64,000 nt of DNA from Chthonomonadaceae bacterium. GTDB lineage: Bacteria; Armatimonadota; Fimbriimonadia; Fimbriimonadales; Fimbriimonadaceae. Positions 1 through 64,000 of the stretch are shown piece by piece. The stretch spans positions 248,001 through 312,000 of the forward strand of contig CP054189.1 of assembly GCA_015709495.1 (NCBI GenBank), read 5' to 3'. The stretch's first letter is position 1, and each line of letters opens with the position of its first letter. The position numbers and the translations under genes are program-made. The notes beneath the pieces were generated by a model. That model was not told the origin of the DNA. It was given only the letters and a program-made list of their open reading frames with translations, and made no database searches.

Positions 1-2887
1 GGGTGGACATCTGCGGCAAGAGCCTTTCGTAACCCCGCAACGGGTGATCGGACACATAAACTCCGAGCACTTCCTTCTCCATGGAAGTAAGCTGAGCCCT
101 GTCAGGCGGTTCCGCTTCAGGAAGCTCCGGGTAATGAACCACATCGGCGACTTGCTCGCCCTCGCCAAACAACGATACTTGCCCCGCATTTCTGTCGCGA
201 TTCGCGGAATCGGCAAACGAAAGGGCGCCATCTACGTACCCCAAAAGGGTCAAGCGATTTTGGCCGAACTCATCCAACGCACCTGCCTTGATCAACGCCT
301 CGAGCACGGGCTTCGTCGCTCCCATTGGCTTCAGCCGTTCGGCAGCTTCATAGAGGTGTCGGAAGGGGCCGTTCGCCGCTCGCTCCTCGATGAGCGACGA
401 CACCATTCCCGTTCCGACGCCCTTGATCGCGGCCAACCCAAACCGGATTGCCGATCCTTCCACACCGAAGCTAATCCCCGACCGATTGATGCTGGGCTGC
501 AGCACAGGGATTCTTTGCCTCCGGCACTCATCGATCAGCGTTATGACCCGATCCTCCTTTTCCATGTAGGCCCCCAAGAGGGCAGCCATGTACTCTACAG
601 GATAGTGCGCCTTCAAATAGGCCGTTTGATAAGCCAAGATCGCATAGCACACCGCATGCGCCTTGTTAAATGCGTAGCCCGCAAAAGGTTCAAGCCGGGT
701 CCAAATCTTCTTCGCAACCCTTTGCTCCACGCCGTTGGCCGCGCATCCCTTGAGGAAATCCTCGAGCAAAGCGTCGAGAGCACTCTTGTCCTTCTTGCTC
801 ATCGCTTTGCGCAAGAGGTCGGCCTTTCCAAGGGTGAAGCCAGCCACAGCCCGAACCGACTTTAGCACCTGATCTTGATAGACGATCACCCCGTAAGTCT
901 CTTCCAGAATGGGCTGCATGCGATCGTCTAGGAACTCCGGCTTCTTGCGACCGTATTTGGCGTCGATGTATTCCGGAATGTGTTTGATGGGTCCAGGTCG
1001 AAACAAAGCGACCATCGCGGATAGCTCCTTCACATTGCGCGGCTTAAGTTCCTGAATGTGACGCCTCATTCCGGGAGACTCGAGTTGGAAGACTCCCGTC
1101 GTGTCGCCTCTACCCAGCATCTCAAACGTGGCCTCGTCGTCTAAGGGGATGCTGCCGATGTCGAGATGCTCTCCGCGAGTTTCGGCGACGATTCGGACGG
1201 TCTGAGCGAGCACCGTGAGGTTGGAGAGGCCCAAAAAGTCCATCTTCAGGAGGCCCATCTTCTCCAAAACGCCCATCTCGAACGCCGTGATGGGCTGGCC
1301 CTCGTTGCCGCGGTACAGCGGGACATATTCGACCAGCGGTTCGCCGCTGATCACGAGCCCGGCTGCGTGGACTCCGCAGTGTCTAACTCGCCCCTCGACG
1401 GACTTAGCTTTATCCACTATCTCGCGCACTTCGGGATCGGAAGCCACGAGCTGCTTGAACTCGGCGATTTCTTCGAGCGCCTTTTCCAGCGTGATTCCCG
1501 GCGTGTTCGGAATGCACTTGCAGATCCTATCGGCCTCTTGAGGCGGCTTACCAAGGACCCTCGACGTGTCACGTATGGCAGCCTTGGCGCCCATGGTCCC
1601 AAACGTAACGATTTGTGCAACCCTTTCGGAACCGTACTTGCCGGTAACGTACTGGATCATCTCCTCGCGGCGGGCGTCTTCGAAGTCCATGTCGATGTCG
1701 GGCATCGACACGCGCTCCGGATTCAGGAACCTCTCAAAAGTGAGGTCGTAATGGAGAGGATCGACCTCCGTGATGCCAATCGCATAGGAAACCAGCGAGC
1801 CCGCGGCTGACCCCCGCACCCCATAATGGATGCCTTGCTCGCGCGCGTAGTTCGCAAACTCCCGCACGAGCAAAAAGTACGATTCAAAACCCGTGCTTTC
1901 GATCACGTCGAGCTCGAACTTGAGCCTCTCCCAAGCCGCCTCATCGCACTCTTGGACGCGTCGGGGCAGAGACTCCGTAGCGACCTTCCTCAGGTACGAC
2001 CCCGGAGTCTCACCTTCCGGCAACTCGGGAAGCGGCATCCCCGCGCGGTTGGCGGCGAGTTCGACTTCGCACATGTCGGCCACATAGCCCGTGTTCCCAA
2101 TCGCCTCGGGCACGTCCGCAAAGAGCGCCTCCATCTCCTCCTGAGATTTCAGATAGAACTCTCTTGTGTTGAACTTCATGCGCTTGCTATTCGACAAAAC
2201 GTCGTTCGTCTGGATGCAAAGCAGGAGTTCGTGCGAGTCATGGTCCGTCTTGCACAGGTAATGCGCGTCGTTGGTGGCGACTAGGGGGATGTCGAGTTCC
2301 TTCGAGAGTCGCAGGAGCTGGGGCCGAATGCGTTCTTGCTCGGCAAGGCGGTGGTCTTGAAGCTCGATGAAGTAGTTGCCTTCTCCAAAGATTTCTTTGT
2401 ACATGCCTGCGATGTGATTCGCTTGCACATAATCCTCCCGAAGGAGCGCCCGACAAATCTCGCTGCTGAGACAGGTGCTCGTTCCGATCAAACCCGCCCC
2501 ATACTGCCGCAACAACTCGTGATCGATCCGCGGCTTGGAATAAAAGCCTTCGAGCGCGGCGATCGTCGCCAGTTTGCAGAGGTTCCTGTAGCCCTCGAGG
2601 TTTTTGGCCAACAACAGGAGGTGGGCACGGTCGTTGTCTTCCCTCCCCGAACGCTTCTTGTGGCCGTTGGGAGCGACATACGCCTCCATCCCGATCAGCG
2701 GCTTGATCCCAGCTTCCTTGCACGCCCAATAGAACTCCATCACGCCAAACATCACGCCGTGATCGGTGATCGCAAGGCTGTCCATTCCCAGTTCCTTGGC
2801 GCGCCCGACCATCGCCGGAATCCGGTTCGCTCCGTCGAGGAGGCTGAATTCCGTATGGTTGTGCAAATGGACGAATCTCTGGGACAT
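1..2887 (-). CDS. dnaE: DNA polymerase III alpha subunit, 5' part (runs off the left edge)
   Basis: This is the catalytic subunit of the replicative polymerase. The reading frame is open from an ATG at 2887 down to the window edge, giving about 962 residues without a stop. The N-terminus carries the PHP-domain signature HNHTEFSLLDG. The palm active-site motif PDIDMDF lies near residues 396-402, supplying two catalytic aspartates, and a third is in KMDFLGL near residue 549. The finger-domain motifs (VFQLESPGMR, FNKAHAVCYA) follow. The order of domains and spacing match the DnaE1 type; PolC is excluded because there is no inserted exonuclease domain. The C-terminal OB and tau-binding regions lie beyond the window. 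The gene is divergent from the exported protein at 3075. Confidence 0.97.
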   Translation of the reverse strand, partial: MSQRFVHLHNHTEFSLLDGANRIPAMVGRAKELGMDSLAITDHGVMFGVMEFYWACKEAGIKPLIGMEAYVAPNGHKKRSGREDNDRAHLLLLAKNLEGYRNLCKLATIAALEGFYSKPRIDHELLRQYGAGLIGTSTCLSSEICRALLREDYVQANHIAGMYKEIFGEGNYFIELQDHRLAEQERIRPQLLRLSKELDIPLVATNDAHYLCKTDHDSHELLLCIQTNDVLSNSKRMKFNTREFYLKSQEEMEALFADVPEAIGNTGYVADMCEVELAANRAGMPLPELPEGETPGSYLRKVATESLPRRVQECDEAAWERLKFELDVIESTGFESYFLLVREFANYAREQGIHYGVRGSAAGSLVSYAIGITEVDPLHYDLTFERFLNPERVSMPDIDMDFEDARREEMIQYVTGKYGSERVAQIVTFGTMGAKAAIRDTSRVLGKPPQEADRICKCIPNTPGITLEKALEEIAEFKQLVASDPEVREIVDKAKSVEGRVRHCGVHAAGLVISGEPLVEYVPLYRGNEGQPITAFEMGVLEKMGLLKMDFLGLSNLTVLAQTVRIVAETRGEHLDIGSIPLDDEATFEMLGRGDTTGVFQLESPGMRRHIQELKPRNVKELSAMVALFRPGPIKHIPEYIDAKYGRKKPEFLDDRMQPILEETYGVIVYQDQVLKSVRAVAGFTLGKADLLRKAMSKKDKSALDALLEDFLKGCAANGVEQRVAKKIWTRLEPFAGYAFNKAHAVCYAILAYQTAYLKAHYPVEYMAALLGAYMEKEDRVITLIDECRRQRIPVLQPSINRSGISFGVEGSAIRFGLAAIKGVGTGMVSSLIEERAANGPFRHLYEAAERLKPMGATKPVLEALIKAGALDEFGQNRLTLLGYVDGALSFADSANRDRNAGQVSLFGEGEQVADVVHYPELPEAEPPDRAQLTSMEKEVLGVYVSDHPLRGYERLLPQMST

Positions 2888-3074
2888 GAGAAGGGTGCGC
2901 GAGCCGCGAGGGCCGCTCTTATTCTGACGCCCTGAGCCCCCTGTTCGACGCAGGTTTTCGAGTTCTCCAGAGACGAACTTTTGCGCTCCGATTGCCGGCA
3001 ATTGCTACTCCGAAGCAACGCTGTCCGTATGATTATTGAAACACCCGAATCATGTACGACAGGGAGGAGAAACG

Positions 3075-3758
3075 ATGCCGACGACGTTGACGACACTCAT
3101 TGCGCCCGCTCTCGCGGCCACGCTCGCCGCTGCTCCATTGGAGCTGGAAACGGGCCCCACGCTCAGGCGAACCGCACAGCCGGTTTCCGAAATGAATACG
3201 CTCTACGGACCGACTGGCCTGTTGGTGATCCCGACGGCCTACGTCGCCGATCGCAATACCTTGAGCTTTGGGACCGCCTTCGGCGAGGACCTCCGAGGGC
3301 CCTCCGCCAACTGGGGAGTCTTCGACGGGATCGAGGTCGGGGGCGCGTTTATCGACCGCGAGGGCGAGTCGAACAAGGGGATCGTAAACGCCAAGATCAA
3401 CATCATCCCCGAGAACTTCAAGTGGTTTGAAGTGGGGGTCGGAGTGGTCGATGCCGCCGACGCGCTCGAACAGACCCTCTACGTGGTGGCCTCCGCCGAC
3501 TTGGTCGTTCCCGACCGGCTAAAAAACCAAGCGATCGGGCTGCGGGGCCACGTTGGCGCCGGGACCGGGATGTTCCAAGACAAAGTCTTTGGCGGCGGTG
3601 AGCTTTGGCTGGATGAGAAGTTTAGCCTGGTGGGAGAGTGGGATACGCGCAACTTCAACGGCGGGTTCCGCTACGTCCACGATTCGAGCTTCCGATTGCA
3701 GATCGGATTCCAGCACACCGACTTCTTTCTGAGCGCCGGATACATCCTTCGATTCTAA
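3075..3758 (+). CDS. Exported barrel-like protein (YjbH-like style), function unknown
   Basis: A 227-residue protein. I start it at the ATG at 3075 because a GGGAGGAG Shine-Dalgarno sits just upstream and the residues that follow form a plausible signal peptide (an Ala/Leu-rich stretch ending near AAAPLELE). The mature part opens with a segment around NTLYGPTGLLVIPTA, a phrase that resembles the start of YjbH-type outer-membrane proteins. It then runs as alternating polar/hydrophobic strands rich in Gly and aromatic residues and ends in an aromatic residue (ILRF), as outer-membrane barrels do. The barrel assignment is an inference from this pattern; no catalytic motif is visible. A hairpin terminator follows, so it appears to be monocistronic. 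Confidence 0.7.
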   Translation: MPTTLTTLIAPALAATLAAAPLELETGPTLRRTAQPVSEMNTLYGPTGLLVIPTAYVADRNTLSFGTAFGEDLRGPSANWGVFDGIEVGGAFIDREGESNKGIVNAKINIIPENFKWFEVGVGVVDAADALEQTLYVVASADLVVPDRLKNQAIGLRGHVGAGTGMFQDKVFGGGELWLDEKFSLVGEWDTRNFNGGFRYVHDSSFRLQIGFQHTDFFLSAGYILRF

Positions 3759-3798
3759 CGCGACCTTCTCGCCAGTTCTCTCGCCGCCGGCGCGAAAG

Positions 3799-3835
3799 CG
3801 GGGGCCAGGGCTTTCGACCCTTGGTCCCCGTTTTG
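3799..3835 (+). terminator. Rho-independent terminator after the exported barrel-like gene
   Basis: GC-rich arms GGGGCCAGGG and CCCTTGGTCCCC enclose a 7-nt loop with one bulge, and are followed by GTTTTGTCTT. It separates the upstream gene from the groES promoter. Confidence 0.75.
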
Positions 3836-3927
3836 TCTTCCCAAGTGCCCCCACAAAACCCCAGCCGATGCCACCCGATTGGGGCGCAGGAAAATGGCAA
3901 TCTACGGCGATGTCTGCCAAAACCCCC

Positions 3928-3957
3928 TTGACACTCCACTTCGCAGAAAGGTACAAA
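3928..3957 (+). promoter_or_regulatory. Sigma-A type promoter for groES
   Basis: TTGACA at 3928-3933 and TACAAA at 3952-3957 are separated by 18 bp. The CIRCE-like operator begins directly after the -10 box, so a bound repressor would cover the start of transcription. Confidence 0.75.
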
Positions 3958-3984
3958 TTGGCAGTCCGCAGTAAGGACTGCTAA
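3958..3984 (+). promoter_or_regulatory. CIRCE-like HrcA operator
   Basis: Half-sites TTGGCAGTC and GACTGCTAA are separated by exactly 9 bp, the architecture of the CIRCE element (consensus TTAGCACTC-N9-GAGTGCTAA). Three positions differ from consensus. Two of them (C to G at left position 7, G to C at right position 3) are paired, so dyad symmetry is kept there. The location between the promoter and groES fits HrcA control of the chaperonin genes; hrcA itself is not in the window. Confidence 0.8.
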
Positions 3985-4017
3985 TCAACTATTCCATCAG
4001 GAGGAAAAGACCCAACC

Positions 4018-4308
4018 ATGTCCAAACTCAAACCGCTCGGCGACAAGGTCGTCGTTCAGGTGCTCGACAAGGAAGAGAAGACCGTCGGCGGGATTTACCT
4101 TCCCGACACGGCGCAGAAGAAGCCCCAGGAGGGCAAGGTGATCGCGGTCGGCCAAGGCCGAGTTCTCGACAACGGCGAGCGCAACAAGCTCACGGTCAAA
4201 TCCGGCGATCGAGTGCTCTTCAGCAAGTACGGAGGCAATGAGGTCACGATCGACGGCGAAGAGTACACGATCCTCGACGAGGATCAGATCTACGCGGTGC
4301 TCGGGTAG
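4018..4308 (+). CDS. groES: Co-chaperonin GroES (Cpn10)
   Basis: The 96-residue heptameric lid of the GroEL folding chamber. The full-length family pattern is present: [12 protein letters not shown] at the N-terminus, the mobile-loop region with [13 protein letters not shown], then [10 protein letters not shown] and the C-terminal [17 protein letters not shown]. The start is fixed by an AGGAGG Shine-Dalgarno at about 4000. It is expressed from the promoter with the CIRCE-like operator upstream. Unusually, groEL does not follow directly: 635 bp carrying an S23-family gene and an 8-bp repeat array intervene. Confidence 0.98.
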
Positions 4309-4373
4309 GAGAGTCATCCGCGGATTCGCTCGTTGGCATGTTGGACTTTAGCGTAGGATCGATCGAGCCGCCC

Positions 4374-4784
4374 ATGAATCGGACCGAGAAGATCGAGTCG
4401 TTCGAAGATCTTGAAATCTGGCAAGTTGCCATGAACCTTCTTGTCGAAGTCTACGACTGGGTCGAGGAGTTCCCTTCTGCGGAGCGGTACGGGCTGACTA
4501 GTCAGCTCACGCGCTCGGCCGTTTCAATTCCGTCGAACATTGCCGAGGGGTGGGGCCGAGGTCGAGGTCCGGGACAAGCCCAGTTCATGAGGTATGCCCG
4601 AGGGTCGACGTACGAACTCCTCACGCAACTCGAAGCTGCAAGGCGACTCGGATTCGGAAATGCGGCCCGCGCGCAGAGCTTGAGAGAAGGTTATGTGAAA
4701 CTCGGTAAGCAACTGAACGCATATCTCTCTTGGCTGGAGTCCAAGATCGTCCGCGAGGACACGGCCTCGTACGGCGACGAATGA
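4374..4784 (+). CDS. Four-helix-bundle protein (S23 / 23S rRNA intervening-sequence family)
   Basis: A 136-residue protein. The family signature is clear: FEDLEIWQVAMNLLVEVY, then YGLTSQLTRSAVSIPSNIAE, then a run of helices ending in LNAYLSWLESKI. Members of this family (PF05635) are encoded within 23S rRNA intervening sequences or as free-standing genes and are related to the Avd protein of diversity-generating retroelements; the biochemical role is not established. I prefer the ATG at 4374 because the family-like sequence begins there; an upstream ATG at 4338 adds 12 unlike residues. It lies between groES and groEL in the same orientation, and its 3' end runs directly into an array of 8-bp repeats. 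Confidence 0.88.
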   Translation: MNRTEKIESFEDLEIWQVAMNLLVEVYDWVEEFPSAERYGLTSQLTRSAVSIPSNIAEGWGRGRGPGQAQFMRYARGSTYELLTQLEAARRLGFGNAARAQSLREGYVKLGKQLNAYLSWLESKIVREDTASYGDE

Positions 4785-6575
<1,791 letters not shown>

Positions 6576-6590
6576 GTCCTACCGCGACCC

Positions 6591-6626
6591 GAACGAGGGG
6601 CGGCGCCGATGGCCCGCCTCTCGTTC
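6591..6626 (+). terminator. Terminator-like hairpin after groEL
   Basis: Arms GAACGAGGGGCGG and CCGCCTCTCGTTC (one mismatch over 13) enclose a 10-nt loop, followed by only a short T-containing stretch (CCCTTTG). From here to 6855 I see no further gene; a short frame at 6609-6893 lacks protein-like character. Confidence 0.6.
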
Positions 6627-6855
6627 CCCTTTGACCGATCCGCTCGCAAGAGTCGCAGGGCCATTTGCGGTGCGGTTCGATCTTCTATTGCCCACAACGA
6701 GACCGAATCCGACGCGGTTTTCGAGGTATCCCCGTTCCGATTCGCTGGTCAATCCCGGGTGGGAAGTTTTACCTACCTCGCTATATCGAGGACTTTAGCA
6801 GGAGTCCTCGGTCTCCGTAACGAACTCGAAGTACAATCAATGAGGATTGACCCCG

Positions 6856-7155
6856 ATGCCGAACGGCAGACTCCACGACAATCCACTGAGTGACTTCACA
6901 ATCTACGGGCTTCGTCCGTTTCCGCCGGACATCATGGAACTCTTGGAGCGGATCCAAACTTGGGCTAGAGCTTCCGGTGGCTTTCCACTCGGCGAGAATT
7001 GGCCCTACTCGCCGAAAGAATTTGAGTGGGTACAAGGCGAGAACCTCGATGAGGCGCGCCGTCTCTTGCTCAGCTTTGCGGAAATGCTCGAAGCGGGTCG
7101 AGGAGATGAGGTCCTGCTCGACCCCAGGAAGCGCAAACCGTTCAAGAAACCTTGA
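6856..7155 (+). CDS. Hypothetical protein
   Basis: A 99-residue soluble acidic/basic protein that I do not recognise. It starts at the ATG at 6856, with TGAGGA about 9 bases upstream. The composition (PPDIMELLERIQTWARA, then an amphipathic helix around LDEARRLLLSFAEMLEAG) looks like a real small protein, not chance translation. There is no signal peptide or membrane segment. It ends in a basic tail (RKRKPFKKP). The IS256-family island begins 62 bp downstream. Confidence 0.6.
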   Translation: MPNGRLHDNPLSDFTIYGLRPFPPDIMELLERIQTWARASGGFPLGENWPYSPKEFEWVQGENLDEARRLLLSFAEMLEAGRGDEVLLDPRKRKPFKKP

Positions 7156-7209
7156 CATTGAGGTTGCCCGCGAGGTGGCAAAGGGGAGCGCCATGATGAC
7201 TCGATCCAA

Positions 7210-7217
7210 TCTGGGTG
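7210..7217. repeat. Left target-site duplication of the outer IS copy
   Basis: The octamer TCTGGGTG here is repeated exactly at 9827-9834, immediately flanking the outer IS256-family element. An 8-bp duplication is the size expected for this family. Confidence 0.9.
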
Positions 7218-7269
7218 GGTCGTGTCCCAGGACGTGGTGTAGTGGGCGCCATCCGCCTGTTCCATGATA

Positions 7270-8423
7270 TCACCATCCGCTTGCTCTTGCGAGCAGCGCG
7301 TCGTTTTCGTGCTCGGCAGCCCGAGGCTCTCCTTGGGAGCCTGCCGCCGGGAGACTTGCCATTCGTCGTGCTGCTCCATGAGGATCGCTCCCACCAGCCG
7401 CACCACCCCGGATTCGTTCGGGAATATCTGCACCACGTCCGCGCGGCGCTTCACCTCCCGGTTGAGCCGCTCCAGCCCGTTGGTCGAGGCCAGTTGCGGC
7501 CACAAACCCGGCGGATGCGCCCGGTGCGCCAGCACGTCCTCCATCGCCTCCCGCATGAGCCGAACCGCCTCCGGAAAGGTCTCCTCCAGATGCGCGGCGA
7601 CCTCCAGCCACTTGGCCTTGGTGGTCTCTATATCGGCCTGAGCCAGAGCCGTGCGGATCAGGCAGGCCACCCTCTCCTTGCGCCCCTTTGGGAACCCGCG
7701 CCAGCACATTGCGCATGAAGTGCACCCGGCAGCGCTGCCACTGGCAGCCCATGCAGCGCTCGATCGCTTTCTTGAGCCCCGAGTGGGAGTCTGAGACCAC
7801 CAGCCTCGTCCCCGAAGGCCCCGGTCGAGGACCGAGCGCAGGAACTCCGTCCAGAACTCCTCCGTCTCGGCGTGCCCGACGCGCATCCCCAAAACCTCGC
7901 GGCGCCCCTCTTCGTTCAGTCCGATCGCCACCACCGCCGCCTTCGACACGATCCGAGAGCCGTCGCGAACCTTCACGTAGGTAGCGTCCAGCCAGAGGTA
8001 AGGGAAGCTCCCTCGAGCGGACGCTCCAGGAACTCCAGAACCCGCCCTCGACCTCCAGGCAAAGGCGAGAGACCTCGCTCTTGGAGATCCCCGAGCCTCC
8101 CAGAGCCTGCACCAGATCGTCCACCGCCCGGGTGGAAACCCCTTGCAGGTACGCTTCCTGAATTACGCTCACGAGAGCCTTCTCCACGCCCCGGCGAGGC
8201 TCAAGAAAGCTCGGGAAGTAGCTGCCCGTGCGGAGCTTGGGAATCCGGAGTTCTACGTCTCCCACGCGCGTCTTCCAACTGCGGTCGCGGTACCCGTTTC
8301 TCCAGGTCTTCCGGTCTGAAGCCTCCCTTTGAGCCTCCACCTCGAGTTCCATCAGCTCCGAAAGTGCGTCTTTGACCAACTCTCGAAGCATGTCCCTAAC
8401 TTCCGCGCCCTCCAAGAGCGCTA
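7270..8423 (-). pseudogene. IS256-family transposase of copy A, interrupted and frameshifted
   Basis: Encodes the body of a Mutator-type DDE transposase on the minus strand; the first codons are stranded at 9733-9748 on the far side of copy B. Family blocks are recognisable: [72 protein letters not shown] and [15 protein letters not shown]. These hold the second Asp and the Glu of the DDE triad. The frame is broken at two places shared with copy B and by three further single-base length changes in runs of C or T (near 8008, 7682 and 7308). It cannot make an intact transposase as read. Confidence 0.9.
8416..8423. repeat. Left target-site duplication of the inner IS copy
   Basis: GAGCGCTA here is repeated exactly at 9725-9732. 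The two octamers bracket copy B and show that it inserted into the 5' end of the copy A transposase gene. Confidence 0.92.
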
Positions 8424-9724
8424 GGTCGTGTCCCAGGACGTGGTGTAGTGGGCGCCATCCGCCTGTTCCATGATATCACCATCCGCTTGCTCTTGCGAGC
8501 AGCGCGTCGTTTTTCGTGCTCGGCAGCCCGAGGCTCTCCTTGGGAGCCTGCCGCCGGGAGACTTGCCATTCGTCGTGCTGCTCCATGAGGATCGCTCCCA
8601 CCAGCCGCACCACCCCGGATTCGTTCGGGAATATCTGCACCACGTCCGCGCGGCGCTTCACCTCCCGGTTGAGCCGCTCCAGCCCGTTGGTCGAGGCCAG
8701 TTGCGGCCACAAACCCGGCGGATGCGCCCGGTGCGCCAGCACGTCCTCCATCGCCTCCCGCATGAGCCGAACCGCCTCCGGAAAGGTCTCCTCCAGATGC
8801 GCGGCGACCTCCAGCCACTTGGCCTTGGTGGTCTCTATATCGGCCTGAGCCAGAGCCGTGCGGATCAGGCAGGCCACCATCTCCTTGCGCCCTTTGGGAA
8901 CCCGCGCCAGCACATTGCGCATGAAGTGCACCCGGCAGCGCTGCCACTGGCAGCCCATGCAGCGCTCGATCGCTTTCTTGAGCCCCGAGTGGGAGTCTGA
9001 GACCACCAGCCTCGTCCCCGAAGGCCCCGGTCGAGGACCGAGCGCAGGAACTCCGTCCAGAACTCCTCCGTCTCGGCGTGCCCGACGCGCATCCCCAAAA
9101 CCTCGCGGCGCCCCTCTTCGTTCAGTCCGATCGCCACCACCGCCGCCTTCGACACGATCCGAGAGCCGTCGCGAACCTTCACGTAGGTAGCGTCCAGCCA
9201 GAGGTAAGGGAAGCTCCCCTCGAGCGGACGCTCCAGGAACTCCCGAACCCGCCCTCGACCTCCAGGCAAAGGCGAGAGACCTCGCTCTTGGAGATCCCGG
9301 AGCCTCCCAGAGCCTGCACCAGATCGTCCACCGCCCGGGTGGAAACCCCTTGCAGGTACGCTTCCTGAATTACGCTCACGAGAGCCTTCTCCACGCCCCG
9401 GCGAGGCTCAAGAAAGCTCGGGAAGTAGCTGCCCGTGCGGAGCTTGGGAATCCGGAGTTCTACGTCTCCCACGCGCGTCTTCCAACTGCGGTCGCGGTAC
9501 CCGTTTCTCCAGGTCTTCCGGTCTGAAGCCTCCCTTTGAGCCTCCACCTCGAGTTCCATCAGCTCCGAAAGTGCGTCTTTGACCAACTCTCGAAGCATGT
9601 CCCTAACTTCCGCGCCCTCCAAGAGCGCTATGCTATTGTTTGCCATTCTCGTCCTCCGTTGACTTCTCACAAAGCAACCGGACGGAATGGCGCCTCTTTC
9701 TACACCACGAGCCGGGACACTAAC
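8424..9724 (-). mobile_element. IS256-family insertion sequence (inner copy B), full length
   Basis: A 1301-bp element with imperfect terminal inverted repeats: the outer 25 bp match at 20 positions, including GTGTCCC and CGTGGTGTAG. It is nearly identical to copy A and is flanked by GAGCGCTA on both sides. It is structurally complete but its single gene carries two frameshifts. Confidence 0.93.
8476..9646 (-). pseudogene. IS256-family transposase of copy B, two frameshifts
   Basis: Begins at the ATG at 9646 ([14 protein letters not shown]) and ends with ALLARASGW at 8476. The span is 1171 bp; restoring one base at each of two sites would give a normal 390-residue Mutator-type transposase. 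The breaks lie near 9265 (after CLEVEG, where [12 protein letters not shown] continues in another frame) and near 9015 (after DRGLRG, where [11 protein letters not shown] continues). The DDE residues would be the Asp of LWLDATY, the Asp of VVSDSHSG and the Glu of NGLERLN. All three are present, so the gene is broken only by the frame changes. Confidence 0.9.
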
Positions 9725-9835
9725 GAGCGCTATGCTATTGTTTGCCATTCTCGTCCTCCGTTGACTTCTCACAAAGCAACCGGACGGAATGGCGCCTCTT
9801 TCTACACCACGAGCTGGGACACTAACTCTGGGTGC

Positions 9836-9858
9836 CACCCCAAACTTGCTTTGGGGTG
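9836..9858. repeat. Palindromic intergenic element, copy 1
   Basis: CACCCCAAA and TTTGGGGTG form a perfect 9-bp inverted repeat around a 5-nt spacer. The same palindrome occurs at 10089-10111 and three times at 63530-63693. Here the flanking GGTGC lies on the left, so this copy is in inverse orientation relative to the others (which continue GGCACCC on the right). Confidence 0.85.
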
Positions 9859-10088
9859 ATGCTCAGCCTCCCCTTAAGCGATCCTGCGGTTCAAGCGGCG
9901 GGTGGCTCTGACCGACTGAGGGTTCATGCCGTTCGTCCGGGGAAGGTCCTGAATCCCATCGTCAGAGCCGCAGATCCGCTGCAAGGGTGCTCGGGCGGGT
10001 CATTCACTCCGAAAGGCAACATCTCTTCCGAAGCGCCCCGATACTGAGTGCGCGAAGCTTGTTTTACGCTTTGAACCCGGCCCCGGAG

Positions 10089-10111
10089 CACCCCAAAACG
10101 AGTTTGGGGTG
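10089..10111. repeat. Palindromic intergenic element, copy 2
   Basis: CACCCCAAA-ACGAG-TTTGGGGTG followed by GCACCCG; identical in core and flank to the copies near 63.5 kb, and preceded by the same GGCCCCGGAG. Confidence 0.85.
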
Positions 10112-10377
10112 GCACCCGGCGGGATTGAAATGAACTCCCTGATCTCCCGGACAAACGGCGCGACTTATCCGGCTGTCCCGGGCACCCGGAAAGAATCCCT
10201 CACCCCCTGGTCACGGACGGGCGAGGGGGAATCTCGTTCGTTTTCCCGGAGTGCTCTGCGGATTAGACACGGGGCGCCTGGCAGGACACGTTGCAGCCTA
10301 AGACAGGGTCGTGACGACTCAAAAACCGTCCACCTTCTGAGACTCCCGCAAGGCACGACCTGGAGTTCGCTCGCGCT

Positions 10378-11742
<1,365 letters not shown>

Positions 11743-14331
11743 TTACGGCTGCATTTCGAACCGAACTTGATCGACGAACACGTCGAAGAAGCTGCTCGCG
11801 CGCCTCCAGACGACGATGCCGCGGATCTTGCCGTCAGCGTGAATCAATTGCGCGAGGTCGGTCGTGACTACGACCTCGACCTGCGCATCTGAGGAGCCGA
11901 CCGCGCCCAGAGGGAAGGACCGAATCGAGTCGTTCTGACCTCCGAAGAGGTGCAGCGCCCCCGTGACACCCGACTGCGCCGTCCTAGCTTCGACCCGAAT
12001 CCGGAGCTCGGAGAGCGACCCTCCAGGTACGGTGTTCTCGAACCTGACCGCTGCGACCGGCGTCATGTCGTTGAACTCGCTCCCGCCCCGCATCCGCCAG
12101 TAGCTGTTGTTGCTGGTGGGCAGGTCGGAAGCCGACCCGCTCTGGGTGCTTCCCGCGTATTGGACGACGTTTTCCGGCGCCATCGAGTATTGGACACCGG
12201 TCACGACGAGGGCAAAGTCCGCGTCGACCTCCGGGCTTTCGAGTCGGGCGTCTTGGTTGATCTCTGAGGCGATCACCTGGACAGTCCAGACTCCGCTTTG
12301 GGGGCTCGGAAGGATGACGCATTCGAGCGTGTCGCGGGTGTTGGCTGACCCTCCGACCGTCGAAACGTTTCCTGCCGTCAGCCCGTTGTTGCCCCAATAC
12401 ACCGAGCCGTTGGGCGCTGTGACTTTCAGGCTCAGATCGTTGATCCGATGGATCGTGGCATTGGGGACCTGAGGCGGATCGAGGTACGCCATCGAAGCGA
12501 CGAACTCGGGTTCACCCGCCGGCACCCACACCCTGTAGGTCTTGGTCTGCAGGTTCATCAGGGCGTCTCGCTCGTTGATCAGCATCATCTTATTGCGAGC
12601 GTTGTAGATGTTGGTGACGTCCGCGGTCCCCCAACCCTGCTTGAAGCGCGAGAGGTCGGCGGTCGTCCCCGTAAACGCGTAGCGGTAGGCCCGATTGGCG
12701 AGCATCGCCTTCACGAGCGGCGCCTTGGGCCGGTTGTCGAACACGGTGGCTCCGGTCGCCGGGTTCCCAAAGATGCCGTTATGCCACATCTGGAAGAACA
12801 GTCCTGCATACCCCGCCGTCATCGGCGTCGCAGCGCTCGTCCCACCAAAGGTCGAGGTGTACGAAGTGCTGTTGGTCGAGTACGGGCAATAGATCTGGTC
12901 GTAGAAAAACGCCAAATCAGGTTTGATGCGCCCGTCGCTGGCCGGACCGATGCTCGCGCCGCCATTCCACCGGTCGTCGGTGCGAGATTCGGTGCCGAGG
13001 TGGTAGACGCCTCCAACGGAGATGATGTTCTTGGCCCAGGCTTGAGGCCGCGAACTCTGGTTTCCGGTGTTGCTCTGCGATTGGAAGATCGTGATGTCGT
13101 TCCGGAACAGAATATCATCCATCTCTTGGGAAACGGAGTTGTACAGAGTCGTTAGAGTGCTGCCCCAACTATTGGATTGGAAGCAAGCGTAATAGGGGCC
13201 CGAAAGGAGCTGCTGCGTATGCGTGAACCGGTTTCCGAAGGTTTGATACCCCGCGAAGATCGGCTGGCCCGCGGGCAACATCCCACGTCCCGTCGGATTG
13301 GCGGTCCCCGTGCCGAAGACGATGCCGGTCGTAGGGGTGCCGTGCGTCATGGAACCGGAGCCCGACGAGTGAAAGAGGATCGGGTTGAGCTGGAAATCTG
13401 CGTGCGTCGCTAGAACGTTGCCGTCCATGACCTCGCCGCGAACGCCCTGACCCGTAAACCCGAGCGTCGTTTGAAGGAAGTTCGCGCCGCCGACCTGCCG
13501 AACGACGTTCATGTCGTCTTGGGGCGGGCTCCAGGGGTCGACGAAGCAAACCTCATCCATGCTGAGCACCGCGCGCAGTTGCGCCGCGTCGAGCGTCGCC
13601 TGCATGAGGTACCCGGGGTCTTCGGTCGGGTGTACCTTTCCACCGAGAAGTTCGATCTGGAGCGCGACCGCAGCCTTGTGGTCGGGTCCCCATTTGAACA
13701 CCGAAATGTAATAGCGCTGGGTAGGCAACTTGCCGGAAACCAACACTGACGAAAGCTCGGGCGAGAGCTTCAGCCCAGGTTCAAAGACCGCAACGGCCCG
13801 AACGAAGGGCATCGCCTCGACGAGGGACTTAGCCGCCTCGTCCATGCGAACGACGTAGGCCTGATGGGGGAAGTACGTCCAGATCGTTCCTCCGGCCTGC
13901 CGAATCTCCTGTCGATACTCTTCCAAAGGTTGAGTGACGAATTGAACGAAGTACGTTTGGGCTCCGCTCTTCGCTTTGAGCGACGGATGGACCGGCGCTT
14001 GAGCCCGGGACGGATCGAACGAGCCGTAAAGGGTCTCGATCGTGGTCTGTTGCTCGGCGACCCGATCGACGCTCGCGCCGTCCTGGCTGATGGCGAAATA
14101 AGCGTTGGCAGACCGCCCCGAACGCTCCGTCCAGCTTGCGACCAGAGTGTCGCTCCCTGGAAGTCGAATTGCGTAGGGCGACTCCACCTTAGCGGATGTC
14201 ACATGAAAGGCGTCGGCGCGGCCGAGCGACAAAACCGAGGCTTTGCCCGATTGCTGAACGCGCAAGAGATCCGAGTCCGTGGGCGTCATCGCGCCCATCG
14301 CCAGCCACGCGGCGGCAAGCAGATGCGTCAT
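11743..14331 (-). CDS. Secreted S8 family serine peptidase (subtilase)
   Basis: An 862-residue exported protease. The start at 14331 is chosen because GGGAGGAC lies about 10 bases upstream and a short signal peptide follows (THLLAAAWLAMGAM). The first 290 residues form a long pro-region. The catalytic triad can be placed as Asp303 (EVMDGN), His330 (MTHGTP) and Ser499 (GGTSAATPM), with the oxyanion Asn in SNSWGS between them. After the peptidase domain come beta-sandwich regions (DLSLKVTAPNGSVYWGN, then SGVWTVQVIASE), typical of large secreted subtilases, and a final jelly-roll-like segment. There is no PEP-CTERM or membrane anchor, so release from the cell is likely. The specificity cannot be read from sequence. 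Confidence 0.93.
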   Translation of the reverse strand: MTHLLAAAWLAMGAMTPTDSDLLRVQQSGKASVLSLGRADAFHVTSAKVESPYAIRLPGSDTLVASWTERSGRSANAYFAISQDGASVDRVAEQQTTIETLYGSFDPSRAQAPVHPSLKAKSGAQTYFVQFVTQPLEEYRQEIRQAGGTIWTYFPHQAYVVRMDEAAKSLVEAMPFVRAVAVFEPGLKLSPELSSVLVSGKLPTQRYYISVFKWGPDHKAAVALQIELLGGKVHPTEDPGYLMQATLDAAQLRAVLSMDEVCFVDPWSPPQDDMNVVRQVGGANFLQTTLGFTGQGVRGEVMDGNVLATHADFQLNPILFHSSGSGSMTHGTPTTGIVFGTGTANPTGRGMLPAGQPIFAGYQTFGNRFTHTQQLLSGPYYACFQSNSWGSTLTTLYNSVSQEMDDILFRNDITIFQSQSNTGNQSSRPQAWAKNIISVGGVYHLGTESRTDDRWNGGASIGPASDGRIKPDLAFFYDQIYCPYSTNSTSYTSTFGGTSAATPMTAGYAGLFFQMWHNGIFGNPATGATVFDNRPKAPLVKAMLANRAYRYAFTGTTADLSRFKQGWGTADVTNIYNARNKMMLINERDALMNLQTKTYRVWVPAGEPEFVASMAYLDPPQVPNATIHRINDLSLKVTAPNGSVYWGNNGLTAGNVSTVGGSANTRDTLECVILPSPQSGVWTVQVIASEINQDARLESPEVDADFALVVTGVQYSMAPENVVQYAGSTQSGSASDLPTSNNSYWRMRGGSEFNDMTPVAAVRFENTVPGGSLSELRIRVEARTAQSGVTGALHLFGGQNDSIRSFPLGAVGSSDAQVEVVVTTDLAQLIHADGKIRGIVVWRRASSFFDVFVDQVRFEMQP

Positions 14332-14442
14332 AGCTGATGTGTCCTCCCAAGGCGGCAACCCGCCAAGCGGCCCTTTGGCACTTCGACCATTGTACGATAT
14401 GTTGCCCGGAATCCGTCCCCGATCCCCCGATCACCCGCAGAA

Positions 14443-16158
14443 TTACTGGGCTTCTAAGTCAAGTTTGACTTGAATTGCGCCCGCCCTTTCGTGGCTGATC
14501 CGAACCTCATAGGCGTTCCCTGCGCGCAAGACCCACTCGAAAACCGCTACATCGTCCGTGGGGTTGCTCGCTCCTCCGAAACCGCTGGCCGAAATGTGAT
14601 TGCGCCCCACCAGTTGCCCGCTTTCGGATCGTAGGAGCCCGCTGATGAGCCATTCAGGAGAGGCCGCTCCCTCGCCCGATGCCTCGTGTCCGGCGCACCG
14701 AATCTCGGCGACCACGCCTCTGCAGAGCTTGCGATCGGCCGCGATTCTCGATACGTTCGTGGGGAGCCACCCGGTGTTTTGGACGGCGACTCGAACTCGC
14801 GCGGTCGAACCGTCGATGGCCTCGACCCGCGTCTCCCGCAACTCCAGCTTCGGCGAGCAAAGCGCCTGCCAAATCACCCAGTCCCCCAGCGGCTTCACCT
14901 CGCTTTCGAGGAACTGGGGCGGCGGGTTCCGAAAGGCAAACGCGAAGTCCCAACCCCCGATTTCGACCTTGCCGAGTTGGGGGTGTTCGAACTCTTTCCA
15001 ATCGACATGGCCCTTGCCCTCCAGCTTGTCGTCGGACCACTTGATGAGTTTCAGGTCATCGTCTTCGGGGTGTTCCCGGAACCAATCGATGTACTTGTAG
15101 TCTGTGATGCCCGCTTGGCGTTGAGGCGACCAGATTTCGGTCGTCCAAGCATAGACCCCACGGTGTTCGTACATCCAATCGTCGAACACTCCGGTGATCA
15201 CTTCTTTCGGGTGGTACCGAAACTCGTGGTAGTTGCTGATCGCGGGATAGCCGGTCATCTCTTTGCCCTTATCGCCCAGCTTCTGGTACGTCCAGAGGTC
15301 TTCAGCGGGGATATCGTCGTCGGGCATTCGGCTCGGGGGCCTCAGATGAACCCCACTAAACGTATGAAACGTAACGGCTCCGCAGATGTTGGGCCGTTCG
15401 CAGATGGCCGACACGGCGGCCCGGATTTCGGGTTCGCTGGTCGGGAAGGGTCCCGCGCCGTACTGTTCATGCTCCAACCGCCAAGCGCTGGGGAAGTTCC
15501 GGTTCATATCCAGACCCTCCTTGATTTTCCTCTGCCGGATCGTCATTCCGTCCCAGTTGTGGAGCAGCCCTTCGGGAAGGAGCCGATAGAAGGTTCCCTC
15601 GCGCTCGGTCGGGCCTCGGCGAACCATCAGTCTGGGGTCGGCTGCGCAGACCCTCCACGCGCCGTTCGGGTCCTGCACCCGCATCGACAGCACCCTACCG
15701 TCCCCGTCCAAGTCCTTCTTTTCAATGCCGTAATAGTCGTCCTCTTCGTAAGGATACGGCCGAGTCGAGGAGCGGATGATTCGAGGCGGGGTTTCGAGGG
15801 CCCATTCCGCGCCGTCGGGGTTGAGCCTGGGCACCAAATAAAACGTCCTCGTGTCCAGCGCGTGGGTGACGTCCGGGTTCGAGCCGTATTCTGTGCAGAG
15901 CGTATGAATGAGCCGGAGGATGGCCGTGCAAGCGCTGACCTCGGACGCGTGGATGTTTCCGTCGCACCAGAAGGCGGGCTTTTCCGCGGGGGACCCGGTT
16001 GCGCGGTTGGTCAGCGTCACGATCCAGATTTCGCGGCCCTCATGGGATTTCCCGATCGTTCCGAGTTCGACCCAATCAGGAAATTCGTCGCGATAGGCTT
16101 CCAGAGCGCGCGTCAGTTCCTCGTAGCGAATGTACTTGTCGAAGGGGACTTGAGGCAT
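14443..16158 (-). CDS. M14 family zinc carboxypeptidase
   Basis: A 571-residue metallopeptidase without a visible signal peptide. The zinc ligands fit the M14 pattern: His70 and Glu73 in NIHASE, His265 in FHTFSG; the catalytic Glu is Glu341 in WTTEIW. DMNRNFP is the substrate-binding Asn-Arg motif. After about residue 400 comes a beta-rich extension (LELRETRVEAIDGSTARVRV) resembling a CARDB/Ig-type fold. It lies upstream of the subtilase in the same direction with an 84-bp gap, so the two hydrolases may be co-expressed. The protein is probably cytoplasmic unless exported by an unrecognised route. Confidence 0.93.
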   Translation of the reverse strand: MPQVPFDKYIRYEELTRALEAYRDEFPDWVELGTIGKSHEGREIWIVTLTNRATGSPAEKPAFWCDGNIHASEVSACTAILRLIHTLCTEYGSNPDVTHALDTRTFYLVPRLNPDGAEWALETPPRIIRSSTRPYPYEEDDYYGIEKKDLDGDGRVLSMRVQDPNGAWRVCAADPRLMVRRGPTEREGTFYRLLPEGLLHNWDGMTIRQRKIKEGLDMNRNFPSAWRLEHEQYGAGPFPTSEPEIRAAVSAICERPNICGAVTFHTFSGVHLRPPSRMPDDDIPAEDLWTYQKLGDKGKEMTGYPAISNYHEFRYHPKEVITGVFDDWMYEHRGVYAWTTEIWSPQRQAGITDYKYIDWFREHPEDDDLKLIKWSDDKLEGKGHVDWKEFEHPQLGKVEIGGWDFAFAFRNPPPQFLESEVKPLGDWVIWQALCSPKLELRETRVEAIDGSTARVRVAVQNTGWLPTNVSRIAADRKLCRGVVAEIRCAGHEASGEGAASPEWLISGLLRSESGQLVGRNHISASGFGGASNPTDDVAVFEWVLRAGNAYEVRISHERAGAIQVKLDLEAQ

Positions 16159-16263
16159 GAAGCGAGGTTACCCAGTCGCAGAAAACTGGGCAGGTTTCTA
16201 TAAATGATGATAAAGTATGAATTGGGCGCCTTCCGACGAGGACGCCCAGGAGGGAAGGAATCG

Positions 16264-17823
16264 ATGCTGAGTTTGTTGTTGGCAGGGACGATGTTCGCGG
16301 TCGACGTGCTCCCGGACATGGGCGTTTGGGGGGATTATCTGGGCGAGGCGTACATCGGAACGACCTCATCGAGCGAGCCGCCCGCCGGTCGTCGCGCCAT
16401 TCGCATTTCGACGGCAACCGTCAATTACGGACCCGGCCGCTTGGAGCTTCGCGGCGGGGAAATCGTTGGCAGCCAGCAGCGCGTCTACCAGAGGGTCTTT
16501 CGCGACGACGGCGGTTGGTACGACCGTGAGGCGGGTTGGTTCGTATACCATGCGTCTCACGGACACATTCACTTCAACGACTGGACCGTCTTTCACCTTC
16601 GGGAACTGTTGCCCGATGGGACGCCCGGTGAGATTGTGCGAACGGGAGACAAAACGAGCTTCTGCATCCTCGAACTTCTCACCTACAACAGCTCGCTGCC
16701 CGGCTACGGCACACCGCCGTCCTACAGCAGTTGTGGTCAGATTCAGGGTCTCCGGCCCGGTCGCGCGGACATTTACAGCAGCGGCCTGACGGACCAATAC
16801 ATCGACATTGTAGGCATGCCGGACGGCGATTACTGGCTTGAGGCGGAGGTGGACCCGGACAATCTGGTCCTGGAGGCCGACGAAACGAACAACGTCGCCG
16901 GGATCCCATTCACCATCGGCCCGGTTCCGGCCACGGTCGATGATGCCTACGAGAACAACGATTCGAGAGCGCAAGTGGACGCCTTGCCGGAGGGCGCGCC
17001 GAATAGCGCCAATTTGGGATTGGTACTCACGCCGAAGGTCATTCACGACCTCTCGATGAACGACGACGACTGGTTCAAATTGAGGCTCCACGCTTCCGAA
17101 GAGGGCGATTACATCCGAATCGCTTCGGGCTACCTAAGGACCGGCAACCTCAACCTGCAACTCCTCAACGCGGCGGGATCTGTCATTCAGACCTCCACGA
17201 ACAGCCACAACGTTGAGACGATCAACTTGAGGGGGCTCCCCGCAGGCACGTACTACGTCAGGGTGTACAACTCGACCAGCACCAACAACCCGAATTACCG
17301 GCTTGAGGTCGTGCCCGGAGCGAACGCTCCTCCAACCGTGGTCGTTACCGAACCCTCGGTTACGATGTACGTCGAGTATGCGGAAGAGACGTTCCCCGTT
17401 CACTGGAACGGCTCGGACCCGGATGGCGACCCGAAGTGGGTGTCGCTGTTCCTCACCCCCAGCAAGGACGATCCGAGCGGAGCGATCGAGATTCCGGGAT
17501 ACCAGAACCTTTACGGTTACATGGGCCAGGTGAACGTGAACACGGTCACGCTTCCGATTGGGAAGTGGTACGTGATGGTTCAGGCGACCGACGGGGGCGC
17601 CTACTCCGAGTCTTGGGCGCCGGCGAGCGTGACGTTGTTCATCCACGGTGACCTCAACTTGGATGGGGCGCTCACGATGGCTGATTTCAACCTGCTCAAG
17701 CCTTGGGTCGAAGACGCCGAGGTGGTGGTGTTGCCTCCCGGGTGGCATCGGATCGCCGACATGAACCACGACAACGTGGTCGATCACACCGACCTGGAGA
17801 TTCTACGCGCCCTCATCGGGTAG
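16264..17823 (+). CDS. Secreted lysyl-oxidase-like protein with PPC and dockerin-like domains
   Basis: A 519-residue protein starting at the ATG at 16264, behind an AGGAGG Shine-Dalgarno and with a short hydrophobic leader (LSLLLAGTMFAV). Residues 25-220 match the lysyl oxidase catalytic domain. The copper-site segment is HASHGHIH (His96, 99, 101, 103), compared with the HSCHQHYH of the vertebrate enzyme. Lys130 in GDKTSFC and Tyr171 in QGLRPGRADIY occupy the places of the two residues that form the lysine-tyrosylquinone cofactor. Residues about 225-345 are a pre-peptidase C-terminal (PPC) domain (AYENNDS, then GTYYVRVYN). After an Ig/cadherin-like stretch the C-terminus carries two dockerin-like calcium loops (GDLNLDGALTMADF, ADMNHDNVVDHTDL). 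Oxidation of lysine side chains outside the cell is inferred. Confidence 0.88.
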   Translation: MLSLLLAGTMFAVDVLPDMGVWGDYLGEAYIGTTSSSEPPAGRRAIRISTATVNYGPGRLELRGGEIVGSQQRVYQRVFRDDGGWYDREAGWFVYHASHGHIHFNDWTVFHLRELLPDGTPGEIVRTGDKTSFCILELLTYNSSLPGYGTPPSYSSCGQIQGLRPGRADIYSSGLTDQYIDIVGMPDGDYWLEAEVDPDNLVLEADETNNVAGIPFTIGPVPATVDDAYENNDSRAQVDALPEGAPNSANLGLVLTPKVIHDLSMNDDDWFKLRLHASEEGDYIRIASGYLRTGNLNLQLLNAAGSVIQTSTNSHNVETINLRGLPAGTYYVRVYNSTSTNNPNYRLEVVPGANAPPTVVVTEPSVTMYVEYAEETFPVHWNGSDPDGDPKWVSLFLTPSKDDPSGAIEIPGYQNLYGYMGQVNVNTVTLPIGKWYVMVQATDGGAYSESWAPASVTLFIHGDLNLDGALTMADFNLLKPWVEDAEVVVLPPGWHRIADMNHDNVVDHTDLEILRALIG

Positions 17824-17845
17824 TGAGCCGAGGCGGAAGAGGGAT

Positions 17846-17869
17846 GGCCTGGCGGGTTTCCGCCGGGCC
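17846..17869 (+). terminator. Terminator-like hairpin after the lysyl-oxidase-like gene
   Basis: GGCCTGGCGG-GTTT-CCGCCGGGCC, one mismatch in 10, followed by a C/T-rich stretch without a strong T-run. Confidence 0.6.
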
Positions 17870-17946
17870 CCGTCTCGTTTCTCGGAGCGAAGCCCCACTG
17901 CCAAACCCTTGTCCGAACCCTCAAGCTCAGCCATAATAGCAAATCG

Positions 17947-18426
17947 ATGGCGGAGCGCCCTAGTTGGGACGACTACTTTATGCAGATCGCGCACCTGGTC
18001 AAGACCAGGGCGACGTGCCCCAGGCGGCAGGTCGGCGCGGTCATCGTTCGTGAAAGACGAATCCTCGCCACAGGGTATAACGGCGCGCCGCGAGGGCTCC
18101 AACACTGCCCAGACGGCGGTCCGGAACATGACTGGCCCCGGGGATGTATGAAAGCTGGGCACTGCATTCGGTCGCTTCACGCCGAGCAGAACGCCCTTCT
18201 GCAAGCCGCGATGATCGGGATCGCGTGCCAAGGCGCGACGATGTACGTTACTTGCCAGCCGTGCAACACCTGCGCAAAGATGATCATCAATGCCGGCATC
18301 GAGCGAGTGATCTATGAAGGCGACTATCCGGATGACTTCTCGCTGGAGTTGTTCCGCGAGTCCAAGCTTCAAGTCCATGTGTTCAGCGAAGGTCAATTGA
18401 AGGACGTCGATCTGGTGGTTCGATGA
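17947..18426 (+). CDS. Deoxycytidylate deaminase (dCMP deaminase family)
   Basis: A 159-residue zinc-dependent deaminase, probably converting dCMP to dUMP for thymidylate synthesis. The zinc site is HAEQNA with PCNTCAK, and the family insert NGAPRG with the extra Cys/His region (CPDGGPEHDWPRGCMKAGHC) distinguishes it from cytidine and tRNA adenosine deaminases. Length is normal. The stop overlaps the start of wecA by 4 bp (ATGA), so it is translated with the polymer-precursor genes, an unexpected operon partner. Confidence 0.92.
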   Translation: MAERPSWDDYFMQIAHLVKTRATCPRRQVGAVIVRERRILATGYNGAPRGLQHCPDGGPEHDWPRGCMKAGHCIRSLHAEQNALLQAAMIGIACQGATMYVTCQPCNTCAKMIINAGIERVIYEGDYPDDFSLELFRESKLQVHVFSEGQLKDVDLVVR

Positions 18427-19517
18427 TCTCGCCGCTACACACTCTGCTCGCCGCCGGTGGTGGGTTCCTCGAGGGTTACCGGGCACCGCTTTTGACCCTG
18501 GTGATCGCGCTCTTCCTGAGTTGGCTGAGTACGCCGTTCGTTCGAAAAGTCGCAATTCAAAGGGGGGTCATGGACGACCCGACCCAAGACGACCGCCGCA
18601 TCCACACTGTGCCCGTGCCGCGCTGGGGCGGTCTTGCGATCTTTGGCGCGATCGTCGTCGCGCTCGCGGTCGTCATGCCGCTCGCCTACCCCCACAACCC
18701 CTTCCCAAGCTACCTACTGGGCATGGCGGGGCTGGGCGCGCTGATCGTGGTGATGGGGGCGCTTGACGACCTGTACCAATTTCCGGCTTCGGTTCAGGCG
18801 CTCTTCCTGCTCGCGATCGGCCTGGCGGTGCAGTTTCTCAACGGAGGCGCGGGCCCGGTCCAAATCGCCGGCATCGAGACGCCTCTGCTCGCGGGTGGGG
18901 GAACTTGGGTCGACTTCGGCTGGCTGGCTTACCCGATCACCGCCATCTACATCTTCGTGATTACCAAGACCATGGACACGATCGACGGGATGGATGGACT
19001 TGCTGCGGGGATCGCGGCCATCGCGGGCGCGACCCTCTCGGTCATGGCTACGCAAAAGGTCTTTCAGGTCCTCGCCCTCAACCCCGAGCCCGCTACCCTC
19101 GGTTCGGTAGTGGGAGAGCAGCCGCGCGTGGCCCTCATCGCGGCCGCGATTGCGGGGGCTTCTCTCGGGTTTCTCAAGCACAACTATAACCCTGCCAAGA
19201 TATTTATGGGCACGGGCGGGGCGCAACTTCTTGGGTTCCTGCTTGCGTGCATCAGCATCGTCGGCGCATGGAAGACTGCGGCGGCTGTGGCGCTGTTCGT
19301 TCCGATTTTCGTGTTCGGAGTGCCGATCATAGACGCCGTCATCGTCGTGATTCGCCGAATCCTCAACAAGAGCCCGATCACTCAGGCGGACAAACGCCAT
19401 CTCCACCACTCCCTTCTCGAAAAAGGGCTTTCCCAGCGGCAGGCCGTGTGGGTTCTCTACCTTGCGGCTCTCACTTTGAGCGGAGCGATTCTCGTGGTGG
19501 TCAAGCTGTATGGGTAA
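18423..19517 (+). CDS. wecA: Undecaprenyl-phosphate N-acetylaminosugar-1-phosphate transferase (WecA/TagO type)
   Basis: A 364-residue polytopic membrane enzyme that transfers a sugar phosphate from a UDP-sugar to undecaprenyl phosphate, the first step of a lipid-linked surface polymer. Motifs of the MraY/WecA family are visible: the Asp pair GALDDLYQ, the catalytic TMDTIDGMDGLA, HNYNPAKIFMGTGGA, and the cytoplasmic His loop ADKRHLHH. About ten hydrophobic segments are present. The HH loop and the neighbouring wecB favour the GlcNAc-type transferase over MraY. It overlaps the deaminase upstream and wecB downstream. Confidence 0.92.
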   Translation: MISPLHTLLAAGGGFLEGYRAPLLTLVIALFLSWLSTPFVRKVAIQRGVMDDPTQDDRRIHTVPVPRWGGLAIFGAIVVALAVVMPLAYPHNPFPSYLLGMAGLGALIVVMGALDDLYQFPASVQALFLLAIGLAVQFLNGGAGPVQIAGIETPLLAGGGTWVDFGWLAYPITAIYIFVITKTMDTIDGMDGLAAGIAAIAGATLSVMATQKVFQVLALNPEPATLGSVVGEQPRVALIAAAIAGASLGFLKHNYNPAKIFMGTGGAQLLGFLLACISIVGAWKTAAAVALFVPIFVFGVPIIDAVIVVIRRILNKSPITQADKRHLHHSLLEKGLSQRQAVWVLYLAALTLSGAILVVVKLYG

Positions 19518-20640
19518 GCCCAAAGTGATGTTCGTAGTCGGGACCCGTCCCGACGCCATCAAGACCGCCCCTGTGGTCTTGGAGTTCCAGAAGCGCGAAC
19601 GGATTGAGACGGTCTTGGTATCCACGGGGCAACACCGCGAGATGCTTGCGCAGGCCCTCGAAGCGTTCGGTTTGCGGCCAGCCGTGGACCTCGCCGTGAT
19701 GCGGCACGAGCAAACGCTCGCCGAGTTGACTGCAAAGGTGGTTGCGGGTTTGGACGAAGTGATCGTCGACGTCGCGCCCGACTACATCCTCGCCCAAGGA
19801 GACACGACCACCACGTTTTGCGCGAGCTTGGCGGCGTTCTACAGGCGGATCCCCTTCGGCCACATCGAAGCCGGTCTTCGTACTGAAACGATCTCCAACC
19901 CGTTCCCTGAAGAGTTCAACCGGCGAACGACGAGCCTCGTTGCGAAGCACCACTTCGCCCCGACGCGATGGGCTGCGAACAACCTGCTCCGCGAGGGACA
20001 TTGCCAGGAGTCGATCTTCATTACCGGAAACACCGGGATCGACGCCGTCCTCGATGTGGCGGCGCGAGGCGAGCAAACGTGGTACCCGGACTTTGAGGGA
20101 AGGGTGGTGCTTCTTACGACTCACCGGCGAGAGAATTGGGGCGCGCCGCAAGACCGGATCGCTCGCGCCGCCCGGACGATCGTGGACGAGGTTCCGGACA
20201 CCCTGCTTGTCGTGCCCATGCACCGAAACCCCCAGGTGCGCGAGTCACTCAAACGCCGGCTGGGGGGACACGACCGAGTGCAGCTCATCGAGCCTCCGGA
20301 CTACAGCGAGTTCGTTAAGTTGATGCAGCGGAGCTACTTGATCTTGACGGACTCCGGAGGCGTTCAGGAAGAGGCGCCCGCGTTTGGCGTGCCCGTACTG
20401 GTATTGAGGGACACCACAGAGCGGCCCGAAGGGGTAGAGGCAGGATCAGCCAGATTGGTCGGAACGGTCGAATCGTCGATCCTCACGGCGAGTCGCGAAC
20501 TCCTCTCCGACTCAGAGTCGCGGGCCAAGATGGCGAAGACGCGAAGCCCTTATGGAGACGGGCGGGCGTCCCAACGAATCCGTAGCGTGGTGCTGCCGTT
20601 TTTGGGAGTCGAGTGTGAGCCGGAGAGCCCATGGGGTTAG
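19510..20640 (+). CDS. wecB: UDP-N-acetylglucosamine 2-epimerase (non-hydrolysing)
   Basis: A 376-residue cytoplasmic enzyme converting UDP-GlcNAc to UDP-ManNAc. Visible motifs: VGTRPDAIKTAPVV near the N-terminus, QGDTTTTFCASLAAFY, GHIEAGLRT, and the nucleotide-binding LTDSGGVQEEAPAFGVPVLV. ERPEGVEAGS closes the active site. The start overlaps wecA by 8 bp and the end overlaps uppP by 10 bp, so these three are one translational unit. With WecA it would supply ManNAc or GlcNAc units for a cell-surface polymer; the later glycosyltransferases are not nearby. Confidence 0.95.
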   Translation: MGKPKVMFVVGTRPDAIKTAPVVLEFQKRERIETVLVSTGQHREMLAQALEAFGLRPAVDLAVMRHEQTLAELTAKVVAGLDEVIVDVAPDYILAQGDTTTTFCASLAAFYRRIPFGHIEAGLRTETISNPFPEEFNRRTTSLVAKHHFAPTRWAANNLLREGHCQESIFITGNTGIDAVLDVAARGEQTWYPDFEGRVVLLTTHRRENWGAPQDRIARAARTIVDEVPDTLLVVPMHRNPQVRESLKRRLGGHDRVQLIEPPDYSEFVKLMQRSYLILTDSGGVQEEAPAFGVPVLVLRDTTERPEGVEAGSARLVGTVESSILTASRELLSDSESRAKMAKTRSPYGDGRASQRIRSVVLPFLGVECEPESPWG

Positions 20641-21506
20641 TCGAGGCGATCGTACTCGGCATTGTGCAAGGACTTACTGAGTTCTTGCCGATTTCGAGCA
20701 CGGCCCACATCCGAATCGTCCCTTCGCTCGTCGGATGGCCCGATCCGGGCGCGGCATTCACAGCGGTGATCCAATTGGGGACCATCGTAGCCGTTATCGT
20801 GTACTTTTGGGGCGATCTTTGTAGGTTCTTTCTTGGATGGCTCGCGGGAATGCGCGACCGTGGCCGCCGCTCGTCGCTCGAGTGGCGAATGGGTTGGGCG
20901 ATCGTCGTAGGAACCGTGCCTATTGCCATCTTCGGACTCTTCTTCAAGGATTCCATCGAGGGGTCGCTTCGGTCGCTGTACGTGATCGCCATCGCTCTGA
21001 TCGCCTTAGGACTTCTCATGATGGTGGCGGAAATCGTGGGACGAAGAGATCGCTCGTTAGAGGGCGTACGGCTTCGAGACGGGTTGTGGGTAGGTTTTTG
21101 GCAGGCATTGGCACTGATCCCTGGCGCGAGTCGAAGCGGGACGACGATTACGGGGGGCCTCTTCGCGGGGCTTGACCGGCCTACTGCCGCCCGATTCTCG
21201 TTCCTGCTGTCGGTGCCTTCGATCGTGCTCGCGGCGCTCTTCAACCTGGCAGAGCACAAAGACCTGTTTCTCACCGGCAAAGCGGAGCTCTTGGCGCCTT
21301 CGCTCGTGGCATCGCTCGCCGCTCTCATCAGCGGGTACGCCTCGATCGCCTTCCTCCTTCGATTCCTGCAAAAGCACGGCACGTGGGTTTTTGTCGCCTA
21401 CAGGGTCGTGCTTGGGGGTCTGATTCTGGTGCTTCTCGCCAACGGCAGCCTCGAAGCCCTCGATGCTGCGCCGGAGGCACAGGCCGAAGTCGCGGCTACC
21501 CGGTAA
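20631..21506 (+). CDS. uppP: Undecaprenyl-diphosphatase
   Basis: A 291-residue integral membrane phosphatase (BacA/UppP family) that recycles undecaprenyl pyrophosphate to the monophosphate carrier. Signature segments: GIVQGLTEFLPISSTAH at the N-terminus with the essential Glu, and later ALIPGASRSGTTI with the catalytic Ser/Arg. Multiple membrane helices follow through the C-terminus. It is somewhat longer than typical, with an Ala/Glu-rich tail. Its position after wecA-wecB makes a coherent carrier-lipid module. Confidence 0.96.
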   Translation: MGLVEAIVLGIVQGLTEFLPISSTAHIRIVPSLVGWPDPGAAFTAVIQLGTIVAVIVYFWGDLCRFFLGWLAGMRDRGRRSSLEWRMGWAIVVGTVPIAIFGLFFKDSIEGSLRSLYVIAIALIALGLLMMVAEIVGRRDRSLEGVRLRDGLWVGFWQALALIPGASRSGTTITGGLFAGLDRPTAARFSFLLSVPSIVLAALFNLAEHKDLFLTGKAELLAPSLVASLAALISGYASIAFLLRFLQKHGTWVFVAYRVVLGGLILVLLANGSLEALDAAPEAQAEVAATR

Positions 21507-21515
21507 GATCGTCTC

Positions 21516-22145
21516 GTGTTTCGAAGGAGGAGTCAGCCAAGCGCTCCTGTGGAGTGGCTTCTTGTGGGTCTGGGCAACCCCGGTCCCGAGTATGCCGGAA
21601 CCCGGCACAACGTCGGCTTCATGGTGATCGATGCGTTGCGGGATCGGTACGGCGCCCCGCTGAAACGCTCCAAGCACCAGTCGATCTTCGGGGAAGCGCG
21701 AATCGAAGGCGTCCAGGTCGTTTTGGCCAAGCCGATGACTTTCATGAACCTCAGTGGCCGGGCCGTTGCGCCTCTGATTCGCGAGTTCGGCCTGCCCCTC
21801 GACCGGCTTCTCGTCATCGCCGACGAAGTCGATCTGCCGTTGGGAAAGATCCGGATGAGGTCCGAAGGGGGAGCTGGCGGCCATAACGGGCACAAGTCGA
21901 TCATTCAATCGCTCGGCTCGAACCAATACGCTCGGCTCAGGATCGGCGTGGGGCGTTCGGAGGCCGGGGACACGGCCGATCACGTTTTGAGCCGGTTTTT
22001 GCCCGAAGAGCGCTCGATCGTCGGCGAGGTCCTCGTGCGGGCTGTGGAGTCGTGCGTCGCCTTGCTAACACTAGGGATCGATCGGGCGATGCAGATCACG
22101 AATTCTGGGGGGGAGGCCCTCGGCGAAGGGGCCGCGCCGGACTAG
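21516..22145 (+). CDS. pth: Peptidyl-tRNA hydrolase
   Basis: A 209-residue enzyme that frees tRNAs from drop-off peptidyl-tRNA. Landmarks are LLVGLGNPGPEYAGTRHNVGF (containing the Asn and catalytic His), KPMTFMNLSGRAV, and ADEVDLPLGKIRMRSEGG with the following AGGHNGHKSI. The frame begins at a GTG at 21516, 9 bp after uppP; the homologous region starts about 12 residues in. It is the last gene of the run before a strong hairpin terminator. Confidence 0.96.
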   Translation: MFRRRSQPSAPVEWLLVGLGNPGPEYAGTRHNVGFMVIDALRDRYGAPLKRSKHQSIFGEARIEGVQVVLAKPMTFMNLSGRAVAPLIREFGLPLDRLLVIADEVDLPLGKIRMRSEGGAGGHNGHKSIIQSLGSNQYARLRIGVGRSEAGDTADHVLSRFLPEERSIVGEVLVRAVESCVALLTLGIDRAMQITNSGGEALGEGAAPD

Positions 22146-22157
22146 GAAGGAGAAAAA

Positions 22158-22188
22158 GGGGGCCGCATCTCCAGGGAGATGCGGCCCC
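22158..22188. terminator. Bidirectional terminator between pth and the PEP-CTERM gene
   Basis: A 13-bp perfect stem (GGGGCCGCATCTC / GAGATGCGGCCCC) with a 4-nt loop. The minus side is followed by TTTTTCT and the plus side by a T/C-rich stretch, serving the convergent genes. Confidence 0.88.
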
Positions 22189-22214
22189 TCCTTCTCTTTA
22201 CGCGGGGTGGGGTC

Positions 22215-23054
22215 TTACTTGCGTCGGCGTCGGATCAGAGCCGCTGCGCCAAGGCCAAGCGCCACCATCGTTGCGGGCTCAGGTACCGGGCTGCCGTAGA
22301 CGATGAACGGGAAGTCCTGCACCACAGCGCCGGCCGTGGGAGGGTTGCCCGGATCTTCAGCGTCTTGCCAACTCGTTGCGGCTTGCAGGAACTGCCGCCC
22401 GTTGAACCCGGCGATCCCGCGGCCCGAGGCTACGAGCGCAGGAGCCCAGGGGCCGCTGCTCAGCGAGCCGCCGGTCTGCCAATCGAGCCAGTACGTGCCC
22501 GCCGTCAAGACCACTCCGCCAAGGTTTGCGCTGTTGCGATAAACGGGTCTCGTGGTGTCCGGCGGGATGCCGAGCCCCGCAGGGTGCGTCGAACTCGCTG
22601 TTCGATAGATGCCTGCAAAAGTGGAGCTTGAGAGCACGTTCGTAGTGGTGTCGCCCCAAACGACCGAGCTACCGGAGTCGCCGGGCCTGCCATTCCAGAT
22701 TTGGAGGCTCAGGAAGTTCATCGACGAACCGGTCGCGCTGCCGCCAGTCTGGTAGGCGAAGAAATCGATCGAGTCGACGGTCCAGAAAGCATCACCGATG
22801 GCGAAGTCGTCGGCAACGCGGTTCCCAGCGGACTGCTGGTGCCCAAACCCAAGGATCGCGTTGGCGTTGTCGCCATCGTTCGCGAGTTCGCTCCATTGGG
22901 TTCCCGAGGGTGCGCCCGTGCCATCACCGGCGGTCGCTCCAGTTTCGAGACCGATCGTCGACAGCCCCCAGTTCTCGCCGTTGCTGTAGAGCTGGATCGA
23001 AAAAGCGCTGCCTGCAAATACCACCGACAAACAAACAAGTCCAAACTTTCGCAT
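22215..23054 (-). CDS. PEP-CTERM sorted extracellular protein
   Basis: A 279-residue exported protein. The start at 23054 is chosen because TTGGAGAA precedes it and a clear signal peptide follows (RKFGLVCLSVVFAGSAFS). The C-terminus is a textbook sorting signal: VPEPATMVALGLGAAALI then RRRRK. The mature part is a Gly/Ser/Thr-rich beta protein without a recognisable enzyme motif. By analogy with the family it would be cleaved and anchored or released by an exosortase and end up in the outer surface or matrix. No exosortase gene is in the window. Confidence 0.9.
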   Translation of the reverse strand: MRKFGLVCLSVVFAGSAFSIQLYSNGENWGLSTIGLETGATAGDGTGAPSGTQWSELANDGDNANAILGFGHQQSAGNRVADDFAIGDAFWTVDSIDFFAYQTGGSATGSSMNFLSLQIWNGRPGDSGSSVVWGDTTTNVLSSSTFAGIYRTASSTHPAGLGIPPDTTRPVYRNSANLGGVVLTAGTYWLDWQTGGSLSSGPWAPALVASGRGIAGFNGRQFLQAATSWQDAEDPGNPPTAGAVVQDFPFIVYGSPVPEPATMVALGLGAAALIRRRRK

Positions 23055-23348
23055 AGAGTTCTCCAAGAATTGGCTGTAATTCACCCGATCGCCATTCAGG
23101 CGTTAGACGCAAGTCTGAACGCGAACGTGCATTGATTGTATTGAAAAAAACAGCCATTGCGGCCTTCCATGGGCAGGTTCCGGTATTTTTGCTGGTCACA
23201 ATCCGAGGAAATCCAGAGAGAATCTGGCAATTGTCCGTGGAGCGGCTTGGCAAGGGGGAAAGTCGGGCGCGTTTGGTGGGGCGGGTCGCGCGGCGGGCAA
23301 ACAATAATAGACTTCTAAAACGCCCGAAAAGTCGCACGAAAAATCCCC

Positions 23349-23377
23349 TTGAAAATCAAGCGGTAGTGGTGTATCAT
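23349..23377 (+). promoter_or_regulatory. Promoter of nrdR-nrdJ
   Basis: TTGAAA at 23349-23354 and TATCAT at 23372-23377, spacer 17 bp. Transcription would start near 23384, just before or in the NrdR box. Confidence 0.65.
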
Positions 23378-23385
23378 GTCTTTGC

Positions 23386-23401
23386 GCACAATATCTTGTG
23401 T
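23386..23401 (+). promoter_or_regulatory. NrdR box
   Basis: GCACAATATCTTGTGT matches the 16-bp NrdR-box pattern (ACACwATATATwGTGT) at nearly all positions and is dyad-symmetric. It lies 15 bp upstream of the nrdR start and overlaps the predicted transcription start. A second box, usually found about 31 bp away, is only weakly suggested upstream. Confidence 0.72.
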
Positions 23402-23415
23402 AGGCGGTCAGAGCC

Positions 23416-23922
23416 ATGAAGTGCCCGTACTGCGGATTCGCCGACCAGAAGGTCCTCGATTCGAGGCCCGCCCGCGAGGGTGAGGCGATTCGCCGCCGGA
23501 GAGAGTGCGTCAGATGCGGACGCCGCTTCACGACTTTCGAGGAACCTGAGCGCCCCCGCCTTTACGTCGTCAAAAGAAACGGCGAGCGCGAGGAGTTCAA
23601 TCGCGAGAAAGTGATGGCCGGAATGCTCGTCGCCTGCCGCAAGCGCCCCGTTCCGTTCGACCAGCTTCAAGCGGCAGCCGAACGCATCGAACGCGACCTG
23701 TTTCAGGAGTTCGAGGGCGAGGTCTCGTCCCAAGCGATTGGCGAGCGGGTCATGGCCGAGCTGATGCGAACCGATTCGGTCGCTTATGTGCGCTATGCGA
23801 GCGTTTACCGCGAGTTTCAAACCTTGTCGGAGTTCCAGGACATCGTGAACCGGATCGCCGACGAACAAGGGGCCAATGAGGGCGGCCTCTTTCCAAGGCC
23901 GCGCGCGGCCCAGAAAAACTGA
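23416..23922 (+). CDS. nrdR: Transcriptional repressor NrdR
   Basis: A 168-residue zinc-finger/ATP-cone repressor of ribonucleotide reductase genes. The zinc ribbon is CPYCGF with CVRCGRRFTTFE, followed by the ATP-cone domain starting VVKRNGEREEFNREKV. Length is slightly above the common 150. It is the first gene of a two-gene operon with nrdJ (18-bp gap), and the NrdR box in front of it indicates autoregulation together with its target enzyme. Confidence 0.97.
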   Translation: MKCPYCGFADQKVLDSRPAREGEAIRRRRECVRCGRRFTTFEEPERPRLYVVKRNGEREEFNREKVMAGMLVACRKRPVPFDQLQAAAERIERDLFQEFEGEVSSQAIGERVMAELMRTDSVAYVRYASVYREFQTLSEFQDIVNRIADEQGANEGGLFPRPRAAQKN

Positions 23923-23940
23923 TCCAGGGAGGGAGAACTC

Positions 23941-26900
23941 ATGAAGATTCAACGTCACTTTACGACTCAAGGCCACGACCCCTACGAGGGGATCGAGTTC
24001 GTTTCGCGCAAGAGCGAGATCAAGAACCCCGATGGCTCCACCGTGTTCCTGATGGAAGACATCAAGGTTCCGAAGTCGTGGTCGCAGGTTGCGACGGATA
24101 TCCTCGCGCAGAAGTACTTCCGCAAGGCCGGAGTTCCCCGGGCGGACGGCACTTCCGGCTCAGAGACCGACTTGCGCCAGGTCTGCCATCGGCTGGCTGG
24201 TTGTTGGAAGTTTTGGGGGGAGAAGTATAACTATTTCGATTCTCCCGAGGACGCCAACGCGTTCTATGACGAGATCGTACACATGTTGGCCCGGCAGGTT
24301 GCCGCTCCGAACAGCCCGCAGTGGTTCAACACCGGCTTGCACTTCGCGTATGGCATCGAAGGCACCCCGCAGGGACACTATTATGTTGACCCTGAGAGTG
24401 GAAAGCTGAATAAAAGCAAAAATGCCTACGAGCGACCCCAACCTCACGCGTGCTTCATTCTGAGCGTCACCGACGACTTGGTGAACCCGGGAGGCATCAT
24501 GGACCTCTGGACGCGCGAGGCCCGGATTTTCAAGTACGGCTCAGGAGTCGGAACCAACTTCAGCAAGCTCCGCGGGGAGAACGAGTCGCTTTCTGGCGGA
24601 GGCAAATCGAGCGGGCTTATGAGCTTTTTGCGCGTGGGCGACCGCTCGGCCGGCGCCATCAAGTCCGGTGGAACGACTCGAAGGGCCGCGAAGATGGTGT
24701 GCCTCGACGTCGATCACCCTGATATCGAGAACTTCATCAACTGGAAGGTCAGGGAGGAACAGAAAGTCGCCTCGCTGGTCGCGGGCTCGCAGATTCATCA
24801 GCGACGCCTCAACGCGATCATGAGATCGTGCCACCTGTTTGCGGCCTCGGGCGCCGGCAATCCAAACGACGCGTTCGATCCACGAAGGAACCGCGAGCTT
24901 CGCAAAGAGGTCGCCGAGGCAAAGGCGGCGGGAGTGTCCCTCAACTACATTCAGCGAGTGATCCAGCTCGCGAAACAGGGCTTCACGAGCGTCGAGTTTC
25001 CCACCTACGACACGGGCTACGAAAGTGAAGCCTATATGACGGTTGCCGGCCAGAATTCGAACAATTCAGTCCGAATTCCGAACGAGTTCTTTCGGGCGGT
25101 CGATGGCGACGGGCAGTGGGAGTTGGTCAGGCGCACCGACGGCAAAGTGGCCAAGTCGGTTCGTGCGAAAGACCTTTGGGATCAAGTCTGCTATGCGGCG
25201 TGGTCGTGCGCCGACCCGGGCATTCAATACGATTCGACCATCAACGAGTGGCACACGTGCCCTGCGGACGGCAGGATCAACGCGAGCAATCCGTGCTCGG
25301 AATATATGTTCCTCGACGACACGGCTTGCAACCTTGCCTCGATCAACCTGATTCGGTTCTACGACCCGGAGACCGGACTGTTTGACGTTGAGGGCTATCG
25401 TCACGCGATTCGGCTCTGGACCCTCGTGCTCGAAATCAGCGTGCTCATGGCCCAGTTTCCCAGCCCAGAGATCGCGAAGCTGAGTTACGAGTTTCGCACG
25501 TTGGGCCTGGGTTACGCGAACTTCGGCGCGTTGCTGATGCAGATGGGGATCCCATACGATGGCCCTCAAGGAAGGGCGATTTGTGGAGCTTTGACTTCGA
25601 TTCTTGGAGGCGAGTCGTACGCCGTTAGCGCGGAGATGGCGGCTGAGCTTGGGCCGTTTTCTGGGTATGCCCGGAACCGAGACGCGATGCTTCGTGTCGT
25701 TCGCAACCATCGGCGAGCCGCCTACAACGCGCCGTCGAGCCAATTTGAGGGCCTCACCGTCTTTCCGGTCGGGATCGACCCTGACGAGTGCCCGACGGAC
25801 ATGCTCAAGGCAGCCCGTGAGGCGTGGGACCGCGCTTCCTCGTTGGGCGATGCTCACGGGTTCCGCAACGCCCAGGTGACCGTGCTCGCTCCTACGGGAA
25901 CCATCGGGCTCTTGATGGATTGCGACACCACCGGCATCGAGCCCGATTTCGCGCTCGTCAAGTTCAAGAAGCTGGCGGGAGGGGGCTACTTCAAGATCAT
26001 CAACCAATCCATCCCGCCCGCGCTGAGAAGGCTCGGTTACGGCGAGGAGCAGATCGAGGATATCGTTGCTTATTGCGTCGGACACAAGACGCTGCGCGGC
26101 GCTCCCCATGTCAACCCCGAATCGCTCCAAGCCAAGGGCTTCACGGCCGAAGCTCTCGCCAAAATCGAAGGCGCGCTCGAAAACGCGTTTGAGCTCTCGT
26201 TCGCGTTCAACAAGTTCACCTTGGGAGAGGACTGTTGCAAACAGTATCTGGGGTTTACCGACGAACAACTCAACGACTACGGATTCGACATGTTGATGGC
26301 TCTGGGGTTCACACGATCCCAAATCGACGAAGCTAGTGAATACGTCTGCGGCACGATGACGGTCGAAGGGGCTCCGCACCTCAAACTTGAGCACTACCCG
26401 GTGTTCGACTGCGCCAACAAGTGCGGAAGGAAAGGAACGCGTTGCATCTCCGCCGAAGGACACATCCGCGCGATGGCGGCAGCGCAGCCCTTCCTGTCAG
26501 GGGCGATCAGCAAGACGATCAACCTTCCTTCGGACGCGACGGTGAGCGACATTGGGGAGGCGTATCGGCTCTCGTGGGAGCTCGGCCTGAAGGCGAACGC
26601 CCTGTATCGGGACGGCTCCAAGCTGAGCCAGCCCCTCAACTCCAGTTCGGACGAGGCCACGGCCGCGCTGCTCGAGGCCGCCATGGGCGACGACGACGCG
26701 AGCGAGGACGCGATCGCTCAGGCGGCGCAGAAGTTGGTGTACCGCTACATCGCCAGGCGGCGGCTGCTTCCCACGCGGCGCAAGGGCTACACCCAAAAAG
26801 CGCTCATCGGCGGACACAAGGTCTACCTGAGAACGGGCGAGTTCGAAGACGGATCGCTCGGCGAGATATTCATCGACATGCACCGCGAAGGCGCAGCTTT

Positions 26901-27585
26901 CCGAAGCTTGATGAACTGCTTTGCAATTGCGATTTCGCTCGGGCTGCAGTACGGCGTACCACTCGAAGAGTTCGTCGAGGCGTTCGTTTTCACGCGGTTC
27001 GAGCCGAGCGGAATTGTCCAGGGACACAACAATATCAAGATGTCGACCTCGGTGATCGACTACATCTTCCGCGAGCTTGCGATGTCGTATATGGGCCGGT
27101 ACGACCTGGTGCAGGTCAAGCCCGAAGACCTTCGTCACGATGCGATGGGCAACCCTTCGGACATCCCTGAGTTCGAGGACGAAGCCGAGGGCGAGGAGTT
27201 CGAGGGGACAGCGCCGGGTTACGCCCACGACGACCATGCGGGCCGTGGCTTTGTCGCCGACGTGGCACCTCCCGAAGACACCTCGCAATCGGTGTTGCCC
27301 TTCGACAACGGTTCTTCGAAGAGCGTAGGCTCGCCGACATGGCAGGTGGAACAGGCCGCCAAGTCGAAGCTGCGGCCATCTCCCAAGGCCGTGGTCGGGG
27401 GAGAGCAGCCAGCTTCCGCAAGACCCGCTCCGATCAGTTCCGATGTCCTCAGCGCCCAGATTCGGGAAGCGCGACTCAAGGGCTATGAGGGCGACCCTTG
27501 CGGCAACTGCGGAGCGTTCACGATGGTGCGAAACGGCGTGTGCCTCAAGTGCGACACGTGCGGCGAGACGAGCGGCTGTTCCTAA
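23941..27585 (+). CDS. nrdJ: Adenosylcobalamin-dependent (class II) ribonucleotide reductase
   Basis: A 1214-residue enzyme that makes deoxyribonucleotides using coenzyme B12. Active-site features are [21 protein letters not shown] (cut here to the motif core NPCSE and CNLASINL) and the phosphate-binding [18 protein letters not shown]. The region after residue about 950 is the long C-terminal extension of the large NrdJ class, ending in a Cys-rich segment (CGNCG...[14 protein letters not shown]) that includes the redox-active pair. A GGGAGG Shine-Dalgarno precedes the ATG. No cobalamin riboswitch was seen; control by NrdR is suggested instead. Confidence 0.97.
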
Positions 27586-27694
27586 TTGGGATCGGAGCCC
27601 GTGGGATAACACCCGCTATCGACCCTCGAAGGACACTCCAGTCAGAGTCTATGGCCTTTCCCGCGAACTCGGGACGTCGAAATGTCTCGGCGCG

Positions 27695-27722
27695 TTGGGA
27701 CGTCGCAACCTCGTTGTAGAAT
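27695..27722 (+). promoter_or_regulatory. Possible promoter of the SARP-lectin regulator gene
   Basis: TTGGGA at 27695-27700 and TAGAAT at 27717-27722 with a 16-bp spacer, 29 bp before the GTG start; plausible but not strong. Confidence 0.45.
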
Positions 27723-27751
27723 GAATCAGGAAGGAGGGTCCTGAAGGAGGC

Positions 27752-29404
27752 GTGAACCCAACAGAAGTCAGAATCGAACTGTTCGATGGCCTGCGCGTGG
27801 TTTCGCAGGGCCGAAAGCTCGAGTTCACGCGCAGGCAAACGGGCCTCCTGCTCGCGCATCTCGGATTGGGCCTCGGAAGGTCGCTGGGCCGGGAGGAGTT
27901 GATCTGCCTCTTGTGGCCCGATGACGACGCGGCTACCTCGAGGCAGCGACTTCGGCAGCGGCTCCATGTGCTGAAATCGACCCTCGATCGGTGGGTCCCC
28001 GGGGCGGGTGCGGTCGTTGTCTCCGATGCCGAGGAAGTCCGCCTCGACTCTGCAGCGTGCTCTTCGGATTGGGGGGACTTCGCCGAGAGTATGAGAAAGG
28101 GCCGGAGCGCTCTCGAACCGGATCAAGCACGAGAGAGTTTCCGCAACGCGGTGGGCCTCGCCCAAGGGCCGCTGCTTCGGGGCTTCTATCACGATAGCGT
28201 TTCCTCCGCTCGAATGCACGCGGACGATGAACTCCAAGTGGCGCTGAATTGGCTGGTGAAAGACGCCCTATCGAGCAATGAACTGGATCACGTCGCCGAA
28301 GACTGCCGCAAGCTCCTCGCATTGGATGAGCTGAGCGAGCAGAACCACCTGCTCTCCATGCGGGCTTGGGGGCGTTTGGGCCGCTCAAGCGCCGTTGAGC
28401 GTCAATGCGCCCAATGGAAGCGTCTTGCGAAGGACGATCTCGGCGTCGAACCCTCGCCTGAATTCGTCGAAGGCTACGAGCATGCGCTGAGCGAGAGTAG
28501 GCAGGCTCCCAAACTGAGCAAGCCCAGCCCCCTTGTGAAGACCGAGTCGTTGCTGCCGAAGCCGGTCTCCGATCTCGTCCCTTTGACCGCATCTCAACCG
28601 ACTTCGAGGAGGAGGCCTCACTCGGGTTGGCTCGCCCTGTCGGTTCTGCTCATCTTGAGTATAGCCGTCGCAGTCTTGCTGGCGAACTCTCGAAGCGGAA
28701 CTCCGGTTCCCTCCGCGTCGAAAGTGGACTTTGGGAAGGGTTGGACGAGCGATCGGGACCTCTCGGTGCATTTCGGGCAGGCATACGGAAAGGGCTTCAA
28801 GGGACCCAGGATTGAAAACGGCGTGTTGGTCCTTTCGGACGGCTTCACGGGGATTTCATCAAGCGTCTGGTGGCGTCAGCGTGTCAACACCCGAGTATTT
28901 ACTTCGAAGTTCAGGTTCCGTGCCAAGAGTCCGCCGGGGAATCCGGGGGGACTTGCCGATGGTTTCGCTTTTGTTCTCCAAGACGACGGGCTGGATGCCT
29001 TGGGCGCCGGGGGGATGGACCTCGGCTGTGGCGGCATCGTGCAGAGTGCAGCCGTATTCTTTGACTTTTATGCTCCCGAAGCCGCCCACGGCCCCAAGGG
29101 AATCTACTGGGGCGTGAGCCTGAATGGCGCAAGCCCGATCGCCGGCAGGTTTGCCGACGTGGACTTTGAGATCGACGCCGAGTTTGAGGTTACGGTGACC
29201 TACGACGGCGAGCATACGGTTCAGATGCATATGAGGAACCTCAAGAGCCAGAAGTCGGACACCATCGAACTGAAGCGGAGGATCAATTCCCTGTTTCCCG
29301 AGGGGTTGGCGTTTGTGGGTTTCACGGCCGGAACCGGAATGGGTTGGTCCCGTGTGGAAATCCTCGATTGGGAGTTCATCTCGGGCCAGCTACCCCAGAA
29401 ATGA
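27752..29404 (+). CDS. Transmembrane one-component regulator: SARP-like/BTAD cytoplasmic part and external L-type lectin domain
   Basis: A 550-residue protein with a GTG start. Residues 5-95 resemble the winged-helix DNA-binding part of SARP regulators (VRIELFDGLRVV, then REELICLLWPDDDAATSRQR and LRQRLHVLKSTL). Residues 100-245 match the bacterial transcriptional activation domain (TPR-like; ending KRLAKDDLGVEPSPEFVEGY). A single membrane helix follows at 291-312 (WLALSVLLILSIAVAVLLA). Residues 325-546 look like an L-type (legume-like) lectin: ADGFAFVLQDD, AVFFDFYA, VTVTYDGEHTVQMHM and LAFVGFTAGTG. The orientation by charge puts the lectin outside. I infer that the protein senses a surface or extracellular carbohydrate and acts directly on DNA. 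GGAGG lies very close to the GTG, so the exact start is less certain. Confidence 0.82.
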   Translation: MNPTEVRIELFDGLRVVSQGRKLEFTRRQTGLLLAHLGLGLGRSLGREELICLLWPDDDAATSRQRLRQRLHVLKSTLDRWVPGAGAVVVSDAEEVRLDSAACSSDWGDFAESMRKGRSALEPDQARESFRNAVGLAQGPLLRGFYHDSVSSARMHADDELQVALNWLVKDALSSNELDHVAEDCRKLLALDELSEQNHLLSMRAWGRLGRSSAVERQCAQWKRLAKDDLGVEPSPEFVEGYEHALSESRQAPKLSKPSPLVKTESLLPKPVSDLVPLTASQPTSRRRPHSGWLALSVLLILSIAVAVLLANSRSGTPVPSASKVDFGKGWTSDRDLSVHFGQAYGKGFKGPRIENGVLVLSDGFTGISSSVWWRQRVNTRVFTSKFRFRAKSPPGNPGGLADGFAFVLQDDGLDALGAGGMDLGCGGIVQSAAVFFDFYAPEAAHGPKGIYWGVSLNGASPIAGRFADVDFEIDAEFEVTVTYDGEHTVQMHMRNLKSQKSDTIELKRRINSLFPEGLAFVGFTAGTGMGWSRVEILDWEFISGQLPQK

Positions 29405-29586
29405 CCCCGGCGCGCCGACGTTGGCGGGCCATTTCGAAGCGAATTCGCTCCGATTTCGAAGTGTGACGGCAGAATCACGCCTACGTAACGACCGAGTTCC
29501 TATCCTATCCCCCGTCGCTCGGCCCAGCGCACCGGTTTCCCGGATTTCGGAAAGCCTTCGGAGCCGCCGTGCGTCGGGGGGACACG

Positions 29587-30210
29587 GTGAACAAGCATCC
29601 GATTTGCAAGGGGCCAGAAAGCCCAGGGAGGGGTTGGGAGAGAGAACCTCTGGGTCGGCAACGAATCGAGGCCGACGTCTTGGTGCGGCGATACGGCAAG
29701 GACGTGGCCAACTACGTTCTCGGCTTTCGGCGAGTTCGATACGAGGACGCTGAAGAGATCGCGGCCGATACGCTTCTGACCGCCTTGGAACTTGCGCCGA
29801 CTCTCCGACCTTCGGCGTGCGTGCGGTCGTGGCTCTTTGCGATCGCGAGGCTCCGGATCGCAGACCATTTTCGGAAGGCGCTCGCCGCCAAGCGCCCCCA
29901 AGAGAGAAACCGCATTGCGAGTCTGGAGGAGATCGAAGGGGAGCGGGACGGGCCGCTTGCCCATGACCCGGTGCCTGAAGTCGTTGAGCGTCTTCATCAT
30001 GAGTCGGTGGTTCGCGCGGCCCTTGCCGAGTTGAACGGCCTTGAGCGGAGGGTCCTGATCGGCCATTACGTCGCGGGGAAGAGCATTCACGAACTATCTC
30101 GGGAGTTCGGGAAGAGCCCCAAGGCGGTGGAATGTCTCTTGTCGAGGGCGAAGGCGAAAGCAAGGAGCGCGGTCGCCGAAGCCGACTCGCCTTGCGGCAG
30201 TTTCGACTGA
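29587..30210 (+). CDS. ECF-like RNA polymerase sigma factor
   Basis: A 207-residue protein with sigma region 2 (VLVRRYGKDVANYVLGF, EDAEEIAADTLLTALE, CVRSWLFAIARLRIADHFRK) and region 4 (AALAELNGLERRVLIGHYVA, then SIHELSREFGKSPKAVECLL), joined by a linker of about 40 residues. I take the GTG at 29587 because GGGGGGAC is suitably placed; a GTG at 29569 is the alternative. There is no anti-sigma gene next to it. It follows the lectin-regulator gene by 182 bp and precedes a group of PEP-CTERM genes, so control of surface proteins is a reasonable guess. Confidence 0.85.
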   Translation: MNKHPICKGPESPGRGWEREPLGRQRIEADVLVRRYGKDVANYVLGFRRVRYEDAEEIAADTLLTALELAPTLRPSACVRSWLFAIARLRIADHFRKALAAKRPQERNRIASLEEIEGERDGPLAHDPVPEVVERLHHESVVRAALAELNGLERRVLIGHYVAGKSIHELSREFGKSPKAVECLLSRAKAKARSAVAEADSPCGSFD

Positions 30211-30215
30211 TAGCG

Positions 30216-30257
30216 GGCCCCGTCGATCGGGACTGTGTCCTTCCCCGCGACGGGGCC
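30216..30257. terminator. Hairpin between convergent sigma factor and PEP-CTERM genes
   Basis: Perfect 10-bp arms GGCCCCGTCG and CGACGGGGCC around a 22-nt loop; no T-run on the plus side, so termination strength is uncertain. Confidence 0.5.
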
Positions 30258-30279
30258 AACTTGAGGCCGTTGTGGGCCT

Positions 30280-30957
30280 CTAACCTCGCGCTTTTCGCCT
30301 CTTCTTTGCCCCAGCCGCCAGAACTGCCGCGACCGAGAGAGCGGTCAACGTACCAGGCTCAGGCACCGCGGCGTACAACTCGATCTCTTCGATGCACACC
30401 GCTTGGCCGTAAGCCGTGACGTCGATCTTGACGTCCGTGACTCCGACCTGGGGAGCGAACGAGTAGAGGTGCCGCAGCGAGTCCGTCGACGTGTAGTCTT
30501 GGAGTTCGACGCTGCCGATCACCTGCCACGTCTTGCCGGGGTCGAAGAACGGGAGCGCATCCGTCGAGACTTTGACGATGTACAGACCTGAGGTGCGCTC
30601 GTTCCAGGTCATGGAACTGTCGCGCCCCCATGCGATTCGGTCGATCGTTGCAGGCGTGGGTAGGCTGATGCCCGCCGTGGCGGTTTGCGTGGTTGGAATC
30701 CAGCTCGCTCCCGAGGAGCCCACCCCGTCGCCATAGTTGATGTTGCCATTGTTTCCGTACCATCCGTCGTTGAGTCCCGAGATCGCGTGGAACGGGTAAC
30801 CCGAAATCACGCTGCTGGCATGGGGTTGCGCCCCAAGAGTGGCCAGAGCCACGTTTCCGGCTTGGGGCACGCCCCCGATTTCGATGAGGTTCAGTTGAGC
30901 CATCGTAAGGGGCGTAACGAACAGCGCCGCGCCCCAGATGAGAACGATTCGTGTCAT
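30280..30957 (-). CDS. PEP-CTERM sorted extracellular protein
   Basis: A 225-residue exported protein with signal peptide TRIVLIWGAALFVTPLTMA and a C-terminal sorting signal VPEPGTLTALSVAAVLAAG followed by a basic tail KKRRKARG. The body (for example ATIDRIAWGRDSS, TWQVIGSVELQDY, VGVTDVKIDVTAYGQ) resembles discoidin/F5-F8-type or carbohydrate-binding beta sandwiches, though I would not name a family. AAGGAGA lies just upstream of the ATG. It is convergent with the sigma factor gene and codirectional with the next PEP-CTERM gene. Confidence 0.88.
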   Translation of the reverse strand: MTRIVLIWGAALFVTPLTMAQLNLIEIGGVPQAGNVALATLGAQPHASSVISGYPFHAISGLNDGWYGNNGNINYGDGVGSSGASWIPTTQTATAGISLPTPATIDRIAWGRDSSMTWNERTSGLYIVKVSTDALPFFDPGKTWQVIGSVELQDYTSTDSLRHLYSFAPQVGVTDVKIDVTAYGQAVCIEEIELYAAVPEPGTLTALSVAAVLAAGAKKRRKARG

Positions 30958-31092
30958 GGTTTGTCTCCTTTGTAGAAAGAACGGGCGGGGTCGGAAAGTG
31001 CTGGGGGCCAGACTCGTTGAACCGGCCCCCGATGGCTCCTTTCAGTGCCGTGCACTCAACCCACCCATGAAGGTTCTATGTGCAAATGCCGA

Positions 31093-31710
31093 TTAGCGGC
31101 GACGGCTCCTCCTTCGGACGAGGGCGATCGCCCCCAGAGCCAAAGTTCCGAGTGTCGCCGGCTCCGGAACCGTCGAGAACTTGAAGTTCGGGCCGCTGTA
31201 AGTGGTGTAGGGGCTACCGTTTCCCCCGTTGGAGACTCCTCCCCAGCCGTTGTAACGAGCTCCGTTCGCCAAGACGGTGATCTCAGGCGAGTACGTTTCC
31301 GTGGCGGAGGCGTTCGTAGTGTGAGCGTCCACTGAGTTGTGGCCCCAGATGATGTAGTCCCTGCCCGTGATGAGTTGCACCGGGGTCACGGCCTTGTACC
31401 GAAAGAACCCATCGAGCGTTTCGACAGTCCCAGCACTAAGATCTGCGTAGGCAACCAACACGTCAGTGTCCCACTCGAAGACTCCAACCTCGACGCTGGA
31501 CGCGAATCCGTCCATTTCCAGGTCAAAATTGCCCAGATCGGTCAGCCAGATATCTTGGTTCGGCACGAACCGCCAACCCAACTTGCCAGTCCAAAAGTGC
31601 CAGGCTGTGACAGCCGTCATCTGGATGGCTGCCGACGACGCGAGGGCGGGCGCGGCGATCGACGCCGCTACCCCAATCGATGCCAAGGTCCGAAGAGTGA
31701 TTGATTTCAT
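31093..31710 (-). CDS. PEP-CTERM sorted extracellular protein
   Basis: A 205-residue exported protein: signal peptide KSITLRTLASIGVAASIAAPALA, a beta-rich body (WRFVPNQDIWLTDLGNFDLE, VEVGVFEWDTDVLVAYADLS) and the sorting signal VPEPATLGTLALGAIALV with RRRSRRR. The body resembles the DUF4082-like beta sandwich seen in other PEP-CTERM proteins, where the N-terminal W.F motif precedes a device for extracellular display; this is a loose likeness. AAGGAGC is the Shine-Dalgarno. It lies 135 bp upstream of the previous PEP-CTERM gene in the same direction and may be transcribed with it. Confidence 0.88.
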   Translation of the reverse strand: MKSITLRTLASIGVAASIAAPALASSAAIQMTAVTAWHFWTGKLGWRFVPNQDIWLTDLGNFDLEMDGFASSVEVGVFEWDTDVLVAYADLSAGTVETLDGFFRYKAVTPVQLITGRDYIIWGHNSVDAHTTNASATETYSPEITVLANGARYNGWGGVSNGGNGSPYTTYSGPNFKFSTVPEPATLGTLALGAIALVRRRSRRR

Positions 31711-32052
31711 TTGTTGTTGCTCCTTTTCAGTTCATTGGGTGCGCTCCATTTGGGCGCCCATGAAGGGAAGTCGCAAGAACGCCACAAAACCCCTCACCGG
31801 CCCTCAAAATTGCTGCCCCGGAGGATGACTCCGCCCCCCGCGCGGCGGACGGGCGGCATCGGCCGGACCCGCTGGGAGCCCCTTTCCCAACGCCGAACTC
31901 TTGCGAATTTTGTCGCAAGCCCAGGTCGCCTTCCTATACTTTACAGCTTTGAATACTAACTTTCCGTCACACAATGAACGCTATCGGACAAGTACGTATT
32001 AGGCGAACCACTTCTCGGTTCGATCTCTTCAATCACGAAAAAGGAGTGTGAA
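31711..32052. other. Divergent intergenic region with a small palindrome
   Basis: 342 bp between two divergent PEP-CTERM genes. It contains the inverted repeat TTGCGA-ATTTTG-TCGCAA at 31901-31918 and, overlapping or after it, TATACT at 31935-31940, which could be a -10 box for the rightward gene. The left half is GC-rich with no clear feature. The rightward transcript would have a leader of over 100 nt. Confidence 0.45.
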
Positions 32053-32967
32053 ATGACGAATCATAAGTTATATAGCCGCGCGTTAGCGTGGCGCACGATG
32101 ATGTTGGCCTTTTCGGCCACCTCACTGGCGAGCCTCGCGCTTGCGGATCCGTTTGTCGTCGATTCCGATATGTTCGGGTACGACATTACCGTTACTCGAT
32201 ATGGCTCACTGGCTGACGCTATGGCGCAGCAGAACGCCGTATCTGGACCTCACACCGTACTCGGCGCCGACCCCTCCGATCCGAGGGGAGGAATGCGAGA
32301 CGTGTGGATGGGATTCTATAAGGATAGGCCCTCCTATTACAACAACTTCGCCGGTTTGATGACCGCGTGGTATTTCACGCTCGATCCCAACCAAGGCGAC
32401 GGGTGGGGTAACCCCAACAATACGAATACCGGCTTCGTTCAGGTCTACGACGACATGGCGGATTCGGTCGTATCCTGGACCGGTGGCTGGAGTACCTTAG
32501 CTCCCGGCGTCGGCGATGGAAGCAGTTTCACCTTCACGGTCACCGGCGGGATGCACGCCGATCCCGCCGAGTACCCGAGGCTTTGGGCGGCTCCTGAAAT
32601 CGGAGGCGCGGGCGAAATCACGAAGGGCATCTTCCACCAATACTACGTAAGCGCGACCGTTACCGGCCTGACCGCCAACGACGACGGCTTCGGGTGGTAT
32701 GAGTCCATGGACGCTCCCGGAGGCATCTCCGGCGGGTTCACCGGCATCTTCGAGAATCAGAGCACGACGCGGCCTGAACTCAACGGGTTCTATTACTTCA
32801 GTGGTGCGCTGAACATGGACAACTGGGCGGTTGCGAACGGCGGTACCTGGGGCGGCGGGGTGTACAGTCCGTACGCCTACTTCGGCGCGGTGCCGGAGCC
32901 TGGCAGCATGGCTGCGCTCGGTCTCGGGATGCTTGCGCTCAAGTTGCGCCGGCGCTCCCGACGCTGA
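32053..32967 (+). CDS. PEP-CTERM sorted extracellular protein
   Basis: A 304-residue exported protein. A signal peptide is present (after a basic n-region, MMLAFSATSLASLALA) and the sorting signal is VPEPGSMAALGLGMLALKL followed by RRRSRR. The body is Gly/Asn/Tyr-rich (DPNQGDGWGNPNNTNTGFVQ, then DDGFGWYESMDAPGG), suggesting a calcium-binding or matrix-type beta protein without enzyme motifs. AAGGAG sits 8 bases before the ATG. A UUCG-loop terminator follows, so it is a single-gene unit. Confidence 0.9.
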   Translation: MTNHKLYSRALAWRTMMLAFSATSLASLALADPFVVDSDMFGYDITVTRYGSLADAMAQQNAVSGPHTVLGADPSDPRGGMRDVWMGFYKDRPSYYNNFAGLMTAWYFTLDPNQGDGWGNPNNTNTGFVQVYDDMADSVVSWTGGWSTLAPGVGDGSSFTFTVTGGMHADPAEYPRLWAAPEIGGAGEITKGIFHQYYVSATVTGLTANDDGFGWYESMDAPGGISGGFTGIFENQSTTRPELNGFYYFSGALNMDNWAVANGGTWGGGVYSPYAYFGAVPEPGSMAALGLGMLALKLRRRSRR

Positions 32968-33001
32968 TCCAAGGCTTCTCATCTTAGTTTCTCCCTTTGT
33001 T

Positions 33002-33023
33002 CCCCCGGAGTTCGCTCCGGGGG
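33002..33023 (+). terminator. Terminator with UUCG tetraloop
   Basis: CCCCCGGAG-TTCG-CTCCGGGGG, a perfect 9-bp stem capped by a stable tetraloop, followed by TTCATTGCTTT. Confidence 0.88.
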
Positions 33024-33131
33024 TTCATTGCTTTGTGAGGAAGGCGCTTCGCGAGCGGTCCGAACCCCCCCAGATGGGTCCTTTCGCTGCGCCAGCCGCC
33101 CGGATGATGCAGTAGAATTGTTTATACGTTT

Positions 33132-35219
33132 ATGTCGATCGTCACCTACGACAGTCCGTTTCAGTTGACGGGGGACTTCGAACCCAGGGGAGACCAAGCG
33201 GCCGCCATCGAGGGCTTGGTCGAGGGTGTCGAAGCTGGATGTCGATTCCAGACCCTTTTGGGCGCGACGGGTACCGGAAAGACGTACACGATGGCGAGCG
33301 TGGTGGCGAAGGCACAGCGGCCCGCCTTGGTGATCGCCCACAACAAGACGCTGGCGGCGCAGCTGTGCCAGGAGTTTCGAGCGTTCTTTGCCGACAACGC
33401 CGTCGAGTTCTTCATCAGCTACTACGATTACTATCAGCCTGAGGCCTACATCCCGCAGACCGACACGTACATCGAGAAGGACTCCAGCATCAACGAGGAG
33501 ATCGACCGGCTGCGGCACTCGGCGACTCAATCGTTGCTGCAGCGGCGGGATGTGCTGATCGTAGCGAGCGTGTCGTGCATCTATGGGCTAGGCTCGCCGG
33601 ACCTCTACGCGGAGTCGGTCGTTACCTTCGAGCAAGGCGCGAAAATGGACCTGCGACAAGCGATCCAGAAGCTCGTTCAGATGCAGTTCACGAGGAACGA
33701 CACCGTTCTCGACCGGGGAACGTTTCGGGTTCGCGGCGACACGTTGGAGATTCAGCCCAAGGATGAAGAGATCGTCACGCGAGTCGAGTTCTTTGGCAAT
33801 CAGGTGGAGCGGATTCGGCTGTTCGACCCGCTCACCCGCGACGTATTGGAAGAGCCCAAGCGCGTGAGCGTCTTCCCGGCGACCCACTATGTGACGCCAT
33901 GGGAAAAGCTCGACGCCGTCATCGAGCAGATTCAAGAGGAGTGCGCGCTTCAGGTCGGCTACTTCAAGGAGAACGGAAAGCTCCTCGAGGCGCAGCGGCT
34001 CGAACAGCGCGTGACCTTCGACTTGGAGATGATGCGCGAGGTGGGCTATTGTTCCGGGATCGAAAACTACTCGCGCTACTTCGATGGCCGCGCTCCGGGA
34101 ACGCCGCCCTACACTCTGCTCGACTTCCTTCCGCGAGACGCGCTCGTGTTCATCGACGAGTCTCACCAAACGCTGCCGCAGATCCGGGCGATGTACAACG
34201 GTGACCGGCAACGCAAATCCGTTCTCGTGGATTTCGGTTTCCGGCTGCCTTCGGCTTTGGACAACCGTCCGCTCAAGTTCGAGGAGTTCTTGGAGCGGGT
34301 CCCCCAGGTGGTGTTCGTGAGCGCGACGCCGGGAGATTTCGAGGCGAACAACGAATCCAATCGAGTTCAACAGGTCATTCGCCCGACGTACATTGTCGAT
34401 CCGGAGGTCGAGATCCGGCCGACGCAAGGTCAAATCGACGACTTGTTGGGTGAAGTGCAGCGCCGAGTGGCCAAGGGCGAACGCACGCTCGTGACCACGC
34501 TGACGAAGCGGATGGCGGAGGACCTCTCGAACTACCTGCGCGAACTCGGAATCAAGGTGAATTACCTTCACTCGAACGTACACTCCTTGGAGCGGCCCGA
34601 GATATTGCGGGACCTCCGGCTTGGGGTCTATGACGTGGTGGTGGGCGTCAACTTGTTGCGCGAGGGGCTGGACCTTCCCGAAGTTTCGCTAGTAGCGATT
34701 CTGGATGCCGACAAGGAGGGTTTCCTCCGGTCGGAGACCTCGCTCGTGCAGACGATCGGCCGTGCGGCCCGCAACGTGCAGGGCATGGTGCTCCTCTATG
34801 CGGACAACCTCACCGGCTCGATGCAGCGCGCGATAGAGGAGACCAATCGGCGAAGGCAGATTCAACTCGACTACAACGAAGAGCACGGCATCGTTCCGAA
34901 GACCGTCCAGAAGTCCGTTCGAGAGACGGTGCGGTCGTTCGATCCGGACGCAGCTCAGGCGGCCGCGATGGGAACGGCCGAGGGAAGGTCGGGTTATGGG
35001 GACGGCGGGGCGAAGATCGAGGAGCCTCCGGTCAACCTCGCTGACCTGCCGGTGCTCATCGAAGAACTCGAGCGCCAGATGAAGCGCTACGCCCGGGAGA
35101 TGGAGTTCGAGAAAGCGGCGGCGGCTCGCGACGAAATCTTCGCTCTGAGAAAGTACTTGGGCGTCAGCGAAGGGCGGCTGGGAACCGGCAAACGCAAGCT
35201 CCCTGGGCGTTCGCGCTAG
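33132..35219 (+). CDS. uvrB: Excinuclease ABC subunit B
   Basis: A 695-residue helicase-like component of nucleotide excision repair. It shows Walker A GATGTGKT, the beta-hairpin region with YYDYYQPEAYIP, the DEAD-type box FIDESHQTLPQI, motif VI with QTIGRAARN, and the C-terminal UVR domain (LIEELERQMKRYAREMEFEK). Length is typical. There is no Shine-Dalgarno before the ATG; TAGAAT at 33113-33118 could be a -10 box, which would make a very short leader. It is convergent with the large secreted protein downstream, 8 bp apart. Confidence 0.98.
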   Translation: MSIVTYDSPFQLTGDFEPRGDQAAAIEGLVEGVEAGCRFQTLLGATGTGKTYTMASVVAKAQRPALVIAHNKTLAAQLCQEFRAFFADNAVEFFISYYDYYQPEAYIPQTDTYIEKDSSINEEIDRLRHSATQSLLQRRDVLIVASVSCIYGLGSPDLYAESVVTFEQGAKMDLRQAIQKLVQMQFTRNDTVLDRGTFRVRGDTLEIQPKDEEIVTRVEFFGNQVERIRLFDPLTRDVLEEPKRVSVFPATHYVTPWEKLDAVIEQIQEECALQVGYFKENGKLLEAQRLEQRVTFDLEMMREVGYCSGIENYSRYFDGRAPGTPPYTLLDFLPRDALVFIDESHQTLPQIRAMYNGDRQRKSVLVDFGFRLPSALDNRPLKFEEFLERVPQVVFVSATPGDFEANNESNRVQQVIRPTYIVDPEVEIRPTQGQIDDLLGEVQRRVAKGERTLVTTLTKRMAEDLSNYLRELGIKVNYLHSNVHSLERPEILRDLRLGVYDVVVGVNLLREGLDLPEVSLVAILDADKEGFLRSETSLVQTIGRAARNVQGMVLLYADNLTGSMQRAIEETNRRRQIQLDYNEEHGIVPKTVQKSVRETVRSFDPDAAQAAAMGTAEGRSGYGDGGAKIEEPPVNLADLPVLIEELERQMKRYAREMEFEKAAAARDEIFALRKYLGVSEGRLGTGKRKLPGRSR

Positions 35220-35227
35220 CGACGCGC

Positions 35228-38200
35228 CTATTCATCCGCGCACCGAACGCGCCCGACGTTGATGTGTCCCCAGCCCCCGGTCTCTTCGTCCACGATCAAG
35301 AGGCGGAGCTTCTTGCCAAGGTGCTTGGCAACGTCCCAAACAACTTCTCTCATCCGCTCGGAGTTCTGCCCCCGCGCGACTTCGAGTTCTTTCCCCTTCC
35401 CATCGACGAGAGCCACATAGACGTTCGAGCCCGATCCTCCCCCCACGAGCAGGCGCATCTTGGGCTTGGTGAGGAGGAACGGCGGCGAGGTGATACGGCC
35501 CGTATAGGTGTCGTCGTACCCACCTTTCCCATTCTCGCAGGTGCCGATGAACGCCTCACCGGGCGCGACGCCGAAGTTCATCCGCGTGGAATAGGTCGGA
35601 GTCTCTGCGAAGTTCCCTTGGACTTCCCAACCTGGCATCCGCCAATCCGAGAAGTCGAAGGCGGGATCGACGTAGAACACCCACGGCCCTGCCGAGAAGT
35701 CGAGCCCGCGCCACTTCCCGACGAGCCGGATCGGCTTGCCGTTCCAATCCGGTGTGAAGTCGGCTCGCAGACTCGTGCGTAGCGCCCCAGGTTGCTCAGG
35801 TCCCGAACGCACAGAGTAGGCGACGGCTCGATCGCCCCCTTCGGCGACGAAGTGCCCGGAAAACTCCTCAGGCGCGAGCCCCACGAAGTCGGCCGAGATC
35901 CCGATCTCGTTCGGTGTCGAACTCGTGCCCGGCCGCATTTGGAGAGCAGCTGAAATCAGGTGCGGGTAGATACCGGCAACGATTTGGCTCTTGCTTCCCG
36001 AGCGTCGCCGGACCTCGATCCGTCGCCGGGGCGCTTGGGTCGTTCGGGCCGAGTAGTCCACCGCATCGTAGGCGACCTTGCCCCCCTCAGAAGGGATCGC
36101 TCCGTCGATTCCCACGGCCCATTTCTCCTGATCGTCGATGTAAACGTCCCCGTATTTGTCAAGCAGCCAAGCGATGGCCGCGAGCCCAGAGCCCTCGCCC
36201 CAGTCAAACCCTGTTCGTCCGTTCTGCTGGTCGGTCCCGCCATGCCCCGTGTTTTCGGGTTGCAACCCCGGCGGGTAGTTGGGGTTGGGATAGAGGTTGA
36301 GCTCGATGTGGAGGGGATGGTTGATCAGCGTCATCGAGGCCCGTGCCGCCGCGACGCCCCGCTCGAAGTAATCCCGCCGGCCAAGCGTCGCGCCGAAGTC
36401 CGCAAGCGTACATCCGAACTGCGCCTGCCGTGCGTCGAGGTACTCGCCGTCGGAATTCTGCACGCCAAACCCTCCGAACGTGTAAGCGGCCTTGCGGAAT
36501 GACACCGACCAGACGTTCTGATAGAGCGCCATGATGTCGAGCGCCTTCAGGGCGTACTTTCTCAGCTCGTACGAGGGGGGCCTGGGCGTTCCCGAAGACG
36601 CGATGGGTCCCTCCGTTAGGTCGGCGACCTTCCAGAGCGCCTCGGCCGCCCATTGCATGCAAAGCGTGTTCTGAGGAGGCGAAAGCGTGTGTGCGTCGTG
36701 CATCGCCACGTCGTCGAGCGCGCCGTTCGCTTGAAGACACTGCTTGGGTGAGCAAGAGAAGAAAGTCTCGAAATCGTAGTACCGCTGCTGGTCGATCACG
36801 TTCGTCACGAGGAACCCGGCCGCCCGATGCGCGGACTGCTTGGCTCGCGCCACGGTGTCGGCGATCCTCCCGAGTTCTTTGGCTTCGACCTCGGACAAGG
36901 GATCGGCTCGCCCTGCCTTTTGCGCCGCGGCAACGCGACCGACGAGATCCGACCAAGTCGACACGTATTCGGCCAGGAACCATGCCGGTAGCGCGGACTG
37001 GGCGCTGTGATCGAGAATCGGCACGACTTCGTGCTCCTTCGTGAGCCAGGTCGGGAACGACGAATCGCCGTTCTGGAAGCGCATCATGAGCTCCGCCATT
37101 TCGCGGCATTGGCGGAGAATCTCCTCACGTCTCGGGCAGTCCTCGAATTCGAGCCAGCGGAGCATCCATATCCCCTTCCAGGCCATGTTGGTGAGGTCGT
37201 AGTAGCAGTCTTGCCTCGGCATGATCAGGCACCCGCGCCACTGCTTTTCGCGGGACAAGTAAGTTGTGGGCACTGCGCCTCGGTCCATCGGCGCGGCAAG
37301 GGCAAGGTTGAGCATCTTGTCGGCCTTATCCACCCACTCGGCGTTGTCGAGCTTCTTGCCCCACCAGCGCAATCCCCAAGCCGAGCGGAGCTGATTGAAC
37401 CAGCATTGCCAGCTCACCCAGCCGTTGGTGAATCCCCAACCCGCAGGGACGCCGCCGCACACCTGGCCGTCGATCTCGACTTCGAACCACCCGAGCTTGT
37501 TACTTCCGTAAGCCTCCTTGAACACCGCCGGATAGCAGAACTTGGCGTACTCCTCGAACGGCATGGCCTGCGGGAGGACCTTCTCAAAGTTCGCGTTGCC
37601 GTAGCGCTCCCAGGTGAAATCGACAGCCTGCCGGTAGGCCCCAAACGGCTCTGCATTGCCATCCAGGACCAGGTCATAGGCGAGAAGGAGCGTCTTGGGA
37701 ACGCGTTTGGTCATCGAGGCGTCGTGAACGAAGTACACGTGCCCTGCAAGTTCATGTTCGGCGAATCCATAGCTCATCAGGGTGGCATCGACGACTCCGT
37801 TTGCGGCGTCCAGGTCGAGGATCGTAGCCATCGGCCGGTTATCCGCCAAGACGTCGAGATCGGGCAGGATCAGCGCGGCGAGCGGGCCCCGTTGCGCCGA
37901 AATGACGGGGGCGCGATAGAAGTGGTCGCCTACGACCTGCCCCTCTTTCGGGCGAAGGCCCGGCGAGAACGTGGAGTCGGGTTTTCCGGCCCCCGAGAGC
38001 GGTTTTCTGTCAGGCGTGAAGGCATAGGAATCGAGGAAGTACTCGATGCGCTGGCCGTTCGTGGGGAACTCCGCTTGCAGGCTGACCTTGATTTGCCGGC
38101 CCTTCTGGGGAGCCCAGACTCTCTTGGTGAGAGTTACTCCCTCGGAAACGCGGCGCAAGAGAAACTCACTGCCCTGGCCCTTTTTCGAGAGGCTGCACGA

Positions 38201-38509
38201 CTCGAACGAATGGGACGGCGCCGAAGCGAAGAGGCCCGCGCCCGTCCGCTTGAGGAGGGAGCTTTCCGCCACACGGGTCAGTCGAGCGACATCCGGGTGA
38301 GTCGGGCTCGAAAGTACTGCCTTCCAGTTGCCCGTCTCACCTCGAACGAAGAACTGCTCGACGAACTCGAAAGCTCCTGGATTCCCGGCGACGGGAACCT
38401 TAGTCATGCGAACTCCGACGTCGTCGCCGAAGAATTCGAGTTGAGAAGAGGACGGTTCGTTCACGATCGGGCCCATTGCGATCAGCACGGGAAGCAGTAC
38501 GCTGAACAT
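35228..38509 (-). CDS. Large secreted glycoside-hydrolase-like protein, specificity unknown
   Basis: A 1093-residue protein with a short signal peptide (FSVLLPVLIAMG). After an N-terminal beta domain of about 300 residues comes a helical region rich in Trp and aromatic residues (WGFTNGWVSWQCWFNQLRSA, YYDLTNMAWKGIWMLRWLE, ENTGHGGTDQQNGRTGFDWG) that looks like an (alpha/alpha) toroid, as in glycosidases and polysaccharide lyases. The last about 150 residues form a lectin-like beta module with the pattern TGRITSPPFLL, LVGGGSGSNVYVALV and GGWGHINVGRV, found at the C-terminus of other secreted sugar-active proteins. The active-site acids cannot be assigned. It is probably a secreted polysaccharide-degrading enzyme, by fold alone. 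Confidence 0.75.
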   Translation of the reverse strand: MFSVLLPVLIAMGPIVNEPSSSQLEFFGDDVGVRMTKVPVAGNPGAFEFVEQFFVRGETGNWKAVLSSPTHPDVARLTRVAESSLLKRTGAGLFASAPSHSFESCSLSKKGQGSEFLLRRVSEGVTLTKRVWAPQKGRQIKVSLQAEFPTNGQRIEYFLDSYAFTPDRKPLSGAGKPDSTFSPGLRPKEGQVVGDHFYRAPVISAQRGPLAALILPDLDVLADNRPMATILDLDAANGVVDATLMSYGFAEHELAGHVYFVHDASMTKRVPKTLLLAYDLVLDGNAEPFGAYRQAVDFTWERYGNANFEKVLPQAMPFEEYAKFCYPAVFKEAYGSNKLGWFEVEIDGQVCGGVPAGWGFTNGWVSWQCWFNQLRSAWGLRWWGKKLDNAEWVDKADKMLNLALAAPMDRGAVPTTYLSREKQWRGCLIMPRQDCYYDLTNMAWKGIWMLRWLEFEDCPRREEILRQCREMAELMMRFQNGDSSFPTWLTKEHEVVPILDHSAQSALPAWFLAEYVSTWSDLVGRVAAAQKAGRADPLSEVEAKELGRIADTVARAKQSAHRAAGFLVTNVIDQQRYYDFETFFSCSPKQCLQANGALDDVAMHDAHTLSPPQNTLCMQWAAEALWKVADLTEGPIASSGTPRPPSYELRKYALKALDIMALYQNVWSVSFRKAAYTFGGFGVQNSDGEYLDARQAQFGCTLADFGATLGRRDYFERGVAAARASMTLINHPLHIELNLYPNPNYPPGLQPENTGHGGTDQQNGRTGFDWGEGSGLAAIAWLLDKYGDVYIDDQEKWAVGIDGAIPSEGGKVAYDAVDYSARTTQAPRRRIEVRRRSGSKSQIVAGIYPHLISAALQMRPGTSSTPNEIGISADFVGLAPEEFSGHFVAEGGDRAVAYSVRSGPEQPGALRTSLRADFTPDWNGKPIRLVGKWRGLDFSAGPWVFYVDPAFDFSDWRMPGWEVQGNFAETPTYSTRMNFGVAPGEAFIGTCENGKGGYDDTYTGRITSPPFLLTKPKMRLLVGGGSGSNVYVALVDGKGKELEVARGQNSERMREVVWDVAKHLGKKLRLLIVDEETGGWGHINVGRVRCADE

Positions 38510-38582
38510 AGTGCGAGTATAACCCTAGGGGAATCGCCTGTCGGCCCTATTCTTCGCGGGCAGGGGATGCTACAATGCTCCT

Positions 38583-38690
38583 GTTCGCCGGGAACTGCGC
38601 GGCAACCGGACGGTGAACTCCGCCAGGACCGGAAGGTAGCAACGGTAAATCGCACTGGGGCGCGACGCACCCTTCCCGGCATCCGGCACT
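38583..38690 (+). ncRNA. ffs: Bacterial signal recognition particle RNA (small, 4.5S type)
   Basis: The conserved apical core is present: CCAGGACCGGAAGGTAGCAA contains the GGAA tetraloop with its flanking SRP-specific bases. The outer helix is closed by GCCGGGAA (38587-38594) pairing with TTCCCGGC (38673-38680). TACAAT at 38571-38576 is a good -10 box placing the start near 38583. The position directly before dnaX-ybaB-recR is a common bacterial arrangement and supports the call; the exact ends are estimated. Confidence 0.88.
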
Positions 38691-38695
38691 GAGCA

Positions 38696-40345
38696 GTGAG
38701 CCACGTCTCTCTTTATCGCAAGTACCGAAGCCAACGTTTCGACGATCTTGTTGGCCAGCCGCACGTCGTGCGAACCCTTCAGAACGCGCTCAAATCCGGC
38801 CGTTATAGCCACGCCTATCTCTTCATCGGACCTCGCGGAACCGGAAAGACCTCGACGGCCCGAATGCTCGCCAAAGCTCTTTGTTGCGAAAAAGGGCCTG
38901 CCGAAGAGCCCTGCAACGAGTGCGACATCTGCGTTTCGATCACCGCGGGCAACTGCATGGACGTGATCGAAATGGACGCCGCGAGCGAGTCGGGAGTGGA
39001 CGACGTTCGTGAGGCGATTCTGCACATGATCGAATACCGCCCCGCGCAAGCGAGATTCAAGGTGTTCATCATCGACGAGGTTCACGACCTTTCGCCCAAG
39101 GCGTTCGACGCCCTGCTCAAGACCATCGAGGAGCCGCCCGCGCACTTGGTCTTCGTTCTCGCGACGACGGAGTATGCGAAGGTGCCGCCGACGATCCGGT
39201 CTCGTTGCCAGAAGTTCGAGTTTCGACGGGGGTCGCTTGCTGAGATCGTCTCCCGGCTCCAGCACGTTGCAAAAAGCGAGGGGATCGAATCGGACCCCGC
39301 GGCGCTGGGAGCCATCGCACGCATGTCGGACGGCAGTTATCGGGACGCCCTCAACCTCTTGGAGCTTGCGGCGCTCACGGCAGAAGGAAAGGTGACCCTC
39401 GACCACGTGTACGATCAACTCGGGCTCGTCCACGAAGAGCAGGTCGACGCCCTCCTCACCGCGATTCGGGAGTCGGACGTCGCGAAGGTGGTCCAAACGA
39501 TCGAGGACGTCTATCGGCAGGGCCGTGACGCCAGGGCCATTCTGGAGTCGCTGATGTATCGCCTTTCGGATCTGACGGTTTCGGCGTGGGGCCTGAGTTC
39601 GACCAGCGCCAGCGATGCGGCCGTTGTGGCGAGTCAAAAGGCGCTGGCGATGCAGCTTGGCCTCGACGCGATCCTCTCGATGCGCTCGAGCATTGGCGAA
39701 GCCTTGGTCAAGGTGCGGATGGTGAGTTTGCCGAGGTTGTGGCTCGAATCGGAACTGATCCGACTCGCGTCGGAAGTGCCTTGGGACGGCGCGAAGACCC
39801 GTCCTCAGACTGAAGCCCGAGCGGCACAGCCCCAGGCCGAGAAGGCTCCCCAAGCCGTCGAAGAAAGACCCCGAAAGAGCGAGCCGAGTCCCACCAAGGC
39901 GGTCGTCGCCGGAGGCGAGGAGGCGTCCGCCGAAGCGCCCCCAGACGGCGTTTCGAAAATGGAGGAACCTCAGCCCGACGATCCGCCTGAGATCGCGAGA
40001 GCCAAAGAAGTTTGGAAAGCCGCCGTCGAGCACATCCAAGCGCAGTTCAGCAAAGTCATGGCGCAGAAGCTGTTGAGCACTCGAGTGGTGGGGTTCGAGA
40101 GCGGTACGCTTTCCATCGAGTTCGACCGCAAGATCGACTGCGACAGCATGACCTCTGGCCCGAACGGGCCCGCTCGAATCACCAAGGTCAAGGAGATCGT
40201 CGGGAAGTTTGCCGGCGAGGAGTGGGAGGTGGACTTCGCCGCGGCGAACCGCAAAGCGAAGTCGAGTTCTGCCGAGGCGGTAGAATTGCCCGCAGAAGGC
40301 GAGAGCCTGCTCGATCTTTCGCGCCAGGTGTTTCCCAACAGCTAG
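38696..40345 (+). CDS. dnaX: DNA polymerase III subunits tau/gamma
   Basis: A 549-residue clamp-loader ATPase starting at a GTG. Landmarks: SLYRKYRSQRFDDLVGQ, Walker A GPRGTGKTSTARMLAK, the four-Cys zinc module (CCEKG...CNECDIC), Walker B FIIDEVHDLS, and sensor 1 LATTEYAKVPPTIRSRCQ. The C-terminal third is charged and Pro/Ala-rich before a folded end domain. I saw no A-rich slippery heptamer of the type that makes a separate gamma product in E. coli. The gene begins within a few bases of the SRP RNA 3' end. Confidence 0.97.
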   Translation: MSHVSLYRKYRSQRFDDLVGQPHVVRTLQNALKSGRYSHAYLFIGPRGTGKTSTARMLAKALCCEKGPAEEPCNECDICVSITAGNCMDVIEMDAASESGVDDVREAILHMIEYRPAQARFKVFIIDEVHDLSPKAFDALLKTIEEPPAHLVFVLATTEYAKVPPTIRSRCQKFEFRRGSLAEIVSRLQHVAKSEGIESDPAALGAIARMSDGSYRDALNLLELAALTAEGKVTLDHVYDQLGLVHEEQVDALLTAIRESDVAKVVQTIEDVYRQGRDARAILESLMYRLSDLTVSAWGLSSTSASDAAVVASQKALAMQLGLDAILSMRSSIGEALVKVRMVSLPRLWLESELIRLASEVPWDGAKTRPQTEARAAQPQAEKAPQAVEERPRKSEPSPTKAVVAGGEEASAEAPPDGVSKMEEPQPDDPPEIARAKEVWKAAVEHIQAQFSKVMAQKLLSTRVVGFESGTLSIEFDRKIDCDSMTSGPNGPARITKVKEIVGKFAGEEWEVDFAAANRKAKSSSAEAVELPAEGESLLDLSRQVFPNS

Positions 40346-40378
40346 GCGCGGGGACGGTCAAGGCGGGAATCGGAATCC

Positions 40379-40717
40379 ATGAAACTACCTAAGCAGTTCG
40401 GCGGACAGGGTTTTGCGGGAGCGATGCGCGAAGCGCAGCAGGCGATGGCCCGCGCTCAGAACCTCGAGCAAGAGCTCGAGAACGAGCGAATCGAGGTGGA
40501 CAAGGGACCCGTTAAGGGTCTTTTCCGGGGAACAGGAGTCATCGAGAAGATCACGATCGACCCAAGCGTCGTCGATCCGGACGACATCGAGGCGCTCGAA
40601 GACCTCATCGTGAGCGTCGTTCGGGATGGCCATGAAAAAGCCGTCGAATTGCGGGCCGCCAAGGTCAAGGAGATCATGCCGAACATCCCTGGGCTCGACA
40701 AGCTTTCTGGGTTCTAA
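40379..40717 (+). CDS. ybaB: YbaB/EbfC family nucleoid-associated protein
   Basis: A 112-residue dimeric DNA-binding protein. The typical helix-strand pattern is seen: an N-terminal coiled helix (AMREAQQAMARAQNLEQELE), then a beta stretch (GVIEKITIDPSVVDP) and a C-terminal helix ending in the family-like MPNIPGL. It sits between dnaX and recR, the conserved context. Its stop is directly followed by the recR start. Confidence 0.95.
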   Translation: MKLPKQFGGQGFAGAMREAQQAMARAQNLEQELENERIEVDKGPVKGLFRGTGVIEKITIDPSVVDPDDIEALEDLIVSVVRDGHEKAVELRAAKVKEIMPNIPGLDKLSGF

Positions 40718-41311
40718 ATGCTGTATTCCAAGCCTCTCGCCGATCTCATCGCCGAGTTTGAGAAGCTACCTGGGATCGGCCCCAAGAGCGCGCAGCGACT
40801 CGCCTATCACGTCTTGCGAAGGCCGGCTTCAGAGGCCGAACGGTTCGCGCTCGTGCTCAAGGCGGCGGTCGAAACTCTACGGTTCTGCTCGTCCTGCCAC
40901 AACTTCTGCGAGGGCGAGATTTGCGAGATCTGCTCGGACCCCAGGCGCGATAAGGCCTCGATCTGCGTCGTCGCCGAACCCAAGGACATCTCCGCCATCG
41001 AGCGGGTGAACGAGTATCGTGGTTCCTACCATGTCTTGCACGGCGTCTTGAGCCCGATGGACGACGTTGGACCGGATCAGATTCGAGCGAAGGAGTTGAT
41101 CGCTCGATTGGAGTCCGGGGTCAGCGAGGTCATCTTGGCGATGAACGCCACCGTCGAGGGCGATGCCACTGCGCTGTACCTGGCGAGGCTCATCAAGCCG
41201 CTCGGAGTGAAGGTGACGCGGATCGCCCACGGGATGCCCATCGGAGGGGAACTCGATTATGCGGACTCCGCGACCCTTCTCAGCGCCTTCGAGTACCGGC
41301 GCGAAATGTAG
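40718..41311 (+). CDS. recR: Recombination protein RecR
   Basis: A 197-residue mediator of RecFOR recombinational repair. It contains the helix-hairpin-helix (FEKLPGIGPKSAQRLAYHVL), a four-Cys zinc finger (CSSCHNFCEGEICEICSD) and the Toprim domain (ICVVAEPKDISAIE, then EVILAMNATVEGDATALYLA). Its ATG immediately follows the ybaB stop, indicating translational coupling. It is convergent with the membrane protein gene at 41314, separated by 2 bp. Confidence 0.98.
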   Translation: MLYSKPLADLIAEFEKLPGIGPKSAQRLAYHVLRRPASEAERFALVLKAAVETLRFCSSCHNFCEGEICEICSDPRRDKASICVVAEPKDISAIERVNEYRGSYHVLHGVLSPMDDVGPDQIRAKELIARLESGVSEVILAMNATVEGDATALYLARLIKPLGVKVTRIAHGMPIGGELDYADSATLLSAFEYRREM

Positions 41312-41313
41312 CC

Positions 41314-42216
41314 TCAGGTGATCAGTTGAACTCCGGGGGCTGCGGGCCGCCAAGCTAGGCGCAGCCATGCCACCGCCCCATGAACCACCGACACCAAGAG
41401 CAGCCACATCAGCGAGAGCCGAGCCGTGTCGGGCAGGAAGAGGAACACACGCTTGAAGAACTTCGGGCGGTCGAGGTTGGTCAGGCCAAAGGGCCGGGAC
41501 TCCAGGTTGCCCTGCCATTCCTCCTCTTGGGTGAGGACGCCCGAGTCGGGAGCCGCTTCGGACTCCAACGGCGCTTCTGTGTCGGAATCGTCCTGAATGC
41601 CGAAGAGGTCGTTACGGGAAGCGTCGAGCGCGAGCCATTCGGATGTCGCTCTGGTCGAAGAGGTGTTGGCGGCTAGAAGCCCGGCATGGGAGCCCGCGCT
41701 ACTCAAGGGGTGAGGGTCGGCCTTTGAGATCGTCGGGTTGAAAAGCACCGCGAGCGCTGTCGTGAGCGCGATGGCGGCTACGACGTTCTTCAAGTTCGCA
41801 AAATCGCCCGCTCGCTTTGCCGCATAGCCGTAACAGCCCGCTGCGCCCAGCATGAAGACCGTGGCCCACGTCCAGCTAATCGGGTGATCGGGGGTCGACA
41901 CGATCGCCCAAATGCATAGAACGACCGCGCCCAGGAATCCAATCAGGACAGCAGGAGGCGCCCATGCCCGATCCCCCCGACAGTTCCGAGCGATGAGCGA
42001 GGCGATGCTCAGAGGCCGCTGGGGGTTCTGAAACCGGAGAAGGGCAATCTCTTCCGAGTCCCGCAACGGCAGCCCCGAAGCAGCCATGTCGTCGGCGCTC
42101 TCCCTGAGGTGGGCGTGAATCTCGGCGAGAACCTCGTCGACGCTCTCTTCGTCGAATCGCCGAACGAGTTGGGCTCGCTCTCGATCCAGGAAGACTTCAA
42201 TCGAACTCCGATACAC
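41314..42216 (-). CDS. Membrane protein partner of the PadR regulator (HAAS-like)
   Basis: A 300-residue protein, with the GTG at 42216 chosen because GAGG precedes it and the helical N-terminus begins there. Residues 1-80 form a charged helical domain (LDRERAQLVRRFDEESVDEV, then EIHAHLRESADDMAASGLP) resembling the HAAS/permease-prefix domains that accompany PadR regulators. Three or four membrane helices follow (VLIGFLGAVVLCIWAIV, TWATVFMLGAAGCYGYAA, VAAIALTTALAVLF), then a hydrophilic stretch and a last helix (LSLMWLLLVSVVHGAVAWL). The regulator gene lies 41 bp upstream in the same direction. Function unknown; a PadR-controlled envelope protein is likely. Confidence 0.7.
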   Translation of the reverse strand: MYRSSIEVFLDRERAQLVRRFDEESVDEVLAEIHAHLRESADDMAASGLPLRDSEEIALLRFQNPQRPLSIASLIARNCRGDRAWAPPAVLIGFLGAVVLCIWAIVSTPDHPISWTWATVFMLGAAGCYGYAAKRAGDFANLKNVVAAIALTTALAVLFNPTISKADPHPLSSAGSHAGLLAANTSSTRATSEWLALDASRNDLFGIQDDSDTEAPLESEAAPDSGVLTQEEEWQGNLESRPFGLTNLDRPKFFKRVFLFLPDTARLSLMWLLLVSVVHGAVAWLRLAWRPAAPGVQLIT

Positions 42217-42257
42217 GTTGAACCTCGATGAGACGGATGGTCGTAGAGTAAGGCTGG

Positions 42258-42572
42258 CTACTGGGTCTTCAAAACGGAATTGATGCTCTTGACGAACTTC
42301 AGCCAAGTGGTTCGCTGGCGTTCGAGTTCGTCGCGGCCCGCTTGAGTCAAACGATAAACCCTCCGGGACGGTTTGCCTTCTTGCTGGTCCCAAGTCGCCG
42401 TGACAAACCCGACCTGCTCCAGCTTGTGGAGCGCGGGATACAACTGGCCCTCTCCCAACCTGAGGAGCCCGTTGCTGTTTTTCTGAAGGCTCTTGACGAT
42501 GGCGTAGCCGTGAAGGGGCCCGTCCGCCAACGCGCCGAGCAGGACTGCATCTAGATCGCTTCGGAATGCCAT
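42258..42572 (-). CDS. PadR family transcriptional regulator
   Basis: A 104-residue winged-helix repressor. The family pattern is clear: LDAVLLGALADGPLHGYAIV, GEGQLYPALHKLEQVGFVTA and RRVYRLTQAGRDELERQR. I start it at 42572, where the PadR domain begins; the open frame extends upstream but has no protein-like character. On the minus strand TATAGT near 42592-42597 could be its -10 box. It probably controls itself and the membrane protein gene immediately downstream, as usual for PadR pairs. Ligand unknown. Confidence 0.93.
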   Translation of the reverse strand: MAFRSDLDAVLLGALADGPLHGYAIVKSLQKNSNGLLRLGEGQLYPALHKLEQVGFVTATWDQQEGKPSRRVYRLTQAGRDELERQRTTWLKFVKSINSVLKTQ

Positions 42573-42619
42573 TTCGTTATCTCGCTCCCTTACTATACAA
42601 CACGCTCGCAGGTACCGAA

Positions 42620-43069
42620 TCATCCGTTGTTGCGCTCTTCGACGCTGTTTTGGGCGCCGATGGCTTGGAGCAGGAGGTCGTGGCCCAGGTAAAGGCTGAG
42701 GGAGGTAGGGCCCAGCCGGAGCCACTTCAGCGACTTCGGCACTCCTTCGGTCAAGAACTCAGCGATCTCCAGCGCAGACTCGCGTTCGAGAGCCGCCCCG
42801 TCGGTTCGCATCAACAGCAGGTGGAGGAGGTCATCCTCACCTTCGAACACGAAGCGGTACTCTCCAATGACGCCACCGAACGGGCCCGTGAGCGCTCCGG
42901 GCGAGGGAAAGCCGCGAGTCGGATCGAAAGAGGCTCTCGGGGAGTCATCTGGAGGCCGAGGAAACGGGACCTTCCGGTTCTCTTCGAGGTAGGCGGCTAG
43001 TGCGGACCACACCCTTTCTCGCTCCCGACAAGCCTCATTGTCGGAAGAAAGACGATCAGCCGGTCTCAT
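42620..43069 (-). CDS. Hypothetical protein
   Basis: A 149-residue soluble protein without a known domain that I can identify. An AGGGAGA Shine-Dalgarno precedes the ATG at 43069, which supports it as real. The N-terminal part is helical (ERERVWSALAAYLEENRKVP); the middle has GPFGGVIGEYRFVFEGEDDL and then LHLLLMRTDG, and the end is a helical hydrophobic segment (LKWLRLGPTSLSLYLGHDLL). No signal peptide. It lies between tRNA-Ser and the PadR gene, in the same direction as both. Confidence 0.65.
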   Translation of the reverse strand: MRPADRLSSDNEACRERERVWSALAAYLEENRKVPFPRPPDDSPRASFDPTRGFPSPGALTGPFGGVIGEYRFVFEGEDDLLHLLLMRTDGAALERESALEIAEFLTEGVPKSLKWLRLGPTSLSLYLGHDLLLQAIGAQNSVEERNNG

Positions 43070-43123
43070 GATTCTCCCTGCGGGCGCGCAGAGGGGCAGG
43101 TCGGTAAGGGAGCGCGGGGAGTC

Positions 43124-43216
43124 TGGCGGAGCGGGTGGGATTCGAACCCACGACCCGGCTCAACACCGAGTACGCGATTTCCAGTCGCGCTCCTTCGACC
43201 ACTCGGACACCACTCC
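43124..43216 (-). tRNA. tRNA-Ser (GGA)
   Basis: A 93-nt class II tRNA. Acceptor arms GGAGTGG and CCGCTCC pair (one G-U), the anticodon loop CTGGAAA gives GGA, a long variable arm follows (TACTCGGTGTTGAGCCGGGTC), and the T-arm is GTGGG-TTCGAAT-CCCAC. The 3' CCA is encoded. Confidence 0.95.
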
Positions 43217-43312
43217 GCAGGTATCGATTATGGCGACTTTGGCCTCGAATCGCAAGCAGGCCGGGACCTACCCCCGGCAAGTCGGTTTTCGAGTTCCTAT
43301 AGCGAGCGCAAG

Positions 43313-44188
43313 TCAAATGTCGATCCCCTCGACGCCCAACTCCCGCCAACCTGCGAAGTTCGGGTCGCTCTGGCAAACTCGGCACGGCCGTAAGGAGTCC
43401 AGCGCATGGCCGAGAACCTGCCGCATGACCCCGCCCGGATTGATCCGAACGAAGTCAATCCTCCGGCTCAGCCCAGCGACCAAGAAATCCCGCGTCTTGG
43501 CTGTGGCCCTTCCGAACTTCATCGTCGGCCGATAAGGGCTCACGACCAGGTCGCACTTCGGGTCGAATTGGTAGCGCCAGAGCCGGGCCGCGCGGAACGG
43601 CTCCTCCGTAAGGTCTTCGCCCAGAGTCGCCTCGACGCCCCGATCGAGACAAAGGACCCTTGGCGATCCCCACCTCAGCGGGACGACCGCGGAACGCTGG
43701 TACTCCGGCCTTGTCGCGGAAGTTACGAGGATTTCGGACTGCAATATCCCCTCTTCGGCGAGCTTCTCGATCCGGTCGAGTTCGGTCGGCGACGCTTCCT
43801 TGGAACTCAGAACCGCGAAGGTCTTGGCGTTGAGCAGGTGGCCGTTCCCATAAAGGAACAAGAGCGCGGGGTGGTCGGGCATGAACTTCGAAAGGGCCTC
43901 CGGGAAGTGGGCGTCGGCGGCGGTAACGACCTGCACTCCCCTCGCTTCGAGCTTCTCCAAGTACTCGCCGTCGGCTTTGTCTGCGTTGTCCGAGTAGTGG
44001 GCGAGGGTCTCCGCAACGCGAGGAGGCAACCCAAAGTCCTCTTGGAGCGCTTGAGGCGAGAGCTTGAAGAAGGAGTCGCCATCGCATTGGAGCGCTTCGC
44101 AGCGGGTGAGCACGCGCGTAAGTAACGCCCCACCGATTCCAGGGGTCATCGCGAGCGCCAACGTGAATCGTCGCCGAGTCAGCTTCAC
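43313..44188 (-). CDS. Divergent DprA/Smf-like Rossmann-fold protein
   Basis: A 291-residue protein resembling DprA in layout. The first 60 residues look like the helix-hairpin-helix region of DprA (LALAMTPGIGGALLTRVL). Then come the Rossmann-type strands: ARGVQVVTAADAHFPEALSK, PALLFLYGNGHLL, and, after KTFAVLSSKEASPTELDRIE, a region ending VAGLSRRIDFVRINPGG in the place where DprA has its nucleic-acid loop. The usual phosphate-binding GSR...YG is replaced by LSSKEASPTE, so binding properties may differ. The start overlaps the MTA phosphorylase-like gene by 4 bp (ATGA), so it is translated with that gene. A function in DNA uptake should not be assumed. Confidence 0.65.
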   Translation of the reverse strand: MKLTRRRFTLALAMTPGIGGALLTRVLTRCEALQCDGDSFFKLSPQALQEDFGLPPRVAETLAHYSDNADKADGEYLEKLEARGVQVVTAADAHFPEALSKFMPDHPALLFLYGNGHLLNAKTFAVLSSKEASPTELDRIEKLAEEGILQSEILVTSATRPEYQRSAVVPLRWGSPRVLCLDRGVEATLGEDLTEEPFRAARLWRYQFDPKCDLVVSPYRPTMKFGRATAKTRDFLVAGLSRRIDFVRINPGGVMRQVLGHALDSLRPCRVCQSDPNFAGWRELGVEGIDI

Positions 44189-44916
44189 GGGGATCCTCGT
44201 TCGATAACGCGCTGAAACAGGGCCAGAATCGTGGGACCTACCTCGTGGGCTACCTCAAGAACCTCCGCGTGGTTCGGGTCTGCCTCGACCAGGCCGCAAC
44301 CCAGGTTGCTCACGAACGCCAAGCAGGCATAGCTCAGGCCCGCTTCGCCCATGCACACGGCCTCAGATCCCGCGGTCATGCCCACCACGTCCCCGCCCCA
44401 CCGCCGATACATTTCGATTTCGGCGGGCGTTTCGTAGCGCGGTCCGTTCGCGTTGACATAGATGGCCTTCGGCTCGATGGCAAGTCGCTCTTTGCCCGCG
44501 GCCTCGAGGATTCGCTCATTGAGGCCCTCATGGAACGGCGACCCAAACGGAACGTGTTCGACTCGGGTGTCGAAGAGCGTGAGGTTTCTTCCGGATGCGT
44601 CGATGAAGTCGGTGCAGAGAGCGAGGGTCTTCGGACGCCAATCCACCCGTAACGAACCCACTGCGGCCGTTGCGAGAACATGACGGATGCCGGCCGACCG
44701 AATCGCCCAGGCGATCGCAGCGAAGTTGACTCGGTGCGGCGGAGTCTTGTGCCCCAAGGAATGTCGGCTGACCACCAGGGCCCGCTCTGAGCCCAACTCG
44801 ATCTCCCGTCCGCGTTGCATCCCAAGCGGTGTGGGAATGTGGACGGGACGGCCTGCGAGTTCCTCAAGGAGACCCCCGATTCCCGAACCTCCCACAATCG
44901 CCCAGCGCGCCTGCAT
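44185..44916 (-). CDS. mtnP: 5'-methylthioadenosine phosphorylase-like nucleoside phosphorylase
   Basis: A 243-residue member of the PNP/MTAP family (phosphorolysis of MTA or a related nucleoside; methionine salvage). Family landmarks are AIVGGSGIGGLLEEL, SRHSLGHKTPPHRVNF (phosphate/substrate loop with HxxGHK..PPH), ATAAVGSL, and YVNANGPRYETPAEIEMYRR followed by DVVGMTAGSEAVCMGEAGL. The MTAP-specific region (PFCPEL) is not evident, so the preferred purine and sugar are uncertain. The ATG at 44916 lies only 7 nt after a TATAAT box, so the mRNA is probably leaderless. The downstream DprA-like gene overlaps its stop. Confidence 0.88.
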   Translation of the reverse strand: MQARWAIVGGSGIGGLLEELAGRPVHIPTPLGMQRGREIELGSERALVVSRHSLGHKTPPHRVNFAAIAWAIRSAGIRHVLATAAVGSLRVDWRPKTLALCTDFIDASGRNLTLFDTRVEHVPFGSPFHEGLNERILEAAGKERLAIEPKAIYVNANGPRYETPAEIEMYRRWGGDVVGMTAGSEAVCMGEAGLSYACLAFVSNLGCGLVEADPNHAEVLEVAHEVGPTILALFQRVIERGSP

Positions 44917-44923
44917 CGTGCAG

Positions 44924-44952
44924 ATTATAGCGTTGCGAACTCGCTCGACCAA
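44924..44952 (-). promoter_or_regulatory. Promoter giving a leaderless MTA phosphorylase transcript
   Basis: On the minus strand TTGGTC (44952-44947) and a perfect TATAAT (44929-44924) are 17 bp apart. The start codon follows TATAAT by 7 nt, which is the usual distance to the transcription start. The CBS gene runs divergently from 44966. Confidence 0.72.
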
Positions 44953-44965
44953 GTAGACTCTCGCC

Positions 44966-45370
44966 ATGACGCTCCGCGAGGTGCTGCACGCGCACATTCC
45001 GATGCTCACGGTGGAGAACACTGTTCGAGACGCGACGGACGCCATGGACATCTACCAGTTTCCGGGCATCGTGATCGTCGATAAGGACCGCGCTCCGGTC
45101 GGGGTGCTGACGGAGGGCGACGTTTGCAGAGCCGCGGGTTCGAATGACAGCTTCGTCTCCGTAGCTTCGAGTTCGGTCAGCGTCTATATGACCCCCGATC
45201 CCACTTGCTTGTCGCCCGATACAGAAGTCGGCGAGGCGTTTCACGTGATGCTGCGGAGCGGACTCACCCTGCTTCCCGTCGTCGAGGATGACAAGCTGTC
45301 GGGAATCGTCACGAGGTCGGACTTGATGCACGCCTTGATGCTCGACGTCGCAAGCCGCGCTAATCCATGA
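44966..45370 (+). CDS. CBS-domain protein
   Basis: A 134-residue protein made only of two CBS motifs, a stand-alone adenosyl-ligand-binding Bateman module. The first runs through VRDATDAMDIYQFPGIVIVD and GVLTEGDVCRAA, the second through EVGEAFHVMLRSGLTLLPVV and SGIVTRSDLMHALM. No membrane or catalytic region is attached. It is divergent from the MTA phosphorylase-like gene and may share its promoter region; the partner protein is unknown. Confidence 0.9.
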   Translation: MTLREVLHAHIPMLTVENTVRDATDAMDIYQFPGIVIVDKDRAPVGVLTEGDVCRAAGSNDSFVSVASSSVSVYMTPDPTCLSPDTEVGEAFHVMLRSGLTLLPVVEDDKLSGIVTRSDLMHALMLDVASRANP

Positions 45371-45406
45371 CCTTCTGGCCTCGTATGGGTACATGGAGAT
45401 ATTGCG

Positions 45407-45859
45407 ATGATCAAAGAAGGCGACCCTTTTCCGGAGTTCTCGTTGCAGGACCAAGACGGCAACCTCGTGTCAAGTAGCGACTTGGTGGGCCAGAAGACGA
45501 TCCTGTACTTCTATCCGAAGGACGACACCAGCGGCTGCACGGTCGAGGCCTGCGAGTTCCAGGCGGCGCTCCCAGACTTTGGAACCGCCAACGTGCTGGG
45601 CGTAAGCCCCGATCCCATCGACTCGCACGCAAAATTCGCAGCAAAGCACGGACTTTCGTTTCGGCTGCTCGCGGACGTGGAGCGTAGCTTGATCGAACCC
45701 CTTGGACTGTGGGTCGAGAAGACGCTTTACGGCAACAAGTACATGGGGGTCGCTCGGACGACCTTCCTCGTCGGCGAAAACGGCTCGGTTCAGCGGATTT
45801 GGCGCGACGTAAAGCCCGAAGGCCACGCGGCTGAGGTGCTGGCGGCGTACAACTCCTGA
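45407..45859 (+). CDS. bcp: Thioredoxin-dependent peroxiredoxin (Bcp/PrxQ)
   Basis: A 150-residue atypical 2-Cys peroxiredoxin reducing peroxides with thioredoxin. The active-site segment YPKDDTSGCTVEACEF carries the peroxidatic and resolving Cys five residues apart, as in E. coli Bcp. N-terminal GDPFPEFSLQDQDG and C-terminal VARTTFLVGENGSVQRIW complete the fold. It begins 36 bp after the CBS gene and ends 18 bp before panB, so the four genes may form one unit. Confidence 0.96.
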   Translation: MIKEGDPFPEFSLQDQDGNLVSSSDLVGQKTILYFYPKDDTSGCTVEACEFQAALPDFGTANVLGVSPDPIDSHAKFAAKHGLSFRLLADVERSLIEPLGLWVEKTLYGNKYMGVARTTFLVGENGSVQRIWRDVKPEGHAAEVLAAYNS

Positions 45860-45877
45860 CGGTACAATGGGCCGCCA

Positions 45878-46663
45878 ATGAGCGGACGTGTTACAGCGCC
45901 TTCGATCCTCGCTAAGAAAGGGCGAGAGAGAATCGTATGCGTGACTGCGTATGACGCGGTGACGGGCGCGATTGCCGACGAAGCTGGAGTCGATATCGTT
46001 TTGGTGGGCGACTCCGTGGGCAACGTGATGCTGGGCTACGATTCGACCCTGCCGGTGACGCTGGACGACATGCTCCATCACACCGCGGCTGTTGCCGCAG
46101 CAGTCGATCGGGCGCTGATCGTAGCCGATATGCCGTTCGGCTCATATCAAGCCTCGACGTCCGCTGCCGTCGAGTCCGCTGTCGAGTTGGTTCGAGTGGG
46201 CGCGCAAGCGGTGAAGCTCGAGGGTCCCTATACCGACGAGATTCGAGCGATCGTCCGCGCGGGGATTCCCGTGATGGGGCACCTTGGGATGACCCCCCAA
46301 TCGATCCACTCTTTTGGGGGACATAAGGTACAAGGCAAGTCCGAATCGGACTCAGAGATGCTCCTCGCGGCGGCTCGGCAGGTGGCCGATGCAGGGGCCT
46401 TTTCGATGGTGCTCGAGTTAGTCCCGGCTGCCCTTGCGGGTCGGGTCACCGCGGAGGCACCCTGCCCCACGATAGGGATCGGAGCCGGACCCGAATGCGA
46501 TGGCCAGGTTCAAGTGTTCCACGACGTAGCGGGCCTCTCCCCCACGAAATACAAGCACGCCAAGCGGTACGCGGAGGGCTATGCTCTCTTTCGCGAGGCG
46601 ATCGAGCGGTATGCAAGCGAGGTCCGAAGCGCGGAGTTTCCCACGAAGGAACATAGCTTTTGA
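45878..46663 (+). CDS. panB: 3-methyl-2-oxobutanoate hydroxymethyltransferase
   Basis: A 261-residue TIM-barrel enzyme for the first step of pantothenate (coenzyme A) synthesis, transferring a hydroxymethyl group from methylene-THF to alpha-ketoisovalerate. Landmarks: CVTAYDAVTGAIADEAGVD, VGDSVGNVMLGYDSTLPVTL with the metal-binding Asp, DMPFGSYQAS, VKLEGP, and GHLGMTPQSIHSFGG. The C-terminal GIGAGPECDGQVQVFHD is characteristic. The stop overlaps the TTG start of panC. Confidence 0.98.
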   Translation: MSGRVTAPSILAKKGRERIVCVTAYDAVTGAIADEAGVDIVLVGDSVGNVMLGYDSTLPVTLDDMLHHTAAVAAAVDRALIVADMPFGSYQASTSAAVESAVELVRVGAQAVKLEGPYTDEIRAIVRAGIPVMGHLGMTPQSIHSFGGHKVQGKSESDSEMLLAAARQVADAGAFSMVLELVPAALAGRVTAEAPCPTIGIGAGPECDGQVQVFHDVAGLSPTKYKHAKRYAEGYALFREAIERYASEVRSAEFPTKEHSF

Positions 46664-47493
46664 AAGTCGTGCGAACGATTTCGGAGATGCGGTCCCTCCG
46701 AAGTGGCGCAGTCGGGTTGGTCCCGACGATGGGCGCGTTTCACGAAGGCCACCTCTCGCTGATGCGTTCGGCCCGTGAATTGTGCGATCAACTGGTCGTG
46801 TCCCTATTCGTGAACCCGCTCCAATTCGGGCCGGCGGAGGATTGGGATGCGTATCCGAGGAATGAGGAACGGGATATCTCGTTAGCTCAACAGGAAGGGG
46901 TGGACGTCCTTTTTGCGCCTTCGGTCAGCGAAATGTACGAGTCCATGCGGACGACGGTTAGGGTCTCGGAGGTGTCCGACCTTTGGGAAGGCGAACGCCG
47001 CCCAGGCCACTTCGAGGGTGTCGCTACCGTCGTAGCCAAGCTCTTCGGAATCGTCGGGTGTCGCTTTGCTCACTTTGGCCAAAAGGACTACCAGCAATGC
47101 CGGGTTATCGAGTCCATGGCCAACGATCTGAGCATGGACGTGGTCCTCTTCTTTCACGATACTATTCGGGAGTCGGACGGCCTCGCGATGTCGAGCCGGA
47201 ACGTCTACCTGAGCCCAGAGGAGCGCACGGTTGCCCCGGCGATCTTCCAAGGCCTTCAGGAACTCGCTGCTGAACTCCAGTTCGCTCCAGGACGGCCCGT
47301 CGAAACGTCGCTGCAGAGGGTCGCTTCGTGGTGGAAGAGTCTGGGATTAGAACCCGAATACCTGGCATTGGTAGACGCAGATACATTAAAACCGTTGAGA
47401 ACCAACAGTCGCAATAGCAGACTGATAACAGCGGTCCGGCTCGGGTCTACTCGGCTGATCGACAACGTGGATTGTTCGTTGATCGAAAGATAG
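46660..47493 (+). CDS. panC: Pantothenate synthetase
   Basis: A 277-residue ligase joining pantoate and beta-alanine. It shows GLVPTMGAFHEGHLSLMRSA (HxGH motif), VSLFVNPLQFGPAEDWDAYP, HFGQKDYQQCRVI (KMSK-like region follows in SDGLAMSSRNVYLSPEER). The start is a TTG at 46660, inside the panB stop region, indicating coupling. Length is normal. No panD is seen nearby. Confidence 0.97.
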   Translation: MKVVRTISEMRSLRSGAVGLVPTMGAFHEGHLSLMRSARELCDQLVVSLFVNPLQFGPAEDWDAYPRNEERDISLAQQEGVDVLFAPSVSEMYESMRTTVRVSEVSDLWEGERRPGHFEGVATVVAKLFGIVGCRFAHFGQKDYQQCRVIESMANDLSMDVVLFFHDTIRESDGLAMSSRNVYLSPEERTVAPAIFQGLQELAAELQFAPGRPVETSLQRVASWWKSLGLEPEYLALVDADTLKPLRTNSRNSRLITAVRLGSTRLIDNVDCSLIER

Positions 47494-47602
47494 TCTTTGG
47501 GGGCAAAAAGTTGCGGATGGGCAGCAATTTAGGGAAGTTCCTCTTGCGTTCTGTGTCAAATTTTGGAGTACACTCGTTTGCGCTCCCCTTATGAGGATTC
47601 TA

Positions 47603-47995
47603 ATGGCAAAGTCTGTGCAAACCGTAAAAAACTCGTTGAAATTCAAAGCGAACGTTCGTTCGGGCGTTCTTTCCGTGAGAGTTGGCATGAAGAAGCATAA
47701 GCTTCCTCTGCAAGTGAGAATGCTCACGGATGACAAGTACATTTTCCTGTCGTTCCCTGCAAGTTCTGAGCTTTACCGGATCGAAGGCAAGGACTTAGTG
47801 GCGATGGGCGTTCAAGAGGATGCGACCGAGGCCTTTACCGCGCTCAACCCTGGAAAGCGCGGCGGGCGGAAGCGCGCTTCAGCCCTTCCCGAAAGCGTCG
47901 CTGTTGCGCTAGCGAAGATTCCTTCTGGATACCGCATCGGTTACGACGCGGACGGCAACGCGCGCCTCGTCCGAACTCGCAAGCGACGGGCATAG
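47603..47995 (+). CDS. Hypothetical basic protein
   Basis: A 130-residue, Lys/Arg-rich protein of unknown function. The ATG at 47603 is preceded by GAGGA; an ATG at 47591 would add four residues. The first half is beta-rich (SGVLSVRVGMKKHKLPLQV, YIFLSFPASSELYRIEGKDL), the second has a basic linker (LNPGKRGGRKRASALPE) and a short helical-beta end (VAVALAKIPSGYRIGYDADG) closing with a basic tail. It could bind nucleic acid on composition alone. It is followed by tRNA-Thr. Confidence 0.65.
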   Translation: MAKSVQTVKNSLKFKANVRSGVLSVRVGMKKHKLPLQVRMLTDDKYIFLSFPASSELYRIEGKDLVAMGVQEDATEAFTALNPGKRGGRKRASALPESVAVALAKIPSGYRIGYDADGNARLVRTRKRRA

Positions 47996-48080
47996 CCCCG
48001 AGGGTTCGAGATCCCGGTGAGCCCTTCCGCCGGGATTGCCGACCCGCTAGCTGGGGCGTGTAAACTTCTCACCCCTAGGC

Positions 48081-48155
48081 GCCGGCGTAGCTCAGAGGTA
48101 GAGCGGCTGTTTTGTAAACAGCGGGTCGCGGGTTCGAATCCTGTCGCCGGCTCCA
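48081..48155 (+). tRNA. tRNA-Thr (TGT)
   Basis: 75 nt including an encoded CCA. Acceptor GCCGGCG pairs with CGCCGGC, D-arm GCTCAGAGGTAGAGC, anticodon loop TTTGTAA with TGT at 48113-48115, T-loop TTCGAAT. Confidence 0.95.
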
Positions 48156-48265
48156 CCAGGCGAAGCGCCGGTAGCGCGCTTGCCCCCTCCAACTGCAATT
48201 CTGCAGCGCCCCTGATTCTTTGGCTCCCCCCGGCGATATGACCCGCATCATGGCGCGCCGAATGA

Positions 48266-49705
<1,440 letters not shown>

Positions 49706-49858
49706 CGGCTTGGGATCGGGGGGCCTAGGACTCTAGTCCAAGCGCTTCGGGCTCAATTTTCTCACGTCGAAGGCCGTTGAGCGGTAGGGGCCTCGAACAT
49801 TTCGGCGCATCGCGCGGTCTGCTCACCATGGCCTACGGGCCGAGGAGACAAACCGAAA

Positions 49859-50191
49859 ATGCTACGCACCCTCGCACTCGCAACTGTGCTCTCGACGTTC
49901 GCTTTCGCGCCCTGCCTGTCGGCGGCGCAGACTCAGACCGCTTCAGGCAACCCAGCCAACCTTACCAAGACCCAAGGCCAGATTCCTGTCGGCCCCAGCT
50001 TCGAGGAACTCGTCGCCAAGCTCAAGGACCTTCGAGAACGAAAGAAGTACGACCTCGAACACGGGCGCAAGCATCAGGCGTACCTCGCCGAAAAGATCGA
50101 AATTGTGAAGAAGGCGCTTCGGAACCACCACGGCGCCCGCGGGCAAAAGGCTGCCCTCAACCAGCCGATCGACTCCACCCCCCCCAAGTGA
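49859..50191 (+). CDS. Small exported protein
   Basis: A 110-residue protein with a clear signal peptide (LRTLALATVLSTFAFAPCLSAA). The mature part has a short disordered start and a single amphipathic helical region (SFEELVAKLKDLRERKKYDL, HQAYLAEKIEIVKKALRNHH). GAGGAGA lies upstream of the ATG. No known family recognised. A hairpin terminator follows, so it is a single-gene unit. Confidence 0.7.
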   Translation: MLRTLALATVLSTFAFAPCLSAAQTQTASGNPANLTKTQGQIPVGPSFEELVAKLKDLRERKKYDLEHGRKHQAYLAEKIEIVKKALRNHHGARGQKAALNQPIDSTPPK

Positions 50192-50224
50192 ATGGGCGCC
50201 AATAGGCCACTCCTTTAACAAATA

Positions 50225-50255
50225 CCACGGATGAGCCAATCAGGTTCGTCCGTGG
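50225..50255 (+). terminator. Terminator after the small exported protein
   Basis: CCACGGA and TCCGTGG form the stem (extended by AACAAA/TTTGTT further out) with a T-rich tail CTTGGTTTGTTTG. Confidence 0.7.
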
Positions 50256-50358
50256 CTTGGTTTGTTTGAGCCGACCGCTCGCTCCGCTCGACCGCTCAAC
50301 TCAAGCAGAATGTACGACCCCGTATTTTTTGGGGCCAAGACGCGGTACTCTCGCTCCC

Positions 50359-50928
50359 ATGCCGATTCGATCCGCCCTCAAGGAGCAGTACCACGCCGCG
50401 CTGGCGATGATGGAGGACTGTGTAGCCAAGTGCCCGGACGACCTTTGGACCGCGCCGTCCCGAAGCGACCCTTACGAGGATGCGCCGGGCCGTTGCTGCA
50501 CGAGGAGCTTCTGGCGCATCGCCTTCCACGGCATCTACTTCACCCATCTCTACATGGGCCAGAGCGTGGAGGACTTCGAGCCGCCAACGAACCTGCTGAT
50601 GGGCGTGCGCGAGGACTTCAAGGGGCTTTGGGACAAATCGTGGGACCTCGATCCTTTCGAGATTCCCGAAGGCGTCGAGCCCGTCTCAAGGGAGGAAATG
50701 ATCCAGTACCTGCGTTGGGTGGACTCGCGGGTGGATCCGACCCTCGATGGCCTCGACCTCGACTCTCAGGAATCGGGGATTCCGTGGTACAAGAAGTTTC
50801 CCAAGCTCAACCACGAACTGCTTACGCTTCGCCACCTTCAGGGCCACGTCGGCCAACTTTCGGAACTCCTTATGGCGCGAGAGATCGATTCCGATTGGGT
50901 CAGTAGAGTCAAACCCTCCGGCGCATGA
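50359..50928 (+). CDS. DinB-like superfamily protein
   Basis: A 189-residue helical protein of the DinB/YfiT type. The ATG at 50359 fits the domain start. Candidate metal-binding His residues are in AFHGIYFTHLYM and, at the third position, in LRHLQGHVGQLSELL, matching the usual DinB arrangement. Such proteins are four-helix bundles, some of them thiol-dependent transferases; the reaction here is unknown. It appears to stand alone, with a 198-bp gap to the next gene. Confidence 0.8.
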   Translation: MPIRSALKEQYHAALAMMEDCVAKCPDDLWTAPSRSDPYEDAPGRCCTRSFWRIAFHGIYFTHLYMGQSVEDFEPPTNLLMGVREDFKGLWDKSWDLDPFEIPEGVEPVSREEMIQYLRWVDSRVDPTLDGLDLDSQESGIPWYKKFPKLNHELLTLRHLQGHVGQLSELLMAREIDSDWVSRVKPSGA

Positions 50929-51126
50929 GGTAGGGAAACTCCCTCTCCGGGGAAAGGCTCTCGACAATGGGATTGGCATGACGACACTCCGATCCGCTCG
51001 GGGTGGTCCGGAAGCCCCGGTTGCCCCGCAGCCGGAGTCGAGTTGGGGAAGCCGATGGAGACAGGCCAACGACGACGGGCAGGAGCTTCTGAAAGGCTCA
51101 AACTTCCTGGTAGCATGGAAGCCACC

Positions 51127-52545
51127 ATGTCGGACAAAGTTCCTCGCCGGGAGTTTCTCAAGGCAGCGGGCGCGGCAAGCCTCGCCGCAGCAGCCTCGGT
51201 ATCGGTCGGCAGCGGCGGCTCGCCCAAGAGACCGCGCATCCCTGAAAGCCCCCAGAAATCGACCATGATCGGCTACGCCGCGCCCCAACTCGATGCCGTC
51301 CGCCTCGGGTTCATCGGGGTCGGCGCGAGGGGTTCGGGGCACGCCGCCCAGATGCTCGCCCTCGAGGGCGTCGAGATCAAGGCCATTTGCGACCTTTACA
51401 AGGACTGGGCCGACCGCTCCGCCAAGCGCTGCGTCGACGCCGGACGCCCCGCGCCCACCGTGTACGTCAACGGGGGCGATGAGTACAAGCGATTGCTGGC
51501 CCGGGACGACATCGACGCGGTAATCATCTCGACGCCTTGGGAAGTGCATGCCCGGATGGCCATCGACGCCATGAAGGCGGGCAAGCACGCCTTCGTCGAG
51601 GTCCCCGCCTGCGTTACGCTCGAAGAGTGCTGGGAACTGGTCGAAACCTCCGAAGCCACGCGCCGGCACTGCATGATGATGGAGAACGTGAATTACGGCC
51701 GCGAGGAACTGATGGTCCTCAACATGTGCCGCATGGGGCTCCTCGGTGAGACGCTGCATGGCGAAGCGGCCTACATTCATGACCTTCGAGGGCAGATGCA
51801 CGAGGTGCAGCGAGGAACCGGATCGTGGCGAACGGTTCACTACACCAAGCGCAACGGCAACCTCTACCCGACGCACGGGTTTGGCCCGGTTTGCTGGTAC
51901 ATGAACGTCAATCGGGGCGACCGCCTCGATTACCTTTCGAGCGTCTCCAGCAACTCGCGCGTCCGCGCCGAATATGCCAAGCGGAACTTCCCCCCCGACC
52001 ACAAATGGAATCGGATGAAGTTCGTTTGTGGAGACATCAGCACGACGATCGTGCGGACGGTGATGGGCAAGACGATCATGGTCCAATGGGACGAGCAGTT
52101 GCCTCGACCGTACAACCGGTTGAACCTGATCCAGGGGACGAAAGGCGTTTGGGGAGGGTTTCCCAGTCGGCTGGTCTTGGAGGGCCCGGCCGGTTCGGAT
52201 GAGGCGGGCGCCCACCTTCTGACGAAATCGGCCGACTCGTGGACGCAGGGCGCCGACCTCAACCCGTTTTTCGAGAGGTACGACCACCCGCTTTGGAAGA
52301 AGGTCGCTGCTTTGCCTTCCAATCAGGGCGGGCACGGAGGGATGGACTTCGTGATGCTCTGGCGCATCATCTATTGTCTCCGCAATGGACTGCCCCTCGA
52401 TCAGGATGTTTACGACGCCGCGGCTTGGACCTGCATCTCACCTCTCTCAGAGAAATCGGTGGCGAACCGGGGTCAAAGCATCGACATCCCCGACTTCACA
52501 CGGGGGCAATGGGCCTCAGCGAAGCCGGTGGACTTGGGCACGTAA
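51127..52545 (+). CDS. Tat-exported Gfo/Idh/MocA oxidoreductase, GH109-like
   Basis: A 472-residue NAD-dependent protein. The N-terminus has a twin-arginine signal (PRREFLKAAGAASLAAAAS). The dinucleotide fold begins VRLGFIGVGARGSGHA, with DIDAVIISTPWEVHARMAID and KHAFVEVPACVTLEECWELV. The middle contains MMMENVNYGREEL, HDLRG and GNLYPTHGFGPVCWYMNVNR, typical of the GH109 subgroup (NAD-dependent N-acetylgalactosaminidases). Either that glycosidase activity or a related sugar oxidoreduction outside the cytoplasm is possible. I start it at the ATG before the RR motif; an in-frame ATG lies 12 bp upstream. Confidence 0.85.
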   Translation: MSDKVPRREFLKAAGAASLAAAASVSVGSGGSPKRPRIPESPQKSTMIGYAAPQLDAVRLGFIGVGARGSGHAAQMLALEGVEIKAICDLYKDWADRSAKRCVDAGRPAPTVYVNGGDEYKRLLARDDIDAVIISTPWEVHARMAIDAMKAGKHAFVEVPACVTLEECWELVETSEATRRHCMMMENVNYGREELMVLNMCRMGLLGETLHGEAAYIHDLRGQMHEVQRGTGSWRTVHYTKRNGNLYPTHGFGPVCWYMNVNRGDRLDYLSSVSSNSRVRAEYAKRNFPPDHKWNRMKFVCGDISTTIVRTVMGKTIMVQWDEQLPRPYNRLNLIQGTKGVWGGFPSRLVLEGPAGSDEAGAHLLTKSADSWTQGADLNPFFERYDHPLWKKVAALPSNQGGHGGMDFVMLWRIIYCLRNGLPLDQDVYDAAAWTCISPLSEKSVANRGQSIDIPDFTRGQWASAKPVDLGT

Positions 52546-52551
52546 CCCCAC

Positions 52552-54054
52552 TCAGTCCCCATCCTGCTTGCTGGCGGGACGAGTACGAAGCGCCGCCCAA
52601 GTGCGGAGTTCTTCGATGTCCTCTCGCATCATCACACTGAGGGGCACGATCGACTTCGCCTCGGTCACCAGGTCGGCCATGGTGAGTTCGCGGTCGTCCG
52701 CAAACGCCAGGTGCAACGCGCCCACCACGACCTGCTCGATCTCCGCGCCGCTGTAACCGCGCGTGTGCTCGGCGAGCTTCGACAAATCAAACTGCGCGGG
52801 GTCCCGTTTGCGCTTCTTCAGATGGATTTGGAAAATCTGCCTTCTTTCCTCAGCGTCGGGAAGGTCGACGAAGAAAATCTCGTCGAACCTGCCTTTTCGT
52901 AGCATCTCCGGCGGCAACTTCGTAACGTCGTTGGCCGTGGAAATCAAGAACACGGGCCGGGTTTTCTCTTGCATCCAGGTGAGGAACGTCGAGAACACCC
53001 TTGCCGTAGTGCCGCTGTCGCTGACCCCGCTTCCCGCCATCCCGGAAAAACCCTTCTCCATCTCGTCCATCCACAAAATGCAGGGAGCGACGGATTCGGC
53101 GATACGAATCGCCCGGCGCATGTTTTCTTCGCTCTGGCCGACGAGGCTGCCAAAGATCCGCCCCACGTCCATTTTCAACATCGGCAGGCTCCAATGCGCG
53201 GCGACGGCTTTCGCCAAGAGCGACTTTCCGCAGCCCTGCACACCGAGAATCAGGATTCCTTTGGGAACGGGAATGCCGAACGCCTTGGCCTTTTCGGTGA
53301 AGCTCTTTCTTCGCACTTCGAGCCACTGCTTGAGGTACTCCATCCCTCCCACGTCCTTGAGGGTGTGCTCCGCAGGGTAGTACTCGAGCAGCCCCGACTT
53401 GCGGACGATCTGTTTCTTCTCTTCGAGCACAACCTCGACATCGAACTTCCGTTTCTCGACGAAACTGCGGGCGAAGACGTTCTCGATTTCGTCCAGAGTC
53501 AGCCCTTGAGCCGATTTGACGATCAGTTCGCGGTCGGCCTTCGTGAGCTTGGACTGCACCTTGGGGTCATCTTTCACCGCGGCGACGACCGAATCGAGAC
53601 AATCCGAGATCTGCTGGGCGTTCGGCAGCCCGAATTCGACGACGGTCACGTCTTTTTCGAGTTCGACGGGCAAGCTCAGGATAGGTCCAACGAGGATCAG
53701 CGTCGTAGCCCTCCCGCGCAGCCGATGGGCGAGGTCGCGCAGTAAGCGCACGACTCGGTAGTCCTTCATGTAGGGGTGGAAGTCGCGCAAGGCGAACACC
53801 GAACCCTCAGGCGCCTCATGGACCAGCGCGAGCGCTTCGAGTTCTCCCGGCAGCGTGGTCGGGTTGGGAGGACCGCTGGTCCGATTGACGGGCGGCCTCA
53901 TTCCCTGCGTTACCGACCAGGTATGGAGCTTCCTCTTGAGCTCGGAGCAAACCCCTTGGAGCGCCGTTTCAAGCCTCCGCTCTTCCCAGGTGGTCACATA
54001 GAGAATCGGGTATTTGGCCCGAATGAGGATTTCGATCTCGCGAACGGAGTCCAT
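52552..54054 (-). CDS. AAA family ATPase (Ycf46-like)
   Basis: A 500-residue soluble ATPase. The N-terminal about 220 residues resemble those of Ycf46-type proteins (IRAKYPILYVTTWEERRLET, then SVFALRDFHPYMKDYRVVRL). The AAA module has Walker A GVQGCGKSLLAKAVA, Walker B ILWMDEMEKGFSG, sensor 1 LISTANDVTKLPPEMLRKGR and arginine-finger region GRFDEIFFVDLP. The C-terminal helical lid follows (TRGYSGAEIEQVVVGALHLA). No protease or zinc-binding domain is present, so it is not FtsH. The partner and substrate are unknown. It is convergent with the GH109-like gene (6-bp gap). Confidence 0.88.
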   Translation of the reverse strand: MDSVREIEILIRAKYPILYVTTWEERRLETALQGVCSELKRKLHTWSVTQGMRPPVNRTSGPPNPTTLPGELEALALVHEAPEGSVFALRDFHPYMKDYRVVRLLRDLAHRLRGRATTLILVGPILSLPVELEKDVTVVEFGLPNAQQISDCLDSVVAAVKDDPKVQSKLTKADRELIVKSAQGLTLDEIENVFARSFVEKRKFDVEVVLEEKKQIVRKSGLLEYYPAEHTLKDVGGMEYLKQWLEVRRKSFTEKAKAFGIPVPKGILILGVQGCGKSLLAKAVAAHWSLPMLKMDVGRIFGSLVGQSEENMRRAIRIAESVAPCILWMDEMEKGFSGMAGSGVSDSGTTARVFSTFLTWMQEKTRPVFLISTANDVTKLPPEMLRKGRFDEIFFVDLPDAEERRQIFQIHLKKRKRDPAQFDLSKLAEHTRGYSGAEIEQVVVGALHLAFADDRELTMADLVTEAKSIVPLSVMMREDIEELRTWAALRTRPASKQDGD

Positions 54055-54205
54055 CTTTCCACGATGCTACCTCGGAGGATCGAAAAGACCCAGGAAGTGG
54101 GCTTCGCGCGGCAGGGGACTATGCAATTCTTGCCGAAAGAGATAGAATGATCGCGAATCGCCTTCCAAGCGGATGAACGCGAAGGCTCAGTGAGGTATCA
54201 AGGAT

Positions 54206-55399
54206 ATGATCATCATCGTTCCTCCCATTCCGGGCATCAACGCCCCTTCTCCTGCTCTGCTCGACGATCCCAAGTTCAAGCCGATTCTCGAGATTCGGCA
54301 GCGGCTGGAGCGCCGAGAAGACAAGGACTTCGACGAATCTGTTTCCGACGACCGGCGCGACTGGCTTTCGCGCGTGCGTTTCGGATTCGACTACACCGAA
54401 GGCGACAGCGTCATGAGGGTCCTTTGGCAGCGTCGCGACAACCGGTTCAAAGTCGGGAGCGGCCCCGAAACCGACACCGACAACGACGACCTTTTCGAGG
54501 GCTACCTGAAGCGGACCACCGATGCGAGCACCTTCCAGATCGGCCGGTTCCGACTGAGCAAGGGCGATCAGCGCTTGCTCGGCGAGTTCGATTGGGGCAA
54601 TGGAGGCAGGTCGTGGGACGGCGTCCGTTTTCAAACGCAAGGCTGGGACCTGTTCGCTGGCAAGATCGCTGTCGACCCCACCAAGAACTGGCGGCGCTAC
54701 TTAGGTGGCGTGGCCAAGACCTGGAGCCTCGGCGAGACTATGCTGGTTTACAAGAACGACCGAATGCCAACCCCGCAGACTTCGATCTACACGCTCGATC
54801 ACCGTTGGTCGACGGCGATGGGCCGGTTTGGCGTGACGGCGGAAGGAGCCTTCCAATGGGGCCGATCCGGCGCCAAAGACGTCGAAGCTTGGTTCGCGCA
54901 CGCCCAACTCAACAGTTGGATCAACGACCGCGTTCGATTCCGAGCCGAGGGCAACATCGCCTCGGGCGGCTCGCTCACAGGCTCGAAGGACCGAACGTTC
55001 GATCAGTTGTTCCCGACGAACCACTACAAGTACGGCACGCTGGACATGCAGGGCCTACAGAACATGACTCACGGCCAGGTCGGGCTGGACTTTCAGTTCT
55101 CCGATAGGTTCTCGGTGTCCGTCGACGCGCATACGTTCGAGCTGTTCGACGCCAAGGACGGGTGGTACGGAGCGGGCGGGGCGTTCAACACCTACGCGGG
55201 TGGCTCGTTCTTCGATCCCACCGGCGCGTCCGGTAGCCGGGTCGGCTCCGAGTACGACGTGATCGCGCGGTTCACGATCAGCAACAACATGACCCTGGAG
55301 GCGGGCGGAGGGATGTTCAAACCCGGCCCGTTCGTAAAGTCGTTCGGAGTCAGCGACGAGCAGTTCTGGGGCTACGTCATGGCTCGCTTCAGGATGTAG
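54206..55399 (+). CDS. Alginate-export-domain outer membrane barrel-like protein
   Basis: A 397-residue protein of the alginate-export (AlgE-like) type. The sequence alternates short beta strands: QRLERREDKDFDESVSDDRR, RVRFGFDYTEGDSVMRVLW, GRFRLSKGDQRLLGEFDWGN, then many Trp/Gly-containing strands and a C-terminal EQFWGYVMARFRM ending on an aromatic pair pattern suited to barrel insertion. A signal peptide is not obvious in this frame, so the true start may lie further upstream. An outer-membrane channel for anionic or other polymers is the best guess. It overlaps the convergent DAHP synthase gene by 11 bp. Confidence 0.75.
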   Translation: MIIIVPPIPGINAPSPALLDDPKFKPILEIRQRLERREDKDFDESVSDDRRDWLSRVRFGFDYTEGDSVMRVLWQRRDNRFKVGSGPETDTDNDDLFEGYLKRTTDASTFQIGRFRLSKGDQRLLGEFDWGNGGRSWDGVRFQTQGWDLFAGKIAVDPTKNWRRYLGGVAKTWSLGETMLVYKNDRMPTPQTSIYTLDHRWSTAMGRFGVTAEGAFQWGRSGAKDVEAWFAHAQLNSWINDRVRFRAEGNIASGGSLTGSKDRTFDQLFPTNHYKYGTLDMQGLQNMTHGQVGLDFQFSDRFSVSVDAHTFELFDAKDGWYGAGGAFNTYAGGSFFDPTGASGSRVGSEYDVIARFTISNNMTLEAGGGMFKPGPFVKSFGVSDEQFWGYVMARFRM

Positions 55400-56447
55400 C
55401 GGCCGCCGATGTGGGGTGGAGCGAATCGAGGCTCCGCCCCACTCCTTCTGCGACCGCCTTGAGGGGACGAATCAAAGTTTCGAACTCTTCCAACGAAAGA
55501 GTCTGCGCTCCGTCCTTTTCTGAGTGGCTTGGCTCGGCATGGACCTCGATCAGCAGCCCATCGAGCCCCGCCCCGACCGCTGCCACGGACATCGCTCCCA
55601 CTAAGTCTCTTCGACCCGTCGAATGGCTCGGATCGGCAAGAACCGGAAGCTGGGTCAGCAGTCGCGCGAGAGCCGCGCCTGCCAGGTCGAGCGTGTTACG
55701 CGTGCCGGATTCAAAGGTGCGAATACCCCGCTCGCAGAGCAGGATGTCCAGGTTCCCTTCGGTCGCGATGTACTCCGCAGCAAGGAGCCACTCATCGACT
55801 TTCGCGCCCGGCCCGCGTTTGAGGATTACGGGCTTGGCCTGCCGGCCGACCTCCTTGAGGAGTTCGAAGTTCTGCATATTCCTTGCGCCGATCTGCAGGC
55901 AGTCGGCATATTCGCCCACGAGGGGAACGTCCCGCACGTCGAGGACCTCGGTTACCGTCGCCACTCCGAACTCCCTTGCCACTGAGCGGAGGATTTCGAG
56001 CCCCCTCTTTCGAAGCCCCTGAAAGCCGTAAGGGGAGGTCGAGGGCTTGTACGCGCCGGCACGGACCGCCTTGACTCCCAGCGTCGCCAACTGGGAGATC
56101 GTCAAGGCAAGGCTCTCTTCGGACTCGATCGAGCAAGGGCCGGCGATCACCGTGAATTCGCGTCCCCCGCAGCCGATCTCGCCGATCGACACCTCGCGCC
56201 GCTGGCCTTCATAGTGGGGGGCCACCACTTCGTAGGGCCGCGCAGGTTCCGTCGCAGACTCAACGCCCGGCATCGCCCGAATCTGCCCCAAGACCCGCAG
56301 TCGCTGCGACCTGTCTGGACACGAGAAGATCAGGACGTGCCGGTCTCCGTCGTGGGCGGCCTGGGGTTGGAACCCTTCCAACCTGACTCGCTGGACGACG
56401 GCTTCCACCTCGGAAGGGCTTGCGCTCGGTCTCAGCACGACGATCAA
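55389..56447 (-). CDS. aroF: 3-deoxy-7-phosphoheptulonate (DAHP) synthase with N-terminal regulatory domain
   Basis: A 352-residue enzyme condensing phosphoenolpyruvate and erythrose 4-phosphate, the entry to the shikimate pathway. The first 70 residues form a ferredoxin-like domain (VVLRPSASPSEVEAVVQRVR) as in the Thermotoga-type (I-beta) class, where it carries feedback control. The catalytic barrel shows FTVIAGPCSIESEES, VRAGAYKPSTSPYGFQG, LQIGARNMQNFELL, PVILKRGPGA, DILLCERGIRTFE and PVLADPSHSTGRRDLV. It starts with a TTG whose last two bases belong to the hisC stop (TTGA overlap), with GGGGG upstream; a coupled hisC-aroF unit. Confidence 0.94.
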   Translation of the reverse strand: MIVVLRPSASPSEVEAVVQRVRLEGFQPQAAHDGDRHVLIFSCPDRSQRLRVLGQIRAMPGVESATEPARPYEVVAPHYEGQRREVSIGEIGCGGREFTVIAGPCSIESEESLALTISQLATLGVKAVRAGAYKPSTSPYGFQGLRKRGLEILRSVAREFGVATVTEVLDVRDVPLVGEYADCLQIGARNMQNFELLKEVGRQAKPVILKRGPGAKVDEWLLAAEYIATEGNLDILLCERGIRTFESGTRNTLDLAGAALARLLTQLPVLADPSHSTGRRDLVGAMSVAAVGAGLDGLLIEVHAEPSHSEKDGAQTLSLEEFETLIRPLKAVAEGVGRSLDSLHPTSAAATS

Positions 56448-57544
56448 CGCGCACCCCCGAGAACGGCGCAGTCCTCGATCGCGGCGCAAAAGCGCTCCAC
56501 CTCTTCGGGAGTGCCGACCGTGATCCGCATCGCGTTTGGACAGCCCAATCCCGCGCCGCCCCGCACATAGATGCTCTTCGCTTCCAGCGCCGAGACTAGG
56601 TCTGCGGTTGGCCGTCCGAAGTCGGCGAAGACGAAGTTCGCGTGAGAATCGCTCACCTGGCCTCCCAACCTGCGCACACATTCTTCGATGCGACGCATTC
56701 CGGAACGGTTGTTGGCGAGCGTTCGGTCGAGGAACTCGTGGTCTCGGAGCGCGGCAAGGCAGCCTGCCTGGGCGAGCGCGTTCACATTGAAGGGTTGCCG
56801 AGCGCGCTCGATCGCGTCGGCGAGGTCTCGTGGGAAGAACCCATACCCACACCTCGCCCCCGCCAAACCGTAGGCCTTGCTGAAGGTGCGGAGTCCTACG
56901 ACGGGCCTCCCCTGACGGACGTAGTCCAAGCTGGTGGGGCTGTCGGCGTTGTCCCTAAGAAACTCAAAATACGCCTCGTCCAAAACGACCCAAACCGTGG
57001 CAGGTATGCGCTCGAGGAACCGGTCGAACTCGCCGCGCGTGACTACGGTGCCCGTGGGGTTATGGGGGTTCGCAAGGAACACGATCTTGGTTTGGGGACC
57101 GATCAACGCCGCCATCGCAGGCAGGTCATGCCGAAAGTCATCAGTGAGGGGCGCCTGCTTTAGGGTGGCGGGGACCACATGCGCCGTGTGCTCATAGACT
57201 AGGAACGTGGGGGTCGCGCATACGACTTCATCCTCCGGAGACTCCAAGACGACCGCGCCGATCATTCGCAGCAACTCGTCGCTGCCGTTGCCGAGCAGAA
57301 TCTGTCCGGCCGGTAGGTCAAATCGCTGGCTTAACTCTTCTCGAAGCAGCGTCCCGCCTCCGTCGGGGTACTGGTGGGCGCGCTCCGCAGCTCTAGCCAT
57401 CGCTTCTACGGCGCGCGGCGAAGGTCCCAAGGGGTTCTCGTTGGAAGCTAGCTTGACAATGTCGGATCCAGGCGAGATGACGCTCGGCTTGCCTTGAACG
57501 TACGGTCGAAGCCGCAAGATATGGGGACGGATGGGGGCGCCCAT
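56444..57544 (-). CDS. hisC: Histidinol-phosphate / aromatic aminotransferase
   Basis: A 366-residue PLP aminotransferase. The start at 57544 is where homology begins (GAPIRPHILRLRPYVQGK). Features: VKLASNENPLGPSPRAVEAM, YPDGGGTLLREELS, GNGSDELLRMIG, FLANPHNPTGTVV, VVLDEAYFEF and the PLP-Lys in LRTFSKAYGLAGARCGYGFF. The C-terminal YVRGGAGLGCPNAMRITVGT is typical. Being coupled to DAHP synthase, it may serve phenylalanine/tyrosine as well as histidine synthesis; no other his gene is near. Confidence 0.95.
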   Translation of the reverse strand: MGAPIRPHILRLRPYVQGKPSVISPGSDIVKLASNENPLGPSPRAVEAMARAAERAHQYPDGGGTLLREELSQRFDLPAGQILLGNGSDELLRMIGAVVLESPEDEVVCATPTFLVYEHTAHVVPATLKQAPLTDDFRHDLPAMAALIGPQTKIVFLANPHNPTGTVVTRGEFDRFLERIPATVWVVLDEAYFEFLRDNADSPTSLDYVRQGRPVVGLRTFSKAYGLAGARCGYGFFPRDLADAIERARQPFNVNALAQAGCLAALRDHEFLDRTLANNRSGMRRIEECVRRLGGQVSDSHANFVFADFGRPTADLVSALEAKSIYVRGGAGLGCPNAMRITVGTPEEVERFCAAIEDCAVLGGAR

Positions 57545-57560
57545 GGCTCTATTGTGACGC

Positions 57561-58523
57561 CTATTGGGTCGTGGCGGCGGCGCGGCCGAGCGCAGGCGGC
57601 ATGGAGCGGCGTTCCTCCCGGGGAATCTGCGCCTCGGCCGCCTCTTCGCTAAGATCCCCCCGAAGGGCCACCATGACGGGGTCGTCCGGCGGGCGGCCAT
57701 AGTATCGGCCCATCTGATAGGGGGTGCGTCCGCTAGCCGACTTCGTCTGGAGGTTGGCCCCGTGTTTCACGATTTCGTGTACCATCTCGGCGGTCGCGTG
57801 GACATTACGCGCAAGGTAATGCAGGGCGGTGTTTCCCCGAATGTCCTGGGAGTTTGGGTCTGCGCCGGCGTCGAGCAGCGCCCGAAGCGTTCGCCAGGTC
57901 TTTTCGGCAGGATCGTCCAAGAACTCCGTGCTCTCGGTGATCCACATTCTCATGAGCGCGGTAATCCCCCGTTGGTTCCCCTTGCTAGCGTCCGCGCCAT
58001 GCTTCAGGAGCACCTCGACCACATCGGCGCGAAGTTCGGCTGCGGCGCGATGAAGGGGCGTGTCGTTGTTCATGCCCGTTCCCTTGTTCACCTCAGCCCC
58101 CGCTTGAATCAGCAGTTCGGCGACCTCTCCGTTGGCTGCGAAACCAAGCGGCGGGTCGACTTCGGGTCCAGGCTCGGGGTCTCCACCGCGAGCCAACACG
58201 AGTTCGAGCGCGTCGGCATGGCCTGAACTCGCGGAAAGAAACACTGGGTTGTTCTTGGGGCTGAGGGGGTTAGGGCTTGCACCGTGGTCGAGCAAGATAC
58301 GGACGATCTCGGTGTGGCCGGCAAAGCAGGCGACCCCCAGAGCCGTGAACCCATCTCGGCTGAGAGCTTCGACGTCGATCTCGTCGGCGAGCCCCCTGCG
58401 AACGGTTCGCGCGTCTCCCGCCCCTGCGGCGTCGACGAACTCATCGACAGTGAGGGGCTGGCCACAACCGACATTCAGCCCTACCGACACCAGGAGTCCG
58501 AAAAGCGCGATGCCATACTTCAC
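57561..58523 (-). CDS. Ankyrin-repeat protein, probably exported
   Basis: A 320-residue protein made of about seven ankyrin repeats (for example DGFTALGVACFAGHTEIVRI, NNDTPLHRAAAELRADVVEV, RGNTALHYLARNVHATAEMV). The N-terminus has a hydrophobic signal (YGIALFGLLVSVGLNVGC) with a Cys that could be a lipoprotein site, though the residues before it are not an ideal lipobox. I choose the GTG at 58523 because an in-frame ATG at 58565 adds only 14 unlike residues; neither has a good Shine-Dalgarno. It lies 16 bp upstream of hisC in the same direction and may share its transcript. Protein-protein binding is the expected role; the partner is unknown. Confidence 0.82.
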   Translation of the reverse strand: MKYGIALFGLLVSVGLNVGCGQPLTVDEFVDAAGAGDARTVRRGLADEIDVEALSRDGFTALGVACFAGHTEIVRILLDHGASPNPLSPKNNPVFLSASSGHADALELVLARGGDPEPGPEVDPPLGFAANGEVAELLIQAGAEVNKGTGMNNDTPLHRAAAELRADVVEVLLKHGADASKGNQRGITALMRMWITESTEFLDDPAEKTWRTLRALLDAGADPNSQDIRGNTALHYLARNVHATAEMVHEIVKHGANLQTKSASGRTPYQMGRYYGRPPDDPVMVALRGDLSEEAAEAQIPREERRSMPPALGRAAATTQ

Positions 58524-58740
58524 AGTTTCATAATAACTCGACTTCGACACCAGAAACTGCCGCATCCTCGATTTTGCAGGAAGATGTGCTCAGGGACACT
58601 GCCCCGGACCCATTCCCAAAGCCTCAGTCCTCCCGCCGCAAGGCATCGCTCCAAAACGTGTCCGCCGACACCGCTCCCACCGCCGGTTGCCGCATTCCGA
58701 CTCCTGTACGCAGCCCCTCGAGGGCACAGAGGAGCCAGAA

Positions 58741-59226
58741 ATGAAACTCGCAACACTCATCAACAACGCCAAATGCACAAGCTGCATGAAGAAGATCTCC
58801 ATGATGCTGGCCGCGATGTCCGTCCTCGGACTAATCGTCGCGGCCCTCTATCAATCCAACCTTGAATCGAAGGCGGCGCTCACTCAGCGCATCAAGCCTT
58901 ACGACTCGGCGACGGCCGAACTGCTCGGCGAAGTCGGCACCCCGATCGGCGACCCTCAACTCATGATCATTACTGACCCCAAAGCCTTCCTCTCCGGCAA
59001 GGGCGAGCAAGGCCAGCGGTTCGTAAACGACGAATACCTCAAGTCGAACGGAATCTATCCGCTCCAGGTCAAGACGGTTGCCTTCGTCGGTGGGATCGTC
59101 AAGCTCGGGCTGCTCGGAATGGCCGCCGTGATGTCGCTCGCAGCGTGGTTCTTTGGGAGGCGGGCGAAGTCGTGCGGCGCCGCTTGCGCCCCTCGCCCCA
59201 AGGAGGTCGGAGCCCAGCATTGCTGA
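58741..59226 (+). CDS. Small membrane protein with two Cys pairs
   Basis: A 161-residue protein. The ATG at 58741 has GAGGAGC upstream. A cytoplasmic CTSCMKK motif precedes the first membrane helix (ISMMLAAMSVLGLIVAALY), a polar domain of about 80 residues follows (LMIITDPKAFLSGKGEQGQR), then a second helix (VGGIVKLGLLGMAAVMSLAAWF) and a C-terminal tail with CGAAC and a final Cys. The Cys pairs could bind a metal or form disulfides. I do not recognise the family. A peroxiredoxin remnant follows directly. Confidence 0.65.
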   Translation: MKLATLINNAKCTSCMKKISMMLAAMSVLGLIVAALYQSNLESKAALTQRIKPYDSATAELLGEVGTPIGDPQLMIITDPKAFLSGKGEQGQRFVNDEYLKSNGIYPLQVKTVAFVGGIVKLGLLGMAAVMSLAAWFFGRRAKSCGAACAPRPKEVGAQHC

Positions 59227-59272
59227 GTCACTTCCAGCCTGGGCAGTTTGTTTGGGCGAAAGCCACCACATC

Positions 59273-59407
59273 TTGCCCGTACCGTCCGTGTTTCTGATCG
59301 ACAAACTCGAGAAGATCGTCTTTGCTTACAGCAACCCCGATTACAAGGTTCGACTGAACGGCGACGAACTCATGAAGGCCGCACAAAAGGCGTTCCAGAG
59401 CGAGTAA
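59273..59407 (+). pseudogene. C-terminal remnant of a peroxiredoxin (AhpC/TSA type)
   Basis: The last about 44 codons of this frame read like the end of an AhpC/TSA-family peroxiredoxin (PSVFLIDKLEKIVFAYSNPD, YKVRLNGDELMKAAQKAF) and stop normally. The part upstream in the same frame does not resemble the family and overlaps the preceding gene, so the peroxidatic Cys region is missing. I regard it as a truncated gene left behind by deletion. Confidence 0.65.
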
Positions 59408-59510
59408 CTTGCAGATTCGCCGACGGCTGCGGATGTACGGTTGGCCTCCCTCTATATGACGATGGCGGTTCGTCCTCGCTCAATGGGAAGGTCTCCCAAG
59501 AGAAAGACAA

Positions 59511-59535
59511 GCGGCCCGGAGCGAATCCGGGCCGT
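59511..59535 (-). terminator. Terminator of the PEP-CTERM gene at 59564
   Basis: On the minus strand ACGGCCCGGA-TTCGC-TCCGGGCCGC forms a 9-10 bp stem followed by TTGTCTTTCTCTT. Confidence 0.8.
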
Positions 59536-59563
59536 CATGCCGTCAAAGGTTTGACTTTCGGGC

Positions 59564-60259
59564 TTACGCCTTGCGTCGGCGGCGAAGGAACGCCACTGCG
59601 CCAAGGCCCAGCGCCATCATGGACGTGGGTTCAGGAACGACCGCCAGAAGCTCGTTCTTGAAGATCGTCTGGTAGTCGGCGTTATCCGCGCACGCGTCCA
59701 GCAGGAAGCCATTGTAGAACGTCCGCCCACCGTTGCCCTGCACGATCGCGCCGTCGCCACCCGAGAAGCTGGCGACCACAGTACCCGTCGTGGCCGAGAG
59801 GCCCATCGCGAAGATGCCATAGCCTGGGTTGGCGGTCATCACAGGATTGTTCGCAACGCCTGTGAAGATGCCGGTGCCGCTATGAGGGATAGACGGGTCG
59901 TTAATGTTGCCCGTGTAGGCTGCGCCGAACGCGTTCGCAAGCGCGTTGTCGGAAGTGTCCCAGTTGGAAGCGATCGCCCTGCCACCGCCCACGATCCAAG
60001 CAGTGATAGCCGCATCCGCGCTCGCATAGCCGCTGCTCGATCCGATGTTCATGACGACGGCGTCCCAGCCGCCCAGGCCGACTTTCGCGACGAAGTCGCT
60101 TTCATCGACCGCTGTGGTCTGGCTGAATCCCGCAGCTGCGATCGCAGGGGTCCAGTTGTCCGTATATGCCCACTCGTTCCAGAGTAGCACTCCGGAAGCA
60201 TTGGCGAGTCCGGCAGCGCTAAAAAGCACCGACCCGGCAAGTAGTAGTCTCGATTTCAT
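59564..60259 (-). CDS. PEP-CTERM sorted extracellular protein
   Basis: A 231-residue exported protein. The ATG at 60259 is preceded by GAAAG; an upstream in-frame GTG at 60268 adds three residues. The signal peptide is KSRLLLAGSVLFSAAGLANA and the C-terminal sorting signal VPEPTSMMALGLGAVAFL followed by RRRRKA. The body (DNWTPAIAAAGFSQTTAVDE, GGWDAVVMNIGSSSGYASAD, ITAWIVGGGRAIASNWDTSD) resembles a flavodoxin-like or ThuA/glutamine-amidotransferase-like alpha/beta fold, unusual for this sorting class. Confidence 0.88.
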   Translation of the reverse strand: MKSRLLLAGSVLFSAAGLANASGVLLWNEWAYTDNWTPAIAAAGFSQTTAVDESDFVAKVGLGGWDAVVMNIGSSSGYASADAAITAWIVGGGRAIASNWDTSDNALANAFGAAYTGNINDPSIPHSGTGIFTGVANNPVMTANPGYGIFAMGLSATTGTVVASFSGGDGAIVQGNGGRTFYNGFLLDACADNADYQTIFKNELLAVVPEPTSMMALGLGAVAFLRRRRKA

Positions 60260-60523
60260 AGCTTTCACTTTCGATGTCTAGAGGTCGCGCGACTTCAGTC
60301 ACGGACCTAAACCAAGCTCCTTACGAGAGCCATTGTATAGCAAGATCAAAGGCGATGATAGGTCAGAGCGAAAAAAACTTCGCAAACCTAGTAATTGGTG
60401 CGCGAAAACCGTCCTGGCGCGGTTCACTACAACCCGCCGGGCGGGAACTGGCACCAAGGAACCCCAGCCCAAGCTCGCGCAAAACGCCGCCGTACGGGGC
60501 CGAGAGGCTGTAGGAACAAGAAG

Positions 60524-62700
<2,177 letters not shown>

Positions 62701-62704
<4 letters not shown>

Positions 62705-63132
62705 AGAACTTCCGATTCGTTCACCTCCTTCTCGGGGCGCTCATCCTGGCGGCGGCCTTCCGGATTTGGAACGACTTTCGGCCCCTGCCTCCTTCGAATA
62801 TCGTCTGGCGCACCGACTATTTTTCGGCGGTTGCGGAGGCGAAAAGGACCCACAAGCCGCTCCTCGTCGAATTCTATGCCACATGGTGTTCGGCTTGCCG
62901 CTCTCTCGACCGCGGAGCGCTCCGGGATTCCAGGGTGGAGGACGCGCTCGAGAGGTTTATCGCCGTTCGCGTGGACACCGACCACGCTCCTGCCTCGCTC
63001 GGACTGCAATACAACGTGTCCGGCATTCCGGCCCTGCATGTCGTCTCACCCGATGAGAATATCCTGGCGAGTTCAATCGGCGTGATCAGCGCCAACGAGT
63101 TGCTGAACCTGCTCGAAAGGGCGCAGGAGTGA
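62701..63132 (+). CDS. Membrane-anchored thioredoxin-like protein
   Basis: A 143-residue protein starting at a GTG that overlaps the preceding stop (GTGA). An N-terminal helix ([18 protein letters not shown]) anchors or exports a thioredoxin fold with active site [14 protein letters not shown] (WCxxC) and the cis-Pro segment [15 protein letters not shown]. The fused arrangement with the DUF255 gene suggests a joint redox task outside the cytoplasm, such as reducing the Cys pair of its partner; this is inferred from the coupling. Confidence 0.85.
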
Positions 63133-63159
63133 GGATCAACGGAATGGCTCGGTCCGGTT

Positions 63160-63361
63160 TCCTAGGCCTGAAAGGCCGCAAGCCTATAGCGAAGGCCGAA
63201 GGCCTGGAACCCGCGCCACCCTACGAGATTTCTAGCCCTGTAGGGCCGAAACTCTCCGAGCAACGGACAGCATGGCCCGATCCGTATCCCTAGGCCTGAA
63301 AGGCCGCAAGCCTAGAGCAAAGGCCGAAGGCCTGGAACCCGTGCCACCGTACCATATTGCC
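63160..63361. repeat. Pair of about 70-bp direct repeats
   Basis: The segments 63160-63232 and 63288-63361 are close copies, sharing CTAGGCCTGAAAGGCCGCAA, the run AAGGCCGAAGGCCTGGAACC, then GCCACC. Each is full of short GGCC-centred palindromes. The 55 bp between contain a similar smaller palindrome (TAGCCCTGTAGGGCC). No gene is here. Confidence 0.8.
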
Positions 63362-63520
63362 TAGGCCTCTAGTGCGGAGACTCCGAATCCCGTCGTCGGA
63401 GCCGCAGGAGAGACGCCTACGGGAAAGGCCCCCGATTCGCTCTCCTGGTTCAAAAAGGCAAAACCTCTCCCGCTGCACCCCGCGAGTGCGCGAAGCCTGC
63501 TTCGCGCGTTGCACCCGCCG

Positions 63521-63701
63521 GCCCCGGAGCACCCCAAAACGAGTTTGGGGTGGCACCCGTGCAAAACCACCCAATCGCTCTCAACCCGCCGCCCCAGAGC
63601 ACCCCAAAACGAGTTTGGGGTGGCACCCGTGCAAAACCACCCAATCGCTCTCAACCCGCCGCCCCAGAGCACCCCAAAACAAGTTTGGGGTGGCACCCGT
63701 G
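63521..63701. repeat. 70-bp tandem repeat, 2.6 copies, carrying the palindromic element
   Basis: Unit copies at 63521-63590, 63591-63660 and 63661-63701 (partial). Each contains CACCCCAAAACGAGTTTGGGGTG then GCACCCGTGCAAAACC and CACCCAATCGCTCTC. They differ by one or two bases. The array ends abruptly at an RHS-like coding fragment. Confidence 0.92.
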
Positions 63702-63906
63702 CGGCGTCGTACGCAATCGTGAAGGGCGGATCGTTTTTGTGAAGAACACCGGTCAGCCCTCCCACGGGGTCGAAGAAGCACTCGGTGACGTTGCCGAGCG
63801 CGTCCACCCTCGAAACCACATCGTTGCGGGCGTTGTAGACCGTGGTCGTGACGTTGTTCCGAGCATCCCGAACGGTCTCGCTGCGGCCAGACTCTATAGA
63901 ATGGAC
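63702..63906 (-). pseudogene. RHS/YD-repeat gene fragment
   Basis: On the minus strand this stretch encodes ETVRDARNNVTTTVYNARND, VVSRVDALGNVTECFFDPVG and GLTGVLHKNDPPFTIAYDA, which fits successive RHS (YD) repeats. It is cut off at its C-terminal side by the 70-bp repeat array and at its N-terminal side by a tRNA fragment. It is too short to be functional and is best read as a remnant of a large surface/toxin-type RHS protein. Confidence 0.7.
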
Positions 63907-63917
63907 ATGCAAGAAGG

Positions 63918-63975
63918 TGGTGGGCGGTACTGGACTTGAACCAGTGACCCCTACAGTGTCATTGTCGTTCGTGGC
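63918..63975 (-). pseudogene. 3' half of a tRNA-Val (GAC), 5' half missing
   Basis: Read on the minus strand, the sequence gives an anticodon arm with GAC (63960-63958), a short variable loop, the T-arm ACTGG-TTCAAGT-CCAGT, the acceptor strand ACCGCCC, and ACCA. The 40 bases before the anticodon contain no D-arm and no GGGCGGT to pair with the acceptor, so the tRNA is not complete. Such 3' pieces are typical of integration (att) sites. Confidence 0.65.
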
Positions 63976-64000
63976 GGTTCCCGAGTTCAAAAGTTAGCGC

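Follow-up and report, generated by a model that had tools for sequence, protein, structure and literature searches.

What does it mean when an operator that hardly varies among bacteria carries the same base swap in both of its arms? CIRCE is a near-constant sequence across distant bacteria, thought to silence the chaperone gene groES until heat. Here we have analyzed a stretch of 64,000 nucleotides (the window) from a genome of 2.90 Mb in a single contig (G000), with a CIRCE-like element just ahead of groES. A preliminary description of this element had proposed that a C-G pair was replaced by G-C inside the dyad, that a paired change preserving symmetry is what drift of an operator together with its repressor would give, and that the local HrcA may therefore read a shifted motif. 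We have examined the element, its counterparts in related genomes and the repressor itself. The window's family (f1) is presumably Fimbriimonadaceae, of the Armatimonadota. The closest named HrcA to that of G000 is the one of Fimbriimonadaceae bacterium ACE_ARM1 (CP075364.1), 47% identical. In the best-ranked open-licence literature there was no mention of HrcA or CIRCE together with Armatimonadetes, Armatimonadota or Fimbriimonas.

The element ahead of groES

The 9-9-9 architecture that had been described was borne out. The complete 27-mer reads TTGGCAGTC CGCAGTAAG GACTGCTAA, with CGCAGTAAG as the spacer, and lies at a chaperone promoter (groES or dnaK) as expected of CIRCE, 33 bp upstream of the groES ATG. 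The degenerate form given in the preliminary description, TTrGCAGTC-N9, was found with 0 mismatches at a single place in the window (two strand rows, with 0 and 1 mismatches). This is far above chance: shuffled versions of the window gave a mean of 0.13 rows at up to 3 mismatches, and at least two such rows in 3 of 100 shuffles. When position 7 of each half-site was masked (TTRGCANTC-N9-GANTGCYAA), the only exact match in the whole genome was again 3958-3984. As a control, the reversed masked pattern had exact matches in 0 of the 113 genomes of the class set and in 1 of the 201 of a second set.

Compared with the CIRCE consensus TTAGCACTC-N9-GAGTGCTAA, 3 of the 18 arm positions differ. Two of them are the C/G swap, present in both arms as had been claimed; the third is an A to G change at position 3 of the left arm, which breaks one pair and leaves the dyad imperfect at 1 of 9. 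In G094, a genome of the same species, the arms are unchanged and the spacer differs at 2 of its 9 positions. With an hrcA gene encoding an intact DNA-binding domain in the same genome, 3958-3984 is a genuine CIRCE-type operator by all sequence tests except the exact consensus.

Table 1. Features at the groES promoter and downstream genes (positions in the window)
Feature	Position	Strand	Sequence or evidence
Distal CIRCE-like operator	3894..3920	+	ATGGCAATC-N9-GTCTGCCAA; 14/16 masked positions; 64 bp upstream of the proximal one, start to start
Predicted -35 hexamer	3928..3933	+	TTGACA, 6/6 match
Candidate -10 hexamer	3952..3957	+	TACAAA, 18-bp spacer; adjoins the left arm; relatives have TAnAAT-like hexamers there
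Proximal CIRCE-type operator (putative HrcA site)	3958..3984	+	TTGGCAGTC-N9-GACTGCTAA; pattern match; arms the same in G094
Shine-Dalgarno	3999..4004	+	AGGAGG; sequence
groES (type A)	4018..4308	+	Pfam Cpn10, E 2.1e-35
23S rRNA-intervening-sequence-type protein, between groES and groEL	4338..4784	+	PF05635, E 3e-33
groEL	4944..6575	+	Pfam Cpn60_TCP1, E 1.1e-76

The candidate -10 is a weak hexamer that a stricter scan missed. The groES transcription start predicted with it would fall near 3964, which is half-site position 7. Between groES and groEL there is also a 16-bp tandem repeat of CCAACA units (4784-4920). Further downstream, at about 7215-9838, two adjacent and alike transposase-like copies with broken frames were recognized by eye from the sequence and the ORF list, and they are followed by a 102-bp tandem duplication (9623-9826, 99% match).

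A canonical copy elsewhere would be difficult to reconcile with a shifted motif; the whole genome contains no exact one, and only three places within 3 mismatches (2, 3 and 3). Sites with 1 mismatch to the masked pattern were found at C1:2258170, upstream of a second groES (TTGGCACTC-N9-TACTGCTAA), and at C1:330644 (TTAGCACTC-N9-GTCTGCTAA), and the distal groES site has 2 mismatches. At up to 3 mismatches there were 19 places genome-wide against 15 for the reversed-pattern control, that is, noise. A scan upstream of hrcA and dnaK had been suggested. The main dnaK gene has no CIRCE-like operator (the best in its locus scores 11/16) and the site before hrcA (CTGGCGCTC-N9-GTCTGCCAA) is at the genome-wide noise level; it is unchanged in G094, where the surrounding stretch is nearly identical too. 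Right-arm position 7 is G at all five sites considered in the genome, C1:330644 and the hrcA-upstream one being uncertain.

The C1:330644 site (L001:1501-1527) is located 197 bp ahead of an ORF without Pfam match, and its spacer starts with TGGTCCC, like those of the distal groES operators of G017, G043 and G046. The hrcA gene (L004:1150-2214), separated from the main dnaK by about 650 kb, seems to be solitary, with no adjoining chaperone gene detected by eye in 3.6 kb. Just beyond the end of the window (C1:312879-316173) there are tandem partial HSP70-like matches, one of them with an internal stop.

Position 7 in the family and beyond

We located groES in 61 genomes, 52 of which had at least two matches. 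Of the 114 groES matches we dropped three, one lying at a contig edge and two being weak; 2 of the remaining 111 had no groES start, and the comparison was carried out with 109 upstreams. Within f1 there are two kinds of groES, type A, that of the window, and type B. Conservation is biased when the best site is picked; we therefore masked the half-site positions one at a time, and omitted sites scoring below 13. For position 7 this kept 34 of 35 f1 type A sites, 32 of 33 f1 type B sites and 36 of 41 sites from the other families of the order (f2-f5).

The canonical C at position 7 had a frequency of 0.37 in f1 type A (34 sites) and 0.45 in f1 type B (32 sites), against 0.99 in f2-f5 (36 sites). 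The TTRGCA core in f1 was conserved at 0.86 or above. The next lowest values in type A were those of positions 9 (0.84), 1 (0.86) and 8 (0.88), and in type B position 9 of the right arm was loose too. At position 7 the left arms of the 34 type A sites had G in 21, A in 8 and C in 5, and the right arms C in 20, G in 12 and A in 2. Right arms other than C in the proximal sites thus amount to 14 of 34 in type A versus 0 of 36 in f2-f5 (p 7e-6, Fisher test with relatedness ignored), and the type A right arms are located downstream of the predicted start.

Among the matches listed for the exact masked pattern in the class, the canonical pair appeared in 2 of 53 in f1 versus 21 of 22 in f2-f5; in this and the following counts among the matches listed, the f1 entries come from the class set only, those of the phylum set being omitted. 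Another family of the same phylum, f17, had the canonical pair in 0 of 9 among the matches listed, the changed arm being the groES-side right arm in 8 of 9 (by eye). The other families of the phylum had it in 44 of 55 among the matches listed, or 36 of 41 without f28. One changed arm was found, also among the matches listed, in 6 of 14 in f28, 3 of 8 in f7, 1 of 2 in f20 and 1 of 2 in f36. As position 7 varies in some of these families (f28, f7), the tolerance is not unique to f1; f1 and f17 show the most marked loosening without being alone in it. Relatives outside the phylum had C at position 7 in 81, G in 14 and A in 3 of 98 half-sites (48 of 80 hrcA loci). Some of the hrcA-upstream sites of Chloroflexota have GACTGCTAA as right arm, with the same G at position 7, mostly with only one arm changed, and L318 (Dehalococcoidia) has G in both arms as in the window. 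The variant form of the putative operator spans the family and is not a private co-change of one repressor and its operator.

Ahead of hrcA, nothing convincing resembling CIRCE was found in the f1 relatives except in G000 and G094, at a score of at least 12 (with some genes missed or misread) or of at least 14. Of seven other exact f1 sites examined, two are directly ahead of groEL (L351 in G016 and L349 in G012) and five (L346, L347, L348, L350 and L352) are near no recognised chaperone gene by eye, so that the regulon may be wider or these sites may be inert. The type B groES operator (L003:1501-1527, and relatives) often keeps the spacer TCGGCGGTA, or one close to it, together with the arms across genera.

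Symmetry of the arms and the repressor

The two arms were alike at position 7 in 12 of the 34 type A sites, with 10.8 expected by shuffling (p 0.38). Symmetric G/G was found in 8 of the 34, the site of the window included. The arms being independent at this position, symmetry is not evidence of paired compensation. We rejected the compensated symmetric swap, given that arm shuffling revealed no excess and that G, A and C coexist; position 7 of these predicted sites is a loosened position. From the idea that the local HrcA reads a shifted motif, the shift at position 7 survives, and it is family-wide, but the position has become open to G, A or C instead of being cleanly swapped.

HrcA, whose absence would have refuted the proposal, is encoded by one gene in G000 (E 9.9e-38), with the frame intact. 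The predicted structure (pLDDT 91) contains a winged helix-turn-helix with the recognition helix at residues 53-65; a sequence comparison gave Thermotoga HrcA (entry 1stz) as the only relative with a solved structure. We recovered 116 DNA-binding domains from 119 loci and compared 115 by column (G094 was omitted). In the helix motif A-T-x-R-N-E, A was retained in 105, T in 103, R in 105, E in 101 and N in 88 of the 105 domains printed. In f1 the helix reads [KR]SAT[VI]RNE, and likewise in f26 (4 of 5 HrcA) and in part of f12, families with canonical sites in 12 of 12 and 7 of 7, respectively, among the matches listed. A single helix residue, the first, sets f1 apart from its order-mates: Ser in 32 of 36 f1 proteins and Pro in 13 of 14 order-mates, Ser being also the commonest elsewhere in the phylum (31 of 45). 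Inspection of the helix, which had been proposed as a check, therefore gave no diagnostic change. We rejected a recognition-helix change as the cause because the motif is common to families with canonical sites, the Ser/Pro difference excepted, and found no protein change that accounts for the tolerance. Its cause on the protein side may be in another part of the domain, or in the Ser/Pro difference combined with other residues.

Two operators at one promoter

A search for pairs scored on core positions 1-6 only found two sites 46-65 bp apart in 20 of the 35 f1 type A groES upstreams, the window included. These paired operators at type A groES promoters are new here. The spacing was 64 in 8 and 62 in 5 of the 20, and shuffled upstreams gave 0.002 hits each. 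With a looser score at least two sites were found in 24 of 35 type A upstreams, versus 4 of 33 in type B and 2 of 41 in f2-f5; the 24 include G012 and G021, with spacings of 23 and 30 that are not of the pair type and are excluded from the 20. In the window the two operators flank the TTGACA and TACAAA hexamers.

Half-sites with CTC were 25 of 40 among those facing outward versus 2 of 40 among those facing the promoter (p 4e-8, Fisher test with relatedness ignored). None of the four half-sites of the window is CTC, so the window has the double layout only, without the contrast between outer and inner halves. G001, the one other species of its genus that was compared, has the proximal site and lacks the distal one. 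Helical phasing of the sites gave a Rayleigh p of 2e-5 over 22 spacings and of 0.07 over the 9 distinct ones; since it fades over the latter it is only suggestive, and the spacing is also constrained by the promoter in between.

Possible causes of the loosening

Sharing of bases with the promoter could by itself produce the pattern if HrcA were tolerant everywhere and the operator overlapped the +1 in type A or the -10 in type B. The proximal left arm of type A does have a purine at position 7 in 29 of 34 sites, and in 26 of 34 the best-scoring -10 hexamer begins 5-8 bases upstream of the operator, placing the predicted +1 at or beside position 7. In type B, a TANACT -10-like hexamer lies inside the right arm (top-ranked in 23 of 32), and the G of the arm is lost at positions 9 and 7 while the A between them is kept. 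However, the f5 promoters, with a -10 at nearly the same distance from the site (-5 in 7 of 11), keep the left-arm C in 10 of 11, the type A right arms are altered too, and in f17 the -10-like hexamer begins 11 bases before the site, the right arm being the changed one as described above. The distal operators have loosened inner half-sites as well, and exact TA...T abutment showed no significant association with a position-7 purine (p 0.13). We consider an overlap acting alone unlikely: it is partly true but fails on f5 and f17. Because f5 keeps its C and the type A right arms change, overlap would help to explain the choice of base and not the tolerance. In the proximal left arm the promoter probably has a share in the direction of the change, from C to purine, given that position 7 coincides with the predicted +1.

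The compensated drift favored by the preliminary description, in which operator and recognition helix changed together and a swapped symmetric motif is read, would fit the absence of canonical CIRCE from the genome, the G in the right arm of the five sites considered and the Ser/Pro difference at the start of the helix. But Ser also prevails in the phylum's other families, whose sites are mostly canonical among the matches listed, and the arms do not covary, with C, G and A coexisting, which makes this explanation improbable. Could the symmetry instead preserve a hairpin in the leader RNA? The arms can pair in RNA and the window site retains the pairing at position 7, but a Watson-Crick pair is missing there in 22 of the 34 type A sites (with G-U in 2 of these), the arms again fail to covary, and if transcription starts near 3964 the left arm would for the most part be untranscribed; of all the readings this is the one to which we give the least credit. 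Neutral decay of an operator abandoned by HrcA is hardly more credible. It would account for the loosened position 7 and for the imperfect distal site; against it, 33 type A sites show conservation of 0.95-1.00 at positions 2-6 even though their spacers differ, G000 and G094 share the arms and not the spacer, and the hrcA frame is intact.

Proposed mechanism and relation to known systems

The reading that we think probable is that of a working HrcA operator at the groES promoter, read through its TTRGCA core with tolerance at position 7, often paired and with a left arm partly shaped by the promoter. HrcA bound at 3958-3984 would lie across the transcription start, keeping RNA polymerase blocked until the repressor is inactivated by heat. 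The f1 HrcA would read mainly the TTRGCA core and tolerate G or A at position 7. A second operator, in most cases some six helical turns upstream, brackets the promoter in more than half of the type A set, including that of the window, and across the paired set the outward half-sites tend to remain canonical while the promoter-facing ones are loosened. More speculatively, the f1 groES promoter may be clamped by two HrcA dimers on the same helix face (separated by about six turns in most cases and by five in some genomes), with outward half-sites tending to be canonical and promoter-facing ones loose. Cooperation would then replace tight binding, and the strict reading of position 7 would have been lost without a change in the helix; we regard this extension as possible but doubtful.

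Compared with the groESL operator and HrcA of the Bacillus subtilis type, the locus has the same 9-N9-9 repeat with a TTRGCA core before groES and an hrcA gene in the genome. It differs in that position 7 is here G, A or C, in the distance between hrcA and the main dnaK and in the two operators found in many relatives. In Campylobacter jejuni the footprint of HrcA overlaps the transcription start (PMC7464140), and the predicted overlap with the start resembles it. The nine CIRCE sites of delta-proteobacteria tabulated in another study all have C at position 7 in both arms (PMC545781); the architecture of the groESL operator is the same as in the window and position 7 differs. A pair of CIRCE elements is present at the dnaK promoter of Lactococcus lactis and is said to overlap promoter sequence (PMC1676014), whereas the f1 pair is at groES, 46-65 bp apart, on either side, with the inner halves loosened in the family set.

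The clade described here has clear bounds, and within it a single base pair of the half-site is loosened while the motif of the recognition helix is unchanged. The sister families of the order, together with the affected f17 of the same phylum, provide natural controls, so that the onset of drift in an ancient repressor-operator pair becomes directly testable in this clade. The features that merit further attention are the double layout and the unchanged helix motif. Operators that come in pairs, with their inner halves loosened, suggest cooperation as a mechanism that could permit such drift.
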